61,623 nt of DNA, from contig NZ_VDFV01000007.1 of NCBI RefSeq assembly GCF_006152145.1, positions 1 to 61,623 on the forward strand, read 5' to 3'. This DNA is from Rubellimicrobium roseum (lineage in GTDB: Bacteria; Pseudomonadota; Alphaproteobacteria; Rhodobacterales; Rhodobacteraceae). Each line of letters starts with the position of its first letter. The first letter of the stretch is position 1. Below, piece by piece: positions 1 to 61,623 of this stretch. The translations under genes and the position numbers were made by a program. Below the pieces are notes generated by a model that had not been told where the DNA came from, did no database searches, and worked only from the letters and a program-made list of their open reading frames with translations.

Positions 1-189
1 GTTCCAGACCCGGCTGGGCCGGGAGGGGCGGTCCTCGAGCGCCTCAGGTCCTCCGGTCTGGTAGAGCTCGTACCAGCGGTAGAACGTGGCTCTCGGGATC
101 CCGAGCTTCTCCAGGGTGCGCCTGACCGGCAGGTGTGACTGCTCGACCAGGCGGATGATCTCGGCCTTCTCGGATGCGGGGTACCTCAT
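1..189 (-). CDS. IS3-family transposase OrfB, N-terminal fragment (runs off the window)
   Basis: Sixty-three codons are visible from an ATG at 189 to the window edge. The product starts MRYPASEKAEIIRLVEQSH and continues with a helix-turn-helix-like segment (LGIPRATFYRWYELY) and then an EDRPSRPSRVWN linker, typical of the region before the DDE integrase core of IS3-group OrfB proteins. The ATG overlaps the orfA stop codon as ATGA, so OrfB may be made by coupled re-initiation as well as by the programmed -1 frameshift usual in this family. The catalytic DDE residues are outside the window. Confidence 0.8.
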   Translation of the reverse strand, partial: MRYPASEKAEIIRLVEQSHLPVRRTLEKLGIPRATFYRWYELYQTGGPEALEDRPSRPSRVWN

Positions 190-563
190 GCGTCGTCGCC
201 CCCAGCCCCGCTCATGCTTTTTTTGAGCAGGCGGTTCTCGAGGGTGAGGTCGGCCACGACCTCCTTCAGGGCGCTGGCCTCGCGGCGGAGCTCCTTCACC
301 TCGTCCGAGGTCGCGGCCCGGGCGGTGTCGCCCGCCAGCCTCTTCTTGCCGGCCTCGAGGAACTCCTTGGACCAGCCATAGTACATCGAGCTGCTGATCC
401 CCTCGCGCCGGCACAGCTCGGCGATGCTGTCCTCCCCGCGCAAGCCCTCCAGCACGATGCGGATCTTCTCCTCGGCAGAGAACTGGCGGCGGGTGGCGCG
501 CCGGATGTCCTTCAGGACGGCTTCAGCAGGAGCCTTCTTGGTTGGCCCGGATGTCTGCTTCAT
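186..563 (-). CDS. IS3-family transposase OrfA
   Basis: A 125-aa protein beginning MKQTSGPTKK. It has an HTH_Tnp_1 domain (FSAEEKIRIVLEGLRGE, then the recognition-helix region ELCRREGISSSMYYGWSKEF) and a C-terminal leucine-zipper-like helix (LRREASALKEVVADLTLENR) used for OrfA/OrfAB multimerisation in the IS3 family. The domain order and length match OrfA of IS3-type elements. It binds the element's terminal repeats and overlaps orfB by ATGA at its 3' end. A longer upstream start is possible but lacks family similarity. Confidence 0.85.
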   Translation of the reverse strand: MKQTSGPTKKAPAEAVLKDIRRATRRQFSAEEKIRIVLEGLRGEDSIAELCRREGISSSMYYGWSKEFLEAGKKRLAGDTARAATSDEVKELRREASALKEVVADLTLENRLLKKSMSGAGGDDA

Positions 564-695
564 CTTCGCTCCTTGGCGGCTGCGATGAACCAGACATCCT
601 CCTCTCACAAAACACCCCAGTATGTCTCATGGGCGCTGATCCGGGACAGACAGTCACCATGCAGGCCGACCACAGACAACGGAGCAGGACCCACG

Positions 696-1166
696 ATGAG
701 CTCATCCCCAACCATGGAAGACCTGCTGGCCGAGGAGGCGAGCCTCGTCCTTGACCGGTTCGATTATGCCTCCGCCTGGGATCTCGGGGTGCGCATCCGG
801 AGCGTGGCATCCGAGCGGCGCTTGCCCATCGCTGTTGAGGTCTTCCATGGCACCGCGCCCGTGTTCTTTGCGCTGTTGCCCGGGGCCACGCCCGACAACA
901 GCGAGTGGATCCGACGGAAGCGGGCCGTTGCCCTGCGCTTTCACCACAGCTCGCTCTACATGCGGCTTGCTTGCGAGAGCAAAGGCGTGACGCTCAGCGA
1001 GCGGTATGGCCTCCCCGAGACGGAGTTCGTGGCCAGCGGCGGGGCCGTGCCGATCTTTGTGCGCGACGTGGGTCTGGTGGGCGTTGCAACGGTGAGCGGG
1101 ATCCCGGATGTCGAGGACCACCAGCTTGTCGTGTCCGCCATCCACGATCTTAGGGGCGGCTTCTAA
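696..1166 (+). CDS. UPF0303 / heme-degrading (HbpS-like) domain protein
   Basis: A 156-aa protein starting MSSSPTMEDLLAEEASLVLD. The ATG at 696 is preceded by GGAG at 681-684. Family hallmarks are the LPGATPDNSEWIRRK segment near residues 58-72, the FHHSSLYMRL segment, and the C-terminal VSGIPDVEDHQLVV stretch, all matching UPF0303 proteins (GlcG/HbpS-like fold, annotated as heme-degrading domain proteins; biochemical role poorly defined). Full length for the family. The gene sits about 45 bp from the end of the IS element, so its native promoter has probably been displaced or replaced. Confidence 0.8.
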   Translation: MSSSPTMEDLLAEEASLVLDRFDYASAWDLGVRIRSVASERRLPIAVEVFHGTAPVFFALLPGATPDNSEWIRRKRAVALRFHHSSLYMRLACESKGVTLSERYGLPETEFVASGGAVPIFVRDVGLVGVATVSGIPDVEDHQLVVSAIHDLRGGF

Positions 1167-1257
1167 GTTCAATTTTACCGACCTCACTGGTCAGATTTCG
1201 TGCTTCTTGACTTGGCGCTGCGGCGGGCGGAATGGCGGTACCAAGAAGCGGGCCTCC

Positions 1258-2283
1258 TCAGTGGAGAGTTGTTTGGGCAATGATCCTTGCCAGCTGGTGC
1301 CGAGCCTCGTGCTCCGTCCTGTAGCTTCCGCAGTGTTCACGACGACGTCGCCCGTCCACGGTGTAAATGACCGTCGGACAAGGCCCAGGCTGCACCTGAG
1401 CGATCTCCTCTTTGCCGCCATAACTACACGTCCATCTGTCGTCGCTCATGCGGATCCACGGCCGCGCCGGCCGAAGTCGCTCCAGAGCCTGCCGGAACTC
1501 CTTGGCCGAGCGAAAGCGCTGCTCGATGTCCGCGTGAGTTGCTTTGTTGATGAGACGTTTTAGCGCGGGGGGCACGTGGTCGGCGAAGCCGATCCGGGCG
1601 GCCAGCCTGCCTTCGCTGACAAGGCGTGGCCACTCGGGATCAGCGAGCACTGCGCCCAAGCTCGGCTGGTTATTCACCGCCCGGAGCAACGTCACCCCGG
1701 CCGCGTAAACATCGCTGGCCGCTGAGAACTCGTAACCGTTCGCTGCCTCGGGCGAGGCATGTGGATGATAGAAGCAAGCCGACGCCATGATCCCGCTCTC
1801 GGGGTGGATCACGGTTCCGAAGTCGGAGAGCTTCGCTACCGAGCCGGAAAGCATGATGTTGCCGGGCTTCACGTCGCGATGAACAATGCCCTTAGCGTGG
1901 GCGTGCTCAAGCGCGAACAGGACGTGCTTCATGTAGACCATGGAGTCGATCGCGGGCACGAAGCCGCGCATCAGCGCATCACCCAGTGATCCGCCTTCCA
2001 GAAGCTCCATTTCGATCAGGACCGCACCGTTAAGCACGTCGGCTGTGAGCACCTTCACCACATGATCGTGCGTGCAAAGGTATTGGGCCTGGGCCTCCAC
2101 TATCTCTCGGTACGAAGAAGGATCTTCAACCCGAATCAGCTTCAAGGCCGAGTCTCGACCCAGGTGCAGGTTCCGGACGTGGTATACCTCACCGAATGCG
2201 CCGCGACCGAGCGGACGCACCACCTCGTATTTGTTCGGGATAGCCTGTCCGGCCTGCAGATTTACAGGAGCGAGTGCCAACAT
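1258..2283 (-). CDS. Hanks-type serine/threonine protein kinase with C-terminal basic domain
   Basis: 341 aa from the ATG at 2283. All kinase motifs are intact: glycine loop GRGAFGEV (26-33), ATP lysine K48 in ALKLI, catalytic loop HRDVKPGN (135-142), DFG (154-156), ASPEA (176-180) and SDVYAAGV (190-197). No transmembrane segment is visible, so it should be cytosolic. After about residue 275 comes a small beta-rich then helical domain (DRWTCSYGG, YTVDGRRRREHCG, TEHEARHQLARII) that resembles an integrase-arm or AP2-like DNA-binding fold; this is inference. The start overlaps the stop of the upstream gene as TGATG, so the two are translationally coupled. Substrate unknown; the partner protein is the first guess. 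Confidence 0.88.
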   Translation of the reverse strand: MLALAPVNLQAGQAIPNKYEVVRPLGRGAFGEVYHVRNLHLGRDSALKLIRVEDPSSYREIVEAQAQYLCTHDHVVKVLTADVLNGAVLIEMELLEGGSLGDALMRGFVPAIDSMVYMKHVLFALEHAHAKGIVHRDVKPGNIMLSGSVAKLSDFGTVIHPESGIMASACFYHPHASPEAANGYEFSAASDVYAAGVTLLRAVNNQPSLGAVLADPEWPRLVSEGRLAARIGFADHVPPALKRLINKATHADIEQRFRSAKEFRQALERLRPARPWIRMSDDRWTCSYGGKEEIAQVQPGPCPTVIYTVDGRRRREHCGSYRTEHEARHQLARIIAQTTLH

Positions 2284-2744
2284 CAGAGGACCATCCAAGC
2301 TGCAAGGGCCGCATATTTGGCCCCGTCAGGCCAGCTATTCGGCCGGCAGGCGATGAGCTCATCGCAGGCCGCGAGCTTGTCGCCTTTGTAGCCCAGCGCC
2401 TTCGGAGTGAACGACTGCGATGTGAACTCGTGAGTCGGCAGCCCCTTCTCGAAGCCCAGCAGGTTGAGCACTCCGAACGGGAACACCAGATAGGCCATCT
2501 GGTCGGCGCTCTTGGCGTCCATCGACAATCGGTAAGCGAGCTGGTCGGGGTTGTTGGCCCCGATTACCTCGCCGAACGTCTGCCGAAAGAAGTGGGAGAG
2601 CGCCGCTCGGGATTGGCTCGGGTCGAACGGATCGCGGCCATGGGCGACGTAGATTGGCTGCGATTTCGACCCGCCAAGGGAGCAGTAATGCAGCTCCCCT
2701 TTTCTGAGATTGAATCCAAGAACCGTCAGAGGCGCGTTCTCCAT
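2283..2744 (-). CDS. Hypothetical protein with RuvC/RNase-H-like layout, kinase partner
   Basis: 153 aa starting MENAPLTVLGFNLRKGELHY. I do not recognise a named family. The order of elements resembles RuvC-like resolvases: a first strand pair (VLGFNLRKGELHYCSLGG), a PDQLAYRLSM strand, a helix with VFPFGVLNLLGFEKG, a GLPTHEFTSQSFTPKAL strand and helix, and a C-terminal helix (WPDGAKYAALAAWMVL). The acidic residues expected in strand 1 (Asp), strand 4 (Glu) and the last helix are replaced or displaced, so if the fold is right it may be a non-catalytic relative. The kinase follows with a 1-nt TGATG overlap. The ribosome-binding site is weak. Confidence 0.7.
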   Translation of the reverse strand: MENAPLTVLGFNLRKGELHYCSLGGSKSQPIYVAHGRDPFDPSQSRAALSHFFRQTFGEVIGANNPDQLAYRLSMDAKSADQMAYLVFPFGVLNLLGFEKGLPTHEFTSQSFTPKALGYKGDKLAACDELIACRPNSWPDGAKYAALAAWMVL

Positions 2745-2918
2745 AACTGTTGATGTCCGAAGCGGCCGCCCGGAATGGGCTCTAACCGCTCCGCCCAGGC
2801 TGGAGCTGCCCAGCCCGGGCGAGGCCGTGAGGTCCGGAGCGCCGCACCAGCGCTCTGTCACCTGTTGTGGTAGTTGGCCCCCGGTCAGAGCACCTGAAGG
2901 AAAACTCTTGACAGGGGG

Positions 2919-2948
2919 TGTGCATGCAAAGCCGCCGACTGTGCATGC
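2919..2948. promoter_or_regulatory. Paired TGTGCATGC repeats, possible operator
   Basis: The 9-mer TGTGCATGC occurs at 2919-2927 and again at 2940-2948, 21 bp apart (two helical turns), each containing the palindrome GCATGC. It lies between the 3' end of nrdJ and the start of the kinase-partner gene, whose promoter would be in this stretch. The role as an operator is inferred from spacing and position only. Confidence 0.35.
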
Positions 2949-2986
2949 TTATAGGTCGTTGGCAACCCGGCACTTTTAGTCAACAC

Positions 2987-5900
2987 TCAGCTGCAGCCGC
3001 TCGTGCCGCCGCAGGTGTTGCACTTCATGCAGGTGCCGTTGCGCACCAGCGTGTAGTTGCCGCATTCGCCGCAGGGGTCGCCCTCGTAGCCCTGGATGCG
3101 GGCCTTGTCGCGGGCGCTGATCGTGCCGGTGGCGAGCGCCGTGGCCGAGGTCGAGGGCTCGTAGGTCGCGGCGGGCTCGGCCATGCTGGTCGCGGCGGCG
3201 ATCAGGTCCTGAGGCAGGCGCTTGCGCAGGTAGCCGGTCGAGCTGATCTCCTTGAGGAGCCTGATCGACTGCGTCGCCACCCGGTCGGAGACGGGCGAGA
3301 CGTTGCGCTCGGCCTCGCCCTGGCCCAGTTCGTCGAAGCTCGCGCCCTTGGGGGCGACATGGGCGAGGTCGGTGCGGTCGAGGTAGGAGATCGCCAGCTC
3401 GCGGAAGATGTAGTCGAGGATGGAGGTCGCCGACTTGATCGAGTCGTTGCCCTGCACCATGCCCGCGGGCTCGAAGCGGGTGAAGGTGAAGGCGTCCACG
3501 AACTCCTCGAGCGGCACGCCGTATTGAAGGCCGACAGAGACGGCGATGGCGAAGTTGTTCATCATCGCCCGGAAGCCCGCGCCTTCCTTGTGCATGTCGA
3601 GGAAGATCTCGCCCAAGCGGCCGTCGCCGTATTCACCGGTGCGGAGATAGACCTTGTGGCCGCCGATGATTGCCTTCTGGGTGTAGCCCTTGCGGCGGGC
3701 GGGCATCTTCTCGCGCTCGCGGGTGCGGACTTCGCGGACGACGATTTTCTCCACGATCTTCTCGGCCATCACGGCGACCTTCTCGGGCACCGAGCCGTTG
3801 GCCAGGATCTCCTCGGCCTCCTCGTCGCCGTCGATGAGGGCGGAGGCGAGGGGCTGCGAGAGCTTGGAGCCATCGCGGTACAGCGCGTTGGCCTTCACCC
3901 CCAGGCTCCAGGACAGCATGTAGGCGTCCTGGCAGTCCTTGATCGTCGCGCCGTTCGGCATGTTGATGGTCTTGGAGATGGCGCCCGAGATGAAGCTCTG
4001 CGCCGCGGCCATCATCGTGATGTGCGACTCAACCGACAGGAAACGCCGACCCTTCTTGCCGCAGGGGTTGGCGCAGTCGAAGACGGAAAGGTGCTCCTCG
4101 CGCAGGTAGGGCGCGCCTTCGAGCGTCATCGTCCCGCAGACATGGTCGTTGGCCGCGTCGATCTGCGCGCGGGTGAAGCCCAGGTGGCGCAGGAGGTCGA
4201 AGCCCGGGTCGTTGAGCTTGGCGGCCGGGATGCCCAGCGTCTTGGTGCAGAACTCCTCGCCCAGAGTCCACTGATTGAAGACGAAGCGGATGTCGAAGGC
4301 CTGGGGCAGGGCGGCTTCGATCTTCTCCAGCTCCTCGGGGCCGAAGCCGTGGCCGATCAGCGCCGTGTGGTTGATGCCGGGGGCGTTGCCGAGCGTGCGG
4401 TGGCCAACGGCGTAGGCGATGATCTCCTCGATCTCGGCGGGGGCGTAGCCCAGCTTGTCGAGCGCTGCGGGGACCGACTGGTTGATGATCTTGAAGTAGC
4501 CGCCGCCGGCGAGCTTCTTGAACTTCACCAGGGCGAAGTCGGGCTCGATGCCGGTGGTGTCGCAGTCCATGACGAGGCCGATGGTGCCCGTGGGCGCGAT
4601 CACCGTCGTCTGGGCGTTGCGGAAGCCGTGGGCCTCGCCCAGGGTCAGCGCCTCGTCCCAGGCCTGCATGGCCAGTTCCGAGAGGCGGGCGTCGAGCACG
4701 TTGGCATGGTCGAGCGGCACGGGCTTGACGGCGAGGTTCTCGTAGCCCCCGGCTTGGCCATGGGCGGCGCGGCGGTGGTTGCGGATGACGCGCAGCATGG
4801 ACTGGCGGTTGCGCTCGTAGCCCGCGAAGGGGCCTAGCTCGGCGGCGATCTCGGCGGAGGTGGCGTAGGCGGTGCCGGTCATGATGGCGGTCAGCGCGCC
4901 GCAGAGCGCCCGGCCCTCGGCCGAGTCGTAGCCCAGGCCCATGTTCATCAGGAGCCCGCCGATGTTGGCGTAGCCCAGGCCCAGCGTGCGGAAGTCGTAG
5001 GAAAGCTGCGCGATCTCCTTGGAGGGGAACTGCGCCATGGTCACGCTGATCTCGAGCGTGAGGGTCCAGAGCTTGACCGCGTGGATGTAGCGGGCCGCGT
5101 CGAACTCCTCGCCGTCCCAGAAGGTCAGGAGGTTGAGCGAGGCCAGGTTGCAGGCCGTGTCGTCCAGGAACATGTACTCCGAGCAGGGGTTCGAGCCCCG
5201 GATCGGGCCGTTGGCCGGGCAGGTATGCCAGGCGTTCACGGTGTCATGGAACTGGATGCCGGGATCGGCGCAGGCCCAGGCGGCGTGGCCGATCTGGTCC
5301 CACAGATCGCGGGCCTTGATCGACTTCGTGACCTTGCCGTCGCGGCGCGCCTTGAGCTGCCAGTCGCCGTCGGCCTCGACCGCGCGCAGGAAGGTGTCGG
5401 TGACGCGGATCGAGTTGTTCGAGTTCTGGCCCGAGACGGAGGCGTAGGCCTCGGAATCCCAGTCGGTGTCGTAGGTCGGGAACTCGATCGAGTCGAAGCC
5501 CTGGCGGGCGTAGTCGAGCACGCGCTTGATGTAGGTCTCGGGGATGGCCGAGCGCTTGGCGTCGCGGATGGCGGCCTTGAGGGCGGCGTTCTTGGCGGGC
5601 TCGTAGGCGTCGGCCGGTTCGCCGTCCCAGGCCTTGAGCGCGGCGAAGATGCCGTTGAGGCGCTTCTCGTGCATCTTGGAGCCGGCGACGATGGACGCCA
5701 CCTTCTGCTCCTCGATGACCTTCCAGTTGATGAAGGCCTCGATGTCGGGGTGGTCGGCGTCGACGATCACCATCTTGGCCGCGCGGCGCGTGGTGCCGCC
5801 CGACTTGATCGCGCCCGCCGCGCGGTCGCCGATCTTAAGAAAGCCCATCAGGCCCGAGGAGCGGCCGCCGCCCGACAGCTTCTCGCCCTCGCCGCGGAGC

Positions 5901-6586
5901 GAGGAGAAGTTGGTGCCGGTGCCCGAGCCGTATTTGAAGAGCCGAGCCTCGCGCACCCAGAGGTCCATAATCCCGCCCTCGTTCACGAGGTCGTCCTGCA
6001 CGGACTGGATGAAGCAGGCGTGAGGCTGCGGATGTTCGTAGGCCGACTGGGAGCGGACGAGCTCGCCCGTCTGGAAGTCGACGTAGTAGTGGCCCTGCGC
6101 CGGGCCGTCGATGCCATAGGCCCAGTGCAGGCCGGTGTTGAACCACTGCGGGCTATTCGGCGCGCCCATCTGGCGGGCCAGCATGTGCCGCATCTCGTCG
6201 TAATAGGCGCGGGCGTCGGTTTCGGCGGTGAAGTAGCCGCCCTTCCAGCCCCAGTAGGCCCAGGCCCCCGCAAGACGGTCGAAGACCTGGCGGGCCGAGG
6301 TTTCGCCGCCGAGAGTGGCGTCCTTGGCCGGGACCGAGCGGCGGAGCCAGAGGGGAACACCCTCTTCCTCGACGGGCGTGGTGGCCGAGGGGACGCCCGC
6401 CTTGCGGAAGTACTTCTGGGCGATCACGTCGGCCGCGACCTGCGACCAAGCTTCCGGCACTTCGAGCGTGTCGAGCTTGAAGACCGTGGTGCCGTCGGGA
6501 TTGCGGATCTCCGAGGCGGTGGTGCGGAAAGAGATGCCCTCATAAGCATCCCGACCCTCGGTGGTGAATGCGCGTTCGATTTGCAT
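2987..6586 (-). CDS. nrdJ: Vitamin B12-dependent ribonucleoside-diphosphate reductase (class II)
   Basis: 1199 aa starting [17 protein letters not shown] at an ATG preceded by GGAGGACAGG. It reduces ribonucleotides to deoxyribonucleotides using adenosylcobalamin. Recognisable segments: an N-terminal [16 protein letters not shown] block, the radical/active-site region [18 protein letters not shown], the [16 protein letters not shown] region, and a C-terminal cysteine-rich tail ([19 protein letters not shown]) with the redox/zinc-type cysteines. The length matches long alphaproteobacterial NrdJ proteins. It stands alone without nrdAB genes nearby. DnaA-box-like sites and a possible NrdR box lie in the 5' region. 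Confidence 0.95.
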
Positions 6587-6694
6587 CGTCCTGTCCTCCA
6601 AACATGGAAAACGAAGAGAGACGCTGCCGTCCAATGGACGACATTCGAGTGCTTTCCGCCCCGGTCCCTTGCTTCGCGTTTGTCCGTTCTGTCC

Positions 6695-6708
6695 CACCAC
6701 ATCTAGTG
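6695..6708 (-). promoter_or_regulatory. Possible NrdR box upstream of nrdJ
   Basis: On the nrdJ strand the site reads CACTAGATGTGGTG, which matches 11 of 14 positions of the general NrdR pattern CACTATATATAGTG and is an imperfect palindrome. NrdR boxes usually come in pairs about 31 bp apart; a very degenerate second candidate sits near 6725-6740. It lies 109 bp upstream of the nrdJ start, a sensible operator position. Confidence 0.35.
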
Positions 6709-6769
6709 GGCAACTGCTTCGAGAACACAGACTGATGTATCCCGTTCCCGCTCGCAATGCTCTTTCTGT

Positions 6770-6866
6770 TGTGGAAAAGTCGCAGAAAGGCTTTGACTCA
6801 AGACCAGATCCGAGTCCGTGTGGATATCTCCGATTCTTACGGCAGCCGTCCCCAATCTTATCCACA
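6770..6866. promoter_or_regulatory. Cluster of DnaA-box-like sites upstream of nrdJ
   Basis: TTATCCACA, the consensus DnaA box, occurs at 6858-6866 on the plus strand. TGTGGATAT (6819-6827) and TGTGGAAAA (6770-6778) are each one mismatch from the box on the other strand. In E. coli, DnaA binds the nrdAB promoter, so a role in tying nrdJ expression to replication is plausible. An origin is less likely because no AT-rich unwinding region or replication gene is adjacent. Confidence 0.5.
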
Positions 6867-6870
6867 GGAA

Positions 6871-6888
6871 TGTGACCTGAGCGTCACA
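6871..6888. repeat. Inverted repeat TGTGAC-N6-GTCACA
   Basis: A perfect 6-bp inverted repeat with a 6-bp spacer, 5 bp from the consensus DnaA box. It resembles a Crp/Fnr-type site, but its spacing differs from classical TGTGA-N6-TCACA. The regulator is unknown. Confidence 0.35.
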
Positions 6889-7066
6889 ATCGGAGTGGAA
6901 ATGAATTGTCCAAGGCGGGACTACGAAGGGCCGTGCAGCGCAGCTCCGGGTCCGTGATTACGGTCCGGCTGGATCAGAGCTGGTGCATGCGTGACGGCGG
7001 GCCCGAACGGACCGGGGCGAGGCGGCGTGCCGGGAATCGGGCGGTGTCGTCGGGTCAGAGGCGTTC

Positions 7067-7546
7067 CTAGCGCAGCTCGCGCTTGGCGAGGCCGGTCTCG
7101 ACCAGAAGGCCACGGTCTCGCGCCTCGTAGTAGTAGCCGCGACGATACCAGTCGTAGGCCCGCTCGAGGTTGCCATTGGCGACGATCCAGGCGCCGCGCA
7201 GGTAGGCGCCGCCCCAGCGCAGGTTGGTGCGGGCGTCGAGGAGGCCCGAGTCGGGTCCCTCGTAGCCCATCGTCCGGGCGGTCTGGGGCGCGATCTGCAT
7301 GAGTCCCAGGTAGGTGCCGTTGCGGGCGGCGGGATTATAGCCGCTCTCGACGCGGACCACGTGGTCCAGAAGCTCGGGCGGGATGTCGAGGGACTCGGCG
7401 GTCGTCTCGATCAGGGAGCGCATCTCGGCGGGGCCGCCGATCTCGACCGCCTGGGGTGCCTTCGCCGCGTCGCGCCCCGTGCCGCAGGCTGCAAGGGGGA
7501 GGAGCGCCAGGGCGAGCGCCGCCCGGCGAATGGCGAAGGAATTCAT
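7067..7546 (-). CDS. Lipoprotein lytic transglycosylase (SLT/LT domain)
   Basis: 159 aa starting MNSFAIRRAALALALLPLAAC, a signal peptide ending in lipobox LAAC with the acylated cysteine at about residue 21. The SLT domain has the catalytic glutamate E67 in VVRVESGYNP, followed by GLMQIAPQTARTMGY and the LRWGGAYLRG segment. It should cleave peptidoglycan glycan strands from the periplasmic face of a membrane. It is short, essentially one catalytic domain with no LysM or other binding domain. It is monocistronic as far as can be seen. Confidence 0.88.
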   Translation of the reverse strand: MNSFAIRRAALALALLPLAACGTGRDAAKAPQAVEIGGPAEMRSLIETTAESLDIPPELLDHVVRVESGYNPAARNGTYLGLMQIAPQTARTMGYEGPDSGLLDARTNLRWGGAYLRGAWIVANGNLERAYDWYRRGYYYEARDRGLLVETGLAKRELR

Positions 7547-7607
7547 GGAGGCTCCGCTTGACTGTCCGGTGCGGACGCTAACCAAGAACGGTCAGCGCGC
7601 AAGCGGC

Positions 7608-7928
7608 CTAGCGGCGCCGACCCACGCCCAAGGCGTCCAGTTCGGCTTCAATCCGCTCATCGCCGGCCCGCGCCGCCTTGAGCGCGTCGAAGCGGGCGCG
7701 CAGAGCGGCCTTCTCGTCGCCCTGGCAATCGGTCCAGGGCCGGTCCTGCAGGGCCATGTGCAGGACGTAGTAGCCGATGAAGTGAGGCCGCTCGCCGGTC
7801 GCGAGGAGCCGGGCATAGGCGGCGTCCGCGCCTAGAGCGCAAAGCTCCTCGGCCGATTCGATGCCGGCGCGGCGGAACGCGGCCTCGGTGGCGGGCCCCA
7901 GGTTGCGCAGGGAGGAGATCGCGCTCAT
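7608..7928 (-). CDS. TfoX/Sxy C-terminal domain protein
   Basis: 106 aa from the ATG at 7928. It starts MSAISSLRNLGPATEAAFRR, the helix-hairpin-helix-like opening of the TfoX C-terminal domain (AGIESAEELCALGADAAYARLL), followed by FIGYYVLHMALQDRPW. The usual N-terminal TfoX domain is absent, a common stand-alone form in alphaproteobacteria. TfoX/Sxy regulates competence in gammaproteobacteria; here a role in DNA or protein interaction can only be guessed. Confidence 0.8.
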   Translation of the reverse strand: MSAISSLRNLGPATEAAFRRAGIESAEELCALGADAAYARLLATGERPHFIGYYVLHMALQDRPWTDCQGDEKAALRARFDALKAARAGDERIEAELDALGVGRRR

Positions 7929-8062
7929 GCGGGCGCCTTCGTGAGGGTGGAAAGGGATGGCCGGCGCTCGGCACCGTTGCGAGGGCGTCGTCGCCCCGGC
8001 CGCCAGTGATCCCGGACACGGCCCGAGGGAGAGGCGGGCCGCTGTGGGTCCGGGACAGAAGG

Positions 8063-8251
8063 TCAGATGCTGGCGTAGTCGCGGAACACGATCGCCGCGC
8101 CCGAGCCGTCGCCGAAGGCGGCCTGCACCGGAGCCCGCGGAGAGGCGGAACGGGACGCTCCGGGTTGGGACAGGCGCGCGCCCGAGGCGCCGGACTGGTC
8201 GGCCCCGGCCTGTTCGGCGCCTGGCTGCGCGGCGATCTGCGCATTCGACAT
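8063..8251 (-). CDS. Small hypothetical protein
   Basis: A possible 62-aa product starting MSNAQIAAQPGAEQAG and ending VFRDYASI, rich in Ala, Gly, Ser and Gln and without membrane segments. AGAGGACG lies a suitable distance upstream of the ATG at 8251. Low complexity means that it may be only an open frame, but the ribosome-binding site and isolated position make it worth keeping. No family recognised. Confidence 0.4.
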   Translation of the reverse strand: MSNAQIAAQPGAEQAGADQSGASGARLSQPGASRSASPRAPVQAAFGDGSGAAIVFRDYASI

Positions 8252-8575
8252 GATGGGTCGTCCTCTGCTCGTGTGGGTCGGGCTGTCTTCCCGATCTGGT
8301 GGTTTCCGGACAAGGCTTGCTTCCTCGCCTTGACTTGCAATGTGGGGTGTGTCGGGCGGTCTGCGGAGATCCATGTTTACGTGAGCCTGCGGGGCGTGGC
8401 GGGCTCGCCACAGCGGCGGAAGGCGTTGCATCCTTTGGGGAAGCCTGCGACACAATCCTGTGAAGGCGGGAGGAACCGGCGGCGACCCGTCACAAGGGCG
8501 CCGGTCGGCGTGGGCCCATCGGTCGTGGCGATCATCGACGGCCCGACCGATGTCTGAAGGAATGGGAGAGCGGGC
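8252..8575. other. Intergenic region before the FAH/amidohydrolase pair
   Basis: No convincing gene in about 320 bp. There is a small hairpin (GTGGCG-GGCT-CGCCAC, 8396-8411). The region should contain divergent promoters for the small minus-strand ORF and for the gene at 8576; no clear -35/-10 pair stands out. Confidence 0.4.
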
Positions 8576-9421
8576 ATGAAACTGTTGCGCCATGGCGAGC
8601 GCGGCTCGGAGCGGCCGGGCCTTGTGCATGAGGACGGCACGATCCGGGACCTGTCGGGCGTGGTCCCCGACATCGCGGGGGCGGTGCTGTCCGACCAAGG
8701 GCTGCAGGCGATCCGGGCCGTGGACCCGTCGAGCCTGCCGGTCGTGGATGCGGCCACGCGCCTGGGCCCCTGCGTGGGCGGCACGGGCAAGTTCATCTGC
8801 ATCGGGCTCAACTACGCCGACCACGCGGCCGAGTCGGGGCTTCAGGTGCCGCCCGAGCCCGTGATCTTCATGAAGGCCACCTCGGCCATCTGCGGGCCCA
8901 ACGACCCGATCCTGATCCCGCGCGGCAGCCAGAAGACCGACTGGGAGGTCGAGCTGGCGGTCATCATCGGCCGGCACGCAAAGTACGTCAGCGAGGACGA
9001 AGCGCTGTCCCATGTGGCGGGCTACGCGGTGGCCAACGACGTCTCCGAGCGGGCTTTCCAGGCCGAGCGGGCGGGGCAGTGGACCAAGGGCAAGTCGTGC
9101 GACAACTTCGGCCAGCTCGGGCCCTGGCTTGTGACGCGCGACGAGGTCGCGGACCCGCAGGACCTGTCCATGTGGTGCCGCGTGAACGGCGAGACCAAGC
9201 AGGACGGCTCCACCCGCACCATGGTCTACGGCGTGGCTCATCTGGTGAGCTACCTGAGCCAGTTCATGAGCCTGCATCCGGGCGACGTGATCTCGACCGG
9301 GACGCCGCCGGGCGTGGGCCTGGGGCAGAAGCCGCCGCAGTTCCTGAAGGTCGGCGACGTCGTGGAACTGGGCATCAGGGGCTTGGGCGAGCAGCGGCAG
9401 GTCTGCGAGCCGGACGCCTGA
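8576..9421 (+). CDS. Fumarylacetoacetate hydrolase family protein
   Basis: 281 aa starting MKLLRHGERGSERPGLVHED. The FAH fold is recognised from KFICIGLNYADHAAESG (about 72-87), PVIFMKATSAICGPND, the metal-binding DWEVELAVIIGRHAKYV segment, YAVANDVSERAFQ, and the C-terminal DVISTGTPPGVGLGQKPP. This subgroup includes ureidoglycolate lyase-like enzymes and 2,4-diketo-3-deoxy-L-fuconate hydrolase. A COG3618 lactonase-type gene follows 12 bp downstream, favouring the latter kind of sugar-acid reaction. GGGAGAG precedes the ATG. Confidence 0.88.
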   Translation: MKLLRHGERGSERPGLVHEDGTIRDLSGVVPDIAGAVLSDQGLQAIRAVDPSSLPVVDAATRLGPCVGGTGKFICIGLNYADHAAESGLQVPPEPVIFMKATSAICGPNDPILIPRGSQKTDWEVELAVIIGRHAKYVSEDEALSHVAGYAVANDVSERAFQAERAGQWTKGKSCDNFGQLGPWLVTRDEVADPQDLSMWCRVNGETKQDGSTRTMVYGVAHLVSYLSQFMSLHPGDVISTGTPPGVGLGQKPPQFLKVGDVVELGIRGLGEQRQVCEPDA

Positions 9422-9433
9422 GGGCGCGCAGCC

Positions 9434-10276
9434 ATGGACCTGATCGACACCCACCTGCACCTGATCGACCGGAGCGTCACGGGCCACGCCTGGACGCACC
9501 GGGTGCCGCCGCTCCAGCGGGATTTTCCGCTGGAGGAGGCGCTGGATCTCTACGGCGGGCGGGTCAGGGGGGCGATCTTCATGGAGGTCGCGGCGCTCGA
9601 CTGGAAGGCCGAGTCGCGCTGGGTCGCGTCGCTTATCCGCGAGGGGCGGCTCCTGGGGCAGATCGCCAACTGCCGGCCCGAGACGGACGAGGGCTTCGAG
9701 GCCTGGCTGGAGGAAGGGCGCGATCTCGGGGTCGTGGGTTGGCGGCGCATCCTGCACGAGGACGTGGCCGAGGACGTGTCGCTGCACGAGGGCTTCCGTG
9801 CCAACGTGCGGAGGATCGGGCGGGCCGGGTATCCCTTCGACATCAACGTTCTGGGGCGCACCCTTCATCTGGCGCGCGACCTCGCGCGGGCCTGCCCCGA
9901 CATGACCTTCGTGCTCGACCATTGCGGCACGCCGGATATCGCGGGCGGCCAGTGGAACATATGGGCAGAGGGGCTGCGGGAGGTCGCGGCCTGCCCCAAC
10001 GTGAACGTGAAACTGTCGGGGATCAGCGCCTATGCCGCGCCGGGCACGGCCTCGCTGGAGTCGCTGCGGCCGTGGATCGACCATGTGGTCGAGACCTTCA
10101 CGCCCGCGCGGATGGTCTGGGGATCGGACTGGCCGGTGGCGAACCTGGGGCTCGGGATGGAGGGGTGGCTGTCGGTGACCCGGGCCGTGCTGGGCGACCT
10201 GTCCGCGAACGAGCAGGAAATGATCGGATACCGGAACGCGGAGCGACTCTACAGCGTCGCGCTGCCGGCAGCCTGA
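9434..10276 (+). CDS. Amidohydrolase family protein, L-fuconolactonase-like (COG3618)
   Basis: 280 aa beginning MDLIDTHLHLIDRS. The DTHLHL metal-binding motif is at residues 5-10; FVLDHCGTPDI, VNVKLSGISAYA and VWGSDWPVANL follow in the order seen in COG3618 TIM-barrel lactonases and 2-pyrone dicarboxylate lactonase relatives. It likely opens a sugar-acid lactone or similar ester. It is 12 bp from the FAH gene, so the two form an operon. The dehydrogenase and dehydratase of a full fucose route are not in the window. Confidence 0.82.
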   Translation: MDLIDTHLHLIDRSVTGHAWTHRVPPLQRDFPLEEALDLYGGRVRGAIFMEVAALDWKAESRWVASLIREGRLLGQIANCRPETDEGFEAWLEEGRDLGVVGWRRILHEDVAEDVSLHEGFRANVRRIGRAGYPFDINVLGRTLHLARDLARACPDMTFVLDHCGTPDIAGGQWNIWAEGLREVAACPNVNVKLSGISAYAAPGTASLESLRPWIDHVVETFTPARMVWGSDWPVANLGLGMEGWLSVTRAVLGDLSANEQEMIGYRNAERLYSVALPAA

Positions 10277-10355
10277 TCTTGCGCTGGATCAAGGCGGGCC
10301 TGCCTGGGCGGTCCTAGAAGGAGCGTGACGGGTCGTCCGACGGGAGCCGCGGGCC

Positions 10356-10751
10356 ATGAACACCTCGACCATCCTTGCCGCGCTGGCGATCTGGGCCGCG
10401 ATGGCCGTCTGTGCCGTCGCCAATGGCATCCTGCGGGAGACCGCCCTCGTTCCGGCCCTCGGCGCGGGCCTGGCACGGCCCCTGAGCGCTGCGATGCTTG
10501 TGGGCGTCGTGCTTGGTCTGACCTGGGTCTTCCTGCGATGGCAGGGGCCGCTTTCCGCGGGTGCTCTCTGGGGGATCGGGGCCGCCTGGGTCGTGGGGAC
10601 GCTGGTCTTCGAGACCGGGGTCGGTCGGACGGAAGGGCGGAGCTGGACCGAGATCGCCGCGAACTACGATCCGACACAGCCGACGCTCTGGGTCTGGGTC
10701 GTGGTCTTCATCCTTGCGGCGCCGTTCCTCGTGGCCCAGTTGATGCGCTGA
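10356..10751 (+). CDS. Small integral membrane protein of unknown function
   Basis: 131 aa beginning MNTSTILAALAIWAAMAVCA. Four hydrophobic segments at roughly residues 5-25, 42-60, 68-86 and 110-128, with a polar loop (TEGRSWTEIAANYDPTQP) between the last two. I do not recognise a named family. It is 79 bp after the amidohydrolase and convergent with gcvP. Part of the preceding transcription unit or independent, undecided. Confidence 0.65.
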   Translation: MNTSTILAALAIWAAMAVCAVANGILRETALVPALGAGLARPLSAAMLVGVVLGLTWVFLRWQGPLSAGALWGIGAAWVVGTLVFETGVGRTEGRSWTEIAANYDPTQPTLWVWVVVFILAAPFLVAQLMR

Positions 10752-10767
10752 AGGCCGGGGCGGCGGA

Positions 10768-13608
10768 TCACTCCGCCGCCTGCGCATACTCCTCGACCGG
10801 CGGGCAGGTGCAGACGAGGTTGCGGTCGCCGTAGGCGTTATCCACCCGGCCCACGGGCGGCCAGTACTTGTCCACCCGGAAGGCGCCCGGCGGGAAGCAG
10901 CCCTGTTCGCGCGTGTAGGGGCGGTCCCAGTCGGCCACCAGATCCTCGACGGTGTGAGGGGCGCGGCGGAGGGGGGATTCCTCGGCCTTCTGGTCGCCGT
11001 TCTCGATGGCGCGGATCTCCTCGCGGATCGCGAGGAGCGCCGCGAGGAAGCGGTCGATCTCGGCCTTGGGCTCGGACTCCGTGGGCTCGACCATCAGGGT
11101 GCCGGCGACGGGCCAGCTCATGGTGGGGGCGTGGAAGCCGTTGTCGATGAGGCGCTTAGCGATGTCGTCCACGGTAACGCCATGGGCCGCGAAGGGCCGG
11201 GTGTCGAGGATGCACTCGTGCGCCACACGGCCCCGATTGCCCGCAAAGAGAATCGGGTAAGCCCCCCGGAGCCGGGCCGCTACGTAATTGGCGTTCAGGA
11301 TCGCCACCTTGGTCGCCTGCGCGAGGCCCGCGCCGCCCATCAGCAGGCAGTAGGCCCAGGAGATGAGCAGGATCGAGGCCGAGCCGTAGGGGGCGGCGCT
11401 GACGGCCCCGGCCTCTCCGGTCTGGGGATCGGAGGGGAGATGCGGCGCGAGGTGCGCCTTGACGCCGATCGGGCCCATGCCGGGGCCGCCGCCGCCGTGC
11501 GGGATGGCGAAGGTCTTGTGGAGGTTGAGGTGCGAGACGTCCGCGCCGACCTCGCCGGGCTTCACGAGGCCCACGAGGGCGTTCATGTTCGCGCCATCAA
11601 GGTAAACCTGCCCGCCGTGCTGGTGGGTGATCTGGCAGACCTCGCGCAGCGTGTCCTCGAAGACGCCATGCGTCGACGGATAGGTGATCATGCAGGCGGC
11701 GAGGCGGGGGCCGGCGGCCTCGGCCTTGGCGCGGAAGTCGTCGAGGTCGATGTCGCCGTTGGGGGCCGTCTTCGTGACCACCACCTCCATCCCCGCCATC
11801 TGCGCCGAGGCAGGGTTGGTGCCGTGGGCCGAGACGGGGATGAGGCAGACCGTCCGGTCATGGTCGCCGTTCGCGCGGTGATAGGCGCGGATGGTCAGGA
11901 GCCCCGCGTATTCCCCCTGCGCGCCGGAGTTGGGCTGCATGGAGAAAGCCTCGTAGCCGGTGATCTCGCAGAGCTTCCGGCTCAGGTCCTCGATCGCCTC
12001 GTGGTAGCCTTGCGCCTGGTCGCGCGGCGCGAAGGGGTGGAGGTGCGCGAACTCGGGCCAGGTGAGCGGCATCATCTCGGCTGCCGCGTTCAGCTTCATG
12101 GTACAGGAGCCGAGCGGGATCATCGCCCGGTCGAGCGCGAGGTCGCGGTCCGAGAGGCGGCGCATGTAGCGCATCATCTCGGATTCCGCCCGGTTCATGT
12201 GGAACACCGGATGCGTCAGGTAATCGCTTGACCGCAGCAGGTTTTCGGGGATCGCAGGCATCCCCCGGTGCGGGGCGGCGGCGTCGATGCCGAAGGCGCG
12301 CAGGACACGGAGGAGCACGTTCTCGTCGGTGGTCTCGTCGAGCGAGATGCCCACGCGATCGGTGCCGATCCGGCGGAGGTTCAGCCCCTCGGCCCGCGCG
12401 GCGGCGAGGATGCCGGCCTGGCCCACGCCGACCTCGACGGTCAGGGTGTCGAAGAAGTGCTCGGGCGACACCTTGGCCCCGGCGGCGCGCAGCGCGCGCG
12501 ACAGGCGCTGAGTCTGGAGGTGTACCCGCTCGGCGATGGCGCGCAGGCCCTTGGGGCCGTGGAAGACGGCGTACATCGAGGCCATGACGGCGAGGAGCGC
12601 CTGCGCGGTGCAGACGTTCGAGGTCGCCTTCTCGCGTCGGATGTGCTGCTCGCGCGTCTGGAGCGCAAGGCGGTAGGCGCGGTTGCCACGGCTGTCAACC
12701 GAGACGCCGACGATGCGACCGGGCATGGACCGCTTGAGCGCGTCGCGGCAGGACAGGAAGGCGGCATGCGGGCCGCCGTAGCCCATCGGCACGCCGAAGC
12801 GCTGGGCCGAGCCGACAGCTATGTCGGCGCCCATCGCGCCGGGCTCCTTGAGGAGCGTGAGCGCGAGGAGGTCGGTGGCGACGACGGCGAGCGCCTGCGC
12901 TTCGTGGAGCCGGGCGATGTCGGCGGACAGGTCGCGGGCATGGCCAAAGGTGCCGGGATACTGGAAGATCGCGCCGAAGACCCTTGACGGATCGAGCGCC
13001 TCTGCCGGCCCTTCGATCACTTCGATCGCCAAAGGCTCGGCGCGGGTGCGGATCACGGCCTTGATCTGCGGGTGCAGGTCGTCGGCCACGAAGAAGGCGC
13101 GGGCCTTCGACTTGGCGCTGCGCTCGGCCATTGTCATGGCCTCGGCGGCGGCGGTGGCCTCGTCGAGGAGCGAGGCGTTGGCGACGGGCAGGCCCGTCAG
13201 GTCCGCCACCACCGTCTGGAAGTTCAGGAGCGCCTCGAGACGCCCCTGCGCGATCTCGGGCTGGTAGGGGGTGTAGGCGGTGTACCAGGCGGGATTTTCC
13301 AGGATGTTCCGCTGGATGGCGGGCGGCGTAAAGGTGCCGTGGTAGCCTTGGCCGATGAGCGAGGTCATCACCCGGTTCCGGCCCGCGACCTCGCGCATCC
13401 GCCCGAGCAGCTCCCGTTCGGTCAGGGGTGCCCAGGACAGGGGCGCGTCCTGCCGGATCGAGGGCGGCACCGTCTCGTCGATCAACGCGTCGAGGCTGGG
13501 GGCGCCCACGGCCCGCAGCATCTCCTCCATCTCGGAGGGCGACGGGCCGATGTGGCGGCGGTTCGCGAAGTCGTCGGGGTCGTAGGCCGTGGGCTGCCAG
13601 GCGGTCAT
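10768..13608 (-). CDS. gcvP: Glycine dehydrogenase (decarboxylating), P-protein
   Basis: 946 aa starting [24 protein letters not shown] enzyme of the glycine cleavage complex: decarboxylates glycine and passes the aminomethyl group to lipoyl-GcvH. Both halves of the fused single-chain type are present. The PLP lysine is K698 in [19 protein letters not shown]. The [13 protein letters not shown] and DGANMNAL motifs are visible. Length is standard. The start overlaps the gcvH stop by 4 bp (ATGA). Confidence 0.97.
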
Positions 13609-13964
13609 GCGATCTGGTCCTGATACTCGTCCTCGTCCATGAAGTCGTCGAGCACGGTCATGTCGTCGACGCGGATCTTGAAGAACCAGCCCTCGCCCAG
13701 AGGATCGTCGTTCACCAGGCCGGGGTTGGCGGTGAGCTTGGGGTTGACCTCGACGATCTCGCCGTCGACGGGGGCGAGGATGTCCGAGGCGGCCTTGACG
13801 CTCTCGATCACCACGACCTCGTCGCCCTGCGCGACCATGGCGTCGACCTCGGGCAGCTCGACGAAGACGATGTCGCCGAGCTCCTTGGCGGCGTGCTCGG
13901 TGATGCCCACGACGATCAGGTCGCCCTCGGGGCGGAGCCATTCGTGGTCTTCGGTGAACTTCAT
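13605..13964 (-). CDS. gcvH: Glycine cleavage system H protein
   Basis: 119 aa starting [20 protein letters not shown]. Lipoyl-carrier protein of the glycine cleavage system; the lipoylated lysine is K57 in [18 protein letters not shown]. Full length. It lies 9 bp after gcvT and overlaps gcvP by ATGA, in gene order gcvT-gcvH-gcvP. Confidence 0.97.
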
Positions 13965-13973
13965 GCAGGGGCC

Positions 13974-15104
13974 TCAGCGCTTGAAGGAGGAAGGAACGAA
14001 GGGAAGGGGCGCGACCGTCACGGGGAGCGGCTTGCCTCGAACCTCGCCGGTAAGGGTCGTGCCGGGGGCCGCGAGTTGGGCGTCCACGTAGGCCATCGCG
14101 ACGGGGGCACCGACCGACGGGCCGAAGCCGCCGGAGGTGACGCGTCCGGCGTGGCCCTCGGGACCTGACAGCTCCACGCCCGCACGCATGGGGGCACGGC
14201 CCTCGGGGCGAAGGCCCACGCGGACGCGCCGCACGCCGAGGTCGATCTGCCGCAGGATACGGTCGGCGCCGGGAAACCCGCCGACGCGGGCGCCCCCCGT
14301 TCGGCGGGCCTTGCCGATGGACCAGCCAAGCCCGGCCTCGACGGGGCTGGTGGTGCGGTCGATGTCCTGCCCGTAGAGCGGAAGCCCGGCTTCGAGACGA
14401 AGCGAGTCGCGGGCACCCAGGCCCGCAGGCTTCACGCCGGGCTGGGCGAGGAGGGCAGTGGCGAAGGCCTCGGCGGCCGAGAGCGGGACCGAGATCTCGA
14501 ACCCGTCCTCGCCGGTGTAGCCCGAACGCGAGATCCAGAACGCGCCCCCGTCCCGCCCGATCTCGCGCGAGTCCATGAAGCGCAGGGTCTCCACGCCGGG
14601 CAGGAGCGCTGCGAGCGCCGCCTCGGCGCCGGGGCCCTGGAGCGCGAGGAGCGCGCGGTCGGTGACCTCGATCACCTCGGCCCGCGCGAGCCCATCACGC
14701 AGATGGGCGAGGTCGGCCTCGCGCATGGAAGCGTTGACGACCACGAGGAAATGGTCCCCGCGATGGGCCACCATGAGGTCGTCGCGGATGCCCCCCGCGT
14801 CGTCGGTGAAGAGCGCATAGCGCTGCCGACCCTCGGACAGGCCGCAGATGTCGGCGGGGACCAGCGCCTCGAGGCAGCGGGCGAGCTGGTCGATCCCGTC
14901 GCGGGGGCGCAGGAGCACCTGACCCATGTGGCTCACGTCGAAGAGGCTTGCCCCCGCGCGGGTGTGCAGGTGCTCGGCCATGACGCCGGCGGCGTACTGC
15001 ACCGGCATCTCCCAGCCGGCGAAGGGCACGAGCCGCGCCCCCTGCGCCACATGCAGGTCGTGGAGCGGCAAGCGTCTGAGCGGTGCGGAATGAGCGTCGT
15101 CCAC
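13974..15104 (-). CDS. gcvT: Glycine cleavage system aminomethyltransferase, T-protein
   Basis: 376 aa from a GTG at 15104 with GGGGGAGG just upstream. It transfers the methylene group to tetrahydrofolate and releases ammonia. Motifs: [10 protein letters not shown] (about residues 29-38), [22 protein letters not shown], and the C-terminal [21 protein letters not shown]. First gene of the gcvTHP operon. I see no convincing glycine riboswitch in the 283 bp upstream. Confidence 0.96.
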
Positions 15105-15387
15105 GCGCCTCCCCCTGTTTTCCGGGCGCCGTCCTGTCCCTTAGGCGTAGCGCCGCGGGCCGGCGGGTGGCAAGTGGCTCGCCGGGCCGGATCGGGCAAG
15201 AGTTCGTCGCGCCTCCGGGACAATCTGCGGCTGAAAGTTCTCATCTAGGGAGGAATTCGCACTTGACAGCTCAGTCGCGCAACGTCCTTGCATTTCGTTC
15301 TTTTGGCACGCTCGACTTTGCGAGCCGATTCCGCGCCCGCCGTAATAAATCCCGTGGCGTCACGGGAGTTTGCGGGAGAGCAGGGCC

Positions 15388-16683
15388 ATGAAGATCGTCA
15401 TCCTTGGCGCGGGCGTCATCGGCGTCACCTCGGCCTGGTACCTGTCGCAGGCGGGGCATGAGGTCGTGGTGCTGGACCGCCAGCCCGCTCCGGCGCGGGA
15501 GACGAGCTTCGCCAATGCCGGCGAGGTGAGTCCCGGCTACTCGGCCCCCTGGGCTGCGCCGGGCATCCCGCTCAAGGCGATGAAATGGATGTTCCAGAAG
15601 CACGCGCCGCTCGTCGTGGGCCTCAGGCCCGATGTGGCGAAGCTGTCTTGGCTGGCCCGGATGCTCGCGAACTGCACGCCCGAGGCCTACAAGGCGAACA
15701 AGGCGCGGATGGTGCGGCTGGCCGAGTACTCCCGCGACTGCCTGGAAGGGCTGCGGTCCGAGACGGGCATCGCCTATGACGAGCGGACGCAGGGGACGCT
15801 CCAGCTCTTCCGCACCGAGGCGCAGGTCGAGGCGGCCGGGAAGGACATTGCCGTGCTGCGCGAGGGCGGCGTGGCCTTCGAAGTGCTGGACGCCGAGGGT
15901 TGCCGGGCCGCCGAGCCGGGGCTGCGCGCCGCCAGGGGGCCGATCGCGGGCGGGCTGCGGCTGCCGGGCGACGAGACGGGCGACTGCTTCAAGTTCACCA
16001 CGCGGCTCGCTGATCTGGCGGCGGCGCAGGGCGTCGAGTTCCGCTGGGGCGTGGGCGTCGAGCGGCTGGTCGTCGAAGGCGGCCGGGTGCGCGGGGCCGT
16101 GACCTCGGAAGGCATAGTGACGGGCGATGCCGTGGTCGTGGCTCTGGGCAGCTACTCGCCCGCGCTGGTGAAGGGGCTGGGGCTCGACCTGCCGGTCTAT
16201 CCCGTGAAGGGCTATTCGCTGACGCTGCCCGTGGTGGACGAGGCGCTCGCGCCGGTCTCCACCGTCATGGACGAGACCCACAAGGTGGCGATCACCCGGC
16301 TGGGGGACCGCATCCGGGTGGGCGGGCTGGCCGAGATCGCGGGCTTCGACCTGTCGCTGAAGGCCGCGCGCCGGGCGACTCTGGAGCATTCGCTGGGCGG
16401 ACTCTTCGGCGGCGCGGGCGACCTGAGCCGGGTCGAGTTCTGGTGCGGGCTGCGCCCCATGACGCCGGACGGGACACCGGTGGTGGGTCGGACCCCGGTG
16501 CCAGGGCTGTTCCTCAACACCGGGCACGGCACACTGGGCTGGACGATGGCGGCGGGCTCGGGCCGGGTGCTGGCGGACATCGTGTCGGGCCGGCGGTCCG
16601 AGATCGAGACGGCCGACCTCGGCATCGCGCGCTACGGACGCGAGGCGGGCAGGGCAGGGACGCTGGTGCCGGCGCGGGCCTGA
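15388..16683 (+). CDS. dadA: D-amino acid dehydrogenase small subunit-type FAD oxidoreductase
   Basis: 431 aa beginning [20 protein letters not shown], the FAD-binding Rossmann motif GAGVIG. Further family blocks: [32 protein letters not shown], and [18 protein letters not shown] before the C-terminal [14 protein letters not shown]. DadA oxidatively deaminates D-amino acids to keto acids, passing electrons to the respiratory chain at the inner membrane. The ATG at 15388 is preceded by GGGAGAGCAGGG. Divergent from gcvT. A TTGACA at 15263-15268 could be a -35 but has no good -10. No alr/dadX gene is adjacent. Confidence 0.92.
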
Positions 16684-16684
16684 A

Positions 16685-17524
16685 TCAGAGCAGGTCCCAC
16701 AGGAACCGCGCCGAGACGAACAGGAGGAACAGGCCAAAGGCCGTTTCCAGTTGGCGGCGGCTCAGGCGGTGGGCGAGCGCCACGCCGAGCCGCGTGGTCA
16801 CGAGCGTCGTGGGCACGGTCGCCAAGAACGTGAGCCAGGAGACGTAGCCCGTGGCGTCGAGCGGCAGGCCCGGCTTGCCCCAACCGGCATAGACGTAGCC
16901 CAGGGTGGCGGGGAACGCGATCAGCACCCCCGCGCCCGCGCCCGTGGACACCGCGCGGTGGATGGGGACGCCGTGGAGCGTCAGGATCAGGTTGGTGATC
17001 GCGCCGCCGCCGATGCCCATGAGCGCCGACAGGACCCCGGTGATGGCGCCGTAGGCTCGAAGCGCCCACTTGCCCGGCAGGCTGTCGCGGACCCGCCAGC
17101 CCTCGCCCCCGAGGAGGAGCTTGGCGGCGTTCACGCCCGCCACGCCCACGAAGACGACCTTGAACACCCAAGGGTCGGCGATGCGGGCGATCAACGCGCC
17201 CAAGACGACCCCCAAGATCACGGGGACGATCCAGACCCGCAGGAGCGCGGTGTCTACCGTGCCGCGCCGGAGATGCGCGCGCGCCGAGAGGAACGAGGTC
17301 GGGATGATGACCGCGAGCGAGGTGCCCACGGCGAGCGGCATCCGCACCTCGTCGGACAGGCCGATGACACCGAAGGCCTGGTAGAAAACCGGGACCGAGA
17401 TGGCTCCGCCGCCGATCCCGAAAAGTCCCGCCAGGAATCCGATCACCGTCCCGGCGGCCAAAAGCGCCACCAGCATCGGCAGGACGTCGACGAAGAGGTC
17501 GGTGAGGGTTTCCATCGTGGGCAT
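16685..17524 (-). CDS. Sulfite exporter TauE/SafE family (TSUP) membrane protein
   Basis: 279 aa starting MPTMETLTDLFVDVLP; the internal Met three residues later is an alternative start. About eight membrane segments with the duplicated glycine motifs of TSUP proteins, GLFGIGGGAISVPVF near the N-terminus and ALMGIGGGAITNLIL in the second half. The family exports sulfite, sulfoacetate or other organosulfur anions; the substrate here is unknown. Convergent with dadA, one base apart, so probably not co-regulated. Confidence 0.88.
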   Translation of the reverse strand: MPTMETLTDLFVDVLPMLVALLAAGTVIGFLAGLFGIGGGAISVPVFYQAFGVIGLSDEVRMPLAVGTSLAVIIPTSFLSARAHLRRGTVDTALLRVWIVPVILGVVLGALIARIADPWVFKVVFVGVAGVNAAKLLLGGEGWRVRDSLPGKWALRAYGAITGVLSALMGIGGGAITNLILTLHGVPIHRAVSTGAGAGVLIAFPATLGYVYAGWGKPGLPLDATGYVSWLTFLATVPTTLVTTRLGVALAHRLSRRQLETAFGLFLLFVSARFLWDLL

Positions 17525-17668
17525 CCGGGGCTCCAGCAGCGGGTCGCGGCTTGGTAGGCCCGTTGGGATGCAGGCGCAACGAGGCCCGACCCCGCGGGAC
17601 GGGTCCCGCATGCCTCGGGGGTGGCGGCCCCCGAGCGGCTTGCCGTCAGCATGGCACGAGAGGGTTAA

Positions 17669-17722
17669 GGAACGGTTGAGACCGTTCCAGGGGTTGTGAC
17701 GCCGTGCCCCGGTGACGGCGTC
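17669..17722. repeat. Two adjacent inverted repeats upstream of ccdA
   Basis: GGAACGGT-TGAG-ACCGTTCC at 17669-17688 is a perfect 8-bp inverted repeat. Ten bases on, GACGCCGT-N9-ACGGCGTC at 17698-17722 is a second. They lie 45-100 bp before ccdA and 145 bp upstream of the TSUP gene. The first could be a dimeric operator; neither has a U-tract, so terminators are less likely. Confidence 0.35.
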
Positions 17723-17766
17723 GCAGCGGCAGGGTAGACCAGATACGGGCCAGCCAGGGAACCGCG

Positions 17767-18522
17767 ATGTTCAGCTCCGACATGATCCTCGATGCGACGC
17801 TGTTGCCGGCGATGCTGGTCGCGCTGGTGGCGGGGCTCCTGTCCTTCCTGAGTCCCTGCGTCCTGCCCATCGTGCCGCCTTACCTGGCCTACATGGGGGG
17901 CGTGTCCGTCACCGAGATGGCCGAGGCGAGGGCGGCACGCAAGCGGGCGCTGCTGGCGGCGTCGTTCTTCGTGCTGGGCCTTTCGACCGTGTTCCTGCTG
18001 CTGGGGGCCGCGGCCTCGACGCTGGGGCGGGCAATGCTGGTGTGGCAGGGGTGGTTCGTGCCGGCGGCGGGGCTGGTCATCATGCTGTTCGGCGCGCATT
18101 TCCTGGGAGTGGTCCGCATCCCGTTCCTGGCGCGAGAAGCGCGGATCGAGGCGGGGGACCGGGGGGGCTCGGCGTTCGGGGCCTATGTGCTGGGGCTCGC
18201 CTTTGCCTTCGGCTGGACGCCGTGCCTTGGGCCGATCCTGGGGACGATCCTGGGGCTCGCGGCGACCGAGGCGGATCTGGCGCGCGGGACCGCGCTGCTC
18301 GCGACCTATGCGATCGGGCTCGGCATCCCGTTCCTGCTGGTGGCAGCCTTCTTCCCGCGACTGGGCGGCGTCATGGCGGCGATGAAGCGGAACATGGGCT
18401 GGATCGAGCGCAGCTCGGGGCTCCTGCTCTGGACGGTGGGGCTGCTGATGCTGACGGGGCAGTTCACGGCCTTCTCGTGGTGGCTGCTGGAGACCTTTCC
18501 GGCGCTGGCGACGATCGGCTGA
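17767..18522 (+). CDS. ccdA: Cytochrome c biogenesis protein CcdA (thiol-disulfide transporter)
   Basis: 251 aa, six predicted membrane helices. It moves reducing equivalents from cytoplasmic thioredoxin to periplasmic thiol partners for cytochrome c maturation. The conserved cysteines lie in helix 1 (FLSPCVLPIVPPYL, C31) and helix 4 (FGWTPCLGPILG, C153). The short length fits CcdA and not DsbD, which has extra periplasmic domains. The 3' end nearly touches the convergent membrane-protein gene. Confidence 0.93.
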   Translation: MFSSDMILDATLLPAMLVALVAGLLSFLSPCVLPIVPPYLAYMGGVSVTEMAEARAARKRALLAASFFVLGLSTVFLLLGAAASTLGRAMLVWQGWFVPAAGLVIMLFGAHFLGVVRIPFLAREARIEAGDRGGSAFGAYVLGLAFAFGWTPCLGPILGTILGLAATEADLARGTALLATYAIGLGIPFLLVAAFFPRLGGVMAAMKRNMGWIERSSGLLLWTVGLLMLTGQFTAFSWWLLETFPALATIG

Positions 18523-18523
18523 C

Positions 18524-19177
18524 CTAGCGGCGGACCGGGGCGGGGACCCGGCCGCGCAGCGCCCAGATCCGCAGGCGGGAAAGCCGGCGGTGACCCTCGG
18601 GCGGCAGGCCGCGCTGCTCGATGAGCCAGATGGCGAGCCAACCGCCCAGTGCCGCGCCCGCGGTGTCCATCACGAGGTCGAGGATCGTGTCGGGCCAGGT
18701 CAGCGGCAGGTAGGTGTACTCGAACACCTCCCACGCCGCGCCGAGCCCCAGGCCGATGACGGTGGACCAGAGCACGAACCGGCCCTTGCACGGCGCGTGG
18801 GCGAGAAGCTCGGCCTTCCACAGCATGAACATGGAGCCCGCCATGATGACGAGCGGGTTCACGAGATGGAGCAGGACGTCGAACCACCAGAAGCGCCCAT
18901 ACCAGTCCCAGGCCCAGCCGCCGGCGCTGATGAGGAAGCAGGCGGTCATCACGGCCACGAACAGGTTCGGCAGCCCATGGGGAAGGACCTTCACGACCAG
19001 CATGGGCACGAAGAAGCAGGTGGCGATGAGGACCTCGTCCCAGCGGCCGAGCAGCGCCAGGGTCGCGAGCGCGGCGGCGAAGACCACCGCGCCGGCCCAG
19101 GACAGGGTGAGCCAGAGCCGGGCGTCGATCAGGGCGCCGGGCAGGGGACGCGTCGAGGCGATGGGGGCGGCGGACAT
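18524..19177 (-). CDS. Multi-pass membrane protein, DUF2238/YjdF-like
   Basis: 217 aa, with hydrophobic segments at about 20-45, 50-70, 75-95, 105-130, 140-160 and 170-190. The motif order WYGRFWWFDVLLHLVNPL, then GLGAAWEVFEYTYLP and DLVMDTAGAALGGWLA, matches DUF2238/YjdF-type proteins, in which His, Glu and Asp residues in the helices are conserved. Function unknown. It ends with a short basic tail. Separated by about 38 bp from the RHH gene upstream, so it may be the last gene of the fumC transcript. Confidence 0.7.
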   Translation of the reverse strand: MSAAPIASTRPLPGALIDARLWLTLSWAGAVVFAAALATLALLGRWDEVLIATCFFVPMLVVKVLPHGLPNLFVAVMTACFLISAGGWAWDWYGRFWWFDVLLHLVNPLVIMAGSMFMLWKAELLAHAPCKGRFVLWSTVIGLGLGAAWEVFEYTYLPLTWPDTILDLVMDTAGAALGGWLAIWLIEQRGLPPEGHRRLSRLRIWALRGRVPAPVRR

Positions 19178-19215
19178 CGGGGGGCTCCTTCCCCCGTCGA
19201 ACGGCGGAGCCGCCC

Positions 19216-19434
19216 CTAGCGTTCCCCGAGCGCCCGTTCGAGCACGTAGACCCGGATCGCGGAGGCGAGACCCACGTCGCCCCGCGCCTCGTCGATCCGT
19301 TCGGCCAGGCGGTTGAGCGGTACGCCGTCGGCCGAAGCGAGGCGGCGGAACTCGGCCCAGAAGGCCTCCTCGAGCGAGACGCTCGTGCGGTGGCCATGCA
19401 GCGTGAGCGAGCGCTTGACCGGGCGCCCGCTCAT
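19216..19434 (-). CDS. Ribbon-helix-helix domain protein
   Basis: 72 aa. The RHH_4-type signature is clear: RSLTLHGHRTSVSLEEAFWAEF, followed by the ASADGVPLNRLAERID helix and LASAIRVYVLERAL. It is expected to bind DNA as a dimer. The ATG overlaps the stop of the DUF4169 gene (ATGA), so the two are coupled. No toxin gene is attached, arguing against a classical toxin-antitoxin pair. Confidence 0.85.
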   Translation of the reverse strand: MSGRPVKRSLTLHGHRTSVSLEEAFWAEFRRLASADGVPLNRLAERIDEARGDVGLASAIRVYVLERALGER

Positions 19435-19613
19435 TCCTCGTCGAACTTCGCCTGGTCCAGCGCCCGGCGCGCCTTCTCGGCCTGCGTGGCCTCGAGGAGG
19501 CGCTGGGCCTTGGTGCGGCCGTGCTTGACGGCGTTGGCGTCGGCCCGCGCCTTGTCAGCGGCGCGGTCGCGGGTCTTGCGGGCCTTGTTGAGGTTGACGA
19601 CAGAGCCGGTCAT
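19431..19613 (-). CDS. DUF4169 family small protein
   Basis: 60 aa starting MTGSVVNLNKARKTRDRAAD. The VNLNKARK opening and the KHGRTKAQR core, in a highly charged all-helical protein, match DUF4169. Function unknown. It begins 9 bp after fumC and overlaps the RHH gene by 4 bp. From memory this fumC-DUF4169-RHH order is common in Rhodobacterales. Confidence 0.85.
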   Translation of the reverse strand: MTGSVVNLNKARKTRDRAADKARADANAVKHGRTKAQRLLEATQAEKARRALDQAKFDEE

Positions 19614-19622
19614 CGGTCCTCC

Positions 19623-21014
<1,392 letters not shown>

Positions 21015-21078
21015 CCTGTCCTCCCCGGTATACCGTCGCATACGCTACTAGCCTGCGGCGCGGAGGGGGGCAACGGGC

Positions 21079-21543
21079 CTACTTGCGGAACTTGTCGAGG
21101 CTGACCACCTGCGCGGCGCCACGCTCGCCCTTGGGTTCGGGCTTGGGGCTGGGGGGCGGAGGCTCGGGCTCGGGGGTCTGCTGCGAGGCGGCCTGCGTCT
21201 CGAAGCGGAGGCCGAACTCGACGGAGGGGTCGACGAAGGTCTTGACCGCGTCCCAGGGGATGTAGAGCGGCTCGGGGTTGTCGCCGAAGTTCAGAGTGAC
21301 CGAGAAGCCGTCCTCGCCCGTCTCCAGGTCGGCGAACCAGTGCTGGAGGACGATGGTCATCTCGCCGGGGTAGCGGTCCGACAGCCAGTCGGCGATCTCG
21401 ACGTCCGGGTGCTGGGTGTCGAAGGTGATGAAGAAGTGGTGCTTGCCGGGCAGGCCGTTGGCGGCCACGTCGGCCAGGACCTCGTGGATCAGACCGCGCA
21501 TCGCGCGATGCATGAGGTTGCCGTAGTCGATCGAACGCGTCAC
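21079..21543 (-). CDS. SspB-family ClpXP proteolysis adaptor (alpha type)
   Basis: 154 aa from a GTG at 21543 (VTRSIDYGNLMHRAMRGLI) with GGAGG upstream. The globular domain includes HHFFITFDTQHPDVEIADWL and MTIVLQHWFADL. Then comes a Pro/Glu-rich linker (about 120-143) and the C-terminal AAQVVSLDKFRK, the ClpX-binding motif of SspB proteins. SspB delivers tmRNA-tagged peptides to ClpXP; the tmRNA gene itself lies about 2.3 kb away. Confidence 0.9.
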   Translation of the reverse strand: MTRSIDYGNLMHRAMRGLIHEVLADVAANGLPGKHHFFITFDTQHPDVEIADWLSDRYPGEMTIVLQHWFADLETGEDGFSVTLNFGDNPEPLYIPWDAVKTFVDPSVEFGLRFETQAASQQTPEPEPPPPSPKPEPKGERGAAQVVSLDKFRK

Positions 21544-21616
21544 GAGCCCTGCCTCCGGTTGCACGGCGCCGAGCATAGGGAAATCGGCGGAAGGGGGAAG
21601 AGGGGGCGGAGCGCCG

Positions 21617-22885
21617 TCACGCGAGCCCCGCGAGATGCAGCAGCACGGCCAGCGTGGCGACGATGCCGAGGGTCGGGACCATGCCGACATGGCGGCGCAG
21701 CAGGAGCCATCCCGCGACCGCCGCCAGCGCGGCCGCGACCGGCTGGAAGGTGCTCCAGACCGGGACGGCGGTGGTGAAGGGGCCGGCCTGGACGGTCGGC
21801 GCCTCGGTGAAGAGGACATGGAGCGCGAACCAGACGGACAGGTTGAGGATCACGCCCACCACGGCGGCGGTGATGGCCGACAGCGCGGCCCTGAGGCGCG
21901 GCTGGCCGGCGATCCAGTCCACGAGGGGGGCCCCGGCGAAGATCCACAGGAAACAGGGGACGAAGGTGACCCAGAGCGCCATGAGGCCGCCGGCCAGCCC
22001 CAGCGCGACGCTGCCCTGGTTGAGCCCGGCGACGATCGCCACGAAGGCCGTCACGAGGATCAGGGGACCCGGCGTCGTCTCGGCCAGGCCGAGGGCGTCC
22101 ATGAGCTGGGCTGTGCCGACCCAGCGGTAGGCGTTCACCACCTCCTGCGCCATGTAGCTCAGGACGGCGTAGGCGCCGCCGAAGGTCACGACGGCGAGCT
22201 TGGAGAAGAAGAGGCCGAGGTCGGTGAGGAAGCCCTGCCCGGCCAAGGCCGTCAGCGCGACGGGGGTCCACCAGAGCAGGAGCCCCGCGGTCAGCGTCAC
22301 GGCGAGCGTGCGGGGGTCGAGGCGCGGGGGCGCGAGGTCGCGCGGCGCCGTTCCGGCGGTCAGGGCGCCGTAGAGGCCGGCGGCCAGCACCACGAGCGGG
22401 AAGGGCACGGCGAAGAGGAAGAGCGCGACGAAGGCGAGGCCCGCCAGCACCCAGTGGTCGCGCGACCGGAGCGCGCGCTTGGCGACACGGAGGATCGCCT
22501 CGACGACGATGACGACCACGGTGGCCTTGACCCCCAGGAACAGTGCCTGGACCAGGGCCATGTCGATGAAGGCGCCATAGGCGAAGGCCAGCGCGAAGAT
22601 CACCAGCGCGCCGGGCAGCACGAAGAGCCCTCCGGCGATCAGGCCGCCGGTCAGCCCGTGGAGACGCCAGCCGGCGAAGGTGGCGAGCTGCATCGCCTCG
22701 GGACCGGGCAGCAGCATGCAGAAGGACAGCGCGCGGAGATATTCCTGCTCGGACAGCCAGGGGCGCTCCTCGACCAGCTCGCGGTGCATCAGCGCGATCT
22801 GCGCGGCCGGGCCGCCGAAGGAGAGGAGCCCGATGCGAAGGAAGACGCGCGTCAGTTCGGCCAGGCTGGGGGACGGTGGAGTCAC
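21617..22885 (-). CDS. chrA: Chromate transporter (ChrA, CHR family)
   Basis: 422 aa from a GTG at 22885 (VTPPSPSLAELTRVFLRIGL), with AAGGA upstream. It is of the long, two-domain CHR type: LLSFGGPAAQIALMHRELVE in the first half and VVTFGGAYAVLSYMAQEVV in the second, with PGPEAMQLATFAGWR and TTPGPLILVTAFVAI blocks, and about ten membrane segments. Chromate efflux is the usual role, but many family members have untested substrates. An in-frame ATG further upstream at 22930 would add 15 residues. Confidence 0.87.
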   Translation of the reverse strand: MTPPSPSLAELTRVFLRIGLLSFGGPAAQIALMHRELVEERPWLSEQEYLRALSFCMLLPGPEAMQLATFAGWRLHGLTGGLIAGGLFVLPGALVIFALAFAYGAFIDMALVQALFLGVKATVVVIVVEAILRVAKRALRSRDHWVLAGLAFVALFLFAVPFPLVVLAAGLYGALTAGTAPRDLAPPRLDPRTLAVTLTAGLLLWWTPVALTALAGQGFLTDLGLFFSKLAVVTFGGAYAVLSYMAQEVVNAYRWVGTAQLMDALGLAETTPGPLILVTAFVAIVAGLNQGSVALGLAGGLMALWVTFVPCFLWIFAGAPLVDWIAGQPRLRAALSAITAAVVGVILNLSVWFALHVLFTEAPTVQAGPFTTAVPVWSTFQPVAAALAAVAGWLLLRRHVGMVPTLGIVATLAVLLHLAGLA

Positions 22886-22966
22886 GAAAGGTCCTTCGCA
22901 TCGGTCGGCGCTGCATCGGCCGCGACTCATGGTGAGGTCAAGCGACAGTCTGATGACAGCGCCGGG

Positions 22967-23626
22967 TCAGCCGGTCGGCGGCGTGAGCTCGCGCAGGATC
23001 TTGAGGCGGAGCGCGCGTGGGTAGTCGAGATGGCCGCGCGCCGCCATCACGAAGCCGTCGCTGGTCACGAGCTGGCGGCGGAAAAAGAACGAGATGGCGT
23101 TGCCCACGAGCTCGATGGCGAGCGCGTTGACGGTGACGCCGGCCGCCTGGGCCGCGTCGCGCGCCTCGGTCGTGTCGATCCCCATGTTGCGCTGGCCGTC
23201 GCCCGAGACGTCGATCACGTGGCGCCGGCAGTCCGGGACCTCCTCCAAGAGCGCGAGGGCCGCAAGGACGGCGTCGCCTGGCGCGGTGCCGGAATGGACG
23301 AAGGCGCGGGGGAGGGCGGCCGCCGCGGCGGCGAAGCCCAGGACATCCTCGCGCGTGGTCATGCGCCGCCAGGGGATCGAGACCTCCTGCTGGGTGATGC
23401 CGGACCATTGCAGCACCGACAGGGCCACGCGGTCGCGGATCAGCGCCTCGACGATGTAGGGATCGCTGAGCGCGCTCACGAGGCCGTCGACCTGAAGGCG
23501 GTATTCGCCCCGGTCCACCGAGTTCGACACGTCGATGGCGAGGACGAGGGCCGTGCCGCAGACCTCCTGCGTCCGGGCGGGGGCCGGGCCGAGCAGAAGG
23601 GAGAGGGCGAGGACGAGCCGCAGCAC
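22967..23626 (-). CDS. DUF1194 domain protein (secreted von Willebrand A-like)
   Basis: 219 aa from a GTG at 23626, giving a signal peptide VLRLVLALSLLLGPAPA; a TTG at 23662 is an alternative. The vWA-like fold has a MIDAS motif in LAIDVSNSVDRGEY, and the central VIDVSGDGQRNMG and SGTAPGDAVLAAL are DUF1194 landmarks. It is predicted periplasmic and divalent-metal binding. Function unknown. Starts are poorly resolved because neither candidate has a strong ribosome-binding site. Confidence 0.82.
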   Translation of the reverse strand: MLRLVLALSLLLGPAPARTQEVCGTALVLAIDVSNSVDRGEYRLQVDGLVSALSDPYIVEALIRDRVALSVLQWSGITQQEVSIPWRRMTTREDVLGFAAAAAALPRAFVHSGTAPGDAVLAALALLEEVPDCRRHVIDVSGDGQRNMGIDTTEARDAAQAAGVTVNALAIELVGNAISFFFRRQLVTSDGFVMAARGHLDYPRALRLKILRELTPPTG

Positions 23627-23689
23627 GCGCCCATGCTGCCCGAGAGCGGGGCGTTGCGGCAAGCGAAACGATGGGTAGGAAGTGCAGGC

Positions 23690-24001
23690 TTCTGTTGCCA
23701 GGTGCCTGCGAACCCCGCCTGAGGGGCTTATTCCCCAGGACTTTGGCTTTGGTCTCTACCGCCTAATTAGGCGGCGAGGGCCATCGCCGGAGCACGGTTG
23801 TTGTTGGCAACTATGCGTTGTGGACCGATAACGGTGGTACCTCACCGGGACAAAGCAAACACCTTTACACGTTCGTCGATCCTGTTTCGGCCCCTTACCG
23901 TCCCCCAACAAGGGATGATTGGTGGAGCCGCCGGGTACCGCCCCCGGGTCCGAACCGCTTATTCCGTGCGCGTTTATGCCCATAGTCCGGTTGCCCGGAC
24001 G
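23690..24001 (-). ncRNA. ssrA: Transfer-messenger RNA, circularly permuted two-piece type
   Basis: Read on the minus strand, an acceptor piece comes first and ends in CGGCTCCACCA (3' end at 23920), with a T-arm-like GGTTCGGACCC. After about 25 nt of intervening sequence the coding piece begins GGGGCCGAAACAGGATCGACG (5' end about 23894). GGGGCCG pairs with CGGCTCC to form the acceptor stem. The tag frame at 23808-23767 encodes ANNNRAPAMALAA followed by TAA inside a CCGCCTAATTAGGCGG hairpin. This permuted order is the alphaproteobacterial form. Outer ends are approximate. It rescues stalled ribosomes. Confidence 0.92.
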
Positions 24002-24006
24002 CCTCA

Positions 24007-24035
24007 TAGATAGGACGGCGGGGCCGCGCGCACAA
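24007..24035 (-). promoter_or_regulatory. Likely ssrA promoter
   Basis: On the minus strand, TTGTGC (24035-24030), a 17-bp spacer and TATCTA (24012-24007) form a sigma-70-like promoter. It would start transcription near 24000, at the 5' end of the tmRNA acceptor piece. Confidence 0.6.
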
Positions 24036-24042
24036 GGGCTCC

Positions 24043-24684
24043 TCAGCGGGGAAGCGCGGCGGCCTCGGCGGCGAGACGGCTGATCCCGGCCCAGTCGCCC
24101 GAGCGGACCATCGCCGCGGGGGCGACCCAAGAACCGCCCACGCAGGCGACGTTGGGGAGCGCGAGGTAGGTGGCCGCGTTCTGGAGGCTCACGCCGCCGG
24201 TGGGGCAAAAGCGCACCTGCGGGATCGGCGCCCCCCAGGCCTTGAGCACGGCGACGCCGCCGTTGCCTTCGGCCGGGAAGAACTTCTGGACGCTGTAGCC
24301 GCGCTGGAGGAGGTACATCGCCTCGGAGGGGGTCGCGGCGCCGGGCAGCATCGGCAGGTCGTTGGCCTCGGCGGCGTCGAGCAGGCGGCGGGTGAAGCCG
24401 GGGGAGACGCCGAAGGTGGCGCCGGCCTCCTTGGCGGCCTCCACGTCCTTTTCGGTCAGGAGCGTGCCGGCGCCCACCACGCCACCCTCGACGCGGGCCA
24501 TCTCGCGGATGGCCTCCAGCGCGGCGGGGGTGCGGAGCGTCACCTCCAGCGCGGGCAGGCCACCGGCCACGAGCGCGCGGGCGAGGTCGGCGGCGGAGCC
24601 CGCCTCGTCGATCACGAGGACGGGGATCACGGGAGCCAGGGCGCAGACGCGGGCGGTCAGTTCGGAGGCGTGGTCAGGGGTCAT
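24043..24684 (-). CDS. eda: 2-dehydro-3-deoxy-phosphogluconate (KDPG/KHG) aldolase
   Basis: 213 aa starting [20 protein letters not shown]. It cleaves KDPG to pyruvate and glyceraldehyde-3-phosphate in the Entner-Doudoroff pathway. Catalytic residues are visible: E47 in [15 protein letters not shown] and the Schiff-base lysine K134 in [16 protein letters not shown] and FCPTGGVS are also present. Full length. It lies 65 bp downstream of edd on the same strand and its 3' end abuts the tmRNA gene. Confidence 0.95.
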
Positions 24685-24749
24685 CGCGGGGTGTCCTGCG
24701 TTGCGCCCGGCGGAGGCGGGCTCCGGCGGGGAGAATGGGAGTGAGGCGG

Positions 24750-26549
24750 TCAGAGGACCGCCGACGCGCCCTCCGTAGCGGGGCCGACGTTCCGGCGGAA
24801 GACCGCGAAGAGCTCGCGACCGAGCCCGTCGTCCTCGGCCTCTTCGGGAAGCGCGGGCGTCCGGCCCGAAAGGTCGGCGAAGACGTCGAGCCGGCCGGTC
24901 CGCGCGTCCAGCCGCACCATGTCGCCATCGCGCAGGAGCGAGAGCGGGCCGCCGTCCGCCGCCTCGGGGGCGACGTGGATGGCGGCGGGGACCTTGCCCG
25001 AGGCCCCGGACATCCGGCCGTCCGTCACAAGCGCGACCTTGTGGCCGCGGTCCTGCAGGACGGCGAGAATGGGGGTGAGGGCGTGAAGCTCGGGCATCCC
25101 GTTGGCCCTGGGGCCCTGGTGGCGGACGACGACGACGACATCGCCGGTGAACTCGCCGGCCTTGAAGGCCTGCTTGACGGCCTCCTGCGTGTGGAAGACG
25201 CGGGCGGGGGCCTCGATGACGTGACGCTCGGGCGCGACGGCCGAGACCTTGATGACCGCGCGGCCCAGGTTGCCCGACAGCTGCACGAGGCCGCCCTGGG
25301 GCTGGAACGGGTCCTTCGCGGGACGCAGGATGCGGTCGTTCTCGGTCCGGCGCGGCCCCTCGGCCCAGGTGAGGGCGCCGTCCACAAGGCGGGGCTCGCG
25401 GGTGTAGTGGTGCAGCCCTTCGCCCATCACCGTCACCACGTCACCGTGAAGGAGCCCAGCGTCCAGAAGCTCTCCGATCATGAACTGGAGCCCGCCCGCG
25501 GCATGGAAGTGATTCACGTCGGCGAGGCCGTTCGGGTAGACCTTGGCCATCAGCGGCACGCGGGCCGAGATGTCGGCGAAGTCCTGAAGGTCGAGGAGGA
25601 CCCCGGCAGCGCGCGCCATGGCGGGCAGGTGCAGGACGAGGTTGGTGGAGCCCCCCGTCGCCATCAGCCCGACGATGCCGTTCACGAAGGCCCGCTCGTC
25701 CAGGATGTCGGCCACGGGGCGGTAGTCGTTGCCCAGGGCCGTGATCGCGACGGAGCGCTCGGCGGCGGCCGTCGTCAGGGCCTCGCGCAGGGGGTCGCCG
25801 GGGGGCACGAAGCTCGCGCCCGGCAGGTGCAGGCCCATGAACTCCATGAGCATCTGGTTGGTGTTCGCGGTCCCGTAGAAGGTGCAGGTGCCGGGGCCGT
25901 GATAGGACGCCATCTCGGCGGCCATCAGCTCGGCGCGGGTCGCCTCGCCGGTGGCGAAGCGCTGGCGGACCTTGGCCTTCTCGTCGTTGGGGATGCCGGA
26001 GGTCATGGGACCGGCAGGGATGAAGATGCCGGGAAGGTGGCCGAAGCTGGCGGCGGCCATCACGAGGCCCGGCACGATCTTGTCGCAGACGCCGAGATAG
26101 AGCGCAGCGTCGAAGGTGTCGTGCGAGAGGGCGACGCCCGTGGCCAGAGCGATCACGTCGCGAGAGAAGAGCGACAGCTCCATCCCCTTCTGGCCCTGCG
26201 TGACGCCGTCGCACATGGCGGGCACGCCGCCGGCGACCTGCGCCGTGCCGCCCGCGCGCCGGATCGCGGCCTTGAGGAAGGGCGGGTAGGTCTCGTAGGG
26301 CTGATGGGCCGAAAGCATGTCGTTGTAGGCGGTCACGATCCCCACGTTGGGGGCGCGGCCCTCGACGAGGGTGTCCTTCATCTCGCCCATGGCGGCGTAG
26401 GCGTGGGCCTGGTTGCCGCAGGCGAGGTGCGCGCGGCGGGGGCCGGCCTGCTGCGCGCGGGCCACCTTGTCGCGGTAGCGGCCCCGCGCGGCCCGGGAGC
26501 GTTCGCGGATGCGGTCGGTGACGGCGGCGATGGCGGGGTCGAGGAGCAT
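24750..26549 (-). CDS. edd: Phosphogluconate dehydratase
   Basis: 599 aa starting [20 protein letters not shown]. It converts 6-phosphogluconate to KDPG and belongs to the IlvD/Edd iron-sulfur dehydratases. Cluster-type cysteines are visible at C113 ([12 protein letters not shown]), C155 ([11 protein letters not shown]) and C222 ([15 protein letters not shown]). [14 protein letters not shown] and [17 protein letters not shown] are also diagnostic. Forms an operon with eda. Two LacI-type palindromes lie just upstream. Confidence 0.96.
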
Positions 26550-26575
26550 GGCGGGTCCTTCCGGCGACGGCTGTC

Positions 26576-26587
26576 GTTAGCGCTAAC
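26576..26587. promoter_or_regulatory. LacI-type operator upstream of edd (proximal)
   Basis: Perfect 12-bp palindrome GTTAGCGCTAAC, 27 bp before the edd start codon and so overlapping the likely leader or promoter. A second copy lies 36 bp away. The central CG of an even palindrome is typical of LacI-family operators. Confidence 0.75.
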
Positions 26588-26610
26588 GGTAGCCCCCATG
26601 TAACATCTGC

Positions 26611-26624
26611 TGTTAGCGCTAACA
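26611..26624. promoter_or_regulatory. LacI-type operator upstream of edd (distal)
   Basis: Perfect 14-bp palindrome TGTTAGCGCTAACA, 36 bp centre to centre from the proximal copy. It sits between edd and the divergent methyltransferase gene and could affect either. No LacI gene is adjacent, so the regulator is encoded elsewhere; the window's own LacI protein has a different predicted site. Confidence 0.75.
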
Positions 26625-26690
26625 ACCCTTGCGACCGGAAGATCCCGCCGGGACCTTCCGAAGCGGGGGCGGGCGCTGTATGGGGACGGG

Positions 26691-27902
26691 ATGACGCCCT
26701 CGCATTTCTTCGAACCGCCCTATCCCGTCGTGCGCCTGAGCCCCAAGGCCGAGGCCCGCGCCATCCGCCACGGCTTTCCCTGGGTCTATGCGGGCGAGTT
26801 GGTCATGGACCGGCGGACCTCGAACCTGTTGCCCGGCGCTCTCGCGGTGCTGGAGGACGCCGAGCGGCGGCCGATGGGGGTCGTGACGGTCAACCCGCAA
26901 AGCAAGATCGTCGCGCGGATGCTGGATGCGGATCCCGGCGCGGTGATCGACGAAGGCTGGATCGCGTCGCGGCTGAGCCGGGCGCTGGCGCATCGGGAGG
27001 CGCTGTTCGACCAGCCCTTCTACCGGCTGGTCCATGCCGAGGCCGACGGGCTGCCGGGCGTGATCGTGGACCGGATGGGCGACCTTGCGGTCGTGCAGCC
27101 CAACGCCGCCTGGTCCGAGGCGATGATCGGACCCTTGGTGGAGGCGCTTATGCGCGTCACGGGGGTGAGCCGGGTCGTCAAGAACGGCTCGGGCCGGGCG
27201 CGGGGGCTTGAAGGGCTTCCCGAGGAGATCGTCATGGCGCGGGGCGCGGCCCCCGAGGGGCCGGTGCCGGTGCCGATGAACGGGGCAATCTATCTGGCCG
27301 ACGTGCTGGGCGGGCAGAAGACGGGGCTCTTCTACGACCAGCGGCCCAACCATGCGTTTGGCGCGCGGCTGGCGCGGGGCGGGCGGATGCTCGACGTGTT
27401 CTCCCATGTGGGCGGCTTCGGGCTCGCGGGGCTGGCCCACGGGGCGGAGCACGCGACCTGCGTGGACGCCTCGGCGGCGGCGCTGGCGCTCGCCAGGGGC
27501 GGGGCCGAGGCGATGGGGATGGGCGAGCGCCTGAGCACCCGGCAGGGCGACGCCTTCGACGCGATGGAGCAGCTTGCCGCCGAGGGCGCGCGCTTCGACG
27601 TGGTGGTCTGCGATCCGCCGGCTTTCGCGCCGTCGAAGAACGCGCTGGACGCGGGGCTGAGGGCCTATGAGCGGGTGGCGAAGCTGGCCGCGCCGCTGGT
27701 GCGCGAGGGGGGCTATCTCGGGCTCTGCTCGTGCTCGCACGCGGCGGACCTGTCGAAGTTCCGGGCGGCGAGCGCGCGGGGGATCGGGCGCGCGGGGCGG
27801 CGGGGGCAGATCGTCTGGACGGGCTATGCCGGGCCGGACCATCCGACACTGCCGCATCTGGCCGAGTCGGGCTACCTCAAGACGCTGTTCTTCCGGCTGT
27901 GA
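26691..27902 (+). CDS. Class I SAM-dependent rRNA methyltransferase, RlmI-like
   Basis: 403 aa. The N-terminal part (RLSPKAEARAIRHGFPWVYAG) is a PUA-type RNA-binding domain, followed by an RlmI-like middle region (VHAEADGLPGVIVDRMG) and a Rossmann methyltransferase with MLDVFSHVGGFGLAGLAHG as SAM motif and FDVVVCDPPAFAPSKN as catalytic DPP motif. RlmI makes m5C1962 in 23S rRNA; the exact target here is not proven. The GTGA overlap at the 3' end couples the next gene. Confidence 0.87.
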   Translation: MTPSHFFEPPYPVVRLSPKAEARAIRHGFPWVYAGELVMDRRTSNLLPGALAVLEDAERRPMGVVTVNPQSKIVARMLDADPGAVIDEGWIASRLSRALAHREALFDQPFYRLVHAEADGLPGVIVDRMGDLAVVQPNAAWSEAMIGPLVEALMRVTGVSRVVKNGSGRARGLEGLPEEIVMARGAAPEGPVPVPMNGAIYLADVLGGQKTGLFYDQRPNHAFGARLARGGRMLDVFSHVGGFGLAGLAHGAEHATCVDASAAALALARGGAEAMGMGERLSTRQGDAFDAMEQLAAEGARFDVVVCDPPAFAPSKNALDAGLRAYERVAKLAAPLVREGGYLGLCSCSHAADLSKFRAASARGIGRAGRRGQIVWTGYAGPDHPTLPHLAESGYLKTLFFRL

Positions 27903-28459
27903 CGCCGCAGCGGGTCCTGCTGGACGCCTGCGTCCTTTACCCGACCGTGATGCGGGAGATCCTGCTCGGCGCGGCGGCGGAGGGGCTGTTCCGGCCGCTC
28001 TGGTCCGAGCGGCTGCTGGAGGAATGGGCGCGGGCGGCGGCGCGGCTGGGGCCCGAGGGCGAGGCGGTGGCGCGGGGCGAGATCGCGGTGGTGCAGGCGG
28101 CGTTCCCTCAGGCGATGGTGCGCGGCTTCGAGGGGCTGGAGCGACGGCTGCGGCTGCCCGACCCGGACGACGTGCACGTGCTGGCGGCGGCGGTGGCGGG
28201 GTCGGCGGATGCGATCGTGACCATGAACGCCAAGGACTTTCCGCGCGGGCTGCTGGCGGAGGAGGGGCTGAAGCGGCTCGACCCGGACCAGTTCCTGACC
28301 GGGCTGGCCGAGGCGGCGCCCGAGGCCATGGCGCGGGTCGTCGGGCGCTCGGTCGCCGAGGCCGTGCGGCTGTCGGGCGAGCCCTGGACGGCGCGGACGC
28401 TGCTGAAGAAGGCGCGGCTGCACCGGCTGGCCAAGACGCTGGAGCGGCTCAGCGGGTGA
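27899..28459 (+). CDS. PIN domain-containing protein
   Basis: 186 aa from a GTG at 27899 that overlaps the methyltransferase stop as GTGA. It begins VTPQRVLLDACVLYPTVMRE with the first PIN acidic residue at D9; RLPDPDDVHVLAAAVAGSAD and AIVTMNAKDFP give further PIN acidic positions (PIN_3-like). It probably cleaves RNA with divalent metal. No antitoxin gene is beside it, and its 3' end overlaps the convergent protease gene by 11 bp. Confidence 0.82.
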   Translation: MTPQRVLLDACVLYPTVMREILLGAAAEGLFRPLWSERLLEEWARAAARLGPEGEAVARGEIAVVQAAFPQAMVRGFEGLERRLRLPDPDDVHVLAAAVAGSADAIVTMNAKDFPRGLLAEEGLKRLDPDQFLTGLAEAAPEAMARVVGRSVAEAVRLSGEPWTARTLLKKARLHRLAKTLERLSG

Positions 28460-29039
28460 GGATCATCTCGCCGTTCGCGATCTCGAGCCGCGAGAAGAGG
28501 TGGAGATAGGTCATCCCGAGGAGGGAGGAGCCGAGGTCGCCTTCGGTCACCACGGCGGGCACGTCCTGGTCGGTGATGCCTTCGAGCCGGACCTCGTCGA
28601 GCGTGATCCGCGCGGTGCGGACCTGGCCGTTGGCGGTGCCGGCGAGGCCCAGATAGGCGAGTCCGTCGGGGTCGATGCCGACGCGGCGGGCGTCGTCGCG
28701 GGACAGCACGAGGTCGGTCGCGCCGGTGTCCACGGTGAAGACCACCGGCGTGCCGTTGACGTCGAGCGTCAGGTAGTAGTGCCCGTTCATGGCGCGCGGC
28801 ACGGCGATGGCCTGGCCGCCCTGGGGCGAGACCAGCGCCTGCTGGGTGGGAACCACCGCCGAGCGGATCTCGGGCCAGAGGCCGAAGGCGGCGATGACGC
28901 CCAGGAAGATCAGGACCCAGAGCGCGGCCTGCGTGAGCACCTGCCCCAGCCGCCCGCGCGAGACGACGAGATAGGAGCCCGTCAGGAGGACGAGAAGGAG
29001 CCCGAGGTAAAGGAGGCTGGCGGTGTCGTCGGCGGACAT
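28449..29039 (-). CDS. Membrane-anchored retropepsin-like aspartic protease (TIGR02281 type)
   Basis: 196 aa. Two N-terminal membrane segments (about 9-27 and 37-53) are followed by a single aspartic-protease domain whose active-site motif VFTVDTGATDLVLS places the catalytic Asp at D104. The later SSLLGMTYLHLFSRLEI is the conserved C-terminal block of this clan AA family. Such proteins would act as dimers; substrates are unknown. Convergent with the PIN gene, overlapping by 11 bp. Confidence 0.88.
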   Translation of the reverse strand: MSADDTASLLYLGLLLVLLTGSYLVVSRGRLGQVLTQAALWVLIFLGVIAAFGLWPEIRSAVVPTQQALVSPQGGQAIAVPRAMNGHYYLTLDVNGTPVVFTVDTGATDLVLSRDDARRVGIDPDGLAYLGLAGTANGQVRTARITLDEVRLEGITDQDVPAVVTEGDLGSSLLGMTYLHLFSRLEIANGEMILTR

Positions 29040-29468
29040 GAGGCGAATATGGGGCGGAAAGCGCCCGCCACAAAGGGGTCACGTGCGGCGGGCCACGGTT
29101 CCGTGCGGCGGGCGGGAGGTCGAGGGGAGCGGAGCGTCTCCGCCGCGTCTGGGGGCACGGGGCGGACGGTCTCCGGGGCTGCCGGCGGGACGCCACTCCG
29201 GGCCGGCAGGGGGCGCGTCCTCGACGCGCGGCGGCTGGGGGGTGGCTGCCCCAGATGGTCCGACGGCACGCGGGCCGGGTTCCTGAAAAGAGCGGCCACG
29301 AAGATGTCGTCCGAAGGCGGGAGAGCAATGTCCCGCAGGCGGTCTCGTGGCGATGCGTGCGGGATCAGGGTGCGGGACAGAGGTTAACGGTTTCTGACAG
29401 CACCGAACGGTCCTGCCCCGCTTCGCGCAACACTCCGCGACGGGCCGGCGGACCACGGTGGAGCAGGG
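29040..29468. other. Intergenic region without recognised features
   Basis: About 430 bp of GC-rich sequence between the protease and DUF983 genes, both minus strand. It should hold the protease promoter and any DUF983 3' end. Apart from two short GTGCGGCGGGC copies near 29081 and 29101, I see no gene, tRNA, strong hairpin or promoter pair. Confidence 0.4.
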
Positions 29469-29843
29469 TCACGCGCCGCGGTCCATCTCGTGCATGGACC
29501 AGAGATAGCCGACCCAGGCTCCCTTGGAGAGGCGGAGCACCGCGAGCGTCAGGACGGTGATCGCGGCCGTCAGGATCAGCGCGAGCGTCAGGGGATCGGG
29601 GCGCAGCGCCACGTAGCTCCAGCCCAGGATGGGGATGAGGAGGAGCCCCACCACGCTGATGGTGATGAAGGCCGGGCCGTCGGCGGCGCGGTAGCGGCCC
29701 AGGGGCTCGCGGCAGTGGGGGCATTCGGGGTTGATGCGGAGGAAGCCCGCGAAGAGCCGGCCCGTGCCGCAGTTGGGGCAGCGGCCCAGAAGGCCGCGCC
29801 GCATGGCCTGTCCGCTGTCGCGGGGGGCGGGACCGTCCGTCAT
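29469..29843 (-). CDS. DUF983 domain-containing protein
   Basis: 124 aa. It has a zinc-ribbon with paired cysteines C22/C25 (RCPNCGTGRLFAGF) and C41/C44 (ECPHCREPLG), then two hydrophobic helices (about 58-79 and 85-104). This matches DUF983, a family of small zinc-ribbon membrane proteins of unknown function. It is preceded by the ABC-F gene on the same strand, 83 bp upstream. Confidence 0.87.
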   Translation of the reverse strand: MTDGPAPRDSGQAMRRGLLGRCPNCGTGRLFAGFLRINPECPHCREPLGRYRAADGPAFITISVVGLLLIPILGWSYVALRPDPLTLALILTAAITVLTLAVLRLSKGAWVGYLWSMHEMDRGA

Positions 29844-29926
29844 GGGGCACCTCGGGCCGGGGCTCGGAGGCGGGAACGCCGGGAGGGCGGGGCTGTTCCG
29901 GCGGGGCCGCCCTCCCGCAGTGGTGC

Positions 29927-31777
29927 CTAGGCCGTCTCGGCGGCGTCCAGCTTCTCCTGGGCGGCCATCCACAGCTCCTCGGCGCGGTGGAGGCCGTCCA
30001 TGACCTCGGCGTATTTCTTGTTCCAGGTCTCCAGCTCGCCCTTGCGGGCGTCCTCGTAAAGCTCGGGGTCGGAGAGCTTCTTCGCCAGCTTGTCCCGCAT
30101 GTCGTTGATCTTGGCGAGGCGTTCCTCGCATTTGCGGACCTCGGAGCGGAGGGCGAGGATCGCGTCGCGCGAGGGGCGGGGCGCCTTGGGCTTCTCGGGC
30201 TTGGCCTCGGCGGGCTTGTCGCCGGCGAGGAGCATGGCGCGGTAGGCCTCCAGGTCCTCGTCGTAGGCGCGCACGCGCCCGCCTTTCACCAGCCACAGCC
30301 GGTCCGCCACCATCGACAGCAGGTGCATGTCGTGGCTGACCAGGATCACCGCGCCGTTGTAGGCGGCGAGCGCCTCGACCAGGGCCTCGCGGCTTTCGAT
30401 GTCGAGATGGTTGGTCGGCTCGTCGAGGATGAGGAGCTGGGGGGCGTCGATGGTGGCGAGGAGGAGCGACAGGCGCGCCTTCTGGCCCCCCGAGAGGCGG
30501 CCCACGACGGTCTCGGCCTGCGCGGCCAGGAGGCCGAAGCCGGCGAGGCGGGCGCGGAGCTTGGACTGATGCTCGTCGGGGCGCAGGCGCTGGAGGTGCT
30601 GGAGCGGCGTCTCGTCGACGTGAAGCTCGTCCACCTGATGCTGGGCGAAGAAGCCGATGCGCAGCTTGTTGGAGCGCGTGAGGCGTCCGCGCGCCAGCGG
30701 CAGGCGGGCGGAGAGCGCCTTGGCGAGCGTCGTCTTGCCCTCGCCGTTGCGACCCAGGAGCGCGATGCGGTCGTCCTGGTCGATGCGCAGGTTGAGGCCG
30801 TGCAGCACGATGTGGTTGCCGTAGCCGACTGCCGCGTCCTCGGTGACGATGATGGGCGGGCTCAGCTCCTCGGGCTCGGGGAAGGTGAAGACGGTGCGGG
30901 CGTCGTCCTCGGGGAGGCGGATCGTCTCCATCTTGGCGAGCATCTTGACGCGGGACTGGGCCTGCTTGGCCTTGGAGGCCTTGGCCTTGAAGCGGTCCAC
31001 GAAGGCCTGGAGATGGGCGCGGCGCTCCTCCTGCTTCTTGGATTGCGCGACGAGGTTGGCGCGCTGCTCGGCCCGCTGGCGGGCGAACTGGTCGTAGGGG
31101 CCGTTCCAGTAGGTGAGCTTCTTCTCGGACAGGTGGAGGATGCCGGTGACGGAGCGGTTCAGGAGCTCCCGGTCGTGCGAGACGATGAGCACCGTGTGGG
31201 GGTACTTGACGAGGTAGGATTCGAGCCAGAGGGCTCCTTCGAGGTCGAGGTAGTTCGTGGGCTCGTCGAGGAGGAGGAGGTCGGGCTGGGCGAAGAGCAC
31301 GGCGGCGAGGGCCACGCGCATCCGCCAGCCGCCCGAGAAGTCGGAGCAGGGCTGGCGCGTCTCCTCGTCCGTGAAGCCCAGGCCCTTGAGGATGCCGGTG
31401 GCGCGCGCCTCGCCGGACCAGGCGTCGATGTCGGCGAGCCGCGTCTGGATCTCGGCGATGCGGTGGGGATCCCTGGCCGTGTCGGCCTCCTTGAGGAGCG
31501 ACGCGCGCTCGGTGTCGGCGGCCAGCACCGTGTCGAGGAGCGAGACCTCGTTGCCGGGAACCTCCTGCGCGACGCCGCCGATGCGGGCGCCCTTGGGGAC
31601 CTCGATGCTGCCGGTGTCGAGCGTGAGCTCGCCCCGGATCAGGCGGAAGAGCGTGGTCTTGCCGGTGCCGTTGCGGCCCACGAGGCCGACCTTGTGGCCG
31701 GTGGGGATGGTGGCCGAGGCGTGCTCGATCAGGGGGCGCCCTTCGACCGAGTAGGAGATGTCGTCGAGGCGGAGCAT
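29927..31777 (-). CDS. ABC-F family ATP-binding protein (translation factor type)
   Basis: 616 aa starting MLRLDDISYSVEGRPLIEHA. Two ATPase domains without membrane segments: Walker A VGLVGRNGTGKTT near the N-terminus and IALLGRNGEGKTT in the second half, signatures SDFSGGWRMRVALA and GRLSGGQKARLSLL, and Walker B LLLLDEPTNYLDLEG and LLILDEPTNHLDIES. A linker helix pair lies between them and a charged C-terminal coiled-coil follows. ABC-F proteins act on the ribosome E site; this one is closest in layout to YheS/Uup-type members. Confidence 0.92.
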   Translation of the reverse strand: MLRLDDISYSVEGRPLIEHASATIPTGHKVGLVGRNGTGKTTLFRLIRGELTLDTGSIEVPKGARIGGVAQEVPGNEVSLLDTVLAADTERASLLKEADTARDPHRIAEIQTRLADIDAWSGEARATGILKGLGFTDEETRQPCSDFSGGWRMRVALAAVLFAQPDLLLLDEPTNYLDLEGALWLESYLVKYPHTVLIVSHDRELLNRSVTGILHLSEKKLTYWNGPYDQFARQRAEQRANLVAQSKKQEERRAHLQAFVDRFKAKASKAKQAQSRVKMLAKMETIRLPEDDARTVFTFPEPEELSPPIIVTEDAAVGYGNHIVLHGLNLRIDQDDRIALLGRNGEGKTTLAKALSARLPLARGRLTRSNKLRIGFFAQHQVDELHVDETPLQHLQRLRPDEHQSKLRARLAGFGLLAAQAETVVGRLSGGQKARLSLLLATIDAPQLLILDEPTNHLDIESREALVEALAAYNGAVILVSHDMHLLSMVADRLWLVKGGRVRAYDEDLEAYRAMLLAGDKPAEAKPEKPKAPRPSRDAILALRSEVRKCEERLAKINDMRDKLAKKLSDPELYEDARKGELETWNKKYAEVMDGLHRAEELWMAAQEKLDAAETA

Positions 31778-31927
31778 CAAGGCTGTCCTTTGGAAACGGG
31801 CGGGCGACCTTTGCCGCAAGGAGGGGCGGGGCGTCAACCGGACAGGGGGGTTTCCGGGCTCTCCGCCCCGTGATAGGGCGCGGCCGGAATGCCTGGGCAC
31901 GGGGCCCGGGCCTCAAGGAATCACGCC

Positions 31928-32350
31928 ATGGCCATCGAGCGCACCCTTTCGATCATCAAGCCCGACGCGACCCGCCGCAACCTCACGGGCAAGATCAACG
32001 CCAAGTTCGAGGACGCGGGCCTGCGCATCGTCGCGCAGAAGCGCATCCAGCTTTCGCTCCAGCAGGCGCAGCAGTTCTACGCCGTCCACTCGGCGCGTCC
32101 CTTCTTCGGCGAGCTGACCGAGTTCATGGCCTCGGGCCCGGTGGTGGTGCAGGTCCTCGAAGGCGAGGGCGCGGTGCTCAAGAACCGCGAAGTCATGGGC
32201 GCGACCAACCCCAAGGACGCCGCCCCCGGCACCGTCCGCGCCGAGTTCGCGGAATCGGTCGGCGAGAACTCGGTCCACGGCTCGGACGCCCCCGAGACCG
32301 CCGCGCAGGAGATCGCCTTCTTCTTCTCGGGCATCGAGCTGGTCGGCTGA
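31928..32350 (+). CDS. ndk: Nucleoside-diphosphate kinase
   Basis: 140 aa, starting [18 protein letters not shown]. Balances NTP and dNTP pools by phosphate transfer through a phosphohistidine. The catalytic histidine is H117 in [12 protein letters not shown], the family signature. [17 protein letters not shown] is also conserved. Full length. Followed by a strong intrinsic terminator, so monocistronic. Confidence 0.96.
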
Positions 32351-32370
32351 TCCGACGCGCATGACGTCCG

Positions 32371-32406
32371 AAGGCCCGCCCCCGTCGGGGACGGGCCTTT
32401 TTCTTT
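32371..32406 (+). terminator. Rho-independent terminator of ndk
   Basis: GGCCCG-C-CCCC-GTC-GGGG-A-CGGGCC forms a GC-rich stem with one internal mismatch and is followed by TTTTTCTTT. It starts about 20 bp after the ndk stop codon. Confidence 0.85.
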
Positions 32407-32451
32407 GCCCCGAGGTCGGGCAGGGTCCCCGAAAGACCACGGGGGAGTCGG

Positions 32452-33483
32452 ATGAAGACCTTTTTCAGCGAGGACCACCGCCTGCACTTTCCGCAGGCCG
32501 AGCTGTCGGGGGGCCAGTTCGTCACGCCCTACGAGCGGCCCTCGCGCGTCGAATACGTGCTGGCGCGGCTCAAGGAGCGGCAGGTCGGCGAGATCGTGGC
32601 GCCGGGCGTGGTGGACCTGGAGCCTGCGCGCAAGCTGCTCGATCCGGGCTTCCTGGCCTTCCTGGAGACGGCCTACGACGACTGGAAGGCGGCCGGGCAG
32701 GGCGGCGAGGTGATCGCGGCAGGGATGCCCACGCGGCGGCAGCGCCACGACCGCATCCCCCGGAACATCGACGGCAAGGTCGAATACTACTGCCACGCCA
32801 GCGAGACGGCCATCACCGGCGGCACCTGGCGCGCGGCGCAGGCGTCGCTCGCCTGTGCGCAGGCGGCACAGGCCGAGGTGGCGGCAGGCGCGCGGGCGGC
32901 CTTCGCGCTCTGCCGGCCGCCGGGGCACCATGCGACCTCGGACCAGTACGGCGGCTACTGCTTCCTCAACAACGCCGCCATCGTGGCGCAGATGATGCGC
33001 GACGGGGGCGCAGGGCGCGTCGCGGTGCTGGACGTGGATTTCCACCACGGCAACGGCACGCAGGACATCTTCTACCATAGGGGCGACGTGCTGTTCGCCT
33101 CGATCCACGGCGATCCGCTGGATTCGTATCCCTATTTCGCGGGCTATGCCGACGAGACGGGCGAGGGCGAGGGCGAAGGGGCGAACATCAACGTCCCCTT
33201 CGGGCCGGGCACGCCCTATGGCCCCTGGGCCGAGGCGCTGGACGGCGTGATCGGGCGCATCAAGGACTGGGGCGCCGAGGCGCTGGTCGTGTCGCTGGGC
33301 GTGGACGCCTACAAGGACGACCCGATCAGCTTCTTCAAGCTCGACAGCCCGGACTTCCTCGACATGGGGCGGCGGATCGGGCGGATGGGCCTGCCCACGG
33401 TCTTCTGCATGGAAGGCGGCTACGCCATCGAGCAGGTGGGCGTGAACACGGTGAACGTGCTGGAAGGCTTCGAAGATGCCTGA
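32452..33483 (+). CDS. Histone deacetylase-family amidohydrolase, acetylpolyamine amidohydrolase-like
   Basis: 343 aa. Zinc-dependent deacetylase fold with CRPPGHHATSDQYGGYCFLN (catalytic His pair H159/H160), AVLDVDFHHGNGTQDIFY (metal ligands D196 and H198) and LVVSLGVDAYKDDPIS supplying a further Asp ligand. The sequence layout with an N-terminal loop (TPYERPSRVEYVLARL) is that of bacterial acetylpolyamine amidohydrolases, which remove acetyl groups from acetylputrescine, acetylcadaverine or acetylspermidine. The next gene, a carbamoylputrescine amidase, supports polyamine use. Confidence 0.88.
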   Translation: MKTFFSEDHRLHFPQAELSGGQFVTPYERPSRVEYVLARLKERQVGEIVAPGVVDLEPARKLLDPGFLAFLETAYDDWKAAGQGGEVIAAGMPTRRQRHDRIPRNIDGKVEYYCHASETAITGGTWRAAQASLACAQAAQAEVAAGARAAFALCRPPGHHATSDQYGGYCFLNNAAIVAQMMRDGGAGRVAVLDVDFHHGNGTQDIFYHRGDVLFASIHGDPLDSYPYFAGYADETGEGEGEGANINVPFGPGTPYGPWAEALDGVIGRIKDWGAEALVVSLGVDAYKDDPISFFKLDSPDFLDMGRRIGRMGLPTVFCMEGGYAIEQVGVNTVNVLEGFEDA

Positions 33484-33545
33484 GGGGCGGGAACTCTCGG
33501 GCCCGAGCCGAGTATGGGCTTGGGCCTGTTCGGCCGGAGGGGATC

Positions 33546-34403
<858 letters not shown>

Positions 34404-34437
34404 CCGGGGGGCGCGGCCGACGGGGCAACGGAGGCGC

Positions 34438-36639
34438 ATGAGACCGTCGAACGTCATCTCCGACTGGCCTTTGGGCGAGGGGGCGGTTGCCGCAGCCCTG
34501 CGGGAGCACGATTGGGAGCAGACGCCGCTCGGGGCGCCCGAGGGCTGGCCCGAGCGGCTGCGCCTGGCAGTGGAGACGATCCTGGACGATCCGCTGCCGC
34601 AGTGGGTCGCCTGGGGGCCGGAGCTGGCGCAGGTTGCCAACGGCGCGGCGCGCGACCTGACCGGCCATGCCGCGCCCGGCCGGCCCCTGCGCGAGGCCTG
34701 GGCGGCGCTCTGGCCCGAGGCCGGCCCCGCGGTCGAGCGGGTGATGCGGACGGGGCGCGCCGAGGTGGTCGCGGACCTGTCGCTCGTGCCCCTGCGCGAC
34801 GGGGCCGGGGCGGTCCGGGGGCTGCGTGCGACGGGACTCGGGGGGGTGACCGGGCGAGACGGGGCGCGCTATCGGTCGATCTTCACCTCGATGGACGAGG
34901 GCTGCGCAGTGATCGAGATGATCGCCGACGAGGCGGGGCGCTGGAGCGACTTCCGCTATCTGGAGGTCAATCCGGCCTTCACCGTGCACAGCGGCGTGTC
35001 CGACCCTGTCGGGCTCACCCTGACGCAGCTTCTGGGCACGCCCAGCCCGCGCTGGGCGCAGATCTACGGGAAGGTGGCCGAAACGGGCGAGGCCCTGCGC
35101 TTCCAGGAGCCGGAGCTGGTCCTGGGGCGGGTCTTCGACCTCAACGTGTTCCGGCTGGGCGGGCCGGGCAGCCGGCAGGTGGCCGTGCTCTTCTCGGACA
35201 TCACCGCGCGCCGGCGGTCGGAGGCGGCCCTGCGCGAAGGGCAGGAGCGGCTGGAGGCGATCTTCGCGAGTGCCCCGGTGGGGCTGTCCGAGGTGGGCCT
35301 CGACGGACGGTTCCTGGAGGTGAACTCCGAACTCTGCCGCATCCTGGGGCGCGGCCGCGAGGAGGTCCTGGGGCTGACGATCGGGGACGTGACTCATCCC
35401 GACGACATGGCCCCGAGCCTGGCCGCGGTGAACCGGGCGCTTCGGACGGGGGCGGGGGCCGATCTCGACAAGCGCTACCGCCGTCCCGACGGGACCCTGG
35501 TCTGGGCCAACAGCCGCATCACCCCGCTGCGGCCTGCCGCGGGCCGGCCGGCGTCGCTTCTGGTGGCGACGGTGGACCTGACGGCGCGGCGGGCGGCCGA
35601 GGCGGCGCTGCGCGAGAGCGAGGCGCGCTTCCGCCAGTTCGGGGACGCGGCCGGGGACGTGCTGTGGATCCGCAACGCCCGGACCCTGGCCTTCGAATAC
35701 GTGAGCCCCGCCTTCGAGGAGCTGTACGGCCTGCCGGTCTCGGAGGTGGAGGGGGTGGGCTCGGTCCGGCCCTGGGCGGCGCTGATCGAGCCCCAGGACC
35801 GGCCGGGCGTGCTCGAGAATCTCCGCCGCGTGCGCGAGGGCGAGCATGTGTTGCATACCTTCCGGGTGCGCCGGTCGGACGGGGCGCTGCGCTGGGTCCG
35901 CGACACGAGCTTTCCGCTGCTGGACGAGGCCGGGCAGGTGCAGCGGCTGGGCGGCATCTACCACGACGCGACCGAGGAGGTGGACCTTCAGGAGCGGCTG
36001 CGCGTGCTGGTGGCCGAGTTGCAGCACCGCTCGCGCAACCTCGTGGCGGTGGTCCGCTCGGTCGCGGAGCGGACCCTGACCTCCTCGGCGTCGCTGGAGG
36101 AGTTCCGCGCCCGCTTCCGCGCCCGGCTGGATGCTCTTGGGCGGGTGAACGGGCTCCTGTCGCGGCTGGAGGAAGGGGAGCGCATCACCTTCGACCAGCT
36201 CCTGCGGACCGAGCTGTCGGCGCTCGGGGTGCTGGACGGCGAGGGGGGCGGCCAGATCCGGCTGATGGGGCCGGTGGGGGTGCCGCTGCGCTCGGCCACC
36301 GTGCAGACCTTTGCCCTGGCTCTGCACGAACTGGCCACCAACGCCCTGAAACATGGGGCGCTGTCCGATCCGGCCGGGCGGCTCGCGGTGGACTGGCGGC
36401 TGGTCGCCGCACCGGGCGGCGAGCGGCGCCTCCAGGTCGAGTGGCGCGAGACGGGCGCGCCGTTCGTTCCGTCCGACCCGCCCCGCATGGGCTATGGCCG
36501 CGAGCTGATCGAGCGGGCGCTGCCCTACCAGCTTCGGGCCCAGACGCGCTACGAGCTGGACGCGAACGGGCTGCGCTGCTCGATCTCGTTGCCCGTCTCC
36601 ACGGGGCCGGAGCTGGCCTTCTCGGACGGCGAGGGGTGA
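34438..36639 (+). CDS. PAS-containing HWE-family sensor histidine kinase
   Basis: 733 aa, soluble. About four PAS-like modules: residues 1-135 (AALREHDWEQTPLGAPEGWP opening), 140-260, 262-390 (VGLSEVGLDGRFLEVNSELC) and 391-520. The kinase core starts with the phosphoacceptor LVAELQHRSRNLVAVVRSVA, then the ATPase ALALHELATNALKHGALS and the WRE of VEWRETGAP, as in HWE kinases. Ends GYGRELIERALPYQL. HWE kinases often serve light or general stress signalling. It is 34 bp after aguB; no response regulator is adjacent. Confidence 0.9.
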   Translation: MRPSNVISDWPLGEGAVAAALREHDWEQTPLGAPEGWPERLRLAVETILDDPLPQWVAWGPELAQVANGAARDLTGHAAPGRPLREAWAALWPEAGPAVERVMRTGRAEVVADLSLVPLRDGAGAVRGLRATGLGGVTGRDGARYRSIFTSMDEGCAVIEMIADEAGRWSDFRYLEVNPAFTVHSGVSDPVGLTLTQLLGTPSPRWAQIYGKVAETGEALRFQEPELVLGRVFDLNVFRLGGPGSRQVAVLFSDITARRRSEAALREGQERLEAIFASAPVGLSEVGLDGRFLEVNSELCRILGRGREEVLGLTIGDVTHPDDMAPSLAAVNRALRTGAGADLDKRYRRPDGTLVWANSRITPLRPAAGRPASLLVATVDLTARRAAEAALRESEARFRQFGDAAGDVLWIRNARTLAFEYVSPAFEELYGLPVSEVEGVGSVRPWAALIEPQDRPGVLENLRRVREGEHVLHTFRVRRSDGALRWVRDTSFPLLDEAGQVQRLGGIYHDATEEVDLQERLRVLVAELQHRSRNLVAVVRSVAERTLTSSASLEEFRARFRARLDALGRVNGLLSRLEEGERITFDQLLRTELSALGVLDGEGGGQIRLMGPVGVPLRSATVQTFALALHELATNALKHGALSDPAGRLAVDWRLVAAPGGERRLQVEWRETGAPFVPSDPPRMGYGRELIERALPYQLRAQTRYELDANGLRCSISLPVSTGPELAFSDGEG

Positions 36640-36663
36640 GGCGGGGGACCGTGGCCCCCCGCC
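36640..36663. terminator. Hairpin between convergent kinase and Pot operon
   Basis: GGCGGGGG (36640-36647) and CCCCCGCC (36656-36663) form an 8-bp stem with an 8-nt loop. It lies in the 31-bp gap between converging genes. No T-run follows on either strand, so termination strength is uncertain. Confidence 0.45.
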
Positions 36664-36670
36664 CGCGCGG

Positions 36671-37696
36671 TCAGCTCTGCAGCTCGGTCCAGATCTGGGA
36701 GTAGATCTCGGTCGCCTCGGGCGAGCAGGTGGGCACGAAGACGCCGTTGGCGCGGTGCTCCTCGGGGATGGCGACCTCGGGGGCGGTGGCCATCTCGGGG
36801 TCCATGAACTCCTCGGACCCGGTGATGCCGTTGGCGTAGCGGGCGTAGTTGGAGATCAGGGCCGCGTTCTCGGGCGCCATGATGAAGTTCATGAACTCGT
36901 AGGCCGCGTCCACGTTCTGCGCGTCCGACAGGAGCGCGACCGAGTCCATCCAGATCGGGTAGCCCTCGACCGGGTAGCCGTAGACCACGGGCGGGTTCTT
37001 GAGCCGCGCGCGCATCACCGGGCCGTTCCAGGTCGCGGCGGCGCTGACGTCGTTGGCCGCGAGCTTGGCCTCGGAGTCGTAGTCCATCGAGAGCCAGTGG
37101 GGCTTGGCGGCCTGGAGCTTGTCGCGGACCTGGCGGAGGATCTCCATGTCGGTGGTGCAGGGCTCGCCGCCCACGTTCATGATGGCGAGCGAGATGATGT
37201 CGATCATCTCGGGCACGACGTTGATCTTACCCTGAAGCTCGGGCGGGGGGTCGAAGACGACGTCCGAGGTGTTGACGTCGCCGGAATAGACCGAGGTGTT
37301 CACGCCCATGCCGACCGTGCCCCATTGCCACGGAACGGTGTGGGTGCGGCCGGGGTCCCAGTCCACGTCCCGCCATTCGGGGGCGATGTTGGCGTGGTTC
37401 GGCAGGCGCGAGAGGTCCAGTTCCTGGATTAGGCCGCGCTCGACCCAGATGGGGACGAAGCTGGCCGAGGGCACCACGAGGTCGAAGCCGTGGCCGCCGG
37501 CCGAGACCTTGGCCAGCGCCGTGTCGTTCGAGTCGTAGTCGGTGATGGTGACGGCGATGCCGGTCTCGGCCTCGAACTTCTCGATCAGCTCGGGGGAGGT
37601 GTAGTCGCCCCAGTTGTAGAGCTGGAGCTGGCGGTCCTGCGCGGCGGCCGCGGTGGCCAGCCCGCCCAGGGCGGCGGAGAGGAGGATGGTCTTCAT
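36671..37696 (-). CDS. Polyamine-type ABC transporter substrate-binding protein (PotD/PotF family)
   Basis: 341 aa with signal peptide MKTILLSAALGGLATAAAAQ. The mature protein starts QLQLYNWGDYTSPELIEKFE, the hallmark opening of PotD/PotF proteins. DLVVPSASFVPIWVERGLIQ, WGTVGMGVN and AYEFMNFIMAPENAALIS match the family. No lipobox, so a free periplasmic protein. Last gene of a five-gene minus-strand run (amidase, ATPase, two permeases, this). The exact ligand (putrescine, spermidine or derivative) is unproven. Confidence 0.87.
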   Translation of the reverse strand: MKTILLSAALGGLATAAAAQDRQLQLYNWGDYTSPELIEKFEAETGIAVTITDYDSNDTALAKVSAGGHGFDLVVPSASFVPIWVERGLIQELDLSRLPNHANIAPEWRDVDWDPGRTHTVPWQWGTVGMGVNTSVYSGDVNTSDVVFDPPPELQGKINVVPEMIDIISLAIMNVGGEPCTTDMEILRQVRDKLQAAKPHWLSMDYDSEAKLAANDVSAAATWNGPVMRARLKNPPVVYGYPVEGYPIWMDSVALLSDAQNVDAAYEFMNFIMAPENAALISNYARYANGITGSEEFMDPEMATAPEVAIPEEHRANGVFVPTCSPEATEIYSQIWTELQS

Positions 37697-37724
37697 TCGG
37701 ACTCCCTTGGGTTGGATGCGGGTC

Positions 37725-38582
37725 TCAGGCCCGCTTGCGCGTGACGAGGAAGACGCCGGCCAGAAGCACCAGCGTGAAGGCGAGGAGGACGGTGGAGATG
37801 GCGTTGACCTCGGGCGTGAGCGTCCGGCGGAACTGGCCCAGCATGTAGGTCGCAAGCGTGTCCTGCCCGGCGGACTTGACGAACTCGGTGATGACCACGT
37901 CGTCGAGCGAGATGACGAAGGCCAGCATGAAGCCCGCGACGATGCCGGGGGCGAGGAGCGGCAGCGTGATGCGCCGGAAGGCCTGGAGCGGCGTGGCGTA
38001 AAGGTCAGCCGCCGCCAGTTCGAGCCGGCGGTCCAGGCCTTCGAGCCGGGCCCGGATGGGCAGGTAGGCGAAGGGCACGCAGAAGGCCGAATGGGCGAGC
38101 ACGAGATAGCCGAGGCCCTGGTATCCGGTGGCGGCGCGCACCACGCCGAAGACGATGAGGAGCGCCACGGCGGTGACGATCTCGGGCACCATCAGAGGCT
38201 GGTTGATGAAGGCGTAGATGGCCGTGCGGCCCCGGAAGTGGCCCTGGCGGGTGGTGCCCAGGGCGGCCAGGGTGGCGACGGCGGTGGCGATGGTCGCCGC
38301 GAGCGTCGCCAGCACCAGCGAGCGGACGGTCGCCTCCTGCACGGCGTCGTTTTCCCAGGCGTCGCGGTACCAGTGGAGCGAGAAGCCGCCCCAGTCGGAC
38401 ATGGATGGGCTGGCGTTGAAGGAGAAGACCACCAGCGTCAGGATCGGCAGGTAGAGCGCGGCGAAGGACAGGAGCGCGACGGCGGTGAAGCCCGGCAGGC
38501 TCGCGGCCGAGAAGGGGCGGCGCCGGGGGGCGGCGGGCGCGCGGGCGGGGGTGGCGGGGGCCGCGACGCGGATCTCAGTCAT
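37725..38582 (-). CDS. Polyamine-type ABC transporter permease (PotC/PotI family)
   Basis: 285 aa, six membrane helices after a Pro/Ala-rich N-terminus. The EAA-type coupling motif is in LELAAADLYATPLQAFRRIT, followed by LPLLAPGIVAGFMLAFVIS and DDVVITEFVKSAGQDTLATY, typical of PotC/PotI. It overlaps the other permease gene by 8 bp. Confidence 0.87.
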   Translation of the reverse strand: MTEIRVAAPATPARAPAAPRRRPFSAASLPGFTAVALLSFAALYLPILTLVVFSFNASPSMSDWGGFSLHWYRDAWENDAVQEATVRSLVLATLAATIATAVATLAALGTTRQGHFRGRTAIYAFINQPLMVPEIVTAVALLIVFGVVRAATGYQGLGYLVLAHSAFCVPFAYLPIRARLEGLDRRLELAAADLYATPLQAFRRITLPLLAPGIVAGFMLAFVISLDDVVITEFVKSAGQDTLATYMLGQFRRTLTPEVNAISTVLLAFTLVLLAGVFLVTRKRA

Positions 38583-39489
38583 CCCGGCCCTCCTGCGCCA
38601 TGGCGCGCACGTAGACGAGGAGCGCCGCCATGACGACCAGAAGCAGCATCATGGACAGCGCGGCGCCCAGCGGCCAGTTGCGCGCCTGGCCGAACTGAAG
38701 CTCGATGAAGTTGCCGACCATCATGTTCTTGCCGCCGCCCAGCACGCGCGGCACGACGTAGGCGCCGAGCGCCGGGATGAAGACGAGGATGCAGCCCGCC
38801 ACGAGGCCGGGCCGGATGATCGGCAGGATCACCCGGCGCAGGAGCGCCCAGCGGCTCGCGTAGAGGTCGTGCCCGGCCTCGAGCAGGCGCATGTCGAAGC
38901 GGTCGATGGCGGCGTAGAGCGGCAGGACCATGAGCGGCAGGTAGACGTAGGCCATGCCGATCAGCGTCGCCGTGTCCGTGAAGAGGATCTGGAGCGGCTG
39001 GTCGATGAGCCCCAGCCCGAGAAGCGCCGAGTTCAGCAGCCCTTCGTTCCGGATGACCTCCATGATCGCGAAGGTGCGGATCAGGAGGTTGGTCCAGAAG
39101 GGGATGGTGATGAGGAAGAGCCAGAGCGTCCGCGTCCGGGCGGGCCGCGTGGCGATGAACCAGGCGGTGGGAAGCCCGAGGACGAAGGTGATGAGCGTGG
39201 TGGCGAGCGACAGCCAGACCGAGCGCCAGAAGATCTGGATATGCGCGTCGGCGGCGCTGACCGTGCCGTCGAAGATGTCGCGCTGGAAGAAGATCCGGAA
39301 CCAGGCCTCGGCGGTGAAGGGCAGTTCCACGCCGCCGTAGCCGCCCTTGGTCAGGAAGGAGAAGACGAGGACCACGAGGAGCGGCCCCGCCGCGCCGCAG
39401 AGCAGGAGGACGAGGGCGGGGGTCGAGAGAAGCCAGCCGGCGCGGGCCCTTCGCCGCCGCGCCGTCATTTCCGGGGTCGCCATGGTCAT
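38575..39489 (-). CDS. Polyamine-type ABC transporter permease (PotB/PotH family)
   Basis: 304 aa, six membrane helices. Family blocks IPFWTNLLIRTFAIMEVIR and LLEAGHDLYASRWALLRRVI (coupling loop), then IPALGAYVVPRVLGGGKNMM, match PotB/PotH. Starts 3 bp after the end of the ATPase gene and overlaps the downstream permease gene. Confidence 0.88.
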   Translation of the reverse strand: MTMATPEMTARRRRARAGWLLSTPALVLLLCGAAGPLLVVLVFSFLTKGGYGGVELPFTAEAWFRIFFQRDIFDGTVSAADAHIQIFWRSVWLSLATTLITFVLGLPTAWFIATRPARTRTLWLFLITIPFWTNLLIRTFAIMEVIRNEGLLNSALLGLGLIDQPLQILFTDTATLIGMAYVYLPLMVLPLYAAIDRFDMRLLEAGHDLYASRWALLRRVILPIIRPGLVAGCILVFIPALGAYVVPRVLGGGKNMMVGNFIELQFGQARNWPLGAALSMMLLLVVMAALLVYVRAMAQEGRDD

Positions 39490-39492
39490 GCG

Positions 39493-40554
39493 TCAGTCCT
39501 CCAGCACCTGCAGGGCGCCGGGCGCCACGCGCAGGCCCACCGGCATCCCCGGCGCGGGGCCGGGCTCGGCCTGGGGCAGGGAGGGGATGCGGGCCACGAC
39601 CCTGCTTCCGTCCGGGAGGCGTAGGTGCAGGTGGCTGTCGGTGCCGAGATAGGTCGAGCCCTCGACCGTCGCCGGGATCGCCTCGTGGTCGCCGGGATCG
39701 GACAGGCGGAGCTGCTCGGGCCGGATGGCGACCGTGATGGCGCCCGAGACCGTGGTCGGGCCGAGGACCTCGCCGGAGCGGAGGCGGATCTGGCCCGCAT
39801 GGGCGGTGGCCGGAAGGAAGTTCGTCTCGCCGATGAAGTCCGCCACGAAGCGGTTCACGGGACGGTTGTAGATGTCGCGCGGGGGGGCGACCTGGAGAAG
39901 CCGGCCCGCCGACATCACGCCGATGCGGTCGGACATGGTCAGCGCCTCCTCCTGGTCGTGGGTGACGAAGACGAAGGTGATCCCGGTCTCGTGCTGGAGG
40001 CGCTTCAGCTCGGACTGCATCTCCTTGCGCAGCTTGAGGTCGAGCGCCGAGAGCGGCTCGTCGAGGAGGAGGACCTCGGGCTGCGGGGCGAGGGCGCGGG
40101 CCAGCGCCACGCGCTGCTGCTGGCCGCCCGAGAGCGCGTCGGGGCGGCGGTCCGCGAGGGCGTCGAGGCGGACGAGCGCGAGCATCCTGTCGGTGGTGGC
40201 GCGCACCTCGGCCTTGGGGCGGCCCAGCATCTGGAGCCCGAAGGCCACGTTCTGCGCGACGGTGAGGTGAGGGAAGAGCGCGTAGCTCTGGAACACCGTG
40301 TTAACGCGCCGACGGTTGGGCGGGTCGTCGGTGATGTCGCGCCCGCCGAGGAGGATGCGGCCCGCCGTGGGCGTCTCGAATCCGGCGATGCAGCGCAGGA
40401 GCGTGGTCTTGCCGCAGCCCGAGGGGCCGAGGAGGGTGAAGAACTCGCCCCGCGCGACGGTGACGGACACGTCGTCGAGGGCGCGCACGGCATCCGGGCC
40501 GTCGCCGAAGTGCTTGACGACGCTCTGCGCCTCGACGGCGGGGCCCTGGGTCAC
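39493..40554 (-). CDS. potA: Polyamine-type ABC transporter ATP-binding protein (PotA/PotG family)
   Basis: 353 aa from a GTG at 40554. Walker A GPSGCGKTT, signature LSGGQQQRVALARAL, Walker B VLLLDEPLSALDLKLR, then HDQEEALTMSDR. The C-terminal quarter is a TOBE domain (ETNFLPATAHAG, VAIRPEQLRLSD). The start overlaps the amidase stop as GTGA, indicating coupling with that gene. It powers the adjacent permeases. Confidence 0.9.
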   Translation of the reverse strand: MTQGPAVEAQSVVKHFGDGPDAVRALDDVSVTVARGEFFTLLGPSGCGKTTLLRCIAGFETPTAGRILLGGRDITDDPPNRRRVNTVFQSYALFPHLTVAQNVAFGLQMLGRPKAEVRATTDRMLALVRLDALADRRPDALSGGQQQRVALARALAPQPEVLLLDEPLSALDLKLRKEMQSELKRLQHETGITFVFVTHDQEEALTMSDRIGVMSAGRLLQVAPPRDIYNRPVNRFVADFIGETNFLPATAHAGQIRLRSGEVLGPTTVSGAITVAIRPEQLRLSDPGDHEAIPATVEGSTYLGTDSHLHLRLPDGSRVVARIPSLPQAEPGPAPGMPVGLRVAPGALQVLED

Positions 40555-42026
40555 GCCTGCATCTCCCTGTTCTTTTGGGAGGATGCTGCCTCGGCCGGGG
40601 GCCGGTTGTCCAGCGGCGGGCGCCGGTGGAACCAGGGACGGGCCATCTCGACCTCGCGGCAGAGCGCGATCAGCGTTTCGTCGTCGCCGAAGCGCGCGGC
40701 GAGCTGCACGCCGACGGGCAGTCCGTCCTCCGTCCAATGGAGGGGCAGCGAGGCCGCGGGCTGGCCCGAGGCGTTGAACGCCGTGCAGAAGGGCGAGTAG
40801 GGCCAGACGCCCTCGGGGCCGAGGCGGTAGGCGAGATAGTCCTCGGTCGTGTGGGCGAATCGGCCGATGCGGGCGGGCGGCTCGGCCATGACGGGGGACA
40901 GGAGGACGTCGATGCTTTCGAACTGGGCGGCCATGCGGCGGCCATAGGCGTGGATGCGGCCGATGGCGCGGAGGTAGTCCTCGCCCGAGAGGGTGGCGGC
41001 ATGGGCCATGGCGCCGCGCGAGACGGGCTCGACGAGGTCCCTGGGGTCGCGGCCGCCGAGGTCGCCCCGGATCGACAGGGCCGTGCCGCAGGCGACAATA
41101 TCGACCCAGGCGCGGATCATCCCTTCGTGGTCGGCGTCGGGGCGGAAGGGCTCGATATGGTGGCCGAGCGATTCAAGGAGCGTGGCGGCGTCGCGGGCGG
41201 CTTGGGCACAGTCGGGGTGGACGGGCTGGCCGGTGAAGCTCGTGTCGCAGAGGCCGACCCGCAGGCGGCGTGGCGGGCGGGCGATGGCGGCCATGTAGCC
41301 ACGCGCGAGCGGCGGGGCGTGGTAGGGGGCGCCGAGGTCCGGGCCTTCGGTCGCGTCCAGCAGCGCCGCCGTGTCGCGGACCGAGCGGGTCAGATAGCCG
41401 TCGATGGCCATGCCGCCCCAGCCTTCGCCCGCATAGGGGCCGTCGGGCAGGCGCGCGCGGGTGGGCTTGAGGCCGAAGAGCCCGCAGTTCGAGGCCGGGA
41501 TGCGGACCGAGCCGCCGCCGTCCGAGCCGTGCGCCGCCGGGACGATGCCAGCCGCCACCGCCGCGCCCGAGCCGCCCGAGGAGCCGCCGGGCGTGCGGTC
41601 GAGGTTCCAGGGGTTGCGCGTGGGCCCGCCGTAGACGGCGGACTCGGTCGCGGGACCGATGCCGCCCTCGGGCGAGGTGGTCCGGCCGAAGATCACCAGT
41701 CCGGCCGCCTTAAGCCGGGCGACGATGGTGGAGTCCTCGGGATAGGTCTCGTTCGCGAAAAGGCGCGAGCCGGAATGGCTGGGGAAATCCCTCGATTCCG
41801 CGCCCAGGTCCTTGAGGAGGAAGGGCACGCCCCGGAACGGGCCGCGGGGCAGGCCCTTGCGGATCGCCTGCCGCGCGAGGTCCTCCTGCACCAGCACGAC
41901 GGCGTTGAGGGCCGGGTTCAGGGCCCGGACGCGGTCCAGGGCCTCGGTCAGAAGCTCGTCCGGGCTTGCCTGCCCGCTGGCGACGAGCCCCGCCAGGCCC
42001 GTCGCGTCGTGGTCGTCGTAGGTCAT
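40551..42026 (-). CDS. Amidase signature family protein
   Basis: 491 aa. The Ser-cisSer-Lys triad is visible: lysine in [12 protein letters not shown], and [14 protein letters not shown] plus [20 protein letters not shown] carrying the serines. It hydrolyses an amide; substrate not predictable from sequence. It leads the Pot-type operon and overlaps the ATPase gene by 4 bp, suggesting that the imported compound may be an amide or that the amidase acts on a related compound. Confidence 0.88.
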
Positions 42027-42196
42027 GCCATCCCTGCCGGCTGTTCCTTCCCCGAGCCTAGGCAATGGCTCGGGGCGCGGAAGGCCCGACCGCGACAGAT
42101 GACGTCGCGTGAGGGCCTGGGGAAAGCGAACGGTGGGCCGGGAACATTCGGGTGCTTACCCGGTTCGGTGGGCCGACCGTTCAGGAGGAGGCCATC

Positions 42197-42430
42197 ATGG
42201 CGAACCAGCAGACCACCCCCACCCCCCCGCTCCGCGGCTTCGCGGCGATGGACCCCGAAAAGCAGCGCGCCATCGCGAGCAAGGGCGGCAAGGCCTCGGG
42301 GGGCAACTTCAAGAACGATCCCGCCCGCGCCGCGCAGGCGGGCCGCAAGGGTGGCGAGGCCTCGGGCGGCAACTTCGCCCATGACCGCGCCCGCGCGGCG
42401 GAAGCCGGCCGCAAGGGCGGCCAGGCCTGA
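42197..42430 (+). CDS. KGG-repeat stress-induced protein
   Basis: 77 aa, very hydrophilic. Three KGG motifs: IASKGGKASGGNF, AGRKGGEASGGNF, and AGRKGGQA at the C-terminus, with MDPEKQRAI before the first, as in the KGG (Gsi-B-like, PF10685) general stress proteins. AGGAGG precedes the ATG at 42197. Expected role in stress tolerance; mechanism unknown. Confidence 0.88.
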   Translation: MANQQTTPTPPLRGFAAMDPEKQRAIASKGGKASGGNFKNDPARAAQAGRKGGEASGGNFAHDRARAAEAGRKGGQA

Positions 42431-42438
42431 CCATCGAA

Positions 42439-42462
42439 GGGAGGGACCGGCCGGCCCCTCCC
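42439..42462 (+). terminator. Hairpin after the KGG gene
   Basis: GGGAGGG (42439-42445) pairs with CCCTCCC (42456-42462), with a further CCGGCCGG palindrome inside the loop. Located 9 bp after the stop codon. A C-rich run, not a T-run, follows, so termination is only plausible. Confidence 0.45.
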
Positions 42463-42526
42463 GTCCCCCCTTGCGCCGGTCTGTTCTGAGGCGTAGCGCG
42501 GCAGGCGTTCACGATCGGAGCAGGCG

Positions 42527-43741
42527 ATGACGACGACAGTTCGGGGCGTGGGCGGGACATTGTCCACCCAAGGCACGGTCTGGGCCGTGCTGGGCGGGGT
42601 GGCGCTCTGCCATTGCATCAATGACATCATGCAATCCCTCGTGTCGGCGATCTATCCGCTGCTCGAGGAGGAATTCGCGCTGAGCTACGCGCAGATCGGC
42701 TTCCTCACCTTCGCCTTCACGGTGACGGCCTCGGTGCTCCAGCCGCTCGTGGGCGTGGTCACGGACAAGCGGCCCCTGCCGCTGGCGCTGCCGCTGGGGA
42801 TGGGCTCGACGCTCCTGGGTATCGTGACGCTGGCCTTCGCGCCGAGCTATCCGCTGCTCGTGCTGGGGGCGATGCTGATCGGCGTGGGCTCGTCGATCTT
42901 CCACCCCGAGGCCTCGCGCATCGCGCGCGCGGCCTCGGGCGGGCGCTTCGGCACGGCGCAGAGCGTGTTCCAGGTGGGCGGCAACGTTGGCCATGCGGCG
43001 GGGCCGCTGCTGGCGGCCTTCATCGTGGCCCCCTTCGGGCGGCTGAGCCTTTTGTGGTTCACGCTGGGCACGATGCTGGGCATCCACGTGCTGTGGCGCG
43101 TGTCGGACTGGTACAAGCGCCGCCCGGCCCCGCCGCCGCGCGCCGCCCGCGGCACGGACGCGCCGCGCCTGAGCCGCGGCCGGGTCCTGGGCGCGCTGGT
43201 CGTGCTGGGCGTGCTCGTGTTCACCAAGAACGCCTACACCTCGTCGCTGTCGTCCTTCTACACCTTCTACGTGATCGAGCGCTTCGGCCTGACGGCGCAG
43301 CAGTCCCAGCTCATGCTGTTCGTGTTCCTGGGCGCGATGGCGCTGGGCGTGATCCTGGGCGGGCCCATCGGGGACCGGATCGGGCCGCTCGCGGTCATCT
43401 GGGTGTCGATCCTTGGGGTGCTGCCCTTCACGCTGATGCTGCCTTACGCCAATCTCTGGATGTCGGTCGTGCTGACGCTTGTGATCGGGGTGGTGATCGC
43501 CTCGGCCTTCCCGGCGATCCTCGTCTTCGCGCAGGAGCTGGTGCCGGGGCGGGTGGGGCTCATCAACGGCGTGTTCTTCGGGCTCGCGTTCGGCATGGGC
43601 GGGATCGCGGCGGCGGTGCTGGGCGCGGTCGCGGACGCGCGGGGCATCGAGTTCGTCTACCAGATCTGCGCCTGGTTGCCGGCGCTGGGGCTGCTCACGG
43701 TGTTCCTGCCCCGCGGCGTGTTCCAGGGACGGCACGGCTAG
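42527..43741 (+). CDS. MFS transporter, fosmidomycin-resistance (Fsr) type
   Basis: 404 aa with about twelve membrane segments. The N-terminal VALCHCINDIMQSLVSAIYPLL and VGSSIFHPEASRIARAASGG segments are characteristic of the Fsr subgroup of drug efflux transporters, and YTSSLSSFYTFYVIERFGL starts the second half. Native substrate unknown. Convergent with the glucosidase gene, 4 bp apart. Confidence 0.88.
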   Translation: MTTTVRGVGGTLSTQGTVWAVLGGVALCHCINDIMQSLVSAIYPLLEEEFALSYAQIGFLTFAFTVTASVLQPLVGVVTDKRPLPLALPLGMGSTLLGIVTLAFAPSYPLLVLGAMLIGVGSSIFHPEASRIARAASGGRFGTAQSVFQVGGNVGHAAGPLLAAFIVAPFGRLSLLWFTLGTMLGIHVLWRVSDWYKRRPAPPPRAARGTDAPRLSRGRVLGALVVLGVLVFTKNAYTSSLSSFYTFYVIERFGLTAQQSQLMLFVFLGAMALGVILGGPIGDRIGPLAVIWVSILGVLPFTLMLPYANLWMSVVLTLVIGVVIASAFPAILVFAQELVPGRVGLINGVFFGLAFGMGGIAAAVLGAVADARGIEFVYQICAWLPALGLLTVFLPRGVFQGRHG

Positions 43742-43745
43742 GCGA

Positions 43746-45323
43746 TCAGCCCACCCGCGCGATCAGCGCTCCGTTCGGGCCGAGGGTCAGGCGATCTTCG
43801 GCCCATTTCGCGTCTTGGGACAGAAGGGACGCGCCCGCGCCGGGAAGATCGGTGGCGACCGGTTCGGGCGACAGGTTGAAGGCGCAAAGAAGGTCGCCGC
43901 GCCGGAAGGCGAGAATGGGCTCGGGCGTGTGGAGAAACGCGGTGCGTGCGGTGCGCAGCGCAGGCTCGCTCCGGCGCAGGGCCAGCATGGCCTTGTAGGT
44001 GTCGCGCACGGACTGCGGGGCGGGACGGTCGAAGGCGCGGTCGCGCTGGGGGACCTTGATCGGCAGCCAGGGCGAGCCCGTCGTGAAGCCGCCGCCGGGG
44101 GCGTCGCCCTCCCAGACCATCGGCGTGCGGCAGCCGTCGCGGCCCTTGTCCTCGGGCCAGAACGCCTTGCCCTGCGGGTCGATCACCTCGTCGAGCGTGA
44201 GCTCGGTCTGGGTCTGGCCCAGCTCCTCGCCCTGGTAGAGGCAGATCGAGCCCTCGAAGCTGAGGAGCAGCATCGCGCAGAGCCGGGCGAAGCGGTCGGG
44301 GTCGGCGGCGTGCGCCGCCCAGCGCGAGGCGTGGCGCGGCACGTCGTGGTTCGAGAAGGCCCAGCAGGGCCAGCCGTCCGGGGCGAGGCGGTGAAAGCCC
44401 TCGATGGTTTCGCGGAAGAAGGCGGCGGAGAAGCGGTCCTCCATCATCTCGAAGCTGTAGGCCATGTGGAGCCGGTGGCCCGAGGTGTAGTCGCCCATCA
44501 TCTCGATGGGGTGGTGCGCCTCGCCCACCTCGCCCACGGTGACGGTCGCGCCATAGGAGTCCATGAGCGCCCGGACGCGGCCCAGGAAGGCGAGGTTCTC
44601 GGGCTGGTTCTTCGAGTGGACATGGTACTGCATGTCGTAGGTCTTGAAGGCCGGGCGGGCCTTCACGCGGGGATCGGGCAGGTCGTCGCGCAGCAGGCGG
44701 TCATGGAAGTAGAAGTTCACCGTGTCGAACCGGAAGCCGTCCACGCCCCGGTCGAGCCAGAAGCGCAGCGTGTCGAGCGCCCAGTCCTGCACGGCGGGGT
44801 TCCAGAAGTTCAGGTCGGGCTGCGCGACCATGAAGTTGTGCAGGTAATACTGGAAGCGGCGGGCGTCCCATTCCCAGGCTGGGCCGCCGAAGACCGACTG
44901 CCAGTTGTTGGGCGGCGTGCCGTCGGGGCGCGGGTCGGCCCAGACGAACCAGTCGGCGCGGCGGTTGTCACGGCTCTGGCGGCTTTCCTGGAAAAGGGGG
45001 TGGGCCACCGAGACGTGGTTGAGCACCTGGTCGAGGATGACCCGGAGGCCCAGCCGGTGCGCCTCGGCCAGGAGCGTCTCGAAGTCCGCGAGCGTGCCGA
45101 AGAGCGGGTCGATGTCGCAATGGTCCGAGACGTCGTAGCCCATGTCCACCATGGGCGAGCGGAAGATGGGCGACAGCCACACCGCGTCCACGCCCAGGTC
45201 GGCGATCAGCGGCAGGCGGCGCGTGATGCCGCGAAGGTCGCCCACGCCGTCGCCGTCCGAATCCTGGAAGCTGCGCGGGTAGATCTGGTAGGTCACCGAG
45301 CCCCGCCACCAGTCGTCGTTCAT
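43746..45323 (-). CDS. aglA: Alpha-glucosidase, glycoside hydrolase family 13
   Basis: 525 aa. Starts MNDDWWRGSVTYQIYPRSFQ, with GGGAGG upstream of the ATG at 45323. GH13 motifs in order: DQVLNHVSVAHPLF (region I), DGFRFDTVNFYFHD (nucleophile Asp), VTVGEVGEAHHP (acid/base Glu), FSNHDVPRHASR (third Asp). Cytosolic, hydrolysing imported alpha-glucosides such as maltose, sucrose or trehalose. It is divergent from the LacI regulator and part of the alpha-glucoside cluster. Confidence 0.92.
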   Translation of the reverse strand: MNDDWWRGSVTYQIYPRSFQDSDGDGVGDLRGITRRLPLIADLGVDAVWLSPIFRSPMVDMGYDVSDHCDIDPLFGTLADFETLLAEAHRLGLRVILDQVLNHVSVAHPLFQESRQSRDNRRADWFVWADPRPDGTPPNNWQSVFGGPAWEWDARRFQYYLHNFMVAQPDLNFWNPAVQDWALDTLRFWLDRGVDGFRFDTVNFYFHDRLLRDDLPDPRVKARPAFKTYDMQYHVHSKNQPENLAFLGRVRALMDSYGATVTVGEVGEAHHPIEMMGDYTSGHRLHMAYSFEMMEDRFSAAFFRETIEGFHRLAPDGWPCWAFSNHDVPRHASRWAAHAADPDRFARLCAMLLLSFEGSICLYQGEELGQTQTELTLDEVIDPQGKAFWPEDKGRDGCRTPMVWEGDAPGGGFTTGSPWLPIKVPQRDRAFDRPAPQSVRDTYKAMLALRRSEPALRTARTAFLHTPEPILAFRRGDLLCAFNLSPEPVATDLPGAGASLLSQDAKWAEDRLTLGPNGALIARVG

Positions 45324-45354
45324 GAGCGCCTCCCTCATCCTTGCCATGGCTTGT

Positions 45355-45368
45355 CCGAAACGTTTCGG
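45355..45368. promoter_or_regulatory. LacI-family operator between aglA and its regulator
   Basis: Perfect 14-bp palindrome CCGAAACGTTTCGG in the 112-bp gap between the divergent glucosidase and LacI genes. It is 32 bp upstream of the glucosidase start and shares its core with the site upstream of the binding-protein gene, so the neighbouring LacI protein is the natural candidate. Confidence 0.8.
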
Positions 45369-45435
45369 GATGGCAAGCTTCCCGATGGGGCCGAGAGTCG
45401 CGGGCCACGCGACCGGGCGGGCCTTGGGAGGATCC

Positions 45436-46461
45436 ATGACCACGCTCCGCGACCTGAGCCGGCACCTCGGCCTGTCGGTCACGCAGGTCAGCCGCGCGCT
45501 GAACAACCACGCGGACGTGTCCGCCGACACGCGCGAACGCGTGCATCGGGTAGCGCGCGAGCTGGGCTACCAGCCCAACGTCTCGGCCCGGCGGCTCGTG
45601 ACGGGGCGGTCGGGCATGCTGGGACTCGTGCTGCCCGGCATCCCGGCCGAAGCCGAGAACGCCATGTTCGTGCAGATCGTCGGCACGCTGTCGCAGCATC
45701 TTGCCCGGATGGGGCGGCCCTTCGTGCTGCATATCGCCGATCCCGCGGAGGATGTCCTCGACGCCTACCGGCGGCTGACGGCCAGCGGGGCCATCGACGG
45801 CTTCGTGCTGCTGGACCCCGAGATCCGGGACCGGCGCGTGGCCTTCCTGCGGACGGCGGACGTGCCCTTCGTCATCCACGGGCGGATCGAGGAGCCGCAC
45901 GACTATCCCTTCTACGACATCGACAACCGGGGCGTGGCCGAGCGGCTGACGGGGCTGCTGACTGCGGCGGGCCACCGGCGGATCGCGTTCCTCAACGGTC
46001 CGAAGCGGCGCACCTACGCCGTCTCGCGCCTGCATGGCTATCGGGCGGCGCTGGCGCGGGCGGGCGTGGCCGAGGAGGCGGGGCTCCACCGTTTCGGGCC
46101 GATGACGGAAGGCGAGGGACTTCTGGCGGGCGTGGCCCTGTGGGGCGAAGGCGGGCCGCGGCCCACGGCGGTCGTCTGCGGGAATTCGCGGCTTGCGGCC
46201 GGGCTTTTGCGGGCCTTCGACGCGCTGGGCCTGCGGGTGCCGCGCGACGTGTCGGTGGTGGTGCATGACGATGAACTGCCCGGGGTCCGCCCCCAGGCCT
46301 TCGATCCGCCACTGACCGCCACATGGTCGCCGCTCGCGTTGGGCTGGCCGCATCTGGCCCAGATCCTGGCCGCGGCGGTCGACGGGGCGGCGCTTCCGGC
46401 GCTGCAGGTCCAGGGCGAGGTCGGGCTGGTCGAGCGGGCTTCGGTCCGCTCCGTTTCGTGA
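45436..46461 (+). CDS. aglR: LacI-family transcriptional regulator of alpha-glucoside uptake
   Basis: 341 aa. N-terminal HTH: TTLRDLSRHLGLSVTQVSRA, followed by LNNHADVSADTRERV and the hinge region GYQPNVSARRLVTGRS. The rest is a periplasmic-binding-protein-like effector domain (FVLLDPEIRDRR, FLNGPKRRTYAVSRLHGYRA). It should bind the CCGAAACGTTTCGG-type sites on both sides and release on an imported sugar. Repressor role inferred. Confidence 0.9.
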   Translation: MTTLRDLSRHLGLSVTQVSRALNNHADVSADTRERVHRVARELGYQPNVSARRLVTGRSGMLGLVLPGIPAEAENAMFVQIVGTLSQHLARMGRPFVLHIADPAEDVLDAYRRLTASGAIDGFVLLDPEIRDRRVAFLRTADVPFVIHGRIEEPHDYPFYDIDNRGVAERLTGLLTAAGHRRIAFLNGPKRRTYAVSRLHGYRAALARAGVAEEAGLHRFGPMTEGEGLLAGVALWGEGGPRPTAVVCGNSRLAAGLLRAFDALGLRVPRDVSVVVHDDELPGVRPQAFDPPLTATWSPLALGWPHLAQILAAAVDGAALPALQVQGEVGLVERASVRSVS

Positions 46462-46564
46462 CGTCGCCGGGGAAACGGTTCGTTGACGGACCGGGCCGGC
46501 GGCGTAAGTTAGTTCCGAGATCGAGACGCGGCCTGTTGACGCGCCACGCCGGGGCTGCCTATCG

Positions 46565-46580
46565 TCCAAAACGTTTCGGA
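46565..46580 (+). promoter_or_regulatory. LacI-family operator upstream of the substrate-binding protein gene
   Basis: TCCAAAACGTTTCGGA, one mismatch pair from a perfect palindrome, shares AAACGTTTCGG with the aglA-side site. It lies 60 bp before the binding-protein start. A weaker half-like GGAAACGGTTCG occurs at 46481-46492. Confidence 0.75.
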
Positions 46581-46639
46581 TCAACGAATCCGAAAGCAAT
46601 GAGACAGGCGGGCGACCGCCGGCATCCGGGAGGACACAG

Positions 46640-47926
46640 ATGAACCACAAGATGAAGGCGGCTGCGCTGCGGGTGTCGGCCCTGGCCATGGCGGCGGCGC
46701 TGGTCGCTCCGGCCGCCTCGGCGCAGGGCGTGGAGGTCACGGTCGTGTCGGGCGCCGTGGGCGCGGCGGTGGCGAACTTCGACGCGCTTGTCGCCCCCTG
46801 GGAGGAGCGGACGGGCAACGACGCAGTGCTGGTGCCGATGCCGGCCTCGACCACCGACCAGTTCGGGCAGTACCGCCTGTGGCTCGCGGCGCAGAACGGC
46901 GACATCGACCTCTACCAGACCGACGTGATCTGGGCGCCGCAACTGGCCGAGCATTTCGTCGATCTCACGCAGGTCGCCACCGAGGCCGGGCTGATCGAGC
47001 AGAACTTCCCGTCGATCATCGAATCCCAGACGGTGGAAGGCAAGCTGGTCGCCATCCCGATCTTCACCGACGCCCCGGCGCTGTTCTACCGCACCGACCT
47101 CCTGGAGAAGCACGGCCGCGAAGTGCCCACCACCTGGGCTGAGCTGCAGGAGACCGCGCAGTTCATCCAGGACGCCGAGCGCGCCGAGGGCAACGGCGAG
47201 ATGTGGGGCTTCGTCTGGCAGGGCAATGCCTACGAGGGCCTGACCTGCGACGCGCTGGAATGGGTCAAGTCCTTCGGCGGCGGCCAGATCGTCGAGCCCG
47301 ACGGCACCATCTCGATCAACAACCCGCAGGCCGTTCAGGCGCTGGAGACGGCTGCCGGCTGGGTCGGGACCATCTCGCCCGAGGGCGTCCTGGCCTATCA
47401 GGAAGAAGAGTCGCGCGGCGTCTGGCAGACGGGCAACGCCGTCTTCATGCGCAACTGGCCCTACGCCTACCTGCTGGGCAACGGCGAGGACTCGGCCGTG
47501 GCCGGCAGCTTCGACGTGGCTCCGCTGCCCATGGGCGAGGGCGAGGGCGCGCAGTCGGCCGCCACCCTGGGCGGCTGGAACATGGCCGTGTCGCGCTACG
47601 GCGACCAGCAGGAGGCCGCCATCGACCTCGCGCTCTATCTCGGCTCGGCCGAGGCGCAGAAGCAGCGCGCGCTGAACGAGGGCAACCTGCCCACGATCCA
47701 GTCGCTGTATGAGGACGCCGAGATCCTGGAGGCGAACCCCTACTTCGCGCGCTGGCAGGAGGTCTTCCAGACCGCCGTCCCGCGTCCCTCGGCGCCCACG
47801 CAGGGGGACTACAACGAGGTGTCCACGCTGTTCTTCACGGCCGTCCACAGCGTGCTTTCGGGCGAGGAGGAGGCCGCCGACGCGCTCGAGGATCTCGAGG
47901 CCGACCTCGAGGACGTGCTGGAGTAA
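46640..47926 (+). CDS. Alpha-glucoside (trehalose/maltose-type) ABC transporter substrate-binding protein
   Basis: 428 aa with a signal peptide ending near ALVAPAASA. The mature domain opens with VEVTVVSGAVGAAVANFDAL and contains DIDLYQTDVIWAPQLAEHFV and NEGNLPTIQSLYED, close in layout to ThuE/AglE sugar-binding proteins. It ends in a very acidic tail (EDLEADLEDVLE). It should bind an alpha-glucoside in the periplasm. The thuEFGK-type gene lengths fit trehalose or maltose better than classical aglE. Confidence 0.88.
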   Translation: MNHKMKAAALRVSALAMAAALVAPAASAQGVEVTVVSGAVGAAVANFDALVAPWEERTGNDAVLVPMPASTTDQFGQYRLWLAAQNGDIDLYQTDVIWAPQLAEHFVDLTQVATEAGLIEQNFPSIIESQTVEGKLVAIPIFTDAPALFYRTDLLEKHGREVPTTWAELQETAQFIQDAERAEGNGEMWGFVWQGNAYEGLTCDALEWVKSFGGGQIVEPDGTISINNPQAVQALETAAGWVGTISPEGVLAYQEEESRGVWQTGNAVFMRNWPYAYLLGNGEDSAVAGSFDVAPLPMGEGEGAQSAATLGGWNMAVSRYGDQQEAAIDLALYLGSAEAQKQRALNEGNLPTIQSLYEDAEILEANPYFARWQEVFQTAVPRPSAPTQGDYNEVSTLFFTAVHSVLSGEEEAADALEDLEADLEDVLE

Positions 47927-47940
47927 GGTCCTGGACCACG

Positions 47941-47969
47941 GGCCCGGCCGGCGAAGCGCCGGCCGGGCC
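47941..47969 (+). repeat. Perfect 13-bp hairpin between binding-protein and permease genes
   Basis: GGCCCGGCCGGCG pairs exactly with CGCCGGCCGGGCC around an AAG loop. No U-tract follows. It sits 14 bp after the binding-protein stop, a typical place for a stem that stabilises the upstream mRNA or partly attenuates transcription, favouring high expression of the binding protein. Confidence 0.7.
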
Positions 47970-48034
47970 GCACCGGGCATGAGGCGCCCCTGCCGTCGGG
48001 CGCCGGCCCGCAGGGCTAGGGAGGAGCCGGGGCC

Positions 48035-49974
<1,940 letters not shown>

Positions 49975-49977
49975 GCC

Positions 49978-51003
<1,026 letters not shown>

Positions 51004-51132
51004 GCCGATCGGCCGGGAGATGCCGGCCGGTCACCTCTTCGCGCCCTCCGGGATTCCCGACCTTGAACCGAGGGGGGCGCGGGCCCACCCTTGAGACTGC
51101 GGTGCGTGAAGCCGCGGGACAAGGCGGCTGAC

Positions 51133-52365
51133 ATGGCCAAGGACATCGTGGACACCCCTGCGGCCGAGCCGGCCGCCAAGCCCGACTGGGCGCTCACCCG
51201 GCGCGAGCGGCGGGCCATGGAGCGCGCGCGCGGGGGGCGGGCCACGCGGCGGCGCTGGCCTTGGGTGGTGCTGGCGCTCCTGGTCGTGGCCGCCGCCGCG
51301 GGCGTCTGGCTCTGGCGCGAGCGTCAGGCCGCCGTTCCCGCCGAGGCGCCGGTGGCCGCCGCGCCCGAGGCGCCGCGCGCCGTCCAGATCGACGACGACG
51401 AATGGGCGGTGCTGGAGCCGGAGACGCTTCGCCGGACGGTCCGGGTGATCGGTACGCTCCAGCCCTACCGCCGCGTCGACCTATCGGCCGAGACCGGCGG
51501 GCGGGTCGAGGAGGTCGCGGTGCGCCCCGGCGATGCCGTGACGGCCGGTCAGGTGCTGGTGCAGGTGGACGTGGAGCGGCTGGGGCTCGACGTGCAGCTC
51601 GCGCGCAGCAACGCCGATTCCACGCGCGCGCAACTCGCTGTGGCGGAGGACCAGCTTCAGCGGCAGGAGGCGCTGATCGAGCGCGGCGTCGCGGCCCCGA
51701 CCACGGCGGCCGAACTGCGCGCCAGCGTCGCCGCCCAACGCGCGTCGCTGGCGGCGCAGGAGGATGCGATCCGCTCGGCGGAGCTCGCGCTCGAGGGGGC
51801 CACGGTGCGCGCGCCCTTCGACGGCGTGGTGTCCGCGCGCTCGGTCGAGCCGGGCGCGGTGATCGGGGCGGGGACGCCGCTCCTCACGGTCGTGGACCTG
51901 ACGCGCATGGAGATGGTGGGCGTCGCCCCGGTGGGCGCGGGCGCCACGCTGAGCGCGGGGCAGGCGGTCGAGCTGAGCGTCGACGGCCTGGGCGGCCAGA
52001 GCTTCGAGGGGACCGTGGAGCGTATCGCGCCGGTCGCGCAGGAGGGGACGCGCGCGCTGCCCGTCTATGTGGAGGTGCCCAACGCCGGCGGGCCGCTTCT
52101 GGGCGGCATGTTCGCCACCGGCCGGATCGTCGTGGCCGAGCAGCCGGACGCGCTGGCCGTGCCGCAGGGCGCCATTCGGGAGGAGGGCGGGCCGCATGTC
52201 CTGGTGATCGAGGGCGATGCGCTGGTTCGCCGCGACGTGACGCCGGGCGAGGAATGGCCCGGCGGGCGCGTGCAGGTCGAGGGTCTGGCGCCTGGGGACC
52301 GTGTCGTGACCGCCGCGCTGGAGGGGCTGGAGCCCGGACAGCCGGTCGAGCTGGTGGAGTTCTGA
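51133..52365 (+). CDS. Efflux RND transporter periplasmic adaptor (membrane fusion protein)
   Basis: 410 aa. A basic cytosolic N-terminus and one anchor helix (WPWVVLALLVVAAAAGVWLW, about 43-62), then the barrel-sandwich halves (LSAETGGRVEEVAVRPGDAV; ATVRAPFDGVVSARSVEPGA), an alpha-hairpin between them (about residues 160-215) and beta-barrel domains (VPQGAIREEGGPHVLVIEGD). It links the RND pump to an outer-membrane channel, which is not encoded here. The stop precedes the pump start by 1 bp. Confidence 0.9.
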   Translation: MAKDIVDTPAAEPAAKPDWALTRRERRAMERARGGRATRRRWPWVVLALLVVAAAAGVWLWRERQAAVPAEAPVAAAPEAPRAVQIDDDEWAVLEPETLRRTVRVIGTLQPYRRVDLSAETGGRVEEVAVRPGDAVTAGQVLVQVDVERLGLDVQLARSNADSTRAQLAVAEDQLQRQEALIERGVAAPTTAAELRASVAAQRASLAAQEDAIRSAELALEGATVRAPFDGVVSARSVEPGAVIGAGTPLLTVVDLTRMEMVGVAPVGAGATLSAGQAVELSVDGLGGQSFEGTVERIAPVAQEGTRALPVYVEVPNAGGPLLGGMFATGRIVVAEQPDALAVPQGAIREEGGPHVLVIEGDALVRRDVTPGEEWPGGRVQVEGLAPGDRVVTAALEGLEPGQPVELVEF

Positions 52366-52366
52366 C

Positions 52367-55300
52367 GTGTTCCTGACCCGGATCAGCGTCGCGCAGCCGG
52401 TCTTCGCGACGATGGTGATGCTCGCCATCACCATCCTGGGCCTGGTGAGCTTCTCGCGCCTGCCCATCGAGCAGTTGCCCGACGTCGACTTTCCCGTGGT
52501 CGCGGTGGTGGTGAGCTACCCCGGCGCGAGCCCCGAGACCGTCGAGGCCGACGTGGTGGAGCCCATCGAGCAGGCCGTCAGCACCATCGCCGGCATCGAC
52601 GAGGTGCAGGCGACGGCCCAGAGCGGGCAGGCGATCATCGTCATGTTCTTCGATCTCGACGTACAGTCGGCCGATGCCGCGCAGGAGGTCCGCGACAAGA
52701 TCGCCCCCGTGAGCGCCGTCCTGCCCGACGGGGCCGAGGAGCCGCAGGTGCTCCGCTTCGACCCGGCCGAGCAGCCGATCATGTCGCTCGCCCTCAGCGG
52801 AGAGATCGAGGCGCGCGACCTGACCGCGCTGGCCGAGGACGTGGTGGCGCGGCAGCTTCTGACCATCCAGGGAGTGGGGCGCGCCTCGGTCGTGGGGGGC
52901 ACGCCCCGGCAGGTGGACATCCTGATCGACCCCGACCGCATGAACGCCTTCGGCATCGGGGTGGAGCAGGTGACGGCGGCGCTCCTGTCGCAGAACCAGG
53001 ACACGCCGGCAGGCGAGATCGACACCGGCCGCACGGTGCAGACCGTGACGGTCGAGGGCCGGGTGGAGCGGGCCGAGGACTTCCTCGACCTCACCGTGGG
53101 CACTCAGGGCGGCCTGCCGGTGACGCTGGGCGACGTGGCGACCGTGACCGGGGGCGAGGCCGAGGCGAACTCGCTGGCGCTGCTCGATGGCGGGCGGGCG
53201 CTGGCCATCGACGTGGTCAAGCAGCAGGGCTCCAACACCGTCGAGGTCGCGCAGGCGATCCGCGCGGCCGTCGAGGACCTCAACGCCACCGAGATGCCGC
53301 CGGGCGTCACGATCGACATCGTGTCCGACAACGCGGTGGAGGTCGAGGAAAGCTACGCCAGCGTCCAGACCATGCTGGTCGAAGGCGCGATCCTGGCCAC
53401 CGTGATCGTGTTCCTGTTCCTGAATTCCTGGCGCTCGACGCTCATCACCGGGCTCACGCTGCCCATCTCGGTCATCGGGACGATGACGGCGCTCTATGCG
53501 CTGGGCTTCACGCTCAACATCATGACGCTCCTGGCGCTGTCGCTCGCCATCGGGCTGCTGATCGACGACGCCATCGTGGTGCGCGAGAACATCGTGCGGC
53601 ACCTGCGCATGGGGAAGCGGCACGAGCGCGCCGCGCTGGAGGGGACGGACGAGATCGGCCTCGCGGTGCTGGCGACGACCTTCTCCATCGTCGCGGTCTT
53701 CCTGCCCGTGGCTTTCATGGAGGGGATCATCGGGCGGTTCTTCCTCCAGTTCGGGGTCACGGTCTCGGTCGCGGTGCTGATCTCGCTCTTCGTGGCCTTC
53801 ACGCTGGACCCGATGCTGTCCTCGGTCTGGTACGATCCCTCGGCCGATCCGCAGGCGCCCAAGGGGCCGGTCTGGCGGCTGGTGGACCGCTTCGACCGGG
53901 CCTTCGAGGCGCTGGGGCGCGGCTACGGGCGGCTCGTGCGGCTCACGCTCCGGCATCGGCTGGTGACGCTGCTGGTGGCGGTGGGCAGCTTCGTAGGCAG
54001 CTTCGCGCTGGTGCCGCTGGTCGGGGCCGAGTTCGCGCCCGCGGTGGACGATGGCCGCTTCAAGGTGGAGATCGAGACGCCCGCAGGATCGTCGCTCGAC
54101 TACACGGCGACCAAGATCCGGCAGGTGGACGCGGTGCTCAAGACCTTTCCGGAGGTGGCGCGGACCTATGCGACGGTGAACTCGGGCACGACCGCGAACG
54201 GCGCCACGCAGGCCACGATCCAGGTCACGATGGTCCCTGCCGAGGAGCGCGAGAGGCGCCCGCAGGAGATGACCGAGCCCGTGCGCGAGGCCTTGGTCGT
54301 CGTGCCCGGCATCGAGGTGACCATCGGCGCGGCCGGGGGGCTGGGGGGCGTCGCCGCCCCAGTGGAGCTGACGCTCTCGGGCGACAGCTTCGTGGTGCTG
54401 GGCGAGATCGCCGACGATCTGACCGCCCGGCTGCGGGAGATCGAGGGGCTCGCCGACGTGACCACGAGTCTGCAGGAGGTGGAACCCACGCTGGCGGTGC
54501 GGCTCGACCGCGATGCGGCGGACGACCTGGGGGTGTCGCTGGCCTCGGTGGGCGACACGCTCTCGACCCTGCTGGGCGGGCAGGAGGTAGGTGAATGGAC
54601 CGCCCCCGATGGCGAGAGCTATTCGCTCAACGTCCAGCTTCCCGAGGAGGCGCGCAACGACGCGGACAGCCTGGGCGCGCTGCCCGTCGCCACGCAGGGC
54701 GGCGAGTTGATCCGGCTCGACCAGGTGGCGACGCTCGCGCCCTCGGTAGGGCCGTCTGAGATCAACCGGCAGGATCTGGCGCGCACGGTCGCGGTGACGG
54801 CGAACTTGGCGAACGTGACCCTGGGCGAGGTGCTGCCCGAGGTGAACGCGGCCATCGAAGCGCTGGACCTGCCGGCGGGCTACCGGGTCTCGCAGGGCGG
54901 GGACGCCGAGCAACTGGCCGAATCGGGGGCCTCGGCCCTGACCGCGCTCGTGCTGGCGGTGGTCTTCATCTATCTCGTGCTCGCCTCGCAGTTCGGCAGC
55001 TTCCTCCAACCGCTCGCCATCATGATGTCGCTGCCGCTGTCGCTGATCGGGGTGCTGGCCGGGCTCCTGATCGGGGGAAGCACGCTCAACATCTTCTCGG
55101 CCATCGGCTTCATCATGCTGATGGGCCTCGTGGTGAAGAACGCGATCCTGCTGGTGGACAACGCCAACCACCGGGTGCGGGATGGGCAGAACCTCTATGA
55201 CGCGCTGGTCGAGGCGGGGCAGACGCGCTTCCGCCCCATCGTGATGACGACGCTGGCCATGATCTTCGGGATGCTCCCGCTTGCGCTCAACATCCACCAC

Positions 55301-55471
55301 GGCAGTGGGCAGAACGCGCCCATGGCCCATGCGGTGATCGGAGGGCTGATCTCATCGACGCTTCTCACGCTCGTGGTGGTGCCCGTGGCGCTGACCTACA
55401 TGGACGCGCTGGGCCGGCGGGCGTCCCGCTGGTTTCCCGCTGCGCCAGACCACGCCGCGCCGGCGGAGTGA
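52367..55471 (+). CDS. Efflux RND transporter permease (HAE1-like)
   Basis: 1034 aa from a GTG at 52367. Opens [20 protein letters not shown] with the [20 protein letters not shown] block, and the proton-relay helix 4 carries [20 protein letters not shown] with the paired Asp. A second-half [18 protein letters not shown] matches helix 10. Two large periplasmic loops and twelve helices give standard RND length. Exports drugs, lipophiles or metabolites; no specificity is clear. Co-transcribed with the adaptor. Confidence 0.93.
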
Positions 55472-55530
55472 TCCCCCTTCCGCCCCGCGCGGGAGGCTGG
55501 CAGGGTGCCCGGAAACCGAGGGAGGGGACC

Positions 55531-56694
55531 ATGGATCACGCGACGCTCGACCTGCCGGGCGAGGGACTGTTCGTCGGGCGCGTCTGGCGGCCCGGGCAAG
55601 GGCCATCGGTCGTGACGGTGCGCGACGGACGGCTGGCTGACATCACCTCGCGCGAGGCGCCGACCGTCAGCACCCTTCTGGAGCGGGAGGATCTCGCGGC
55701 TTTCGCCGCCGCCGCGCCGGGCGAGGATCTGGGCAGCCTCGAAGAGATTTCCGCAGCGAGCCTCTACGCCGCTGAAAGCCGTGACCCCGACGCGCTGCGG
55801 CTGCTCGCGCCCTGCGACCTGCAGGCGGTCAAGGCCTGCGGCGTGACCTTCGCCCGCTCGATGATCGAGCGGGTGATCGAGGAGCGCGCGGGGGGCGATC
55901 CCACCCGCGCCGAGGAGATCCGGCTGCGGGTCGGAGCCGTGGTGGGCGAAAGGCTCCGCGACCTCGTGCCGGGGTCGGAGCAGGCGGCCGAGGTCAAGCG
56001 CTTGCTCCAGGCCGAGGGGCTCTGGTCGCAGTACCTGGAGGTGGGCATCGGGCCGGACGCCGAGGTCTTCACCAAGTGCCCGCCCATGGCCGCCGTCGGC
56101 TGGGGCGCCGAGGTCGGGCTCCACCCCGTCTCGCGCTGGAACAACCCCGAGCCCGAAGTGGTGCTGGCCTGCGATGCGCAGGGGCGGGTCCGGGGCGCCT
56201 CCTTAGGCAACGACGTGAACCTGCGCGACGTGGAAGGGCGCTCGGCGCTGCTCTTGGGCAAGGCCAAGGACAACAACGCTTCGGCGGCCATCGGGCCCTT
56301 CGTGCGGCTTCTCGATGACCGCTGGGGGCTCGACGAGGTGCGGCGGCTGGAACTGCGGCTGACCGTCGAGAGCGAGGGCGGCTACCGGATGGAGGGCCGC
56401 TCCTCGATGGCCGAGATCAGCCGCGATCCGCTGGACCTCGCCGCGCAGGCCTTCGGGCGGCACCACCAGTATCCCGACGGCTTCATGCTCTATCTCGGCA
56501 CGCTCTTCGCGCCCATCGAGGACCGCGATGCGCCGGGGCAGGGCTTCACGCACCATCTGGGCGACCGCGTCACCATCGCGGCGCCGGGGCTTGGGAGCCT
56601 CGTCAACACGGTGCGGCTCGCGACCGAGGCGCCGCCCTGGACCTTCGGCACCGGGGCGCTGATGCGCGGGCTCGCGGCGCGCGGACTCCTCTGA
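55531..56694 (+). CDS. Fumarylacetoacetate hydrolase-family enzyme of COG3970 type
   Basis: 387 aa, longer than the FAH protein at 8576. After an unusual N-terminal domain come LAPCDLQAVKACGVTFARSM and YLEVGIGPDAEVFTKCPPMA, then WNNPEPEVVLACDAQGRVRG with metal-binding Glu residues, and SALLLGKAKDNNASAAIGPF. This is the layout of the 2-keto-3-deoxy-pentonate dehydratase-like group, which produces alpha-ketoglutarate semialdehyde. The semialdehyde dehydrogenase-type gene at the window end supports that role, though they are 5 kb apart. Confidence 0.85.
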   Translation: MDHATLDLPGEGLFVGRVWRPGQGPSVVTVRDGRLADITSREAPTVSTLLEREDLAAFAAAAPGEDLGSLEEISAASLYAAESRDPDALRLLAPCDLQAVKACGVTFARSMIERVIEERAGGDPTRAEEIRLRVGAVVGERLRDLVPGSEQAAEVKRLLQAEGLWSQYLEVGIGPDAEVFTKCPPMAAVGWGAEVGLHPVSRWNNPEPEVVLACDAQGRVRGASLGNDVNLRDVEGRSALLLGKAKDNNASAAIGPFVRLLDDRWGLDEVRRLELRLTVESEGGYRMEGRSSMAEISRDPLDLAAQAFGRHHQYPDGFMLYLGTLFAPIEDRDAPGQGFTHHLGDRVTIAAPGLGSLVNTVRLATEAPPWTFGTGALMRGLAARGLL

Positions 56695-56759
56695 GCCGAC
56701 GGCTCGCGCGGGCGGTCCTTCCTCTCTAGATTGGGGGCGGACCAGTAGGGGAGACCGCC

Positions 56760-57041
56760 ATGACCAATTCCGAAATCCTGCTCGCGCAGCTCACGGACCC
56801 GTTCCGCCTGGGGCTGCTCGTGGCCCTGGTGGTGACGATGCTGCGCACCGAGGCGGTCACGGGTCGCTGGGTCCCGCTCGCGCTGGGCGTGCTGTTCGTG
56901 GCCTTCATCCTGCCCTCGACCATCGGGGCGGGGTCGGGGGTGCCGTTCTGGACGGCCGTGGCGCTGGGCGTGGTGGCGAACCTCGTCCTGCTCGCGCTCG
57001 TGATGGCGATCCGGCATCTGGTGCTGCGGATCATGCCCTGA
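56760..57041 (+). CDS. Small membrane protein
   Basis: 93 aa. Three hydrophobic segments (about 15-30, 40-60 and 65-85), with a positively charged end (MAIRHLVLRIMP). No family recognised. It is 65 bp after the COG3970 gene and is followed by a strong hairpin. Confidence 0.65.
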   Translation: MTNSEILLAQLTDPFRLGLLVALVVTMLRTEAVTGRWVPLALGVLFVAFILPSTIGAGSGVPFWTAVALGVVANLVLLALVMAIRHLVLRIMP

Positions 57042-57050
57042 AAACGCGAA

Positions 57051-57078
57051 CCGCCCCCGGAGTGTCCTCCGGGGGCGG
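57051..57078. terminator. Strong bidirectional hairpin between convergent genes
   Basis: CCGCCCCCGGAG (57051-57062), loop TGTC, CTCCGGGGGCGG (57067-57078): a perfect 12-bp stem. On the minus strand it is followed, after a short gap, by GTTTTC. It separates the small membrane protein from the convergent MHS transporter and can terminate both. Confidence 0.65.
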
Positions 57079-57107
57079 CCTGCGTCGTCAGCCCGGGGGC
57101 TGGGCGA

Positions 57108-58919
57108 TCAGTGATGAACCTTGTGGTTCGGGTCGTCGGTGAACATCGACTTGTTCTGGGTGCCGCCGGGGACGAAGATCGCCCCGATCACCACGGTCGC
57201 CGCGGCGACGATGATGGCGTACCACAGGCCGGAGTAGATGTTGCCCGACTGGGCCGAGATCGCGAAGGCCGTGGCGGGCAGCAGGCCGCCGAACCAGCCG
57301 TTGCCGATGTGGTAGGGCAGCGACATGCCCGAGTAGCGGATCCGGGTCGGGAACAGCTCGCAGAGCATGGCGGCGATCGGGCCGTAGACCATCGTCACCA
57401 GAAGGATGAGGTAGGTCAGGATCGCGATGATCGCGAGCTTCTGTCCGGTGAAGATGTCGACGAAGTTGGAGGCCACGGCGACGCTGGTGTTGTCGGCGGC
57501 GACCAGCGGGTAGCCCGCGGCCTTGAGCGCGTCGTTCACGCCCGTTTCGAAGGCGGTCTTGGCGGTCTTGGCTTCGTCGCCCGTCACGGCGCCGGCGTCA
57601 TAGGAGTTGATGACGGTGTCGCCGATCTGGATCGTCGCGGTGGTCGCGGCCGGGTCCTCGACGGTGGTGTAGTTGACCGAGGTCCGGGCGAGTTGCGCCT
57701 TGGCGATGTCGCAGGACGAGGTGAACTTGGCCGTGCCGGTCGGGTTGAACTGGAACGAGCAGTCGTCGGGGTTCGCCGTCACCGTGACCGGGGTCTGGTG
57801 GGCGGCGTGCAGCGCCGGGTTGGCGACGCGGGTCAGGGCCTCGAAGACCGGGAAGTAGGTCAGCGCGGCGATGAGGCAGCCCGCCAGGATGATCGGCTTG
57901 CGACCGATGCGGTCGGAGAGCGAGCCGAAGAACAGGAAGCCGGCGGTGCCCAGGATCAGCGACCAGGCCACGAGGACGTTGGCGGTGAAGCTGTCCACCT
58001 TGACGACGTTCTGGAGGAAGAACAGGGCGTAGAACTGGCCCGAGTACCAGACCACGGCTTGGCCCATGGTGAGGCCGAAGAGCGCGATCAGGGCGAACTT
58101 GCCGTTCTTCCAGGTGCCGAAGGCTTCCTTGAGCGGCGCCTTCGAGGCGGTGCCCTCTTCCTTCATCTTCTTGAAGGCGGGCGATTCATGCATCTGCAGG
58201 CGGATGTAGAGCGAGATCAGCAGCAGGATGACCGAGCCCAGGAACGGGATGCGCCAGCCCCAGGCGTTGAAGGCCTTCTGCATCATCGGCGTGCCGTCGG
58301 GGTTCGACATGGCCGCGCCCGCCGCGTCCAGCACCGGCTGGTCGGGGTAGTTGCCGTTGACGTAGCCCTGCACCGAGATGATGACGATCAGCGACAGCAG
58401 GAGGCCCAGGGTCGCGGTCGTCTGGATGAAGGCGGTGTAGTAGCCGCGCTGGCCGATGGGCGCGTGCTCGGCCACGTAGACCGCGGCGCCACCGTACTCG
58501 CCGCCGAGCGCGAGGCCCTGCAGCATCCGCAGGATGATGAGGATGACCGGCGCGGCCACGCCCCACTGGTAGTAGTTGGGCAGCAGGCCCACGAGGAAGG
58601 TCGAGGCCCCCATGATGAGGATCGTCATCAGGAAGGTGTACTTCCGGCCGACGAGGTCACCCAGGGCGCCGAACACCAGCGCGCCGAAGGGGCGCACGAT
58701 AAAGCCCGCGGCGAAGGCCAGGAGCGCGAAGACGTTCCGCGTGGCCTCGGGGAAGGGCGTGAAGAACTGCGCGCCGATGATCGCGGCGAGCGAGCCGTAG
58801 AGATAGAAGTCGTACCATTCAAAGACGGTGCCCGCGGACGAGGCCGCGATGACCCTCTTCTCTTCCCGTGTCATGGGACGGGTACGGTTGATCTCCGTCC
58901 CGTAGTCGATCGATGCCAT
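57108..58919 (-). CDS. MFS transporter, MHS (metabolite:H+ symporter) family, with large periplasmic insert
   Basis: 603 aa, longer than the usual 430-550. MHS motifs: TVFEWYDFYLYGSLAAIIGA, GALGDLVGRKYTFL, RMLQGLALGGEYGGAAVYVA and LFFGSLSDRIGRKPIILAG. The extra length is an insert at about residues 363-488 between helices 9 and 10, on the outer face, with Cys387 and Cys403 able to form a disulfide. It follows acs by about 158 bp on the same strand, suggesting uptake of acetate or another short acid. Confidence 0.9.
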   Translation of the reverse strand: MASIDYGTEINRTRPMTREEKRVIAASSAGTVFEWYDFYLYGSLAAIIGAQFFTPFPEATRNVFALLAFAAGFIVRPFGALVFGALGDLVGRKYTFLMTILIMGASTFLVGLLPNYYQWGVAAPVILIILRMLQGLALGGEYGGAAVYVAEHAPIGQRGYYTAFIQTTATLGLLLSLIVIISVQGYVNGNYPDQPVLDAAGAAMSNPDGTPMMQKAFNAWGWRIPFLGSVILLLISLYIRLQMHESPAFKKMKEEGTASKAPLKEAFGTWKNGKFALIALFGLTMGQAVVWYSGQFYALFFLQNVVKVDSFTANVLVAWSLILGTAGFLFFGSLSDRIGRKPIILAGCLIAALTYFPVFEALTRVANPALHAAHQTPVTVTANPDDCSFQFNPTGTAKFTSSCDIAKAQLARTSVNYTTVEDPAATTATIQIGDTVINSYDAGAVTGDEAKTAKTAFETGVNDALKAAGYPLVAADNTSVAVASNFVDIFTGQKLAIIAILTYLILLVTMVYGPIAAMLCELFPTRIRYSGMSLPYHIGNGWFGGLLPATAFAISAQSGNIYSGLWYAIIVAAATVVIGAIFVPGGTQNKSMFTDDPNHKVHH

Positions 58920-59077
58920 TCCTTCCTCCTTGTCGCCGGTCGTTGCCGGCTGGTTCGTCCCGTTCCGTCTGGCATGGCTCTGCAGTCCCCTCCTCCAGGG
59001 AAGGCCGAGCGTCGGTGCGGGTCGTTGGCTGGGGGTCCCCGGCCCGGGGGCGTCCGGGCCGGGGCCGTCGCGTCACG

Positions 59078-61039
59078 TCATGCGCGGTTCGCGCGGTTGG
59101 CGATCAGGTCGTCGACCACGCTCGGGTCGGCGAGGGTCGAGGTGTCGCCCAGCGTGCCCACGTCGTTCTCGGCGATCTTGCGCAGGATGCGGCGCATGAT
59201 CTTGCCCGAGCGGGTCTTGGGCAGGCCGGGGGCCCACTGGATGACGTCGGGCTTGGCGATGGGCCCGATCTCCTGGCGGACCCAGGTCTCGAGCTGCTTG
59301 CGCAGATCGTCGGTGGGCTCGACGCCCTTCATCAGGGTCACGTAGCAGTAGATGCCCTGACCCTTGATGTCGTGCGGGTAGCCCACCACTGCGGCCTCGG
59401 CCACGCATTCATGGGCGACGAGGGCCGATTCGATCTCGGCGGTGCCCATGCGGTGCCCGGAGACGTTCAGCACGTCGTCCACGCGGCCGGTGATCCAGTA
59501 GTAGCCGTCCTCGTCCCGCCGGCAGCCGTCGCCGGTGAAGTAGAAGCCCGGATACTGGCCGAAGTAGGTGTCCTCGTAGCGCTGGTGGTCGCCCCAGATT
59601 GTGCGGGCCTGGCCGGGCCACGAGTCGGCGATGCAGAGCACGCCCTCGGTCTTGGTGTCCTCGAGCACCGCGCCGGTGGACGCATCCACCACGACCGGCT
59701 TCACGCCCCAGAAGGGGGTCGTGGCCGAGCCGGGCTTGAGCGGCGTGGCAACGGGATGCGGGCAGATCATGTGGCCGCCGGTCTCGGTCTGCCAGAAGGC
59801 GTCGATGATCGGCAGCTTCGCCTTGCCCACGTGCTGGTGGTACCAGTTCCAGGCCTCGGGGTTGATGGGCTCGCCCACGGTGCCCAGCAGCTTGAGCGAG
59901 CTGAGGTCGTGGCTGTCCACCCATTCCGGCCCCTGCGCCATCAGCGAGCGGATCGCTGTGGGGGCGGAGTGGAACTGCGTGACCTTGTGCTTGTCCACGA
60001 CGTCCCAGAAGCGGCCGGCGTCGGGCCAGGTCGGCACGCCCTCGAACATCAGGACGGTCGCGCCGTTGGCGAGCGGGCCGTAGACGATGTAGCTGTGCCC
60101 GGTGACCCAGCCCACGTCCGCCGTGCACCACCACACGTCGCCCGCCTTGTAGTCGAAGCAGACCTCATGCGTCAGCGAGGCATAGGTCAGGTAGCCGCCC
60201 GAGGTGTGGACGACGCCCTTGGGCTTGCCGGTCGAGCCGGAGGTGTAGAGGATGAAGAGCGGGTCCTCGGCGCCTACCTCGGCATAGGAGCAGTAGGGCG
60301 AGGCGTTGCGCATCTCCTCGGTCAGGTCGATGTCGCGGCCGGGGGTCCAGTGAATCTGGCCGCCGGTATGGCGCACGACCATGCACTTGACGCGGTCCGA
60401 GCAGTGCAGGAGCGCCGCGTCGGTGTTGGACTTCAGCGCCGTGGTCCGGCCGCCCCGGGGCGCGAAGTCGGCGGTCACGACCACCGTCGCATCCGAGTCA
60501 TTGATGCGGTTGGCGAGGCTGTCGGGCGAGAAGCCCGCGAAGACCACCGAATGGATCGCCCCGATGCGGGCGCAGGCCAGCATGGTGTAGGCCGCCTCGG
60601 GGATCATGGGCAGGTAGATGACGACCCGGTCGCCCTTCTTCACCCCGTGCTTCTTCAGCACGTTGGCGATGCGGCAGGTCTCCTCCAGCAGCTCGCGGTA
60701 GGTGATGTGGCGGGCGGGGGCCTTGGGGTTGTCGGGCTCCCAGATGATCGCGACGCGCTCGGGGTCTGTCGCCACGTGCCGGTCGATGCAGTTGGCCGAG
60801 ACGTTCAGCGTGCCGTCCTCGTACCATTTGATCGAGACGTTGCCCTTGGCGAAGGAGGTGTTCTTCACCTTGGTCGGCGGGCTGATCCAGGTCAGGCGCT
60901 TGGCCTGTTCGCCCCAGAAGGCATCAGGGTCGGCCAGGGAGGCCGCGTAGTTCCCGTAATAGGCGTCATGGACCGCCTTCACGGACGAGTTGACGTCATC
61001 GGGGGCCGCAGCGGCGCCCCGCAGCTCGTTGTCGAGCAT
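59078..61039 (-). CDS. acs: Acetyl-CoA synthetase (acetate-CoA ligase)
   Basis: 653 aa. Activates acetate through acetyl-AMP. Motifs: [18 protein letters not shown] (P-loop-like), [34 protein letters not shown], and the regulatory lysine K613 in [14 protein letters not shown], where acetylation inactivates the family enzymes. Full length. First gene of a probable acs-MHS transporter unit. An AT-rich inverted repeat is upstream. Confidence 0.95.
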
Positions 61040-61419
61040 CCGTTCTCTCCTCCTCGTGCCAGGACGTCCCGGTCCCAGCGGTCGCCAGGACTCCCCTCCC
61101 GGCGCTCCATCCCACAGGATCGATACGACAGTCGGAAATCCAAGTCGCTCACGGGTTTCACTCTGTTACAATCATGTCATAAAATTTACAGGAGAGCCTC
61201 CCAGATAGACAACTTCTGTAAATTGGTTGGCGGAAAAGTGAGGTTAGGCAGGATCTTGCCGTTACTTGATGGAAGTGGGGCGACCGAGAGCCTCCGCGGG
61301 TGACGTGGCGTGACCGCAACGGCTCTTCAGGGCGGCGCATGGCGGCTTTCCGTTGGCCACCAGTGGACATCTCCGTGTCGGGAGGCGACATAACGGGCCC
61401 AAAGACGGAGGAACGCATC
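61040..61419. other. Intergenic region between acs and the aldehyde dehydrogenase gene
   Basis: About 380 bp with divergent promoters expected. It includes a clearly AT-rich patch (61160-61225) holding the inverted repeat AATTTACAG / CTGTAAATT. No gene, tRNA or terminator was recognised. Confidence 0.5.
61183..61224. promoter_or_regulatory. Spaced inverted repeat upstream of acs
   Basis: AATTTACAG (61183-61191) and CTGTAAATT (61216-61224) form perfect 9-bp arms 24 bp apart (33 bp centre to centre, three turns). It is in the only AT-rich patch between the divergent acs and dehydrogenase genes, consistent with two binding sites of a regulator of either gene. Confidence 0.45.
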
Positions 61420-61623
61420 ATGGCGGATGGCGCAACGATGGGACCGGCGCAGGGCCGGCACCTGATCGCGGGCGAGTGGGTGGAAGGCGAGGGCACGTTC
61501 CGCTCCTCGCCCTGGACGGGGGAGGGGCGCGACTTCGCGCTAGGCAGCCCTGCGTTGGTCGACCGGGCGGTTCAGGCGGCGGAGGCGGCCTTTCCGGCCT
61601 ATGCGGCGTTGTCGCGCGAGGCG
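61420..61623 (+). CDS. Aldehyde dehydrogenase, alpha-ketoglutarate-semialdehyde type, N-terminal fragment
   Basis: 68 codons from the ATG at 61420 to the window edge, starting MADGATMGPAQGRHLIAGEW and continuing FRSSPWTGEGRDFALG and VDRAVQAAEAAFPAYAALSR. This opening is typical of NAD(P)-dependent alpha-ketoglutarate semialdehyde dehydrogenases of oxidative pentose, glucarate or hydroxyproline routes. Catalytic residues are outside the window. GACGGAGGAA lies just upstream of the start. Confidence 0.8.
   Translation, partial: MADGATMGPAQGRHLIAGEWVEGEGTFRSSPWTGEGRDFALGSPALVDRAVQAAEAAFPAYAALSREA

Follow-up and report, generated by a model that had tools for sequence, protein, structure and literature searches.

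We propose, from sequence comparison, that two overlapping genes near the start of a 61,623-nucleotide stretch of a Rubellimicrobium roseum contig (hereafter the window) form a mobile, translationally coupled anti-phage cassette in which a kinase effector would be under the control of a pseudo-RuvC protein, a function to which we give an even chance. The evidence comes from the predicted fold and altered active site of the kinase's partner (hereafter X), from recurrence of the same pair elsewhere, and from the defense genes that surround or adjoin its relatives.

Gene organization and composition

The gene for X (2283-2744, minus strand, 153 amino acids), which has a predicted RuvC fold with replaced catalytic acids (N12, R72, Y144), is followed by that of a Hanks-type Ser/Thr kinase of 341 amino acids (1258-2283, minus strand). 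The TGA stop of X and the ATG of the kinase have one base in common in the window DNA, confirming the TGATG overlap reported in the first-pass annotation. That annotation had also placed the pair beside an IS element and between a UPF0303 gene and nrdJ, and this arrangement held. Upstream on the same strand, outside the cassette and 242 bp from it, is nrdJ (2987-6865, minus strand). The convergent UPF0303 gene on the other side (696-1166, plus strand) matched Pfam HbpS-like (E = 4.5e-26; scan of 708-1166). Near the contig end, which coincides with window base 1, lies an IS transposase gene (186-608, minus strand) matching Pfam HTH_Tnp_1 (E = 3.1e-13), a domain that we take to be of the kind present in IS3 orfA. 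No other defense gene was seen adjacent to the window pair, the neighbors being only nrdJ, the HbpS-like gene, and the IS gene.

The pair is foreign by composition. Its GC content is 61.3%, compared with a mean of 70.0% (sd 2.6) for sliding windows of the same length, none of which (0/241) was as low. Third-position GC was 0.72 in the kinase and 0.78 in X, versus 0.82-0.95 in eight other window genes, bearing out the less GC-rich codon use noted previously. A search of 1100-3100 gave no sigma-70-like promoter; the two terminator-like sites in that interval were both on the opposite strand and their count was near chance expectation, and no Rfam family exceeded threshold in 1-8000. Elsewhere in the window, a tmRNA gene was found at 23676-24015 (minus strand), which ARAGORN marks with an asterisk.

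The partner protein

Searches of Pfam, NCBIfam, PADLOC, and PHROGs gave no family match for window X, and its relatives P0004, P0006, and P0008 gave only chance-level matches in Pfam and PADLOC (DUF1858, 0.12; PDC-M62B, 0.04). We modeled X with AlphaFold2 from an alignment of three sequences. The best model had a pLDDT of 81.8 and the second 79.1, with the other three of five at 54.4 or lower. Three strands, a helix, a strand, a helix, and a strand follow one another in the model before the closing helices. The 12 best matches to this model in the PDB were all RuvC chains, from four species (E = 3.1e-11 to 1.9e-8), covering nearly the whole of X with TM scores of 0.74-0.82 to the query, and they were followed by Ydc2 and RuvX/YqgF. 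The RuvC-like label first given to the partner is thus backed by the predicted fold. Profile-profile comparison of X with RuvC gave a probability of 97.9. A search of PDB sequences with the X profile also placed RuvC on top, yet only at E = 0.015. Independently of the fold, a profile built from the four partners found first also picked up RuvC genes at weak E-values.

X resembles the RuvC resolvase in predicted fold over nearly its full length but differs in that the catalytic acids are replaced and the protein is coupled to a kinase. All four RuvC acids (D7, E66, D138, D141) were intact in each of the 17 RuvC proteins compared. The catalytic Glu was replaced in every X found (8/8), by Arg in the three standalone partners (those outside restriction or DUF4917 loci) and by Lys in the other five. 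At the first Asp, one partner had Asp, two had Asn (including the window), and five had Arg. The last Asp was kept by the five non-standalone partners and is Tyr in the window. In window X, N12 and R72 occupy the first two positions and A142/Y144 lie near the last two, the last-helix positions being less surely aligned since the profile alignment stops before that helix. With Arg or Lys in place of the catalytic Glu in all eight, X is probably a dead resolvase that has lost the RuvC active site, and it is predicted to be a RuvC-fold protein incapable of RuvC-type cutting.

The kinase

The first-pass annotation credited the kinase with every catalytic motif and no membrane anchor, and we found the same. 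The protein matched Pfam Pkinase (E = 3.3e-35) and has the glycine loop (GRGAFG at 26), the Lys (residue 48, in LKL at 47), the Glu (EAQ at 63), the HRD Asp and Asn (HRDVKPGN at 135), and the DFG Asp (DFG at 154) of Hanks-type kinases, along with SPE at 177. The highest 19-residue Kyte-Doolittle means were 1.25 for the kinase and 1.23 for X, with no sign of a membrane anchor in either. Its score against NCBIfam PknB_PASTA_kin was 124.5 bits, under the cut-off of 450, which places it outside the PASTA/Stk1 (PknB) family.

The whole-kinase model was unreliable (pLDDT 57.7), and a fold search with it matched kinases at a TM score of only ~0.2. The C-terminal domain (residues 270-341; window 1258-1476, minus strand) is predicted to consist of four strands and a helix, with pLDDT of 74-91 per ten-residue block over 271-340 and 65 in the last block. 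A likeness of this tail to Arm-DNA-bind_4 (E = 0.048) fell short of the cut-off and serves as a lead only; it was absent from the kinase tails of L032, L041, and L031. Across the eight loci, the three standalone kinases have HRD, HGD, and HRD, all with DFG, and the remaining five have HND with DYG. The Mesorhizobium sp. NFR06 kinase (L031:8452-9467) is split into two overlapping frames, reflecting either decay of the gene or an error in the assembly.

Distribution

The X-kinase pair is rare. Single-sequence searches found it in 1 of 394 genomes across the family, namely the window's own, and in 2 of 385 across the class. Profile searches of 398 phylum genomes returned two true members besides RuvC, and there were three true members plus one RuvC among 218 genomes of the family of G921. 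A second phylum draw gave 2 of 200 genomes, both known already, and a scan of genome contigs yielded two loci from 37 candidates. These searches overlap one another, and together they gave eight distinct loci, including plasmids and one IMG/VR contig, with two near-identical Methylocystis records counted as one locus. Seven loci belong to Alphaproteobacteria and the eighth is an unassigned contig. Phage records had no X match; plasmids had none with window X or P0004 as query, and queries P0008 and P0011 recovered the same three plasmid records. Viral contigs gave no match with window X, and none of 42 candidates with A3 was a member.

In the phylum profile search 21 genomes matched, and the 19 with weak hits were classed as RuvC; the RuvC motif is present in 16 of these and was unconfirmed in L020, L025, and L027. 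L036 was likewise rejected as RuvC. The kinase matched 519 plasmid records, six of which were examined. Plasmid loci L004, L006, L007, and L008 were rejected on annotation: their kinases are longer, and three of them adjoin type VI secretion genes.

At all eight loci the kinase directly follows X on one strand, and the stop of X and the start of the kinase either overlap or are separated by 4 bases. The overlap amounts to a single base in the window, to 4 bases (ATGA) in L005, L040, and L041, to 4 bases also in L003 and L039 when homology is used to set the starts, and to 8 bases in Mesorhizobium; in L032 the genes are 4 bases apart. Recurrence of the same adjacent pair at seven other loci indicates that the pairing is more than chance, and rare co-occurrence, named in the first-pass annotation as grounds against a new system, is not what we observed. 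A search from the kinase side agreed: 2 of 240 class genomes reached E ≤ 1e-40, and X was present in both. Identities of X and kinase also covaried over the 28 locus pairs (Pearson 0.985), a correlation whose p-value shared ancestry makes unusable.

Genomic context

In four of the eight loci the pair is part of a type I restriction operon, with hsdS on one side and hsdR on the other. These are a Novosphingobium plasmid typed as conjugative (L003), a Methylocystis plasmid typed as non-mobilizable (L005), a locus in G1260 with a phage-type integrase nearby (L040), and the IMG/VR contig, which has a serine recombinase (L041). A YgjP/SprT-type protease gene follows hsdR in all four. The part of the IMG/VR contig that was retrieved (L041:1-12465) reads as an integrative element rather than a virus, with the serine recombinase, the hsd operon and pair, and a transposase.

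In L039 (G1317) the pair is adjoined by a gene for DUF4917, the PADLOC phage-defense candidate PDC-S21 (E = 2.6e-121), and no relative of the L041 hsd genes was found within the 18 kb of this locus. This pair is 82%/81% identical to the one in the Methylocystis hsd operon, so closely related cassettes serve two settings. DUF4917 follows the pair directly (L039:6756-9381), a possible three-gene system; DUF4917/PDC-S21 was absent from the window genome, G921, G611, and G1260. The three standalone loci are the window and Mesorhizobium sp. NFR06 (L031), both with the pair behind nrdJ, and a MAG from the Alphaproteobacteria (L032) with the pair behind groEL.

Defense genes therefore stand around or beside the pair in five of the eight loci, all of them relatives and not the window's own. 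The pair had initially been read as a phospho-regulated defense or DNA-repair module. The defense half of that reading gains from these relatives; for repair no pointer was found, and the RuvC active site looks lost. With eight loci only, the association with defense could partly reflect hitch-hiking on mobile DNA.

The hsd operons would also accommodate a regulator of restriction, in which X binds DNA or HsdMS and the kinase phosphorylates X or HsdR, tuning restriction, perhaps so that the host is spared when its DNA is damaged; in that case standalone copies would be remnants, or would work on type I enzymes encoded elsewhere. Besides the four pairs between hsdS and hsdR, this account can draw on HsdR-like matches in the window genome, on four contigs (C117, C113, C132, and C143) and 28-36% identical to the pair-linked HsdR. 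It is countered by G921, G611, and G1317, in which the pair lies outside an hsd operon and no HsdR relative was found at E ≤ 1e-10 in a search with one query, which could miss other type I families, and with G611 87% complete. The lack of such a match in these three genomes disfavors a strict need for a restriction partner, and we consider regulation of restriction an unlikely primary role.

Another alternative is a toxin-antitoxin module in which the kinase would be the toxin and X the antitoxin, mainly stabilizing mobile DNA with defense as a side effect. Two small coupled genes with X first, foreign GC, two loci on plasmids, and two beside recombinases are all in keeping with such a module, but addiction alone offers no explanation for the presence of half of the loci in hsd operons with a fixed gene order, and this role seems to us quite improbable. 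The mobile elements in the loci, namely the plasmids, the integrase, and the serine recombinase, also support the anti-phage reading, as does the low GC of the window pair.

The position behind nrdJ

In two distant loci, the window and NFR06, nrdJ is followed at once by the pair on the same strand, as would be expected if the pair had a housekeeping role connected with NrdJ, the class II ribonucleotide reductase, or with dNTP pools. The position was not conserved in either group. In the window's genus, nrdJ loci were obtained from seven of eight genomes and only the window had the pair behind nrdJ (1/7). Among 30 nrdJ loci from 31 Mesorhizobium genomes, most extending ~0.6-1.5 kb past nrdJ, only NFR06 had it (1/30). 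In NFR06, X starts 6 bp past the nrdJ stop on the same strand, and beyond the pair is a glyoxalase-like gene that in 7 of the 30 loci is found behind nrdJ, within 100 bp of it in two. The occurrence of this gene behind nrdJ in other loci suggests that the pair was inserted in NFR06.

The gene behind nrdJ differs between Mesorhizobium genomes (L073-L102), with CBASS-, PARIS-, and AbiU-like genes among those found. We scanned one downstream protein from each of 10 loci, NFR06 not among them, picked by eye from the 29 with a readable nrdJ end. Three had strong PADLOC matches, to a SAVED-HNH effector (2.4e-97), AriAB (3.7e-96), and AbiU (1.4e-48). The remaining seven comprised one weak match to capP (3.7e-13) and six without a PADLOC model, and Pfam assigned two of these six to DUF4062 and DUF4238. 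The site downstream of nrdJ in Mesorhizobium may possibly be a defense hot spot. Given these variable, partly defense-like genes, the shared nrdJ address is better explained by a site where defense and other accessory genes accumulate than by any link with nucleotide metabolism. With six of the eight pairs not beside nrdJ, and with unrelated and in some cases defense-like genes occupying that position in other Mesorhizobium, a housekeeping role for the pair appears very remote.

Comparison with characterized systems

The first-pass annotation could not name this combination of genes. X belongs to no named family in the four libraries searched, and we found no description of the X-kinase pair in the open-access literature, most subscription papers and preprints lying outside its reach. 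The closest parallel in genomic position is PrrC, which is likewise an accessory defense gene within a type I restriction locus, as the pair is in four of eight loci. A passage of PMC12707154 places prrC inside the type IC locus ecoprrI, attributes activation of PrrC to inhibition of the enzyme by T4 Stp, and terms PrrC and PARIS restriction-modification guardian systems. PrrC differs in being a tRNA anticodon nuclease and not a kinase, and the window pair has no adjoining hsd genes: a PrrC-like position within the hsd operon was found in L003, L005, L040, and L041 and not in the window. For RloC, a homologue of PrrC, PMC2610378 reports only rare linkage to type I systems, which implies that such modules can exist with or without a restriction system.

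Three kinase-containing defense systems invite comparison with the other half of the pair. MAD6, the kinase of the MADS defense system (as cited in a passage of PMC11842806), has the kinase domain in common with the window protein, which matched PADLOC mad6 at E = 5.1e-43 but scored 120.5 bits against NCBIfam antiphage_MADS6, under the curated cut-off of 460 and hence outside that family. PglW of Pgl/BREX is the kinase of a methylation-based defense system; here the window kinase scored 63.5 bits against a cut-off of 990 for NCBIfam BREX_PglW, a profile of 1,391 positions, and so is not a member. The PD-T4-6 match (E = 5.4e-43) extended along most of a 292-position PADLOC model that has no curated cut-off, and many PD-T4-6 models match any Hanks kinase. 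The mad6 and PD-T4-6 matches in PADLOC probably reflect the general kinase domain. We take PD-T4-6 to be a single-gene defense Ser/Thr kinase with no partner gene, and we know of no RuvC-fold partner in MADS, in PglW of BREX/Pgl, or in PD-T4-6. Kinase-containing defense is known from PglW, MAD6, and PD-T4-6, and we regard the pair as a probable addition to it, a putative kinase-based immunity that is partly linked to restriction and is set apart by its unusual partner.

Proposed mechanism and implications

In the anti-phage reading, X, as a probably dead RuvC fold, would sense infection through a signal in DNA or protein form, and would hold or recruit the kinase. The soluble kinase would be the effector and, once released, might phosphorylate host or phage proteins, stopping infection most likely by growth arrest. 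Within type I operons the pair could act as a guardian that fires on blocked or overloaded restriction, comparable to PrrC, and no restriction partner would be involved where, as in the window, it stands alone. More specifically, and only tentatively, we suggest that X is a non-cutting sensor of an immune kinase, one that may respond to branched or stalled phage DNA or to a blocked restriction complex and lead to arrest, in a cassette interchangeable among type I operons, DUF4917 (SIR2-like) loci, and standalone sites.

To our knowledge, phosphorylation-based bacterial immune systems are few and their triggers mostly unclear. If the proposal is true, a small portable cassette, embedded in hsd operons or standalone, would offer a tractable model, and a dead Holliday-junction-resolvase fold as the infection sensor of a kinase would become testable. 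Type I restriction loci would also gain a further guardian-like pair of genes.
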